Shown piece by piece: positions 1-30,811 of a stretch of 30,811 nt of DNA. Position 1 is the stretch's first letter, and the number at the start of each line of letters is the position of its first letter. Source of the stretch: a virus; the IMG/VR virus record IMGVR_UViG_3300017996_000014, positions 1 to 30,811 of that record. The stretch is one strand, 5' to 3'. The notes under the pieces were generated by a model, which made no database searches, was not told where the DNA came from, and saw nothing but the letters and a program-made list of their open reading frames with translations. The position numbers were made by a program, and so were the translations under genes.

Positions 1-123
1 AACCGCCCTATCCAGTTTGGTGTTTTCCTGTGCGGTGTCATGCGGTGATTGCTGACTTCTGCATCCGTCGCTCGCCGATACTCGTAAAATGTCCCTCATC
101 TGAGCATCCGTAAAATAGGTCAT
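1..123 (-). CDS. hypothetical protein, 3' part cut by window edge
   Basis: The ATG at 123-121 begins an open frame that runs 41 codons to the window edge without a stop (starts MTYFTDAQMRDILR). A perfect AGGAGG Shine-Dalgarno sequence (131-136) sits 7 nt before the ATG, and a consensus promoter lies just upstream at 161-189. It is therefore the first gene of a new minus-strand transcription unit. The visible residues are hydrophilic and match no family I recognise. The function cannot be assigned. Confidence 0.8.
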   Translation of the reverse strand, partial: MTYFTDAQMRDILRVSASDGCRSQQSPHDTAQENTKLDRAV

Positions 124-160
124 TGTGTTGCCTCCTATTTGAATCTCACTTACGGGAGCT

Positions 161-189
161 ATTATACCTAATTACCTTGCGGGAGTCAA
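161..189 (-). promoter_or_regulatory. sigma70-type promoter
   Basis: On the minus strand TTGACT (184-189) is followed after exactly 17 nt by TATAAT (161-166). This is five of six -35 bases and a perfect -10. The start site would fall near 154, giving a leader of about 30 nt that carries AGGAGG before the ATG at 123. It restarts transcription after the helicase gene. Confidence 0.9.
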
Positions 190-251
190 GTACATTCCGC
201 GCCAAAGCCGAAAATAGTTAACACGAACAAAGGACTTAAAGTGCCCTGTTT
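190..251. other. short intergenic spacer
   Basis: This is the gap between the helicase stop and the -35 box of the next unit. I see no convincing terminator hairpin and no small gene, so read-through from the helicase operon is possible. Confidence 0.5.
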
Positions 252-1850
252 TCATAAGGGAGTTAAGTCTATAATTCCCAAAAGTTTCACCTGTTCCTGC
301 AATCGATCTACTTCTTCCGCATGCTCGCGCAACTTGTCCAGAATCTCATCTGTCAGGTATTTTCGCAAATAAACTGACGGTGTCCCGGCGAACGAGATGC
401 GCAAGTAGTCGATGGGGCGCGTGATTGCAACATAGTAGATGCGCTCCTCTTCCAACAGATCGCCCTTCGGATGCGGAAAACCTTTGGCGTTCGCGCCGAT
501 GATGAACACGTTCTTCCACTCGCCGCCCTTAGCTTGGTGGACCGTCGAAATCGTGACGCCCTTCGGGTCGTTGCGCCGATGCATCATCTTGTTCGCGTAA
601 ACCACAAAATCTTTCGCCATCCGAAAATCTTTTCCGATGATGCGCAGCACCTTCAAATTTTCCAAAGCGTCGTTGTCGCGGTCGGTGCGATCATCCACTG
701 CGTACTTCGATTCAATCCCCGGTATTGTTAGATTGAAGCCAGCCTCCATGGATACCAGCGGATACGGCTTCAGTGCCTCCACTGCTTTGCGAATCTCGTT
801 CTGCTTCCAGAATCCAGTTTTGCCCAAGAGGTGATATCGAATGTTGTAACGATTGCACAGGCGCTCCAACAATCCGACCATCCGATTCGTGCGGGCAAGG
901 ATGACACTGTTGAGCGGGTCTTTCTGTGCGAGTGCCAGGGCGGATTCAGCCTCCTCGTCGTCGCTCCAGTACATCTTCAACGCGATGGGCGCACCCTTCA
1001 CTTTCCTGACCGCCCGCATACGGTCTAGCAATTCCTTCGGCGTGCCCTTCGGTGCATTCTCGCGTCCGAAGTTGACGATGGTTTCGGTGCTGCGGTAATT
1101 CAGACCGAGATAGAGTTTCTGCCCGCCTGGGAACCATGTATCGAAGTTGGTGATGTTCTCGGGCTTCGCGCCACGGAAGCTGTAAATACACTGGTTAGGG
1201 TCCCCAACCACGGTGATATTGCCGTGCTTCTCGGACATCAACTGCATCATGCGAAACTGGAGATTGTCCGTGTCCTGCGCTTCGTCAACGATTAAGTATT
1301 TCGGCTGCCATCGGGCACGAGTCTGAGGAGCTTCCAGCATTCTCACTGAGTCAGCGAGCATGGATTCGAAGTCCATCCAGCCGCCGCGAGCCCGCTCGTT
1401 CTCGTACTCGGCGTACGCACTGCACATGCCGTAGTCCAGGTCGCCCGCGTCGTACGCTTCGGTCGGCGAAATATTCTCGCGACGCATCTTCGCAATGAAT
1501 CCGTCCAACTCTTTGTACTCCAAATTCCATTTCCGCGTCAGCTTGCACATGAGCCGATACCGCAACTCGGGCTCGACTGGTTTGCGCTCCGTCTCCGAAC
1601 AAATCAAATACCCCAGGCTGTGGAACGTAGAGGCAACGCCCTTTACTTTGAGTTTCTTTTCCAGAGCCGTTGCCATTTCCTTGCTAAATGTGAGGGCGCG
1701 AATGTCGGACGCAGAAATACCACCCCGAATTAGCTCGTTGATAAGACCCACCATCGTGGTAGTCTTGCCCGCGCCTGGACCTGCAATTACAGAACGAGGA
1801 CCCATAGGGTCGTCGATAACTTTCTGTTGGTCCGCATCAAAATCGGGCAT
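252..1850 (-). CDS. UvrD/Rep-like SF1 DNA helicase
   Basis: A 532-residue ATP-dependent superfamily 1A helicase. The motifs are in order: Walker A GPGAGKTT (residues 24-31), Walker B VDEAQD (188-193), motif III VVGDPNQCIYSFRGA (about 214-228), motif IV NYRST (251-255), motif V with TVHQAKG and motif VI YVAITRP near the C-terminus. It is shorter than cellular UvrD (about 700 residues), mainly through a reduced 2B region, as is usual for phage versions. The ATG at 1850 is supported by GAGGG 5 nt upstream, which overlaps the stop of the small gene before it. Its place after erf and ssb points to replication or recombination-dependent unwinding. UvrD/Rep family membership is clear; the exact subfamily is not. 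Confidence 0.93.
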   Translation of the reverse strand: MPDFDADQQKVIDDPMGPRSVIAGPGAGKTTTMVGLINELIRGGISASDIRALTFSKEMATALEKKLKVKGVASTFHSLGYLICSETERKPVEPELRYRLMCKLTRKWNLEYKELDGFIAKMRRENISPTEAYDAGDLDYGMCSAYAEYENERARGGWMDFESMLADSVRMLEAPQTRARWQPKYLIVDEAQDTDNLQFRMMQLMSEKHGNITVVGDPNQCIYSFRGAKPENITNFDTWFPGGQKLYLGLNYRSTETIVNFGRENAPKGTPKELLDRMRAVRKVKGAPIALKMYWSDDEEAESALALAQKDPLNSVILARTNRMVGLLERLCNRYNIRYHLLGKTGFWKQNEIRKAVEALKPYPLVSMEAGFNLTIPGIESKYAVDDRTDRDNDALENLKVLRIIGKDFRMAKDFVVYANKMMHRRNDPKGVTISTVHQAKGGEWKNVFIIGANAKGFPHPKGDLLEEERIYYVAITRPIDYLRISFAGTPSVYLRKYLTDEILDKLREHAEEVDRLQEQVKLLGIIDLTPL

Positions 1851-1858
1851 GGATACCC

Positions 1859-2023
1859 TCAGTTGAAGTAGTCGTGGAGTTTATGAAACCAGTGCTCAGG
1901 GGCGAATCTGTGCGCTACCTTCGAATGAAGGATGTGCCAGCCGCCCCAGAGCACCAGGAAAGACAGTTCTACGCCAAAGCCTTGCCAAAGTCCATTCCAC
2001 ACGAGTTTGAGAATCCCGCGCAT
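1859..2023 (-). CDS. small membrane protein, 54 residues
   Basis: The ATG (2023-2021) shares one base with the ssb stop (TAATG), and the stop TGA (1859-1861) overlaps the helicase Shine-Dalgarno sequence (TGAGGG). The gene thus fits exactly between ssb and the helicase. The product begins MRGILKLVWNGLWQGFG and has one hydrophobic stretch (about residues 15-31, including VELSFLVLWGGW) followed by a basic, His-rich tail ending HDYFN. It is probably a single-pass membrane peptide translated by coupling to ssb. I do not recognise a family. The tight packing at both ends argues that it is real. Confidence 0.72.
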   Translation of the reverse strand: MRGILKLVWNGLWQGFGVELSFLVLWGGWHILHSKVAHRFAPEHWFHKLHDYFN

Positions 2024-2499
2024 TAGAATGGGATTTCTGAGTCGTCCACTTCAGCGGAAACCGTCTGCGGAGCCGCTTGCTGTTGTGGCGGACGATGCAC
2101 TGCCGACCGCGCCTGTGCGACGAGTTGCTTGTTGCTCGATGCCGGTGCAGCACCGCCGTCCGTCTTCGCCGTTACCAGTCCGACAATGTTGGTGATGTTG
2201 ATTTCAGTCGTGTACTTCTTTTCGCCATCCTTCTCCCACGAGCGGGTCTGAAGTTTTCCTTCGACGGCAACTAAATCGCCCTTGTGAAGATACGGCTGAA
2301 TGAACTTCTCGACCGTCTCGCCCCAAGCAACCAGATTGTGCCACTCAGTTTTCTTTTGCTTTTCACCCTGCGCGTTCTTGTACGATTCGTCAGTCGCGAG
2401 ACTGAAATTCGCAACTGCCTTGCCGCTGCTCGTATACCTGACTTCCGGGTCTTTTCCCAAACGACCGATCAGAATCACCTTGTTCATTGAAGCAGACAT
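2023..2499 (-). CDS. ssb: single-stranded DNA-binding protein
   Basis: 158 residues. The N-terminal OB fold starts MSASMNKVILIGRLGKDPE, with VAWGETVEKF and the strand YTTEINITNIVGL typical of bacterial-type SSB. A flexible Gln/Pro/Ala linker follows, and the protein ends in the acidic partner-binding tail DDSEIPF. The start at 2499 is chosen because GAGGTG lies 5 nt upstream; longer in-frame ATGs run into the erf gene and add non-SSB sequence. It coats ssDNA for the polymerase, RecA, Erf-like protein and helicase encoded nearby. Confidence 0.95.
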   Translation of the reverse strand: MSASMNKVILIGRLGKDPEVRYTSSGKAVANFSLATDESYKNAQGEKQKKTEWHNLVAWGETVEKFIQPYLHKGDLVAVEGKLQTRSWEKDGEKKYTTEINITNIVGLVTAKTDGGAAPASSNKQLVAQARSAVHRPPQQQAAPQTVSAEVDDSEIPF

Positions 2500-2540
2500 C
2501 GTAACACCTCGCTTTTGGATTTGCTCTTTCGAGCCGTGAC

Positions 2541-3473
2541 TTACTTCTTTTTCTTGGTGTCTTCGATGCCGTTGGCTTTGTTCACCAACTTCGTCAAATT
2601 CACCAAACCGTTTTCCCTCGCCGCAAGGTCTTCTGCACGCACGAAGAAGTCTTCCCACTGTCCGACCGTGAGATTCTTGGCGTCGTCCACCCTCTCAACG
2701 CTCATGAGGAAAACCAGCAGTTTGCGGTTCAACTTGATTCCTGCGCTCGCCGTCAATTTACCTTTCGAAGACAAGTCATCCGCGAGTTTGGTGAACCGCG
2801 CACGGAACCCAGTCATCTGCTCCTCAGTCGGCAGTTCGTTTTCGGATTCGTCTCCGGGTTCACGACCTGCAGGTGCAGAAGCCGTCGCTGCTGACAGAGA
2901 ATCCGCAGGCAGTGCACCAGATAATGGTTGGGTCTCCGCAGCTTGGGCTTTTGGGGATTCAATAGCGGTATCGCGGTTCGCAGGACGCGAAGCAGGAGCG
3001 CCGCGACGATTATCTTGAAAATCTGGCATCTCGTCTGATTGATAGTTCCCTCGGTCAATTCTTTCATCCGCCTCGGGGTCCGCTTCATCGGGCACGAGAA
3101 AGGCGTTTCGCATTGCGTACTTCGTGGCCCCCGTTTGGGCTTTGTAGATGGCTTTGTCTCCTGTATCTGCCCCCGTACCCAGTCCGCTGGATGTGATCGT
3201 CTCATTAGACTCCAAATCATGAAACACAATGGTGCAGCGAACATCCACCGCGTTAAAGGGGGCATTCGGTGCTTTCTCGCGAGCGATGGTGTATTGCCGT
3301 TCGTTGACCAAATTCACTTCGGCGTAGACACCGAGTTTCAAAAACGCTTTTCGTACCGCCCTAACCATATCCGTTGCCCGCACGAAGTCATAGTTTTGAT
3401 TCTTGTTGTGCCCTGACTTCTGAATGTGGTCAATCTCTTCGTACACCGAAATCAATTTCTGAATTAACGTCAT
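2541..3473 (-). CDS. erf: Erf-family single-strand annealing protein
   Basis: 310 residues. The N-terminal ~140 residues match the ERF superfamily: MTLIQKLISVYEEI, a K-SGHNKNQNYDF segment, and the signature GLGTGADTGDKAIYKA followed by TKYAMRNAFLVP and an acidic stretch. The Ala/Pro-rich middle and helical C-terminus ending in TKKKK look like a flexible linker plus a DNA- or SSB-contact tail. Erf proteins anneal complementary single strands during phage recombination and genome circularisation. The ATG at 3473 overlaps the HNH stop (ATGA) and has GAGG 4 nt upstream. The neighbouring ssb is the normal partner. Confidence 0.9.
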   Translation of the reverse strand: MTLIQKLISVYEEIDHIQKSGHNKNQNYDFVRATDMVRAVRKAFLKLGVYAEVNLVNERQYTIAREKAPNAPFNAVDVRCTIVFHDLESNETITSSGLGTGADTGDKAIYKAQTGATKYAMRNAFLVPDEADPEADERIDRGNYQSDEMPDFQDNRRGAPASRPANRDTAIESPKAQAAETQPLSGALPADSLSAATASAPAGREPGDESENELPTEEQMTGFRARFTKLADDLSSKGKLTASAGIKLNRKLLVFLMSVERVDDAKNLTVGQWEDFFVRAEDLAARENGLVNLTKLVNKANGIEDTKKKK

Positions 3474-3898
3474 AAAACCTCACTTTTTCTTTGAGATGTT
3501 TGTTCCAAATATGCGACGAGATACCCAGGAATCAGATGTGGTTCTTTCTCCACCATACCCAAAAGTAAATTACAGCGGTTACACAGCAAGCCTCGAACAC
3601 ACTTTCCACAAGATGTTTTCCCAGGACAGCAAGCGTGGTTGTGGTCGATTTGAGATGTATCCAAATCTCGTCCGCACGGACACTTGCCATTTTGGTGGAA
3701 CAATAAAAGCAAATAAAGCGATTCCGAAATTCCCATGCGTACGCAGCGACGATGAACTTTAGCCAAATAGGACCCATCGTAGTCAGGCCATTGGTCGGCA
3801 TGGTTTCGATAATAAGCCGCATGATAGCAGGAAGTGCACAACCCATGCCCCGCATTCACTTGATTTGTATGAGAGCATGTCCAAGCCAAAAGTCGCAT
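3470..3898 (-). CDS. endonuclease VII-type HNH endonuclease
   Basis: 142 residues from the ATG at 3898. Two zinc-type Cys pairs near the N-terminus (CTSC) and middle (CPCG) precede the nuclease core IDHNHACCPG and CGKCVRGLLCNRCNLLLG, the DHNH plus RGLLC..CN pattern of the recombination endonuclease VII/HNH superfamily. A longer frame exists to 4003 but would start inside the polymerase gene. The promoter at 3905-3933 lies between, so 3898 is the sensible start. The -10 ends only 6 nt before this ATG, so the transcript would be leaderless. It sits alone between polA and erf and looks like a mobile insertion. Confidence 0.88.
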   Translation of the reverse strand: MRLLAWTCSHTNQVNAGHGLCTSCYHAAYYRNHADQWPDYDGSYLAKVHRRCVRMGISESLYLLLLFHQNGKCPCGRDLDTSQIDHNHACCPGKTSCGKCVRGLLCNRCNLLLGMVEKEPHLIPGYLVAYLEQTSQRKSEVL

Positions 3899-3904
3899 TT
3901 CTGT

Positions 3905-3933
3905 ATAGTACCAAAGTCCCATTGCTTTGTCAA
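3905..3933 (-). promoter_or_regulatory. sigma70-type promoter of HNH gene
   Basis: A perfect TTGACA (3928-3933), 17 nt, then TACTAT (3905-3910). The TGA inside the -35 box is the stop codon of the DNA polymerase gene (3930-3932). The expected start site falls on or next to the A of the HNH ATG (3898). Confidence 0.88.
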
Positions 3934-6260
3934 CCCTTTTTATAGTACGGACCCTCGTACCCATCCGCCCCCAAAAGTAAACCTGGAGCCCAGTCAGGCA
4001 CAAGCGTCATACAGTATATCAAATCATCAAGACGAAGTCCATCCCAAATATCATCTTCTTCACAGGCCAATTCGTCGTGGAAGAGACCCCAGATATGAAA
4101 GTCCATTTTATCTGCTTCAAGCATGCCGTTCAAGAGGATGTCCCGAGCGATTGCTTGAATGGCGTTCTCGCACAACTTGCCCCCATACGTCTTGACTCGA
4201 CCCCATTTGTGTTTTTTCTTGGCGGTCGCACCATTCGCGTCCTGCGTCGCACTGTGCTCGATGCCGTCATAATAAATCGTGTGCGAAGTGTACGTGTGAA
4301 ATTCACCAGTTCGCGGGTCGGGTGTCTTGCTGGTGCGTTCCTCGTCTTCGATGGTCGCATTGATGTAGTGCAGGGCACGTCCAGACGGCAGTTCCATGCG
4401 AATTATGTAGCCGCCGCCCTCCATCGCCTTGCGTCGAAAGGTTATCACGCAGCCAAGACAGGTCTTGTGCTTCACCCACTCGCGTTCTTTTTTGTTCCAC
4501 GTCACCTCGCCGACTTTAATAACGCCGCCGCGTTTCAGCACCTGCTTGAACGCTTCCTCCAGGTCAGTCCAGAATTGCACAACCTCGGGATACGACTCAC
4601 GGAAAATCTTCACGGCTTCGTGAGCCAGTTCCTTCGACATGTCCACACCGCAGACCGATTTCGCATATCCCCACAACCCGCCCCGCACCTCATCACCGTT
4701 TTCGTTGACATACATGTCCCCGCCGCCAAGACCGTAGCCCGCGCCAAGCACCGCAGGCTTCGAATTCTGGCGGTCGTCATCATTGCCCGCTTTGTAGGCA
4801 GCCCACATCGCGGCATATTCTTTCTTGTACAGCTTGGTACCAAAAGAGATATACGGGCAGCGCGGTGTGGTTCCTCCGCATCGCGGGCAGTGGAAGGACC
4901 CCTGCAGGTTTTCCACAATGAAGCCGCACTCCGTGCACGTTTTGAATACATCCAAAATTGCTTTGCAGCCCGCCGCCCAACCTAGGCCGCGATTTTCAAT
5001 GGCATTCAGGTCGGCGACGACAAGTTTCTTACCCTTCTTCGCTTGGAACAACGAGCGCAGTAATGTGATGATGACTTCCACCACGCTGACGTTGTACGGC
5101 TTCTTAGTCTTTGGGTCTATCGCGTCCGTGAAGTCTCGCTTGATTCCCTCATAATCCTCATTTTCAAGGAGCAGCAGTGCGTGGTCGAGATTCTTTTTGA
5201 CCCACTTTACGCCGCGAGGGAGATTCTGCACCTGCACGTCGCCGCCTGCCCAGCGTCCAGAGCGTGCCGCCGCCATGTATTTGAATTGATAGCGAAGCCT
5301 GTCATCCAACATCGAGAGAACTGCCAGGAACCGCTCAAGTTTTTTGTACGACGTTTTGTTGGTCGTCGCCCGCAGTTTAAACGCTTCTCGGCACTCAGGT
5401 GTGATTTGTGATGTGGGATTGTCCAACTCAGCCGTCACGTAATTTGCTCTGACGGAATTCCACGAATACCCTCGTTCTTTTGCCCACGTTATCATTTGAT
5501 CGCGTGAGTTTGGGTTTTCCAGTTTAGTCAGGTCTTTCAGCTTTTTCTTCTGTTCATCCACGTAGCGTTGCGCGAGGCGTAGACCCTTCTCCGCAAGGTC
5601 ACGACGCCCCGGCATTCCGAAGGTGTTGATTTTCTGATCGAGCAGCCAGCCTTGCCAGTCACGTTCGGGAAACGCAACCGTCAATAGCCGATACCACAAG
5701 TCGCGCTCTGCCCGCACGTCCTGTTTGCAATATTTGCCATACTCTGCAAACTCTTTCGGATGGCTATTGTGATCGCGAAATAGTGGGGGTGCAATGCCGA
5801 ACAAAGTCATCTCGCCGCCCCTGCTCACAGGCTGGCAAAACATCATCTTCAACTCTTCGCCCCGAGGGTCTTTCAGTTCCTTCATCTTCAAAATTTTGGC
5901 GACGCTGTCCAGTTTTCCAGGGAGCGATAAATTATGAGCAAGGACAATGGGGTCTCGATACTGCGAGATAGGCACATGGAAATCAGATTCCACATAGCGA
6001 GGTCCCATGACGACGTTCGCAAACTCGCATTCAAACGTGGCGTTCCATGCGATTTTGATGATGGCGAGGTTGCGCCACGCATCAATGAGTTTTTGCGGCG
6101 GGGGACTCAAATGCGGCAACCACAATTCTATCTCTTCGCAGTCGAGCGCCCAAGCACACATCGAGATGCCTGTCGAGGGATGATGGACGTAGTTGTCCAG
6201 CCCCACCTCTTCCAAGTCGAGGAGAGAGAAAGTTTCGTAGTCAATGAATAGATAGCTCAA
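3930..6260 (-). CDS. family A DNA polymerase with 3'-5' exonuclease
   Basis: 776 residues, the phage replicase. Exo motif I is FIDYETFS (residues 5-12). Polymerase motif A is ADLNAIENR (D417), motif B is RQNSKPAVLGAGYG (R497, K501, Y509) and motif C is FHDE (H728, D729, E730). No 5'-3' exonuclease domain is present, as in T7-like and other phage PolA enzymes. Between motifs A and B is a zinc-ribbon-like insertion: CTEC (442-445) and CPRC (458-461). The start is a TTG at 6260 inside a TTGA overlap with the preceding gene's stop. An in-frame TAA lies just upstream and Exo I begins within 10 residues, so no ATG start is possible. The Shine-Dalgarno sequence is poor, suggesting translational coupling. 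Confidence 0.95.
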   Translation of the reverse strand: MSYLFIDYETFSLLDLEEVGLDNYVHHPSTGISMCAWALDCEEIELWLPHLSPPPQKLIDAWRNLAIIKIAWNATFECEFANVVMGPRYVESDFHVPISQYRDPIVLAHNLSLPGKLDSVAKILKMKELKDPRGEELKMMFCQPVSRGGEMTLFGIAPPLFRDHNSHPKEFAEYGKYCKQDVRAERDLWYRLLTVAFPERDWQGWLLDQKINTFGMPGRRDLAEKGLRLAQRYVDEQKKKLKDLTKLENPNSRDQMITWAKERGYSWNSVRANYVTAELDNPTSQITPECREAFKLRATTNKTSYKKLERFLAVLSMLDDRLRYQFKYMAAARSGRWAGGDVQVQNLPRGVKWVKKNLDHALLLLENEDYEGIKRDFTDAIDPKTKKPYNVSVVEVIITLLRSLFQAKKGKKLVVADLNAIENRGLGWAAGCKAILDVFKTCTECGFIVENLQGSFHCPRCGGTTPRCPYISFGTKLYKKEYAAMWAAYKAGNDDDRQNSKPAVLGAGYGLGGGDMYVNENGDEVRGGLWGYAKSVCGVDMSKELAHEAVKIFRESYPEVVQFWTDLEEAFKQVLKRGGVIKVGEVTWNKKEREWVKHKTCLGCVITFRRKAMEGGGYIIRMELPSGRALHYINATIEDEERTSKTPDPRTGEFHTYTSHTIYYDGIEHSATQDANGATAKKKHKWGRVKTYGGKLCENAIQAIARDILLNGMLEADKMDFHIWGLFHDELACEEDDIWDGLRLDDLIYCMTLVPDWAPGLLLGADGYEGPYYKKG

Positions 6261-6703
6261 AGCGAGGATTCTTTAACGTCCCACTTTTCAATTTCAGCTA
6301 GTTCAACCAGCCGCGCCTTCGTCGCTTCCCAATCAGGAAAGTGATAAACCTGCGGCAGATAGTGAAAGATGTTCTGCTCACTTTCGCCGATAACAAAAAC
6401 AGGGTACGAGCGGTAGAGCCCGATACCAACTGCGATACCCATCTCTACGGTTCGGCCTTGACGTTTGATAGTCTCAGTTGAGTCAGGTTGCAAAACAAAT
6501 ACGTCTGCGTCTGCCAAATCGGCGACATCACGAAGAGCGTAGTACTGGTGATCTTTCGGTGCCAAATCTTGCAGTTGGACATTGGCTCTGTGTGTTTCGT
6601 CCAACCATTGTGATGTGACTTCAATTCCCAACTCTCGAAGTTCAGCCGCTCGCTTGCTGATAGTATCTTTCATTTGGTACGGTGCCGCAAGATAGACTTT
6701 CAT
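6257..6703 (-). CDS. nucleoside 2-deoxyribosyltransferase-like protein (second copy)
   Basis: 148 residues. MKVYLAAPYQMKDTI opens a Rossmann-like fold. LADADVFVLQPD (about 63-74) and GRTVEMGIAVG (E87) match the Asp and catalytic-Glu segments of the nucleoside 2-deoxyribosyltransferase/DUF4406-type superfamily. These enzymes cleave or exchange the N-glycosidic bond of deoxynucleosides or nucleotides. The start ATG overlaps the previous stop (ATGA) with GGAGG just upstream. It is a diverged relative, not a close copy, of the gene before it. The substrate cannot be told from sequence; a nucleotide N-hydrolase role is equally possible. Confidence 0.75.
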   Translation of the reverse strand: MKVYLAAPYQMKDTISKRAAELRELGIEVTSQWLDETHRANVQLQDLAPKDHQYYALRDVADLADADVFVLQPDSTETIKRQGRTVEMGIAVGIGLYRSYPVFVIGESEQNIFHYLPQVYHFPDWEATKARLVELAEIEKWDVKESSL

Positions 6704-7125
6704 AGGAACCTCCGCAGTTCATGAATTAAGTCTGCCTTATTGAAGAAAACATCCGTAGCGAACTTGTACATTACGTCGAATCTTTTTGGAATTTTATCGA
6801 AGAGAATGTACCCCGGCTTGCCGCAGCCCCTAGCATACCCAAGTTCCAAATGTCCTGATTTTCCCGCAGGCATCATCATCACTACGATATCGCTCCGATC
6901 AATGTGGTGCTTGTCGAATTCAAAAACATGGGTTGCTGCGTAACTGGTGAGTGCCTGTTTGTAGGACCAGCCACGCATCTTGGCATACTTCAGCAGGTAC
7001 GTGTCAGCTTTAGGACCTGGAGTAATCCAATCGGCGAAGGCATCAAACCTCATGTCCTGGAGTTCATTTGCAAGTTGAACTACTTTCCAGTTTTTGAGCG
7101 CGCCGATGATGTAAATGGACTTCAT
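6700..7125 (-). CDS. nucleoside 2-deoxyribosyltransferase-like protein (first copy)
   Basis: 141 residues from the ATG at 7125. Longer in-frame starts overlap the dCTP deaminase gene and read nonsense. MKSIYIIGALKN starts the fold; RSDIVVMMMPAGKSGHLELG carries the active-site Asp (D79) and the conserved Glu (E94), followed by YARGCGKPGYILF. The ATG overlaps the dCTP deaminase stop (ATGA). It belongs to the PF05014-like superfamily of deoxyribosyl transferases/hydrolases and probably acts on deoxynucleosides or their monophosphates in dNTP salvage or base exchange. The substrate is unknown. Confidence 0.78.
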   Translation of the reverse strand: MKSIYIIGALKNWKVVQLANELQDMRFDAFADWITPGPKADTYLLKYAKMRGWSYKQALTSYAATHVFEFDKHHIDRSDIVVMMMPAGKSGHLELGYARGCGKPGYILFDKIPKRFDVMYKFATDVFFNKADLIHELRRFL

Positions 7126-7541
7126 CGTGCTTCCGTAATTCCTGTTTGGTCTTGATATCTCCCGCGATACGGAGTGCATGGGCCGGAAGTCTTTGCAAAA
7201 ATGAGATGAGCGAATCTCTGGCCAATGGGGCTCGCGCCAGCCAAACCAAAATGCAAAACCTCCAACGTAAGGTTTCCAGCAAATCCGGCGTCTACGATGG
7301 TAGGAGGTAGGAAATAGCCTCGACGAGCCCAACTACTGCGAATCTCAACGAATGCCATTAAGTCATCAGGTAGCTCTACCCGTTCTTTTGTGCACCCCAA
7401 CAGAAAATGCGGTGCCATGAACTGAAGGTTGTCCAAAATTAAATCCACACCGTTTTGTTGAAACTGTTCTGGTGTGATGGGGTCAATCTTCAGCTTCCCC
7501 AACTCGATGTACATTTGCAAGTCTCGGCCACTGAGAATCAC
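7122..7541 (-). CDS. dcd: dCTP deaminase (dUTPase-fold)
   Basis: 139 residues. It begins [17 protein letters not shown], the typical dCTP deaminase opening. ELPDDLMAFVEIRSSWARRG holds the RSS nucleotide-binding motif (68-70), IVDAGFAGNLTLEV holds the expected catalytic Glu (E94), and YRGRYQDQTGI matches the C-terminal substrate-covering segment. It converts dCTP to dUTP; some relatives also hydrolyse dUTP to dUMP. It is shorter than cellular enzymes (about 190) because an internal segment is reduced. The start is GTG in a GTGA overlap with the previous gene, with GAGGAG 7 nt upstream. Confidence 0.88.
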   Translation of the reverse strand: MILSGRDLQMYIELGKLKIDPITPEQFQQNGVDLILDNLQFMAPHFLLGCTKERVELPDDLMAFVEIRSSWARRGYFLPPTIVDAGFAGNLTLEVLHFGLAGASPIGQRFAHLIFAKTSGPCTPYRGRYQDQTGITEAR

Positions 7542-7939
7542 GGTTTCGCTCCTCGGGCGATGGGTGCTCCTTCGGCTTCAAGTTCGAGTTGCAACAACGC
7601 AAGAGCCCGCCACGCCAACTTGGCAGAATGCCTCATGCCATCTGTATCCAACTTGCCACGCTCCAAAAAGTGACGAATGATGGTATCCGCTTGATCGACG
7701 GACTTGCCCCGAGCCCAATGCAGTGTCTCGCCGGGGTTATGCTGCTGATTGCCCTGGTACGAAACCTCGGCAACTTCAATCAACGCCGCTGGGAAGTAGT
7801 CCAAGACTCCCGTCGCCAGTGGGATTTTCTTGCGTTCCTCGGGGTTTGCGGGGAGCAGTGGATTCTTCCCACGCACTTTCGGTACAGCTAGATATCCTGC
7901 GGCTGCGAATTCCATCTCCTCTAGTGGGTCTCTGCTCAC
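7538..7939 (-). CDS. dATP/dGTP diphosphohydrolase-like protein (DUF5664/MazZ-type)
   Basis: 133 residues. The core [19 protein letters not shown], the [13 protein letters not shown] segment and [17 protein letters not shown] match the DUF5664 family, named dATP/dGTP diphosphohydrolase N-terminal domain after MazZ of the 2-aminoadenine phages. Members remove pyrophosphate from purine dNTPs, or are predicted to. The start is GTG in a GTGA overlap with the recA stop, with AGAGGTG upstream. DUF5664 is widespread in phages, so it alone does not prove modified DNA. No PurZ or DatZ gene is present in this window. Confidence 0.75.
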
Positions 7940-8931
7940 GACTTCACCTCTTTCGCGAAGATTATACTGCGCAATTCCGTTTCAAGTTTTAATGCGATGT
8001 CGGGATGCTCCAACAAAAACTTTCGAGCCTGCTCAAATCCTTGTCCCAACCGCTCACCTCCGTAGCTGAGCCATGTACCAGCTTTTTCTACCTTACCACG
8101 AATCTCACCAATAGTCAATAGGTCTGCCTCGTGGGAAATGCCATCGCCATAGATGATTCGCACCTCAGCTTCGCGAAACGGCGCGGCCACCTTGTTCTTC
8201 ACAACCTTGATGCGAGTCTTCGCGCCAACAACCCGGTCACCCTCTTTCATCAGTTCGGTTTTGCGAATATCCAATCTCACCGAAGCATAGAACTTCAAGG
8301 CTCGCCCGCCTGTGGTAGTCTCGGGACTGCCGAACATGACGCCAATTTTCTCGCGAATCTGGTTGATAAAAATGAGAATGGTGTGCGTCTGATTTGTGAT
8401 GCCTGTGAGTTTGCGTAGCGCCTGCGACATGAGCCGAGCTTGAAGGCCCATCTGCGGGTCGCCCATATCGCCTTCCAGTTCTGCCTTGGGCACAAGTGCC
8501 GCGACAGAGTCCACCACAACGATTGCAACCTTACCCGAGTGTACTAGCTTCTCTGCAATTTCCAGAGCCTGCTCACCATTGTCCGGTTGCGAAACCAGCA
8601 GGTGGTCTACGTCTACATGAAGCCGCCGAGCATACGCGGGGTCCATGGCGTGCTCCGCGTCGATGATGGCCGCTTTACCGCCCAGCTTCTGAGCCTGGGC
8701 AATGATGTGCAATGCCAGCGTGGTCTTGCCGCCCGACTCGGGTCCGTAGATTTCAATAACGCGCCCGCGAGGGATACCGCCGACGCCTAGGGCTTCGTCC
8801 AATGCCAGGGAAGAAGTCGGCACCACATCTATCGGTGCAAATTTCTTGCCGCCCAGCATCATGATGGAGCCCTTGCCGTGTTCTTTTTCAATCAAGTCAA
8901 TTACATCGTCCAAACCATCGTCTTTGCTCAC
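7936..8931 (-). CDS. recA: RecA recombinase
   Basis: 331 residues from the GTG at 8931. The Walker [10 protein letters not shown] (63-71), preceded by the [17 protein letters not shown] segment, VDSVAAL, and the L2-adjacent [11 protein letters not shown] followed by [13 protein letters not shown] are diagnostic of true bacterial-type RecA. It polymerises on ssDNA and drives strand exchange. The frame is open further upstream, but that part overlaps the metallophosphoesterase gene. GTG is chosen because GGAGGG lies 6 nt before it and the upstream stop (TAA, 8933-8935) is one base away. The length is close to cellular RecA, minus some of the acidic C-terminus. Confidence 0.97.
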
Positions 8932-8932
8932 G

Positions 8933-10456
8933 TTATGCCCTCCAAGCATCTTCGAACATTGTGATAATTGCTCGCTTACCATTCGGATATGTAATGATGT
9001 GGCTATGAGTCCAAGCACTGGGACCGTGATTGTATCCCATGCGAAGTTCGGTGCTCGTTCCTGCCTGATACAGCCCATCCCAAATCCCCGCCGTATGGGA
9101 GTGCCCGATATTTGACCGTCTGCCAATTTTCGAAAGTGTCGGCCCCGCTCCTCGCACACCGTTTGCACCTAAGTCTCCATGCTGGCCGCACTCAATTCGC
9201 TTATCACAAATCAGGAATGACTCGTCTATATCAAGGAATTGAACATCAGGACAGCGAAACTCCGTATGCGACTGAATCAAGTACTCCAAGACGTTGAGTG
9301 TAATCCCAACCCGAGCCGCTCGCAATCGAGCCGCATTGCCGTCGTGAAAAATTTCCAAATTCCGTACGTCGTCATGTTGGTGATCGTATTCATCAAGAAA
9401 ACGGTCTAACCAGCGGTCATGATTCGAGTTGACAACCACCAGTTTTGTCTCTGGGCGGTAGTACTCTGCCAGAATTGCGGCACTCGCCTGAAGTTCACGC
9501 AACACGGAGCTTAACCCGCGCAGTTCAGTCTTGAATCGTTCCAGCGGTTTGTGTGCTACATGGTGGTTGACTGAAGCGCCTTCAATCAAGTCATGAATGA
9601 AAACGTACTTGGGCCGCAGGGTATCTATCATGTTTCCCTGCCCTGTAGCGGATAGAAGAAGAACTGTAGGGTCAATGATGGTTGCGTGAATGTCACCAAA
9701 GGTGATGGCTTCGACGCGGTGCCCGCCCGTTACGACGCCGTTCTCAACCTTCAAATCCAAGTCATAGAACGTGCCCGTTTCGTCTTCCGCATCGAGTTGC
9801 CGCACTTTCCACGTACCGTCGCCGCTCACTTCGACAATCAAACCACCAAAAGTGTGATGAAACTCGGCGATTAGTCCTGCCCGCTTCTGAATGTAGTTGC
9901 GCTGGGTAGTTGTGCCCGTCGTGTAAATGAACTTTGCGCCACTGCCGCCTACGGAAGCGATGGTGCGTAGAGCAATCTTGGCGTGAGGGAAGATGGCAGA
10001 ATTTCGACTTTCATAAGTCTCAAATCCTCGAAGCGGGTCGCCCGCCGTGGGGATGATATTCGCTTCGCCGCACCACACAAGACCCCGACTCAATTGCACG
10101 CGCTCGTCTCGCACAAATGGCGCTATCTTCGGGTCGTACCAAAGTTCTTTCTCGCCGCCTTTGTACTTGCCCTGTTTCACCGACATCTGACCGTACGAAT
10201 TTTGGTCGTAAGTAAAGGTGCCAACAAAAAGCTTGGCATGGTGGTACTCAGCCAGCGCGAGAAGATTCTTCCAGACGCCGTCGTGCACGTAAGTGTTGTT
10301 TTGTGCCGAGGTGAGAATGTACCGTTTCACCTCTCCAGACTTTGGGAGCGGAGCAACTTCAGCTACAACACCCTCAATGCTACCTTTGGCAAACGGCTTG
10401 GTGGGTTTCTTTCCTTTTTTTCCGGCAGGTTTGATAATGTCTTTAATTTTCGTCAC
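8933..10456 (-). CDS. metallophosphoesterase-domain protein, likely DNA-acting
   Basis: 507 residues from a GTG at 10456, which overlaps the previous gene by 14 nt and has GAGGA upstream. The next ATG further up (10531) reads into non-conserved sequence. The C-terminal half has the calcineurin-like phosphoesterase motifs in order: GDIH (254-257), NSNHDRW (343-349), GQHGD (424-428) and GHSH (451-454), with metal-binding Asp/His/Asn. The N-terminus is Lys-rich. The N-terminal half (about 45-200, starting [16 protein letters not shown]) is not recognised. Coupling to recA suggests a nuclease or nucleotidase in recombination or host DNA breakdown. A relation to Mre11-like phage proteins such as T5 A1 is possible but unproven. 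Confidence 0.72.
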
Positions 10457-10721
10457 GAGATTCCTCTTCCTTTTGTCGTAGCGCCGCGATAGCAGTCTTG
10501 CTGCCCCACATAGACTGCAACCGACCATCAATTACCATTTTGACTTCGTAATCCTTCCATCGCGCTCGCTGACTATGAAAAGTTCCATTCGACAGCGTCG
10601 CGTGAAGTTGTTCTCGCAGTTCGTTCGTAGAGAAAATTTCGTCGTCAGGTTGACTGTCTAAAAACGCGAGCAGTCTATCCGTCTCCGAACCTGCACGCCC
10701 TAGAGCGTCAGTTAGTTTCAT
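10443..10721 (-). CDS. small hypothetical protein, possibly winged-helix
   Basis: 92 residues from the ATG at 10721, with GGGAGG 4 nt upstream. The product starts MKLTDALGRAGSETDR and contains DEIFSTNELREQL, which resembles the first helices of a winged-helix DNA-binding domain, followed by a basic stretch and an acidic tail. The 3' end overlaps the metallophosphoesterase start. A DNA-binding or regulatory role is only a guess. No family was recognised. Confidence 0.75.
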   Translation of the reverse strand: MKLTDALGRAGSETDRLLAFLDSQPDDEIFSTNELREQLHATLSNGTFHSQRARWKDYEVKMVIDGRLQSMWGSKTAIAALRQKEEESRDEN

Positions 10722-10731
10722 GTTTCCTCCC

Positions 10732-11511
10732 TTAGATCGCGTGTCCCAAGAAGCCGCCGAGCAGTGCACCACCCAGGGCAATCCAAAAACTTCGCTTCCG
10801 GTCTTTCGATGCCTGCTGATCTACTCGCAGATTGCACGCGGCATTGTCGGCTTTGATGGTTCCGATCAGTTCAACTTTGTCCGCCGCAATGATTTGCTGC
10901 TCCGCAGCAGCCTCGCCTTTGGCGTCGGTAGTCAGAATCTGCTGAGCGTTCAACTGCCCCTGCAGATTAGTCACGTCCACCTGCGCTTGGGGAAGCAAAT
11001 CCAAGTCTGCGACAACCGTACGCGCCACGGGCAGTGCCATACTGACTGCGTTGTTAGTTGCCGTTACGTCACCCACGTTCGCTTTGGTTTGCGTTGCGAG
11101 GCGTGCCGCTGCTGCTTGGGCGTCGAGCGTAGAATCCTGATTAACTTGCTTTTTCGTTGCTGCATCACCCTGCCGCATTTGTGCAATGAGAGAATTGATG
11201 AGCGTAGTCTGTGCTGCGTCGCGAGTAGCGTCCGCCGCACGGTCTTGTGCAAGCTGGGCGAGCAGTGATTGCTGCGTCGCGGTATCCACGCCTTCTTTTT
11301 GCAGTTGTGCCGCTGCAACACGAGCGTCATGCTTTTCAATCAAGGATTCAAAGAGCCCTACGCCGCCGATGATGCTGCCGACGATGAGCGCAACCGCCAA
11401 CAGCGCAACGATGACATGCCCGCGAATCCAATTGATATCGCGTTCAGCAGCAACCAGCAAACCAGTTGATGGTGCTACAGATGCCTTCGGGGTGATTGGG
11501 GTGGTTGACAT
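10732..11511 (-). CDS. two-TM coiled-coil protein
   Basis: 259 residues. A TM segment (about 32-54, VIVALLAVALIVGSIIGGVG) follows a short N-terminal tail. The middle (about 58-235) is a long Ala/Gln-rich predicted coiled coil, and a second hydrophobic segment closes the protein (SFWIALGGALLGGFLGHAI). This layout puts the coiled coil on one side of a membrane and would suit an inner-membrane spanin-like or virion/ejection protein; neither is proven. The ATG at 11511 has GGAGG 6 nt upstream. It has its own consensus promoter at 11551-11579. Confidence 0.78.
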   Translation of the reverse strand: MSTTPITPKASVAPSTGLLVAAERDINWIRGHVIVALLAVALIVGSIIGGVGLFESLIEKHDARVAAAQLQKEGVDTATQQSLLAQLAQDRAADATRDAAQTTLINSLIAQMRQGDAATKKQVNQDSTLDAQAAAARLATQTKANVGDVTATNNAVSMALPVARTVVADLDLLPQAQVDVTNLQGQLNAQQILTTDAKGEAAAEQQIIAADKVELIGTIKADNAACNLRVDQQASKDRKRSFWIALGGALLGGFLGHAI

Positions 11512-11550
11512 TCTAATCCTCCGGTTGGAGCGCGGTAAGTACCAATGCCT

Positions 11551-11579
11551 ATAGTACTTCAGTTTGGGGTTTCTGTCAA
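11551..11579 (-). promoter_or_regulatory. sigma70-type promoter
   Basis: A perfect TTGACA (11574-11579), 17 nt, TACTAT (11551-11556). The -35 box and spacer also encode the last residues (LTETPN) of the HNH gene upstream. It drives the two-TM coiled-coil gene and, by read-through, the RecA/nucleotide/polymerase cassette. Confidence 0.9.
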
Positions 11580-12026
11580 GCGCTTTTTGAAGTATTCAAT
11601 CACGGGCAGGAGATGCTCGGGGTGGCGCGCGGCATCAAAGAACCTCTCGATATATCCGAGTCCCTTGTTGCATTTGAAGTCCAGCATACCGCGAATTGAC
11701 TGCGGCCTCATCAGCGCGCGAACGATGGCGATAGCTTGTTTTTTGGTGGGTGCGGTGGCTTGCTGTGCAACTTCACCACGCTCGTTGAACGCCTGAGCCG
11801 TCCAATCTCCGAAAACAGTATCTTGCGTGGCTTTCACGTAGAAATGGTAGTGGTCGATATTGGGAGGACCGTAGGCATCGAGGGGACCGCCGCAGATTTT
11901 GCACTTGCCGTTTTGCTCTCGGATGCGTTGCTCGCGGGCAGCAAGGGTGATTCCGAATTTGCGTTGGATTCGTTTATCTTTGTCGCGCTCTTTTTGCGCA
12001 TCTGTTCTTGTTTTTCCCTTCGCCAT
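11559..12026 (-). CDS. endonuclease VII-type HNH endonuclease
   Basis: 155 residues with a Lys/Arg-rich N-terminus (MAKGKTRTDAQKERDK). KCKICGG gives the first Cys pair, IDHYHF the catalytic-type His, then RGMLDFKCNKGLGYIERF and a helical tail EHLLPVIEYFKK, as in endonuclease VII-like phage proteins. About 50 residues are inserted between IDHYHF and RGML, longer than usual. The ATG at 12026 has GAGGAG upstream. Its 5' part overlaps the small membrane gene at 11834-12157 in another frame. Confidence 0.83.
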   Translation of the reverse strand: MAKGKTRTDAQKERDKDKRIQRKFGITLAAREQRIREQNGKCKICGGPLDAYGPPNIDHYHFYVKATQDTVFGDWTAQAFNERGEVAQQATAPTKKQAIAIVRALMRPQSIRGMLDFKCNKGLGYIERFFDAARHPEHLLPVIEYFKKRLTETPN

Positions 12027-12157
12027 TGCTTTCGCTCCTCGAATCTATCCGCGTTCATTCGCCATACTTCTCGCTCGTAATACCTAACCCACTCTCCCTG
12101 CCATACAATGACAATAAGCAGGAGAATTTCGAGGACCATCAGCAAGCGGTCGAACAT
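11834..12157 (-). CDS. small membrane protein overlapping HNH gene
   Basis: The ATG at 12157 has AGGAG 6 nt upstream. Residues 1-44 look genuine: a TM segment MVLEILLLIVIVW followed by a charged amphipathic stretch (GEWVRYYEREVWRM). From about residue 45 the frame runs into the HNH gene, and the last 50 residues are low-complexity Ser/Thr/Ala, as expected for an out-of-frame shadow. Either the two genes truly overlap by about 190 nt, or HNH insertion removed the original C-terminus of a short membrane protein. Confidence 0.6.
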   Translation of the reverse strand: MFDRLLMVLEILLLIVIVWQGEWVRYYEREVWRMNADRFEERKQWRREKQEQMRKKSATKINESNANSESPLLPASNASESKTASAKSAAVPSMPTVLPISTTTIST

Positions 12158-12181
12158 AACTCGCTCCTGAATTGCTGGATT

Positions 12182-15100
12182 TTACTTCTTAATTTTACCG
12201 AATGCTTTGAGCAAATCCGTAGCGCTGTGTGCAGCCGATTTCGACTTGCCCGGTCGGACATAGGCGAACGATACTTTTGGCTCGGGCTTCTCTTCGGGCG
12301 CATTCGCTCCGAAGTTGAACGAGGTGTCGCCCTCGTCGCCTACTGCCGTTTCTGAAGTTGTTCCGGGAGTTGCTCCTCTATCTCCTGGTCCAGTGGCTCC
12401 TGCGGGGGATTCCCCGCGAACGCCAGGAGCAAATAATTCTCCCGTGTCACTGGGATTCCGTACTCCTCCAGCAGCTTCACGGTTCCATCGCTCTGCGTAA
12501 TCCCAGACTCGGTTTCGGGCTTCATCGGCTGTGATTTTTCCATCTGAGTGTTCCTTCCATATGGCGTCTACTGCCTTGAGATTCTCGTCCGTCTTAAAGT
12601 TGTCGTTGAAAACCTCTCGAATCTTAACCCATGTGGATGATTGTAGCCTACTCGGGATGGGAATGTCAAGCTCTTTCGCAGCGAGGCGATAGCCCGCATC
12701 GTGCAGCGGATATATGCCCTTGAGCCCGTACTCGCCGTTTTTGATATTACCGAAATTGTCTTTTACCGCAGGAGCCTTCCCCGACATCGGACGCAACTGG
12801 GTGACGTTCACCGCGTGTGTATCGATGGTCAAGAATCGCGGGTCATTCGGGGCCGCTTGGTTGTTGTAAAAGTTGCGAACCTTATGACCGTAGCCCAACT
12901 GTCTACTAATATTCTCGGGCGAACCGTCTTGCAAGATGTTGATGGCTTTTTCGATGTGTCTTTGGAAACTCCAGCCCACTTTTCTGGGTGTGCCATCCAT
13001 GTTCTTTGCGAGCCCGCCCGAGGTGCCATCAGGATTCCAGGTTTCATAATCGCGAGAATTGTGCCCCTCGTCATACAAGCGCAACCACCACGCCTGTTTT
13101 TCCTCGGATGGCAGTTCACTGAGCGTTTTACCCCGCAAATCTTTGAACATCGGCTTGAATTTCTTCATCGCCGGGATGCTGCTAATCCTGTCCGCTGCGT
13201 CCTGCATCTCAGGAGTAAATTTGGTGTTCTGTTGATTTTTCCAGATGTTGGCAGTACGTTCCGCCAGTGACGTATTCTGGTCCCAGTCGGTCATGGGAGA
13301 TTCTACGGAGGTGACGCCATAAATTTGCTCTGGTGTGAATCCATGCTGCTTCGCAACCGCGATGCCGCGATCATGTGCGCCCACAGGATACCACTGCTCA
13401 TCTTTCGCAATAGCTTCGGGCGTCAGCTTATTGTAAACGAACTTAACGTTGTCCGCGACATGTCGAATATAGGCATCTGCGTGAGTCTGGGCATCGTCGC
13501 CCTCGGGAACCTTGAAGCCGGGAGTATCTTTGATGCGATTCACCATCTTCGCGACGTAGCCTGGAGCCGCCTTCGCTGCTTCCATATCTGATATGCGACT
13601 TTGATCGGTGTGGTCTTCAACGGTTTCGCCCTTCACCGTTCTGCTTGGTACTCGGGTGCTCACGGTGTTGATGCCCTCGGGCGCTTTCGTCTCTGCAGTA
13701 ATCAGCGAGCGTGCTGAAACGGTTCCCGCGCCAGGGCGGACGGCATCGCGCTTTGCGTCGCGCACCAAGCGGTCGAGGCTGTCCGCATCGGTTACTGAGC
13801 CCGATGCTGACCCAATTTTGCCGTTACGCCGAATGTCTATCGTCACGTCGCCGGGATGTTTTTCTGTCGCACGCAAAATTACGTCCCCTTGTTCGGGTGT
13901 CAATCCCGATGCAGGCAACACCACGTTCACGCCACCCTTGTGCAGCATAATGCGAGCCGCACCAGTGCGTTCTGTGAATACTTCACGAGGATTCTCGTTG
14001 TACGCAACCGCGTCCGCCCCTGTGCGGGGTAAAATTGAGGATACGTCGCCGTGGTCTAGCGTTCGTGCGGGTTTGCCTTGCGAGAAGTCTAAGCCGCGAC
14101 CATCGGGCAAGATGAATCCCATCTTAGCTGGGTCGTCTGTGACGCCATAGGCTTTGATTGCGCGGTCTTCAAGCGTTTCGCCGGGAGCGAGCGCGGGAGT
14201 TATTTCTTTTTGAACGATTTGTCCAGGTCCGCCCGCACCTTCGCCTTCTCCTCGGGCGACATCTGTTCCACTGTCCGCGTCGCGTCCTGCAATAGCTGTT
14301 CGGTCGTCACCCCCTGCTTTTGTGGCTTCATCGGTCATTCTCCTCTTGGCTTCAGCAGCCATGTTATTCAAGCGTTCGGCACTGTAGTGAAACTGTCGAG
14401 ACAAATTCGGTTCCCGCACGCTCTCATTCTCTTTGATGATATCCGAGACTGCAGGTTTCGTCAAGTGCTCTTTTCCGTAGTCTATCGCATCGTGCATACG
14501 CTGCATCGCGGTGTCGTGGTCATAGCCCGCTGCTTTAAGAAAACGGTACGCTGAACCGCCGTCTGAACGAGAGCGAGAAATATAAAAATTGTGATTTGCG
14601 GCACGAGGCAGATCGTTAAACACTTCATCTGCCGCGATGCCACCCATAGCCGCCCGTACTACACCGTTCAATCTGTCCGGTTTGATTAAGTGAGTCCCTG
14701 GTTGATATTCCTTAGACGCATCCCACGACATGGCGGCTACAGCACCACTCATGTCAGGATGAGTGTGGCGCAGCATGCCGATAGGAGTCAGTCCTTCGTT
14801 CATTCCAACCATCGCATGCCCTAATTCATGCCGCATGGTTTGCTCAGGCAAGCGACCTGCAATTGCTTCGGGTATGGATAGAACTTTTTGCTTCGGGACT
14901 TTGTACTCGGTTGATGGTGTTCGTTCGCCCCCGCCCGCAATTTCCCACTCCGACCCTTCTGGGAATTTCTTTTGTGCGGTTTTGAGTGCGTCTTTAGATG
15001 AAAATGCATCAACCGTTTCGACTCGTTGCGTTCCATCGGGATTTTTGACGTAAATATTCCACGGCTGCTTCAGCGCCGTTTGACGCTCACTCATGGTGAG

Positions 15101-16693
15101 CGTTCCTTCGCCCGTGCCGCCTGTTGGAATCTCACTCATGCTGCCCAAATGGAAGATGGATTTTTGATTTGCCACTTGCCCCGCTTCAACCGCTTCATCT
15201 CTATCCGCGTACAGTTTGGCAATATCCAAAACAGATTTTCCAGTGTCCGGGTCTTTCCATGTGCCTACTGCATGATCGTCCTGAGCCAGCAAATCAGCAT
15301 TGTCTGTTTTGAATTTCGCCAAAACTTCAGGCGTCAGTTTATCAACCGACAACGTGCGTTCGGGGTATGAGCCAACTGAATACAAATCCTTCCCTGCAAG
15401 ATTGTCACCTTCCGGTGTGAACGTAGAGCCGCCGTTTTGTTCGTGCGCGGCTAGTTGGTCTTGCTTCCCGGTCGATACGGGTTCCCCGTCACCCGCTCGT
15501 ACGCTTCCTTCCGGTTGTCCACTGGTTGCGGTGGTTGCTGCGGTTGATTCTGCATTTGATGCCCCCTTTACTTGCTTGCCTGTGTCGCCATATACGGAAC
15601 TAAAATCTACGGTCTTCGGCGCAGACTCAACTCGCGGTTGCGTCAAATCCATCTTGTATCCCGGCGAGCCTGCCTTCGAAGAAATTTTCTCGACAGGATG
15701 ACCTTTTTGCTGCAGTCCATCCCAAACACGCGCCGCGTCCAGAGTCGTGCTCCCCTGCAAATCCGAAGTCATCTCGGGAACGCCCTTCGCACGTAGTTCA
15801 TCCGCAGCGCGAAGATACAACGCTTGCGCGTGCCCTTGTCCGCGATACTGCGGTTCAATGTGCGCCGCCGTCACCGCACCTGCAGCGGGTCGGTCTTCTT
15901 GCGGAATAGTGTATCGCACCCGCCCGACTTCTTTGTCATTATCCATCAAGCGAACAATACCACCAGACCGCCCAACAGGTTCGTGCGTAATGGTTGGAGT
16001 AGATGTTGGGGGCTTCACTTGCTTGCCGCCAACAGATTCAAAATTAAGAATTGGTTCTGCTTCCGCAGGAGCGGCGGGCAGTGCTGCAGGAGCCGCAGGG
16101 AGTTGCTTCTGAGGCTCAACCGTGATGACTTTGCCTGTGCGGGCTTCATCTAACCGGGCGGCGCTGCGAGCGGTCATACTCTCGCGTGCGGCTGCGCCTG
16201 CCTCATGAATTTGTTCTGGAACTTTTGCTGCTTCGCCCGTTAGAAGTGGCGCAACGGTACCCGTAAGCGTACCTAGAGAGCCACGAACATTGCCCTGTGC
16301 GGCTTGCTCTTCGGATTTGACGAGTCCGCCGCCGAGTAGCGGAATACCGCTCGTTAGATATTCGAGACCACCGATAGCTTTTTCGCTGAGCCCCGTTTTG
16401 CGTAGATGCTCGCGAGCAGTCGCTTGAGCGTCGGGATTGGTCGCAGCGGAGATGACGCCCTTCGCCGCGTCCATCATGGTGTTGATTGGATGCTCAGCAG
16501 CCGCAGCAATCTCGGCGGCTGTCTCACTACCAATTTCTTTAGCTGCTTCTGCCGGATGTGCACGCACGGCGCGAGCGGTCGCGCCTAGAGAGTCCGGGTC
16601 AACGCCCTGAGACGTAGCAAGCGAATGAAAGAATCCCTCGTCGGGCGGCGCAGCGGGCGGTGCCGCAGGAGTTGCTGTCTGGTCGTCTGCCAT
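12182..16693 (-). CDS. giant multidomain 'polyvalent'-type protein (GNAT, M41-like peptidase, DTHA module)
   Basis: 1503 residues, the largest gene here. An Ala/Pro-rich N-terminus (1-230) leads to a GNAT-like acetyltransferase domain (about 232-330; YRGQGHA at 283-289). After a linker, a zinc-metallopeptidase motif HELGH (622-626) is followed by GGIAADEVF (684-692) and D711, spaced as in FtsH-type M41 peptidases. A middle alpha/beta region (840-1010) and a C-terminal module (about 1075-1340) with YGHKVRNFYNN and TIDTHAV (D1291-A1294, DUF7178-like) complete it. Such unlinked enzyme domains in one polypeptide are typical of phage polyvalent proteins thought to be ejected with DNA and to modify or cleave host factors. 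No membrane segment is seen. The ATG has GAGG 4 nt upstream. Three linkers contain overprinted genes. Confidence 0.85.
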   Translation of the reverse strand: MADDQTATPAAPPAAPPDEGFFHSLATSQGVDPDSLGATARAVRAHPAEAAKEIGSETAAEIAAAAEHPINTMMDAAKGVISAATNPDAQATAREHLRKTGLSEKAIGGLEYLTSGIPLLGGGLVKSEEQAAQGNVRGSLGTLTGTVAPLLTGEAAKVPEQIHEAGAAARESMTARSAARLDEARTGKVITVEPQKQLPAAPAALPAAPAEAEPILNFESVGGKQVKPPTSTPTITHEPVGRSGGIVRLMDNDKEVGRVRYTIPQEDRPAAGAVTAAHIEPQYRGQGHAQALYLRAADELRAKGVPEMTSDLQGSTTLDAARVWDGLQQKGHPVEKISSKAGSPGYKMDLTQPRVESAPKTVDFSSVYGDTGKQVKGASNAESTAATTATSGQPEGSVRAGDGEPVSTGKQDQLAAHEQNGGSTFTPEGDNLAGKDLYSVGSYPERTLSVDKLTPEVLAKFKTDNADLLAQDDHAVGTWKDPDTGKSVLDIAKLYADRDEAVEAGQVANQKSIFHLGSMSEIPTGGTGEGTLTMSERQTALKQPWNIYVKNPDGTQRVETVDAFSSKDALKTAQKKFPEGSEWEIAGGGERTPSTEYKVPKQKVLSIPEAIAGRLPEQTMRHELGHAMVGMNEGLTPIGMLRHTHPDMSGAVAAMSWDASKEYQPGTHLIKPDRLNGVVRAAMGGIAADEVFNDLPRAANHNFYISRSRSDGGSAYRFLKAAGYDHDTAMQRMHDAIDYGKEHLTKPAVSDIIKENESVREPNLSRQFHYSAERLNNMAAEAKRRMTDEATKAGGDDRTAIAGRDADSGTDVARGEGEGAGGPGQIVQKEITPALAPGETLEDRAIKAYGVTDDPAKMGFILPDGRGLDFSQGKPARTLDHGDVSSILPRTGADAVAYNENPREVFTERTGAARIMLHKGGVNVVLPASGLTPEQGDVILRATEKHPGDVTIDIRRNGKIGSASGSVTDADSLDRLVRDAKRDAVRPGAGTVSARSLITAETKAPEGINTVSTRVPSRTVKGETVEDHTDQSRISDMEAAKAAPGYVAKMVNRIKDTPGFKVPEGDDAQTHADAYIRHVADNVKFVYNKLTPEAIAKDEQWYPVGAHDRGIAVAKQHGFTPEQIYGVTSVESPMTDWDQNTSLAERTANIWKNQQNTKFTPEMQDAADRISSIPAMKKFKPMFKDLRGKTLSELPSEEKQAWWLRLYDEGHNSRDYETWNPDGTSGGLAKNMDGTPRKVGWSFQRHIEKAINILQDGSPENISRQLGYGHKVRNFYNNQAAPNDPRFLTIDTHAVNVTQLRPMSGKAPAVKDNFGNIKNGEYGLKGIYPLHDAGYRLAAKELDIPIPSRLQSSTWVKIREVFNDNFKTDENLKAVDAIWKEHSDGKITADEARNRVWDYAERWNREAAGGVRNPSDTGELFAPGVRGESPAGATGPGDRGATPGTTSETAVGDEGDTSFNFGANAPEEKPEPKVSFAYVRPGKSKSAAHSATDLLKAFGKIKK
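12340..12543 (-). CDS. overprinted small protein, 67 residues (GIPVTRENYL family)
   Basis: It is nested in the +1 frame of the 1503-residue gene, opposite its linker residues 1384-1452. The ATG at 12543 has AAGGA 8 nt upstream. The product reads as a real, charged globular protein: VKLLEEYGIPVTRENYLLLA, then GNPPQEPLDQEIEEQLPEQL. The pattern IPVTRENYL...G.PP....E.E..LPE resembles a recurrent family of small phage and bacterial hypothetical proteins that I know by pattern only. The host-gene frame here is low-complexity Gly/Pro/Asp/Thr, so this frame looks the more constrained one. Function unknown. Confidence 0.75.
   Translation of the reverse strand: MEKSQPMKPETESGITQSDGTVKLLEEYGIPVTRENYLLLAFAGNPPQEPLDQEIEEQLPEQLQKRQ
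14200..14331 (-). CDS. overprinted small protein, 43 residues
   Basis: It is nested in the +1 frame of the 1503-residue gene, opposite linker residues 788-832. A strong Shine-Dalgarno AAGAGGAG ends 8 nt before the ATG (14331-14329); the frame ends in TAA (14200-14202). The product is highly charged and helical: MKPQKQGVTTEQLLQDATR, then VEQMSPEEKAKVRADLDKSF and a basic end. The helix-capping SPEEKAKVR and overall order are unlike a random shadow. Function unknown. It is too short to appear in standard ORF calls. Confidence 0.6.
   Translation of the reverse strand: MKPQKQGVTTEQLLQDATRTVEQMSPEEKAKVRADLDKSFKKK
15451..15555 (-). CDS. overprinted small peptide, 34 residues
   Basis: It is nested in the +1 frame of the 1503-residue gene, opposite linker residues 380-415. 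AAAGGGGG ends 6 nt before the ATG (15555-15553); the stop TAG is at 15451-15453. The product starts MQNQPQQPPQPVDN and continues RKEAYERVTGNPYRPGSKTN. The second half is plausible protein, while the Gln/Pro start is composition-driven. It is less certain than the two other overprinted genes but shares their frame, spacing and linker position. Confidence 0.45.
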   Translation of the reverse strand: MQNQPQQPPQPVDNRKEAYERVTGNPYRPGSKTN

Positions 16694-16699
16694 AAAACC

Positions 16700-17272
16700 T
16701 CACGGGTTTATTTTTCGGCGTATCAGTTCCGCCAATAATTCTTCAGTCGTAAAATTCTCAATCAAACCATGCTTGCGTTGATTGGCGATTTGTTCCTTTG
16801 GTGTCGCCCACCGACAATTTCCAGGCTCGTAATTTCCGCTCACCTTCGGGAAACGATCCAACGATTTTCCATCAGGACGTTCGCCCATATCCGCAAGAAA
16901 ATTTTCAAAGCCCCGCTCTCCAAGCCATCGGTCGCAAATTTTAATTCCCCGTCCACCATACAGCATCCAGTGGTGATACGCAGGATTAAGACATCGTGTC
17001 TTCATCGCAGTCCAACTTTGAAACGTCGGACTGATTTTTCCAACACGAGAGTGACCGTGAGTAGTAGATCGCTCCCCAAGTTCCTGGGCTCGACACGTCT
17101 CACATTGATTCGCTTTACCGTCCCGCAGTGCTTGTCCAAGCACAGTGTCTTCGCGACCACAAACACATCGAACTCGCCAAAAGGCTTTTGTATGCCAAGA
17201 CGGCGTCGGGGCGGATGCGATAACCACTCGCTTGCCAAATCTTCGACCTATCATGTCTATCTTTTGTGGCAT
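16700..17272 (-). CDS. HNH homing-type endonuclease
   Basis: 190 residues from the ATG at 17272, which has AGGAG 6 nt upstream. An ATG two codons earlier directly abuts the Shine-Dalgarno sequence and is less likely. Cys pairs near residues 35-60 (CVCG, CETC) precede the core FQSWTAMKTRC, YGGRGIKICDRW, FLADMG, SLDRFPKVSGNYEPGNCRWA and NQRKHG, the classic layout of phage/intron HNH proteins of the SPO1/I-HmuI and AP2-HNH type. It cuts or nicks specific DNA, usually to spread its own gene. It has a private promoter and sits just upstream of the giant gene. Confidence 0.9.
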   Translation of the reverse strand: MPQKIDMIGRRFGKRVVIASAPTPSWHTKAFWRVRCVCGREDTVLGQALRDGKANQCETCRAQELGERSTTHGHSRVGKISPTFQSWTAMKTRCLNPAYHHWMLYGGRGIKICDRWLGERGFENFLADMGERPDGKSLDRFPKVSGNYEPGNCRWATPKEQIANQRKHGLIENFTTEELLAELIRRKINP

Positions 17273-17283
17273 AAACATCTCCT

Positions 17284-17311
17284 AATATACCACAAAAAGT
17301 CTAAAAGTCAA
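17284..17311 (-). promoter_or_regulatory. sigma70-type promoter of HNH gene
   Basis: TTGACT (17306-17311), 16 nt, TATATT (17284-17289). The TGA in the -35 box is the stop codon of the upstream 190-residue gene (17308-17310). The expected start site is about 17277, within a few bases of the ATG at 17272, so the transcript has almost no leader. Confidence 0.82.
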
Positions 17312-17880
17312 GGATTAAGGACGTGAAGTCTTGGATCAATGCGTCTCGCTTTCTCCACATTCTCTTCGGGAATATCATGGATAGATGAATCACTCGCGAG
17401 AATTCTCCTATGCCCGTCAGGAATGGGCGGCAAATGCGGCTGGCCGTCGATTCTGGGCGGCTGTGCCAGTGGCTGCGTGTCGGCAGGCGTCTTTCCCTTG
17501 CCCGCCGCCTTGCCCCCGTCCTGGGGCGTCCCAGCGGGTTTTGCCCCTATTCCAGCGGCTGCGGTCAGGGTCTTGAGCACGTTCGGGTGGCTCTCGGCTA
17601 ATTCCAGCACCTGGGGGTCAATTTTAGCCATTTGCTGCATGACCGCCGCAGTCTTTGCGATGGGGTCAACTGGAGTCGCGGCTTGCTTCGCTTGATACAG
17701 CCGCTTTTTGGTGTCGTCAGGCACGAGGATATCCTTCAGGTGCGTAGCAAGCTCGTTTTCGTCTCTCGCCCCGTGGAACAAGTCCCACAACTGCTCCCGC
17801 TGCGGGTCGTTGATTGCGGGGTCCTGTTCAAGAATCGGCTTTGCCGGGTCGTTGAACGGCGTGATTGGCGCGGTACTCAT
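17308..17880 (-). CDS. hypothetical protein, 190 residues, possibly virion-associated
   Basis: It starts MSTAPITPFNDPAKPILEQD. The N-terminal half is helical and charged, a Gly/Lys/Pro-rich linker covers about residues 112-140, and the C-terminus has DIPEENVEKARRIDPRLHV. There is no TM segment or known motif. The ATG overlaps the preceding stop (ATGA). Its opening resembles that of the two-TM protein at 10732-11511 (MSTTPITPKAS), which may be chance. Its position before the giant internal-protein gene suggests a virion or ejection accessory role, by context only. Confidence 0.72.
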   Translation of the reverse strand: MSTAPITPFNDPAKPILEQDPAINDPQREQLWDLFHGARDENELATHLKDILVPDDTKKRLYQAKQAATPVDPIAKTAAVMQQMAKIDPQVLELAESHPNVLKTLTAAAGIGAKPAGTPQDGGKAAGKGKTPADTQPLAQPPRIDGQPHLPPIPDGHRRILASDSSIHDIPEENVEKARRIDPRLHVLNP

Positions 17881-18071
17881 TGGTTTATTCCCTCATATTT
17901 GAACCAGAAAATTTTCTTTGTTTCGAAGCCATCAACGTGCAAGATACGCCAATTGCTTTTGTACTTCCGAGGCAACGGACGAAGTTCCATCAGTTCAGGA
18001 AAGTACATATTCGCTCTCCATTGCTCTATGGCAATTGCATCATAAGCCGCCACGTTCAGGGCTGCGTTCAT
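17877..18071 (-). CDS. small hypothetical protein, 64 residues
   Basis: The ATG at 18071 overlaps the phosphatase stop (ATGA), with AAAGGAG 4 nt upstream; its own stop overlaps the next ATG the same way. The product starts MNAALNVAAYDAIAIEQW and is rich in aromatic and basic residues (LRPLPRKYKSNWRILHVDGF). No family recognised. The perfect packing and Shine-Dalgarno sequence support a real gene. Confidence 0.75.
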   Translation of the reverse strand: MNAALNVAAYDAIAIEQWRANMYFPELMELRPLPRKYKSNWRILHVDGFETKKIFWFKYEGINQ

Positions 18072-18682
18072 GATACTCCTTTTGCTGCGTTCATATCACC
18101 TAACACAATGCGAAACGACACGTCGCCTCTCTCATCCATATAAACTGCTACGACGCCGCCCGGCGACACAGCATCTTTTATTTCTTCGAGACCCATCAAA
18201 CATTTTATCACAGAATTGTGAACGTAAAGGACAGTTGGCAGTCCTTTATATGGCGTCGTGAGGTACTGCCACGCCACTTGGACTCGATCACGCAATTGAT
18301 TACGGCTCTCCCCGCCAGGAATTTGAAGCGATGGGTCGTCGGCGTACGGTTTGAACTTGGCGAGATTCTCAGGCGATTTTTCCTTACCCGAGAAATCCGA
18401 CACATACCATGGTCGGAGATTGGGGTCACTGCCGAGATACGGACAGAGCACACAGCCTATGTCCAAAAGAAACTGGGCGGACTCAATTGAGCGAGGAACG
18501 TCAGAGCAGATTACTCGTCCGATGTGTTCGAATGAAAGCCACTGTGCTGCGGCTGCTGCTTGCTGACGACCTTCTTCAGATAGTCCGAGTGTACCCCAAC
18601 TATCCCACACCGACATTGAGGTAAGGGTTCCATGTCGGACCAAATATCCGATCAACTCCAACTGCGGTTCCATGTTCAACAT
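18068..18682 (-). CDS. histidine phosphatase (phosphoglycerate-mutase-like)
   Basis: 204 residues. YLVRHGTLTS carries the RHG motif (R16, H17, G18); VICSDVPRSIESA and the GGESRNQLRDRV segment are standard branch-1 features; VLYVHNSVIKCL supplies the second catalytic His. These enzymes transfer or remove phosphate through a phospho-histidine. In phages the substrate is usually unknown (sugar phosphates, nucleotides or RNA modifications). The ATG at 18682 has GAGGAAG upstream and follows the tRNA region by 17 nt, so it may be co-transcribed with the tRNAs. Confidence 0.9.
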   Translation of the reverse strand: MLNMEPQLELIGYLVRHGTLTSMSVWDSWGTLGLSEEGRQQAAAAAQWLSFEHIGRVICSDVPRSIESAQFLLDIGCVLCPYLGSDPNLRPWYVSDFSGKEKSPENLAKFKPYADDPSLQIPGGESRNQLRDRVQVAWQYLTTPYKGLPTVLYVHNSVIKCLMGLEEIKDAVSPGGVVAVYMDERGDVSFRIVLGDMNAAKGVS

Positions 18683-18699
18683 TTCGCTTCCTCAAAGAG

Positions 18700-18772
18700 A
18701 GCCCGAAGATGGATTCGAACCACCGTCTTCCAGTTTACAAAACTGGGCTCTAACCCGCTGAGCTATTCGGGC
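18700..18772 (-). tRNA. tRNA-Thr (anticodon TGT)
   Basis: 73 nt without encoded CCA. Acceptor GCCCGAA pairs with TTCGGGC, discriminator T. The D arm is GCTC/GAGC. The anticodon stem CCAGT/ACTGG holds loop TTTGTAA, so the anticodon is TGT (reads ACA). The T arm is GGTGG/CCATC with TTCGAAT. All arms fold normally. Confidence 0.95.
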
Positions 18773-18782
18773 GAAAAATCCT

Positions 18783-18885
18783 GGTGCCTGCGGGGACCTT
18801 CGTTTCACTATTAGCCGCCGCGACCTTCGTACGCTACTGCTGCAGCCTCACGTACGCTGTTCCCTCATGGATGAACTCAAGCACC
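18783..18885 (-). other. non-coding spacer with closing inverted repeat
   Basis: It lies between tRNA-Thr and the permuted tRNA candidate. GGTGCTTG (18878-18885) and CAGGCACC (18783-18790) can pair over 8 bp (one G-U), enclosing 87 nt that include a CGTACG...CGTACG stem. There is no ORF of note. One such repeat is expected by chance in a region this size, so an RNA function is only a possibility. Confidence 0.25.
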
Positions 18886-18894
18886 GAAAATTAC

Positions 18895-19000
18895 GGGAAG
18901 TGTCCTGAACCACTAGACGACAAAACCATGGACTCACACGCGTTGCACCGCGCTGCCAGATTTGGTCTATGGCGGGATTCGAACCCGCGTTTCTTCCCTA
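18895..19000 (-). ncRNA. candidate circularly permuted tRNA (3' half before 5' half)
   Basis: In reading order: GGGAAG (18998-18993), AAAC, a perfect T arm GCGGG-TTCGAAT-CCCGC (18988-18972) and acceptor-like CATAGAC (18971-18965). After about 30 nt comes GTCCATG (18933-18927), complementary to CATAGAC at 6 of 7 positions. Then 6 nt, a tRNA-Glu-type D arm (TC, GTCT, AGTGGTTCA, GGAC; 18920-18902), A, and CTTCCC (18900-18895), the exact complement of GGGAAG. The arms thus assemble into a tRNA if the order of the halves is swapped, with the break in the anticodon loop. The 6 extra nt after the acceptor and the lack of a clear anticodon are problems. Decay of two unrelated tRNAs is the alternative. 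Confidence 0.4.
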
Positions 19001-19011
19001 TTCACGTCCGA

Positions 19012-19039
19012 ATTATACCACGAATTTCGGACATGTCAA
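19012..19039 (-). promoter_or_regulatory. sigma70-type promoter inside tRNA region
   Basis: A perfect TTGACA (19034-19039), 16 nt, a perfect TATAAT (19012-19017). An inverted repeat, GTCCGAA (19026-19032) and TTCGGAC (19006-19012), flanks and overlaps the -10, a possible operator. The start site (about 19005) lies a few bases before the GGGAAG of the permuted tRNA candidate. The -35 begins 9 nt after the CCA of tRNA-Gly. Confidence 0.88.
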
Positions 19040-19047
19040 GCGAAAAA

Positions 19048-19121
19048 TGGAGCGGGCGGTGAGAATCGAACTCACTCGTACAGTTTGGTGGACTGTCACA
19101 CTGCCAATATGTGACGCCCGC
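19048..19121 (-). tRNA. tRNA-Gly-like with unusual anticodon loop (ACC, C33)
   Basis: 74 nt including encoded CCA. Acceptor GCGGGCG/CGCCCGC with discriminator T, as in bacterial tRNA-Gly. The D arm is ACAT/GTGT with loop ATTGGCA, and the T arm is GTGAG/CTCAC with TTCGATT. The anticodon stem ACAGT/ACTGT is perfect, but its loop is CCACCAA. Position 33 is C instead of the near-universal T, and the anticodon reads ACC (Gly, GGU) with an A at the wobble position. The body is clearly a glycine tRNA; the loop is not normal. Confidence 0.88.
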
Positions 19122-19289
19122 TCAGAAAATTGTGTCGGGATTTTTGGTATTCTCTTTGGTGTGTTCCGACACGCGAGACGCGATACGGGTCCGACTTTAG
19201 TTGTGCGTTATCCCTGTGCTCGTTTTCACAAGCGAACCGTACATCTCGCTACCACCAAATCATCGGAGAATGACTCCGCAACCTTATAT
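19122..19289 (-). other. structured non-coding leader between promoter and tRNA-Gly
   Basis: No ORF is supported. Transcribed from the promoter at 19290-19318, it contains the hairpin CGGAG-TCATT-CTCCG and GCTTGT-GAAA-ACGAGC with a GNRA loop. It also has a possible closing stem, TTTGGTG (19253-19259) with CACCAAA (19155-19161), and GTGTCGG/CCGACAC close to tRNA-Gly. It may be a tRNA precursor leader or a small RNA. No known RNA family was recognised. Confidence 0.3.
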
Positions 19290-19318
19290 ATCTTACCGCA
19301 ATACTACCTAGCAGTCAA
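19290..19318 (-). promoter_or_regulatory. sigma70-type promoter inside tRNA region
   Basis: TTGACT (19313-19318), 17 nt, TAAGAT (19290-19295). The -35 starts 8 nt after the CCA of tRNA-fMet, the same layout as the promoter after tRNA-Gly (both follow CCATTTTTC). Confidence 0.78.
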
Positions 19319-19326
19319 GAGAAAAA

Positions 19327-19402
19327 TGGTTGCGGGAGAAGGATTTGAACCTTCGACTGCGGTTTATGAGACCGCCGAGTTACCTAACTACTCCATCCCG
19401 CG
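19327..19402 (-). tRNA. initiator-type tRNA-fMet (anticodon CAT)
   Basis: 76 nt with encoded CCA. Acceptor CGCGGGA/TCCCGCA leaves C1 and A72 unpaired, the key feature of bacterial initiator tRNA. The D stem GAGT/ACTC has the initiator-type A11-T24 pair. The anticodon stem GCGGT/ACCGC with loop CTCATAA keeps two of the three G-C pairs of the usual initiator GGG/CCC element. The T arm is GAAGG/CCTTC with TTCAAAT. Elongator tRNA-Met would pair 1-72. Confidence 0.94.
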
Positions 19403-19426
19403 TCAACTTTTTCTACAATAAAACTT

Positions 19427-19482
19427 GACGGTCTGTGCGGCGACCCAGGCTCTGCACCCTGTTCTTGCCGCCGCACGCCGTC
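19427..19482 (-). other. long GC-rich hairpin
   Basis: A three-tier stem on the minus strand: GACGG/CCGTC (5 bp), GTGCGGCG/CGCCGCAC (8 bp) and an inner CAGG/CCTG, with small internal loops. It is followed by CAAGTTTTATTG, a weak T-rich stretch. It lies between tRNA-Ala and tRNA-fMet. It could be a weak terminator, a processing barrier or a small RNA. An ORF across this area (19413-19604) is not protein-like. Confidence 0.5.
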
Positions 19483-19500
19483 CGTGGGCTTTTACTTCTC

Positions 19501-19571
19501 TTGGGTGATGGGCTTCCATTTGTTTGTCTTGCGGCGACAGGCAAGCCAACCCGCCTTTTCATTTCACCCAA
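19501..19571 (-). other. tRNA-like folded spacer
   Basis: TTGGGTGA (19564-19571) and TCACCCAA (19501-19508) pair over 8 bp around 55 nt. Inside, CTTGC/GCAAG encloses CTGTCGCC, close to a tRNA-Asp anticodon arm but with an 8-nt loop. No T arm or proper D arm is found, so it is not a canonical tRNA. It could be a decayed tRNA, or chance. Confidence 0.25.
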
Positions 19572-19574
19572 ACT

Positions 19575-19650
19575 TGGTGGACAAAGGGAGACTTGAACTC
19601 CCAACCTCCTGCGTGCAAGGCAGGCGCTCTGCCAGTTGAGCTATTCGCCC
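19575..19650 (-). tRNA. tRNA-Ala (anticodon TGC)
   Basis: 76 nt with encoded CCA. Acceptor GGGCGAA/TTTGTCC includes the G3-T70 wobble pair that defines alanine identity, discriminator A. The D arm is GCTC/GAGC. The anticodon stem CCTGC/GCAGG holds loop CTTGCAC (TGC, reads GCA). The T arm is GGGAG/CTCCC with TTCAAGT. It is the first tRNA after the terminator at 19678-19715. Confidence 0.96.
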
Positions 19651-19677
19651 ACGAAAACCAGTCTACCACAAATCCCG

Positions 19678-19715
19678 AAAAAGAAAAAGCCCGAAAGCAT
19701 CGCTGCCCTCGGGCT
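19678..19715 (-). terminator. rho-independent terminator
   Basis: On the minus strand AGCCCGA (19709-19715) pairs with TCGGGCT (19688-19694) over 7 bp, followed by a TTTTTCTTTTT-like tract. It ends the virion-gene transcript 33 nt after the stop of the 197-residue gene. A small GGGC-GCAA-GCCC hairpin just upstream could compete with it. Confidence 0.88.
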
Positions 19716-19748
19716 GTTGTGGGCTTGCGCCCGAAGATGTTTCGACGA

Positions 19749-20342
19749 CTACTCCAAATCCAGCGCAAATTCTGTAAGTATAAGAGAACCAACAGTATGC
19801 GTGGTTGAGAGCGCGGTGAGCACGAAGTTCAAATCCTGTTCGCCAAGCAAACCAGTCGCGACCGTGGTGTCTGCCCAAATCGAGATTTGGTCTTCGATTT
19901 CGGTTGTAAACTGGCCGTTCAGATTTCCGAGAGAATCCAACTGCAATCGCGCATCGAAGGTGAAACCTCCCGCAGCGCGAGCCGTGGTGATGCCTGTGCT
20001 GGTGGCAATCTTGGTTTCGCCGGTCGCAGCAGAGACGATAAGTGCACTCGTCAGACCCGCAGCAATAGAAGCTGCCGACACCTGATACAGAGCGAGAGTG
20101 AAAACTGTGCCTACCGTGCAGGTATAGGTTCCCGTTGCACGGATGTGCAAAACCTGACCTGTTCCCTGATACAAACCAGTGACGCCTGCCATCAACGGGA
20201 CGATGCCCCCGCCAGTCAACGTCAGACCGTTGTTGTTCAGTTGAAACGCGGACTCCGTCGCCGCCGTAGCGACGAGCAATGGAGCGGTAGTCAATTGCTG
20301 TGTTCCCGAAACCTGCCTACGAACTGTGGATGCGTTGGACAC
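19749..20342 (-). CDS. putative virion protein, beta-rich
   Basis: 197 residues, mostly small, Thr/Ala/Gly-rich beta-strand sequence (VLHIRATGTYTCTVGTVF, FTTEIEDQISIWADTT) with no Cys pairs, TM segment or enzyme motif. Position directly after the major capsid gene and this composition suggest a head decoration or head-associated protein. The family is not recognised. The start is GTG at 20342 with GAGGAG 7 nt upstream. It is followed by a strong terminator. Confidence 0.75.
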   Translation of the reverse strand: MSNASTVRRQVSGTQQLTTAPLLVATAATESAFQLNNNGLTLTGGGIVPLMAGVTGLYQGTGQVLHIRATGTYTCTVGTVFTLALYQVSAASIAAGLTSALIVSAATGETKIATSTGITTARAAGGFTFDARLQLDSLGNLNGQFTTEIEDQISIWADTTVATGLLGEQDLNFVLTALSTTHTVGSLILTEFALDLE

Positions 20343-20354
20343 TGTAGTTCTCCT

Positions 20355-20744
20355 CTATTGAACTTTCTTAAAACCGTTCAAGTACGAAATCGCTGATTCC
20401 AACTCAGGGATGGCGTCATGAAACTGTCCAAGCCCTACGTTGTGTTCACGGCACAGAATCAAGCGGTTCTCGCCAGTTTCATGGTCGTGATCTTGGCAAG
20501 GAGATGTTTTTCCTTTGCCATGCGGCCCGAACGGATGGTTCCCGATGGGACACCGATTGTTTTGAGCGACAATCTGCGCTTCAAAGGCTGCCTCCGAAGT
20601 ACCGTACTGGTGTTTGTACCACCGAGTCCGTTGCGTTCGGTTGTTGAGAGCCTTCCACTGTTCTGGATGGTTCTCTCGCCAGCGTTTCGTGCGTCTTGCA
20701 AGGCTGGCTTTGGCTGCTTCGCTGTTCGGGTCTTTGTAGGGCAT
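20355..20744 (-). CDS. endonuclease VII-type HNH endonuclease
   Basis: 129 residues from the ATG at 20744 (MPYKDPNSEAAKASLARR). The N-terminus is basic. NRCPIGNH and SPCQDHDHETGENRL hold the Cys and DHDH catalytic site, then LCREHNVGLGQFHD and a helical LESAISYLNGF, the standard endonuclease VII tail. One zinc Cys pair is degenerate (REHN instead of CxxCN). GGAGG is positioned before the ATG inside a hairpin. It has a private promoter and is inserted between the capsid gene and the next virion gene. Confidence 0.88.
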   Translation of the reverse strand: MPYKDPNSEAAKASLARRTKRWRENHPEQWKALNNRTQRTRWYKHQYGTSEAAFEAQIVAQNNRCPIGNHPFGPHGKGKTSPCQDHDHETGENRLILCREHNVGLGQFHDAIPELESAISYLNGFKKVQ

Positions 20745-20760
20745 CGGATTCCTCCGATGC
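20741..20760 (-). promoter_or_regulatory. hairpin covering RBS and start codon
   Basis: GCATCGGA and TCCGATGC form a perfect 8-bp stem around GGAA. The Shine-Dalgarno GGAGGA lies in the 5' strand and loop, and the ATG in the 3' strand. This would hide the start of the HNH gene unless the transcript begins inside the 5' strand, which the promoter spacing makes possible. Confidence 0.6.
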
Positions 20761-20762
20761 TT

Positions 20763-20791
20763 ACTATAACACTCCCGAACCACAAAGTCAA
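20763..20791 (-). promoter_or_regulatory. sigma70-type promoter of HNH gene
   Basis: TTGACT (20786-20791), 17 nt, TATAGT (20763-20768). It lies directly after the capsid stop codon (TAA, 20794-20796). Confidence 0.83.
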
Positions 20792-20793
20792 GA

Positions 20794-21789
20794 TTAAACT
20801 GCGCTTACCTCGCCACGAACACGCCGAAAACCCGGTGTATTATTCGTATTGGGCCGGGCCACGACCCCAAGGAACCAGTCGTAGCTCACGATTGCTCGTG
20901 TCTGCAACATCGGGTTCGCCAAATCGATGTCGTTGTCGCCGAATGTCTTGACGTTGACTTTGAAGGACGGACTCCGGGGAACTCGGTTACCGAGCAACTC
21001 GGAAGCCATCATGGCTTCGCGGCCAACAATATACGTGGCGTAACCAGTCTTGCCCGTTGACGGGTAATTGGCATACGTCGGCACAGTTTGAGTGCGGATG
21101 ATGCGGACGCCCGCCCACTCCAGCACTGTGTATCCGCGCGTCATGTCGCTCTTCAGGACGGACATGCCGCCCTCGGAGCGCTTCAGCGTGTCAACCGCAG
21201 ACCCTGCGCTGTTGTCCGACATGAAGTCGTACACAACGTACGGATGCATGGCCGAGGTGTAAACCCCGCCATCCCGACCAGGGACTGCGTTACCCATCAA
21301 CTGCGATTCGCTCTTGCGAATCGTGTTGCTGAGCATGAACTCGTTGTCCAACAGATCGATGCGTGCACTGGCCTGAGCCGTTGCAGCCGCTTCGAAGCCG
21401 TTAATCGCAATCAGGTTTGAAGTCAGAGCGCCGCGATAGGACAGATTGCGCGAGGCGTCCATCGTAATGTCCGCCAAGAACATCTGTTCTGCGACGTTCG
21501 AAATTCCAACCCAATCGCCGTACTCGTCTGCGAATGCGTCGCTGAACACTTGGTTCAACTGCAGAGACGGGCCGGGGATGCCTTCGGAAAGGTCATACGT
21601 CGCAGCAGCGTACGGGGTCTGCCCGTAAAACTGCAGGGTACGACCGCTACGCCGAGGCAGCGGACGAAAATCACAAAGCTCTTCGAGAAAGGGAGTATTA
21701 AATTGCCACTCCATGATCGCGGTTCTGTCATATGCGATCTGAGGAAATGCTGCTAGGGTGGTACTCTGGACGCCAGGCGGTAAAATCGT
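20794..21789 (-). CDS. major capsid protein (N4-gp56 family), start uncertain
   Basis: The first in-frame ATG (21714) gives 306 residues, but conserved coding clearly continues upstream: LPPGVQSTTLAAFPQIAYDR leads into the ATG, and YDR..I is the usual N-terminal segment of this family. Then come RPLPRRSGRTLQFYG, LSEGIPGPSLQLNQV, YGDWVGISNVAEQMF, HPYVVYDFMSDNSAG, WAGVRIIRT and YATYIVGREAMMASEL, typical of N4-gp56-type coat proteins. The frame is open to 21801, but no ATG, GTG or TTG occurs there. ACG (21789) lies 7 nt and ATT (21786) 10 nt after GAGGG. The alternative is a TTG at 21841 plus a +1 shift. It forms the icosahedral shell. Confidence 0.85.
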   Translation of the reverse strand, partial: TILPPGVQSTTLAAFPQIAYDRTAIMEWQFNTPFLEELCDFRPLPRRSGRTLQFYGQTPYAAATYDLSEGIPGPSLQLNQVFSDAFADEYGDWVGISNVAEQMFLADITMDASRNLSYRGALTSNLIAINGFEAAATAQASARIDLLDNEFMLSNTIRKSESQLMGNAVPGRDGGVYTSAMHPYVVYDFMSDNSAGSAVDTLKRSEGGMSVLKSDMTRGYTVLEWAGVRIIRTQTVPTYANYPSTGKTGYATYIVGREAMMASELLGNRVPRSPSFKVNVKTFGDNDIDLANPMLQTRAIVSYDWFLGVVARPNTNNTPGFRRVRGEVSAV

Positions 21790-21871
21790 ATGGATACCCT
21801 CTTAATCCCCAGTTGGGATTGTAGGAAGGTATCTTGCTCAAGGAATCCCTTCTATCTATGAAACAAATAGT

Positions 21872-22291
21872 CTAAAACTTAACGCGAACTCGCAAAATTT
21901 CTTTCTTATGGTTGTGATTACAGCAGAGGGTTTGATATCCGGGAGGGTAGTTTTCATTGCGTAGCCTGCGATATAGTTCATGTCCTTTATCACCATTCAA
22001 AGCCTTACGACGCTCTTGTGCACCATTATTTTCTATGTGGTCTAGCACAAGCATGTCGATATCATCAATCTCGCACCCAGGCCATGAACATTGCAATTTC
22101 TCCTGCGGCCCATAATGGGATAGAACGTCGGTTTTAATTGTGGTCCTTGATTTCGCTGTATATTGATGAACTTTAGGTGCTCGACGATTATAAACACATT
22201 GACGACAAATTCCCGCATTACGACGATGAAATTTGGTGGAATCCGTCTCTCCACAAACTCTGCAAAGTCGTAGTTGTTTCTTCCAAGGCAT
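21872..22291 (-). CDS. HNH endonuclease
   Basis: 139 residues. CRVCGE and CRQCVYNRR form an N-terminal zinc ribbon, then VLSHYGP, CSWPGC, MLVLDHIENNGAQERR, LYRRL and YPPGYQTLCCNHNHKK, the standard phage HNH layout. The -10 of its promoter ends 6 nt before the ATG (22291), so no Shine-Dalgarno leader is transcribed. It is inserted between the scaffold-like and capsid genes. Confidence 0.9.
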   Translation of the reverse strand: MPWKKQLRLCRVCGETDSTKFHRRNAGICRQCVYNRRAPKVHQYTAKSRTTIKTDVLSHYGPQEKLQCSWPGCEIDDIDMLVLDHIENNGAQERRKALNGDKGHELYRRLRNENYPPGYQTLCCNHNHKKEILRVRVKF

Positions 22292-22297
22292 ATTGTA

Positions 22298-22326
22298 ACT
22301 ATATCACGCCTGCAAAGATAAGTCAA
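22298..22326 (-). promoter_or_regulatory. sigma70-type promoter of HNH gene
   Basis: TTGACT (22321-22326), 17 nt, TATAGT (22298-22303). The expected start site coincides with the ATG at 22291, giving a leaderless mRNA. Confidence 0.86.
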
Positions 22327-22333
22327 GAGGGCT

Positions 22334-22364
22334 GCGCGGGGACGTTGGGCGTCCCCTCTCGCGC
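22334..22364 (-). other. strong hairpin without T tract
   Basis: GGGGACG/CGTCCCC (7 bp, 5-nt loop) extended by GCGC/GCGC across a bulge. It lies between the scaffold-like gene stop and the HNH promoter. With no T run it is not a classical terminator; RNA stabilisation or a pause site is possible. Confidence 0.55.
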
Positions 22365-22397
22365 CTAAAATGAAAGTGTGATCAGCACCTTCAAACT

Positions 22398-23549
22398 TTA
22401 CGATCTCACCGAACGTGCTTTAAATTGCTCCGTGAATGCTTGATTCGGGTCTTTGCCTGCCAACCGCTGCGCCTGTTTCCACGCATCCATAATTTCTTGC
22501 GGTGTCGCATCTTTCGGAATTTCGATGACGGGTTCTTTCTTGGTGTCAACTACTTCAGTCGCTGCGCCAGTACCGGAACTGCGACCGAAAAGTGATGACG
22601 ATGTCGGTGTCGTTGTTTGAACTCTGGCCGCTGCCGCCGCGCGCTGCTGTCTAGCGGCTATTTCTGCAGCCGCTGCCTCTCCAGGAGTCGCATGCTGTTC
22701 TGCCGCCAGCCGTGCGGTTTCCGCCGCCGCTGCCCTAGCATTCTCAACCGCATCCGCTTCAGATACCGCAGTCTCAGCCGGAAACACGATTCCCAATTCC
22801 TTCATTTTTGCGTAGGCAGCCGCCAACGCGCCAACCTTGTCCGTCGCGTCAACAAGCCCAAGAGCCGCAACCTGCAAACCAATCACCTGCAAATTCTTTT
22901 GACCGCCCGGCCAGTCTCGACCGGCAGGGCTGGAACGAAATACATCAGTAGCTTGTTGCCACGACTGTTCAAACTGGGTAGTCTGAGACTGCTCAACCGT
23001 AGCTTTCAGCGTGTCAATCGAGAGACCTTGCTCGGCGAGATATTCGTCCATCGCACCAGACTGCTTGATATAGTCCTTGGTGGAAATCTCACCTCGTTTG
23101 AATTTGGTTTCTAATTCAACTCGGGCAAGAGCTTTTACTTCCTCGGCTTTTGCTACAGCAGCCGCTGTCGCAATCGGGTCAACCACAGCCGCAACTTGGG
23201 TTTGTGCTTCAGGCTTAACCGCATACGCCACCGCGTACGCTTGGTTAATCATGCGCTCCAAGCCAAGCTCGTCCGAGGCAACAAATTCAAAATCGGTTCC
23301 GCCGATGTTCACTGTGCGGGTGTACTCCTTGATTTCCGCCGCATGCGCCGCCGCAGCCTTTGCGTCGTCTTCTGCTTTCTTGGCAGCCGCCGCAGCCGTG
23401 TCGGCAGCTTCCTTGACGGCGTCCGACTGCTTCTGAGCTTCGGCGATTACAGCCGCTCGAACAGTCTCAGGATTCACAGCAGCCTTAATGGCTGCCTCTA
23501 GCTCGGGATTCATTGTAACGGCGGGTAAAATCGATGCATTCGTGCTCAT
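22398..23549 (-). CDS. putative head scaffolding protein
   Basis: 383 residues, very rich in Ala/Glu/Lys/Gln with long predicted coiled coils (residues 20-75, 95-130 and 270-315), no Cys and no TM. The C-terminus has a helical segment (TPQEIMDAWKQAQRLAGKDP) of the kind scaffolds use to bind coat protein. The position between portal and coat genes is the usual scaffold slot. The start at 23549 has AAAGGAG 7 nt upstream. The assignment rests on composition and order, not on a family match. Confidence 0.75.
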   Translation of the reverse strand: MSTNASILPAVTMNPELEAAIKAAVNPETVRAAVIAEAQKQSDAVKEAADTAAAAAKKAEDDAKAAAAHAAEIKEYTRTVNIGGTDFEFVASDELGLERMINQAYAVAYAVKPEAQTQVAAVVDPIATAAAVAKAEEVKALARVELETKFKRGEISTKDYIKQSGAMDEYLAEQGLSIDTLKATVEQSQTTQFEQSWQQATDVFRSSPAGRDWPGGQKNLQVIGLQVAALGLVDATDKVGALAAAYAKMKELGIVFPAETAVSEADAVENARAAAAETARLAAEQHATPGEAAAAEIAARQQRAAAAARVQTTTPTSSSLFGRSSGTGAATEVVDTKKEPVIEIPKDATPQEIMDAWKQAQRLAGKDPNQAFTEQFKARSVRS

Positions 23550-23593
23550 TGGGAAACTCCTTTGTATGGACTACTCTTATGGGATAGGAAGTC

Positions 23594-23611
23594 AAAAACT
23601 TGTAACAAGTT
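23594..23611 (-). terminator. weak hairpin with short T tract
   Basis: AACTTG-TTA-CAAGTT followed by TTT in the gap before the scaffold-like gene. The stem is only 6 bp and AT-rich, so at most it is a partial terminator. Confidence 0.3.
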
Positions 23612-23619
23612 GTCAGAAA

Positions 23620-24054
23620 CTAATAGCTGCCCGCCACACGCGCATCTTGGTCTCGCTTCTCAAAATTCTGAAGCACCTTGAGACGAACGTAGTCACCCTG
23701 GTCCTGCAATTCTTGAGCAGTCTTCTCGGGCAGGGACTCTAACTGCTCTCGGGCTTCGGCGAGACCGATGTCGATGGCTTCTTGGAGTTTGCCGAGCAAA
23801 CCCTGATGGTGTTCTTTCGACGCCTGGGCGCGAGCCTTTAGTATCACGATTTGCTGCGTGTCCCAGCCACCAAAATCTACGCTGATGTCGGTGGCGATTT
23901 GCACCAGTTCTTCAGACAATCGCAGGAAGTCGATGAAACCTGGATGCGCTCGCAGACTGATGAGCCGATTAGCTCGCTCGATTGCGGGCGTCGTGGTTTG
24001 CACAAACGGTTTTGTTGCCTCGGTGACTGGATGGACGACTGGACTGCTGCTCAT
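23620..24054 (-). CDS. helical hypothetical protein, 144 residues
   Basis: The start at 24054 (MSSSPVVHPVTEATKPF) is chosen because AAGGAG lies 6 nt upstream; the longer frame to 24192 crosses a hairpin and the gene before it. The product is mainly alpha-helical (FIDFLRLSEELVQIATDI, LQEAIDI, EAREQLESLPEKTAQEL) without TM or Cys. It lies in the head-gene block, so it is perhaps a head-assembly accessory. Family not recognised. Confidence 0.78.
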   Translation of the reverse strand: MSSSPVVHPVTEATKPFVQTTTPAIERANRLISLRAHPGFIDFLRLSEELVQIATDISVDFGGWDTQQIVILKARAQASKEHHQGLLGKLQEAIDIGLAEAREQLESLPEKTAQELQDQGDYVRLKVLQNFEKRDQDARVAGSY

Positions 24055-24082
24055 GCTTTGCTCCTTGATATTCTTTTCGACG

Positions 24083-24106
24083 AAACCCCCCGAAACAGGG
24101 GGTTTT
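24083..24106 (-). terminator. hairpin, possible attenuator
   Basis: AAACCCCC and GGGGGTTT form a perfect 8-bp stem with a 7-nt loop in the gap between the small membrane gene and the helical gene. The T run beyond the stem is short, so termination is probably partial. Confidence 0.5.
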
Positions 24107-24131
24107 GCGACATAAAGTATCGTTTTTCGAC

Positions 24132-24431
24132 TTACAGCCCGAAAATTTCGCTGAATGAAACCTTGGCCTTGCGCAGCTTCAGATAATTCCAAATGCCAAA
24201 CACGAAGCCGACTACAGCAACTCCCAGTTCGATGTGTACTCCGAGAACTTCATGGTTCCACATCAAAGGCAGCACACCCAAAAACGGGAGAACGCCGCAC
24301 TTGAATGCGTACGCTATCAGATTGCTCTCTACAAAACCATGTTGCAGAGCTACGTCCGTCGTTCGAACATCCGAGAACTGTCCTAGAATTGCGGCTACCG
24401 TTACGAGAAAGAAAATTGCATCGAGATTCAT
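24132..24431 (-). CDS. small membrane protein (DUF5658-like)
   Basis: 99 residues with about three hydrophobic segments (4-18, 40-56, 65-83). FSDVRTTDVALQHGFVESN resembles the D..T......G..E.N motif of DUF5658-type membrane proteins. Between portal and scaffold such a gene is unexpected, so it may be a moron affecting the host membrane. The ATG has AAGGAGG upstream, overlapping the portal stop. Confidence 0.75.
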   Translation of the reverse strand: MNLDAIFFLVTVAAILGQFSDVRTTDVALQHGFVESNLIAYAFKCGVLPFLGVLPLMWNHEVLGVHIELGVAVVGFVFGIWNYLKLRKAKVSFSEIFGL

Positions 24432-24440
24432 AAAGCCTCC

Positions 24441-26663
24441 TTAGAATGCCGAAGAATCCATCTTTGCAAATGCGCCCTTTGCTGCACGATCAAGCCCTTG
24501 TGCTTCCGGCGTAGCTGCCTCGGCTTTCGCCGACGCCGCATCAACGGACGCCTGATGGTCAACTCCCTGAGCCTTGAGCGTATGCTTGCCTGTTTCCAGG
24601 AGCATCCGATTTTCAGACTGGTTATTGTCAACGTCCTTCTTCACTTCGCCCTGAGCCTTCACGATGCCCAGCTTGCCCTGCATTGCGGCTTGCTGTGTAT
24701 TCGCCGCCATGCGAGCCTTGTCGTCGTCGTTCATCGGGACGATGATCTTTTCCTTGTATGGTCCACCAAAAGCATCAAACAACATAGTCATCATCCCATT
24801 GAAGTCAATTTTCATCGCCTGGACACCAAGATTCTCGACTGTTCCTGGTGACTGAATTAAGGTTTGCAGAATACCTATAGTCTTGTTAAGCGCTTCACGA
24901 GATGCGAGTCTAGCTCCCGCTGAAATATCTACTCGATAGGTGCCGTTGATAATATCCAGCGGCGTTGCTTGGAACGCAAGCCCGAGGGCATCGGATAGCA
25001 TTGTTCGAACCTGCGACGGTTTGAGTTTTTGATTCTCTTCCACGCAGTATTCGAGGAACGGAATGTAAATTTGCTCCGAGATCACGTCCACCAAATCTTG
25101 CAACTTCACATTCTCACCGCTGGTGACTGCCTCTACGCCTCCGGGCGTTCGCATTGCCCCAGCCGAACCTGTGTTCCCGCCCAGAGTGCTCGGACCCGCC
25201 CCTGCGACGGCTGCTGCCCACTGCTTCATCTGAGCGATAACCTGCAAAGGCTCATTCGCCGAAATTGCGTTACGAGTTAGCGGTTTGAACTCGCCGTTGG
25301 GGTCATGCTTGAACACTTTGCCAGGGAAAATCCACTGAGCCTGGGCTGTGTTGTTCGTGCCTGCCGGTGCGGTGTACGTTCCCATCAAATTCAGGTTCAT
25401 GTCGTCCAAAAATGCGTTGATGATGCCCTGACAAATGCGCTGAAAGTCGGTTAGCCAAAACGCGATGCCGTATCCATGCGCAGAGTCGGGCGCATTGCGG
25501 AAACAGAAGCCAAGAAATGGCGGACGACCGAATTTATGCGTGTCGTTTAGGATGCAAAGCTCTTTTCCAAGAATGATACAATGCCGAGAACCCGTCCAGT
25601 AGTCAAACAACTCAAATTTACGCATCAGCGGGTCATGTGCCGTGCGTTCCGTGTAGTTTTCTGGGTACGCTTTTTGCGGAGTTGTAGTTTGCTGAAAAAC
25701 TGGGTTCCCAGTGTTCGACCCGAGGGTTTCCAGCGGGTTGGTGGCTGCCATACTCTGCATTTGCGGAGTTGAAAGTTTCACCAACTCCTCACGAGATGGA
25801 ATTTTCCAACCTTTGACTTTTCGCTGCGCATCCAAATCGTAGCCCGTGCAATAAAGAATACGTCCAAACCACTCAGCGCAACGGGGGTCGCCCCGACGCA
25901 GGTCAGGAGCATATCGAGCCCGCCGAATTGGCACATGCTCTAGCTTCGGCATGTTGATTTCCAACGTGCCCACTACCTTATCCTCGACATCATCCTCATC
26001 GAATTGCGGAACATTGACGACGTTGCCGTTCACAACCATTGTTTGCGGATGCTGCTTCTGAACTTTCTTGATAATCGGCTTGCTGAGCTTCGACCAGCCG
26101 TAATGCGCGACACCGAAACCATAAAACAGCCCATCGTACGTGATTTCGCGCATTTCAGTCTTACACGAAACGCCCTTGTAGCCGCAGGTTTTCAGTTGCG
26201 CGTTGATGATGGCTTGCTGAGCCTCTGCGCACGCCAGCGGCGTGCCGGAAGTGGCGTCAATTTTGAAAGATTGGTAACCGCCAAACAGAGTTTGATTCAC
26301 GACGCTATGAATGCTGTAGAACTCCTCGGCAACGAGCGGAATTCCCAGGTGCGAACGCATCTGGTCAGAGCCTTTCCACTTGATGGGCTCAACCCACGCA
26401 CGCAGCATCACTTCTGCGAGATTCCACCGGCCAATCAATCCTCGGGTAGCGATAAACTGCTCGGACTCTTCCCTGTTGAGGTTAGCCTCTTTCATCATGC
26501 TAAGGTCTGAGCGAAGCTGGTCATCGAAACCAACTTCAGTCGGACTAATCGGCAATGCCGTCTCGCCATACGGAACTGCACCGGGCAGTTCTTGAATGCG
26601 AATCTGTCCCGTATCAGTAAAATGGCTTGTCGCCATAGGATTTTTTTTGTTGATTTCAGCCAT
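24441..26663 (-). CDS. portal protein (head-tail connector)
   Basis: 740 residues. The size, position between terminase and scaffold/coat, and order of segments fit the large podovirus-type portal (the N4 gp59/P22-like class): EEFYSIHSVVNQTLFG, EITYDGLFYGFGVAHYGW, HVPIRRARYAPD, RKFELFDYWTGSRHCI, RPPFLGFCFRNAPDSAHGYG, DDMNLNL, a PSTLGGNTGSAGAMRTPGG loop and a helical, Ala/Gln-rich C-terminal barrel (after 640). It forms the dodecameric DNA gate. The ATG at 26663 lacks a strong Shine-Dalgarno sequence. Confidence 0.88.
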   Translation of the reverse strand: MAEINKKNPMATSHFTDTGQIRIQELPGAVPYGETALPISPTEVGFDDQLRSDLSMMKEANLNREESEQFIATRGLIGRWNLAEVMLRAWVEPIKWKGSDQMRSHLGIPLVAEEFYSIHSVVNQTLFGGYQSFKIDATSGTPLACAEAQQAIINAQLKTCGYKGVSCKTEMREITYDGLFYGFGVAHYGWSKLSKPIIKKVQKQHPQTMVVNGNVVNVPQFDEDDVEDKVVGTLEINMPKLEHVPIRRARYAPDLRRGDPRCAEWFGRILYCTGYDLDAQRKVKGWKIPSREELVKLSTPQMQSMAATNPLETLGSNTGNPVFQQTTTPQKAYPENYTERTAHDPLMRKFELFDYWTGSRHCIILGKELCILNDTHKFGRPPFLGFCFRNAPDSAHGYGIAFWLTDFQRICQGIINAFLDDMNLNLMGTYTAPAGTNNTAQAQWIFPGKVFKHDPNGEFKPLTRNAISANEPLQVIAQMKQWAAAVAGAGPSTLGGNTGSAGAMRTPGGVEAVTSGENVKLQDLVDVISEQIYIPFLEYCVEENQKLKPSQVRTMLSDALGLAFQATPLDIINGTYRVDISAGARLASREALNKTIGILQTLIQSPGTVENLGVQAMKIDFNGMMTMLFDAFGGPYKEKIIVPMNDDDKARMAANTQQAAMQGKLGIVKAQGEVKKDVDNNQSENRMLLETGKHTLKAQGVDHQASVDAASAKAEAATPEAQGLDRAAKGAFAKMDSSAF

Positions 26664-26674
26664 GTCAGAGTCTC

Positions 26675-26703
26675 ATTATATGGCGTAACAAGTCTTAAAT
26701 CAC
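26675..26703 (-). promoter_or_regulatory. weak promoter candidate before portal gene
   Basis: TATAAT (26675-26680) is perfect, but the -35 at 17 nt is GTGATT (26698-26703), only half matching. The -10 ends 11 nt before the portal ATG. Possible but uncertain. Confidence 0.3.
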
Positions 26704-28649
26704 TTGCGGTCATCACCATCTTGCCCAATCGGGGGATATGGCTTGTTGTCTTCGCCATCTTCAGGCATTTGGTTGAGTCTGCGTAACCAGTTCAGCGATG
26801 TCGTTATCACGGGCGGCGTTTCTTGCTCGTATCCAGTCGGAGCAGCCACAACCATCCCCATGCAATCGGCAAAATCGTCGTGTTTTCCTAACTTCGGCCA
26901 CTTCGTTAACTGATGAATGGTGCGTTCGTAGCAATCAGGGAGTCCTCGGTCTACACCCATCATCGCGTAAAGCCATAGACGACGATTTGACAGCGGTCCT
27001 TTCACCGAACCGATGCGAGTCAGCTTGGCGTTAGGTGCTTGGGAGTACTTCACCCACTCCAGCGGGACGTGAGTGACGCCCTTTGCGGCAGCGTCTATAG
27101 TAATCACGGTGTTGTAGGCTTCCCACCCGTTGAATTTTTCGTAGTACATTCTTTTCGGTTTGTGAATGAGCATCATCCGTATGGTGTTTTCCGCTATTCC
27201 AGCGGAATCCCAGTTACCGTACAAGCAGTCAATAACGAAAAGCTGCCCTTGAAACTTCCGGCAGGCATACAAAACCGAGAAATCCCGCCCCGGTTGACCT
27301 ATGTACGCCAAATCGCCGACAATGAACGTAAACGAGGCGGCGTACGCTGGAATCATTTTAGAATCGAAAATAGTCTGAGCCCCAATGAGTGTTTCCGTGA
27401 ATACCTGAGCCCCTGCGGCAATCGGTTCGTTTTCGTACTGGTTTGCAAAGCCCTCTTCACCCAGTTCAATTTTAGCCGCCGCCAGAAACTCAAACGTATG
27501 CCCAATCGGACGCCCGTCCCATGTTCGTGTTGCCGGGAATAGAAGCCCCTTGGTTCCGTTGGATTCAAAGCCAGGGCATCCGCAAGCAGAGTCACCACAC
27601 AAAGGATGCAGTTTGTTTGTGCGCGAGTCGTGGTATACATCGGTGTGGGTGCAGTTCTTACAGCCCCAAGTCCAGCAACTGCGAATGGAAAACTGCCAAA
27701 TGGTTTTGCCTAATTCTTTCTCTTCCTGCCGCGCTGCGTCCTGAATGCGTTCGTATGTATCGCCGAACGAATATCGGGTGCCCGTCATGACGATGTAGCC
27801 AGTCGGGTCCAGAACCGGGCAAACATCCTTGTAGTCCTGATAGCACTTCTCCAACGCGGTGATGCTTCGATAGTTCGTTTCGTTCACAAGATCGTCAATG
27901 AAGATGAAGTCGTAGTGCGACCCTGCTTTAACCGCTCGGGCAGTGCTGATGGCAAAGGTGGGCTCAACGAACGTAGTGTTCGTGCGGCACGGCACCGTGA
28001 ATTCATGCTTGGTGCCCATTCGAGGAATCTGGTCAGTCCATGCATTGTCCGCCTCATCTTCGGAGACATGGCGATTGCGAACGCTCTTGAGACAGTATTC
28101 AGGAAACAGCATCTTGAACCGCTCTGACGGGCTCTCAAAATAGCGTTTGATAGCCGCCAATTGGAGTTTGGCAAGTTGCTCGCTGCCAGTGAGGAAGCAG
28201 ATGCGCACGTTGGGGTAATTCAAAATAGTCTGAACGATGTCCACGCGAACGGCAGATGTTTTGTACACACCTCGGGACCACAGAATCATCCGCTTTTTGA
28301 TTTCAGTGTCTAAGTCGGCTAGGACAACGCCTTCGCCGGGACGCTTTCGCACAAACTGCTGAAACAGTAACTCATGGGGGTTGGATTGAAAATCCATTCC
28401 GAGAATAGGAGTGTAATCCTTCGGCAAGTTCGGGTCGCCCACCTTCTCTTCTTCGACAAATCCGGCGAGGTACAGTGGGTACTTGCAGCACTTATACCGG
28501 GCTTTGAACCAACTGAGGCGAGTCGGCTCACCCCAGACGCCGTACTTATCCCGCATGAATGTGCGAGGGAAATTCCCCATCAATTTTTCAATGGATTTTC
28601 GATACGCTAAGAAGAATAAGTCGTCGTCAGCTATCTGTATGTCAAACAT
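26700..28649 (-). CDS. terL: terminase large subunit
   Basis: 649 residues. The N-terminal ATPase has a deviant Walker A (WSRGVYKTS, 124-132), CFLTGSEQLAKLQLAAIK, Walker B FIFIDDL (248-254) and coupling motif VMTGTRYSFGD. After it a Cys cluster (C325, C330, C333, C351, C356, C358) forms a likely zinc-binding insertion. FANQYENEP is typical of terminases, and the RNase H-like nuclease starts at FIVGDLAYIG (D446). Near the C-terminus, DDFADCMGM supplies further acidic residues. It cuts concatemeric DNA and drives packaging through the portal. The ATG has GAGGGAG 8 nt upstream. No small subunit was recognised in the window. Confidence 0.94.
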   Translation of the reverse strand: MFDIQIADDDLFFLAYRKSIEKLMGNFPRTFMRDKYGVWGEPTRLSWFKARYKCCKYPLYLAGFVEEEKVGDPNLPKDYTPILGMDFQSNPHELLFQQFVRKRPGEGVVLADLDTEIKKRMILWSRGVYKTSAVRVDIVQTILNYPNVRICFLTGSEQLAKLQLAAIKRYFESPSERFKMLFPEYCLKSVRNRHVSEDEADNAWTDQIPRMGTKHEFTVPCRTNTTFVEPTFAISTARAVKAGSHYDFIFIDDLVNETNYRSITALEKCYQDYKDVCPVLDPTGYIVMTGTRYSFGDTYERIQDAARQEEKELGKTIWQFSIRSCWTWGCKNCTHTDVYHDSRTNKLHPLCGDSACGCPGFESNGTKGLLFPATRTWDGRPIGHTFEFLAAAKIELGEEGFANQYENEPIAAGAQVFTETLIGAQTIFDSKMIPAYAASFTFIVGDLAYIGQPGRDFSVLYACRKFQGQLFVIDCLYGNWDSAGIAENTIRMMLIHKPKRMYYEKFNGWEAYNTVITIDAAAKGVTHVPLEWVKYSQAPNAKLTRIGSVKGPLSNRRLWLYAMMGVDRGLPDCYERTIHQLTKWPKLGKHDDFADCMGMVVAAPTGYEQETPPVITTSLNWLRRLNQMPEDGEDNKPYPPIGQDGDDRK

Positions 28650-28667
28650 CGAGGCTGCTCCCTCGCT

Positions 28668-29021
28668 TCATCCGATAATTTTGGTGTTGAGATTCGTCCC
28701 TATGAGCGAAGTCTGTGGCGACTCCAGGCAAGTAGAGAATTCGGGTCCTGACTCAAAAATGTCAGTGGTGTGCTCAGGTACGTACGTTGTAAAATTCACT
28801 CCGGGAATATCCGCGTTGGTGATGACTTCAGTCAAACTTGTGGGCGAAAACGCCGAGCCCACCAACCCAGGTGTGATGGTGTAGGTTCCAGCGGCTAATC
28901 CAGAAAATGAGTAATTACCTGTACCTACCGCTGCAGTTGTCGAGGCGCTTGCGGCACCACTCAAAACAACTGTAGCTCCTGCACCCGCCGCCCCTAAAGA
29001 GCCTGAGATGGTGTTTGACAT
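28668..29021 (-). CDS. carboxypeptidase-regulatory-like beta-domain protein
   Basis: 117 residues. ISGSLGAAGAGATVVLSG, NYSFSGLAAGTYTITPG and FSPTSLTEVITN form a single Ig-like domain of the carboxypeptidase-regulatory-like class, which binds surfaces or decorates larger proteins. The C-terminal third (from about 80) is unrelated and contains one Cys. It is probably exposed on the virion or an adhesion aid. The style is common in Acidobacteriota proteins. The Shine-Dalgarno sequence is modest (AGGGA); the stop overlaps the terminase Shine-Dalgarno region. Confidence 0.82.
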   Translation of the reverse strand: MSNTISGSLGAAGAGATVVLSGAASASTTAAVGTGNYSFSGLAAGTYTITPGLVGSAFSPTSLTEVITNADIPGVNFTTYVPEHTTDIFESGPEFSTCLESPQTSLIGTNLNTKIIG

Positions 29022-29047
29022 GTGATGTCCCTACATCTTTTAAGTCA

Positions 29048-29713
29048 TCAATAAATCACGGTGCACATAACTTGGTCGGTAGATGCCGTGCCGCTGGTGT
29101 CAATGAATAGCCCCTCGGGCGGAATGTTCTCGCTTGCGATTTCGATAGACAGTTGCCCAGCCAGTGAGAGGCACGCCATGTATTGGGTGCTCGACACGTT
29201 CAAGTCACCGACATAAATCAGATCAGTGCTGAGACTCTGGCTGCACTCCAAACGGATAGCGCGATAGTGCTGCTTGGGAGACGGCGCTGTGTTGCCTGTA
29301 TCGGCGAGCCCCGCGCTCGCGTCGTCAGCGTGTGCAAAATAAAAACGAAACGACTTCGCGGCGGGATTGCAATCAATCACAGAAACCCGTTTGCCGTTGA
29401 GAAATTTGCCCACAGTCGTGGTGAAACCCCACAGCGTAACTTGCTGCCCGTTCGGTGGCGGAAACACGCCCTGAAGATTCGTTACTGGATTTTGCGTCGG
29501 GTAGCCATTGGGTCCGTTGTATCCGTCTGTCGGAAACACGCTGGTATTCAGCGTCACCGTGCAGATGCCATTCAAAATCGAAAATCCAGTAGCCGCGATG
29601 ACCACACCCGGAGTTGCGAGATTCGAACTGGTGTAGTACGCAGCAGCCAGCACAGCAGGTGTCGGATAGCCTTTTACCGCCGTTACCAAACCAAGTGTTC
29701 TGAGAGCGCCCAT
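29048..29713 (-). CDS. putative virion protein, 221 residues
   Basis: A beta-rich protein opening MGALRTLGLVTAVKGYPTP, with Gly/Asn/Pro loops (DGYNGPNGYPTQNPVTN), KRVSVIDCNPAAKSFRFYF and a C-terminal segment FIDTSGTASTDQVMCTVIY. It has no enzyme motif or TM. Repeated strand/loop composition and location before the terminase suggest a structural protein. Family not recognised. The ATG lies 2 nt after the previous stop. Confidence 0.78.
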   Translation of the reverse strand: MGALRTLGLVTAVKGYPTPAVLAAAYYTSSNLATPGVVIAATGFSILNGICTVTLNTSVFPTDGYNGPNGYPTQNPVTNLQGVFPPPNGQQVTLWGFTTTVGKFLNGKRVSVIDCNPAAKSFRFYFAHADDASAGLADTGNTAPSPKQHYRAIRLECSQSLSTDLIYVGDLNVSSTQYMACLSLAGQLSIEIASENIPPEGLFIDTSGTASTDQVMCTVIY

Positions 29714-29714
29714 A

Positions 29715-30179
29715 TCACTTCACCTTGACTTTCTTGTCCGATTTCTTTTCTGACTTCACGCTGACGCCAGGAGTTTTCTTCGCGGGTTTCGCTGCAGGCT
29801 CAGCCGCACCCGGTGCCGCTGGCTGCGAGAGCCGATTCATTCCGATGGACATCAGTGCGTGCCGACGTGCCATCTTCGCCTGGGGCTGAGTCAGAACATG
29901 CTCCCCAGCTTTCAATCCATACGCACCGTCCGCCTGGACGGGACCACCCTCGTGCATTTTCGGGAGAGCGTCTGTGTACTCTTTCACGTTCGCCGCCTTT
30001 GCTCCCAGTTCCTGCCCGATAGTAGGAGTCTGCGTAATTGGCTTCGCTGTCGCCGGTTTGGCAGCTTTCGCTCCACCCGTCAAGGCTGCTTTGGCAGCCA
30101 TGCTGGGGAACGTGTTTGCATGTGCAAGCTCGGTTTTCGCCGAAGATAAAGCTTTCGAAACTGCATCACTTTGCGGCAT
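29715..30179 (-). CDS. Ala/Lys-rich hypothetical protein with GGPV...GEHVLT motif
   Basis: 154 residues. The ends are low-complexity Ala/Pro/Lys, with a very basic C-terminus. The middle MHEGGPVQADGAYGLKAGEH followed by VLTQPQAKMARRHALM resembles the HxGG.V...G.Y.L..GE.V motif seen in many phage virion and tail-associated proteins. It may be a DNA-binding or virion-internal protein. The Shine-Dalgarno sequence is weak (GGGTGAG). Function unknown. Confidence 0.72.
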   Translation of the reverse strand: MPQSDAVSKALSSAKTELAHANTFPSMAAKAALTGGAKAAKPATAKPITQTPTIGQELGAKAANVKEYTDALPKMHEGGPVQADGAYGLKAGEHVLTQPQAKMARRHALMSIGMNRLSQPAAPGAAEPAAKPAKKTPGVSVKSEKKSDKKVKVK

Positions 30180-30190
30180 GGGCTCACCCG

Positions 30191-30481
30191 TTACGGCTTC
30201 ACGACATCGGCAGAGTCGCGACTAATCCCACCCTCGGGTCGGATATGCGAACTCACGTTGACTAGCCCGTGCTTAACGATTTTGGCTGGTTTTGCAGCCA
30301 CTGCGCCCGAGCGGGGTTTCAAATTACCCGCGTCGATACTGACCGCGCCTTCGGGACGAAGTTTCTGATTGTCCACTTTCTTCGTCTTGCCAGGACCCGA
30401 GGCGACAAGCCCCTTGATGCCTTTGAACATCATGACAGACTTGGGCATGGGTGCCCGATTACCGCCGCTATTCGATTTCAT
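30191..30481 (-). CDS. small basic hypothetical protein, 96 residues
   Basis: It starts MKSNSGGNRAPMPKSVMMF and is Lys/Gly/Val-rich with a repeated feel: KLRPEGAVSIDAGNLKPRSG and HIRPEGGISRDSADVVKP share a 'RPEG[AG][VI]S.D' unit. No TM or Cys. GGGAG upstream supports the ATG. It probably acts in the virion or on DNA. Family not recognised. Confidence 0.72.
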   Translation of the reverse strand: MKSNSGGNRAPMPKSVMMFKGIKGLVASGPGKTKKVDNQKLRPEGAVSIDAGNLKPRSGAVAAKPAKIVKHGLVNVSSHIRPEGGISRDSADVVKP

Positions 30482-30513
30482 GATAGTGCTCCCTGCTTAT
30501 GGTTTCCTAAGTC

Positions 30514-30783
30514 TTATTTCAGCGGTTTGCAGTTGATACACACTTTGGTTGCAGGATTGTACCGAGCCACAACTCTGCGGCATACGGCGCACTCCACGTA
30601 GGATAGCGCAACCGCAGGCATAACAGTCGGCACGAGCGGGACTGGCGAAACTAGCGGTACGGGCGTAATCGCCGCAACAGGTGCGGAGATTGGAGTCGCT
30701 TTTCTCCGCAGATTCCACAGAATGCTTGCGACGCCTGCTCCTGCAAAGGCAGCCAATCCGTTGATTATCGGTTCAATGTTCAT
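30514..30783 (-). CDS. membrane-anchored zinc-ribbon-like small protein
   Basis: 89 residues. An N-terminal hydrophobic segment (about 4-24, IEPIINGLAAFAGAGVASIL) is followed by a basic stop-transfer (NLRRK), a Pro/Val-rich linker and two Cys pairs, CAVC (68-71) and CINC (83-86), forming a possible zinc ribbon. The ATG at 30783 has a weak AAGGCG upstream. An upstream frame ending in TAA at 30794-30796 may be the end of the previous gene. Function unknown. Confidence 0.72.
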   Translation of the reverse strand: MNIEPIINGLAAFAGAGVASILWNLRRKATPISAPVAAITPVPLVSPVPLVPTVMPAVALSYVECAVCRRVVARYNPATKVCINCKPLK

Positions 30784-30811
30784 AGCATTCGCCTTAAATG
30801 TAGAACACAGT

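Follow-up and report, generated by a model that had tools for sequence, protein, structure and literature searches.

Conserved small genes read in a second frame inside the interdomain linkers of a giant phage protein gene

Introduction

Two small phage genes are read in a second frame inside the joints of a giant phage protein gene and are conserved in this way across many related phages. This suggests that giant proteins were built by reading through older small genes. A third candidate in the same gene could not be confirmed. The genes are supported by comparative evidence, while their translation and functions are inferred only. They appear to be undescribed, although this is provisional because our literature searches were limited to open papers.

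The window, i.e., the whole stretch of DNA analysed, is a viral record of 30.8 kb (30,811 nucleotides). An earlier note, made from this sequence alone, claimed that three small overprinted ORFs with ribosome sites lie in the same +1 frame opposite low-complexity linkers of one 1503-residue protein, and suggested that small genes were captured or retained inside interdomain linkers. We tested these claims by comparing the gene with its relatives. Loci of relatives are designated by the letter L and a number, and the long genes are called giants.

Results

The giant gene and its three internal ORFs

The features considered here are listed below; all are on the minus strand.
12182..16693 (-), giant multidomain gene, 1503 aa (GNAT, HExxH peptidase-like region, further modules, DUF7178, tail); Pfam matches to DUF7178 (2.3e-18) and Acetyltransf_1 (3.6e-4, just above its cut-off)
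15770..15967 (-), GNAT-like domain (PF00583) preceding ORF1
15562..15569 (-), AAAGGGGG, SD-like sequence of ORF1 (7 pairs if G-U is allowed), 6 nt before the ATG
15451..15555 (-), ORF1, 34 codons, candidate only, in the linker between GNAT and the following module
15104..15484 (-), mobile module following ORF1, its first codons overlapping the end of ORF1; found by blastp before DUF7178 in relatives (74% identical in L020)
14816..14830 (-), HELGH motif (HExxH) of the peptidase-like region preceding ORF2
14340..14347 (-), AAGAGGAG, Shine-Dalgarno (SD) sequence of ORF2, 8 nt before the ATG
14200..14331 (-), ORF2, nested +1 gene, 43 aa, core TTEQL...QMSPEEKAKxRxxLxKS, in the linker after the HExxH peptidase-like region
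12545..13729 (-), region modelled as the DUF7178 domain (Pfam match 12614-12967; AlphaFold pLDDT 91), ending where ORF3 starts
12552..12556 (-), AAGGA, SD sequence of ORF3, 8 nt before the ATG; comparable in close relatives
12340..12543 (-), ORF3, nested +1 gene, 67 aa, overlapping the end of DUF7178 and the C-terminal tail of the giant

The observation of the earlier note was confirmed: the three ORFs are present exactly as described, with their ATGs, frames and purine-rich upstream sequences. They are the only ORFs of 30 or more codons in either alternative frame of this gene that have an ATG and at least five consecutive anti-SD pairs (G-U allowed). The placement opposite a linker rather than a domain holds for ORF1 and ORF2, whereas the first bases of ORF3 overlap the end of the DUF7178 domain (the HMM match ends 14 nt inside ORF3).

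To estimate the chance expectation, we redrew synonymous codons while keeping the 1503-aa protein fixed. On average 0.73 such +1 ORFs of 34 or more codons are expected, and three or more occur in 1.7% of draws. In 28 long ORFs (48,701 codons) the empirical rate of unassigned ORFs of this quality is 0.62 per 1503 codons. A local redraw gave a probability of an open +1 frame, given the linker protein, of 0.82, 0.61 and 0.80 for the three ORFs. Thus the count is only mildly unusual, and neither the open frames nor the shared +1 frame is surprising on its own. Conservation is the decisive evidence: it is overwhelming for ORF3, strong for ORF2 and absent for ORF1.

ORF3 is a conserved nested gene

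A search with the ORF3 protein found one related phage population and then further phages. With an alignment of seven sequences, 143 relatives were found in IMG/VR, of which 80 were kept, together with five contigs of prokaryote assemblies. ORF3 has relatives in over 80 viral contigs. The family signature is P-[LV]-T-R-E-N-Y-L followed by an acidic LDxExExxLP stretch. In 44 of 59 non-redundant loci ORF3 lies wholly inside the long gene; in most of the rest it is a nearly separate gene just after it. In every case where a relative overlaps a long same-strand ORF, the frame relation is +1. The start is ATG in 78 of 82 ORF3 copies and an SD of 4 or more nt is present in 79 of 82, but these counts are biased upwards, since starts were chosen with weight on ATG and SD.

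Differences by codon position indicate purifying selection in the nested frame. In the group of the window, main-frame differences at the first, second and third positions are 0.214, 0.166 and 0.536 in the 150 codons upstream and 0.352, 0.252 and 0.198 inside ORF3. The third position, normally the most variable, becomes the least variable, while the first position, which is the wobble of ORF3, rises. A lowered third and a raised first position are found in the seven other nested groups as well. This test aligns sequences by the ORF3 frame. We therefore also performed an unbiased scan of main-frame alignments over whole giants (three pairs, over 5,500 aligned codons); the only windows of the scan in which the third position varies no more than the first are at ORF3 and at an ORF2-family gene.

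Both frames are maintained. When synonymous codons of ORF3 are redrawn, the main frame would be open across it with a mean probability of 0.048, yet it is open in all 31 nested loci tested. These loci were selected as nested, so this shows maintenance and not frequency.

ORF3 was not found in 50,697 phage records searched with three different members of the family. The three phages with DUF7178 among these records show no ORF3, so ORF3 is not essential to the domain; in one phage, CRP-738, a DUF7178 relative lies near the portal gene, which is the only context bearing on injection with the phage DNA. None of 51 ORF3 members matches Pfam or PHROGs. The predicted ORF3 structure consists of helices with a disordered N-terminus (pLDDT 75) and has no PDB match. 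A motif GYGHKVRNF...TIDTHAV suggested that DUF7178 might be an HhH-GPD DNA glycosylase. The AlphaFold model of the domain is good, but it gave no significant PDB fold match and there was no sequence match, and we do not claim this identity.

ORF2 is a conserved nested gene

All 11 giants of the window's group carry an SD-bearing +1 ORF of the TTEQL...SPEEKAKxR family, which starts 161-180 codons after an HExxH motif. L001 has a second copy one linker further on, and L025 has a tandem copy within one linker (5331-5585). Pooled differences by main codon position are 0.478, 0.453 and 0.262, the third position again being the lowest. In the window the nearest upstream +1 stop lies two codons before the ATG, so the product would need its own start. 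None of eight ORF2 members matches PHROGs, and the copy of the window has only a sub-threshold hit to DUF1129 in Pfam. No free-standing ORF2 was found.

ORF1 remains unproven

No relative of ORF1 was found by a scan of viral contigs with the protein, by a search with a degenerate DNA pattern for YERVTGNP, in 50 whole viral records, or in local frames, and the giants related to the window lack it. Selection in its frame therefore could not be assessed. Its SD-like sequence is the strongest among the unassigned ORFs, and it lies just upstream of a mobile module that in L020 and L001 is preceded by ORF2-type genes, so it may be a third such gene. However, its composition is not distinguishable from chance (P 0.14), and 0.6-0.7 such ORFs per giant are expected by chance.

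Other candidates of the same kind occur in distant giants. These are protein-like +1 ORFs with good SD, of 73 codons at codon 736 of the L072 giant (125 codons after an HExxH motif) and of 56 codons at codon 967 of the L076 giant. Each was seen in only one phage population; they are possibly further trapped small genes.

Placement of ORF3 relative to DUF7178

Nearly all ORF3 relatives sit at the 3' end of a DUF7178 domain. Where DUF7178 (PF23802) is found, its match ends within -58 to +17 nt of the ORF3 start in nearly all loci. The exceptions are L052/L053, L056 and L059, and the ORF3 starts assigned in L052/L053 and L056 are uncertain. Five loci (L032, L094, L096-L098) show an ORF3-like stretch without DUF7178.

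Four states coexist: separate or nearly so (overlaps of 20-29 nt), partly overlapping (53-122 nt), fully enclosed near the C-terminus (7-52 giant codons left), and enclosed in the interior (131-1501 codons left; 13 of the 44 fully nested loci). Overlaps of 20, 26, 29, 53, 65, 71 and 122 nt form a graded series. In L026 the giant continues for 232 codons beyond ORF3 (after 8201) with a second HExxH (HEAGH) region. The separate or nested state needs at least five changes on the unrooted DUF7178 tree. Separate copies lie mostly in lower-GC DNA. A search for the domain that follows ORF3 as a separate downstream gene in unfused loci gave no hit, and hence no specific fusion event (separate in one phage, fused in another) was seen.

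Other features of the window

A membrane-protein-like gene (11834-12157, minus strand) and an Endonuclease VII gene (11559-12026, minus strand) overlap by 193 nt in phase +2, and the same pair overlaps in L019, L020, L022 and L001. At least two Endonuclease VII genes are present in this small phage genome (11559-12026 and 20355-20783, minus strand); there are perhaps two more, at 3470-4003 and 21872-22291, which look similar by eye. Four tRNA genes (Thr, Gly, Met, Ala) lie at 18699-19650 (minus strand), with ORFs opposite them that are probably spurious.

Discussion

We consider it likely that ORF3 and ORF2 are genuine small genes read in the +1 frame inside the giant gene, each started independently from its own internal SD and ATG on the mRNA of the giant. 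In this view each belongs to the domain just upstream of it, ORF3 to DUF7178 and ORF2 to the HExxH peptidase-like region. ORF3 would originally have been a separate gene starting at or just inside the 3' end of the DUF7178 gene, in phase +1. Loss of the DUF7178 stop would have let its frame run through ORF3 until the next stop and, in several lineages, on into further domains. The result would be a giant protein whose linker or tail is the second reading of an older small gene, with both frames now under selection. Because the small starting overlap would already be +1, any later extension would keep this frame. Stop-codon loss in the upstream gene is the route expected for prokaryotic unidirectional overlaps, including the phase-1 excess and its link with GC (PMC3887535, PMC2542354).

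Our analysis demonstrates the coding conservation of ORF2 and ORF3, their conserved placement, the constant +1 relation, the coexistence of the four states and the non-random openness of the main frame. Translation itself, the direction of change (overrun rather than later separation) and function are inferred. For ORF2 the history of overrun is inferred by analogy with ORF3 only, and ORF1 does not fit. Since each small gene stays with one domain while other modules are reshuffled, we tentatively propose that the small proteins are co-made partners or regulators of the adjacent domain; this functional step is speculative.

The interpretation given in the earlier note is partly supported. It is right that small genes are retained inside interdomain linkers for two of the three ORFs. 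The note had named conservation in related phages and a drop in synonymous variation as the test, and ORF2 and ORF3 passed it: starts, frame and protein are conserved in relatives, and synonymous variation in the main frame drops there. The claim is not supported for ORF1. The common frame is not independent evidence, as it follows from composition and from the phase-1 overlap bias (PMC2542354, PMC3887535). Capture inside linkers is probably the wrong direction: ORF3 also exists almost free-standing after the DUF7178 gene, so the linker or tail of the giant more likely grew over an older small gene.

The main alternative is that ORF2 and ORF3 arose de novo by overprinting inside the linkers and that some lineages later truncated the giant and thus freed them. 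The openness of linkers in the +1 frame makes such a birth easy, no free-standing ORF2 was found, and, as the tree cannot be rooted firmly, secondary truncation of an ancestrally long main frame is not excluded. Nevertheless, we regard this as unlikely. Within nested regions ORF3 is better conserved than the main frame (0.66 versus 0.55; 0.69 versus 0.53), its core is shared by very divergent phages with unrelated surroundings, and the main frame over ORF3 would rarely be open by chance, suggesting that it adapted to ORF3.

The remaining explanations appear very unlikely for ORF2 and ORF3. Chance ORFs, resulting from low-complexity, GC-rich linkers that leave the +1 frame open and from common SD-like purine runs, are a fair account of ORF1. 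For ORF2 and ORF3 this reading is refuted, since their proteins are conserved while main-frame third positions are depressed exactly there, and ORF3 also exists as a nearly separate gene. Programmed +1 frameshifting, giving alternative C-termini of the giant, would agree with the constant +1 relation and with the +1 frame being open for some codons before the ATG in some phages. However, in 11 non-redundant nested loci a +1 stop immediately precedes the ORF3 start, and a stop lies 2-5 codons before about half of the ORF2 starts, the one in the window included, which argues against frameshift access, as do the conserved ATG and SD and the nearly separate copies of ORF3. Finally, internal SD motifs lie at domain ends and could be ribosome pause sites that help co-translational folding, the ORFs being by-products, but this does not explain the conservation of 40-70 residues in the +1 frame beyond the SD.

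A more general reading, which we consider about as likely as not, is that giant phage proteins of this kind were assembled by reading through small partner genes. Each domain would once have travelled with its own small partner gene behind it, and fusion would have run over those genes without destroying them. Interdomain linkers would therefore be dual-coding, with the small proteins still made as partners or regulators of the adjacent domains. It would mean that some low-complexity linkers of giant phage proteins are second readings of older genes, that standard gene finders miss a class of conserved small phage proteins, and that gene fusion in phages can proceed without losing the gene in between. 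The loci in the four states make the path of such fusions directly comparable, and the small proteins are linked to specific domains whose functions can be tested.

The giant resembles the polyvalent proteins of phages and plasmids (PMC5512222), which are large proteins combining unrelated domains, zincin-like peptidase and GNAT domains among them. The giant of the window likewise joins several disparate domains, i.e., a GNAT domain just above the Pfam cut-off, DUF7178 and an HExxH motif, with modules reordered among relatives. The text of that paper does not use the word overlap and mentions no genes nested in linkers, and DUF7178 is not named in any paper of the library searched.

Nested same-strand genes occur in other phages, e.g., Rz1 in Rz of lambda, and E in D and B and K in A of phiX174. 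There too a short gene lies fully or largely inside a longer gene on the same strand, with its own start site and in another frame. Those hosts are ordinary short proteins; here the hosts are large multidomain proteins, the nested genes sit at domain ends, more than one occurs per giant, and nearly separate versions exist. Long phase-1 overlaps formed by stop-codon loss in prokaryotes (PMC2542354, PMC3887535) share with our case the +1 phase, the elongation of the upstream 3' end, which is inferred here, and the correlation with GC, the separate copies here lying mostly in lower-GC DNA. In our case the gene inferred to have been overrun is fully enclosed and often followed by further fused domains, and this is repeated across many phages.
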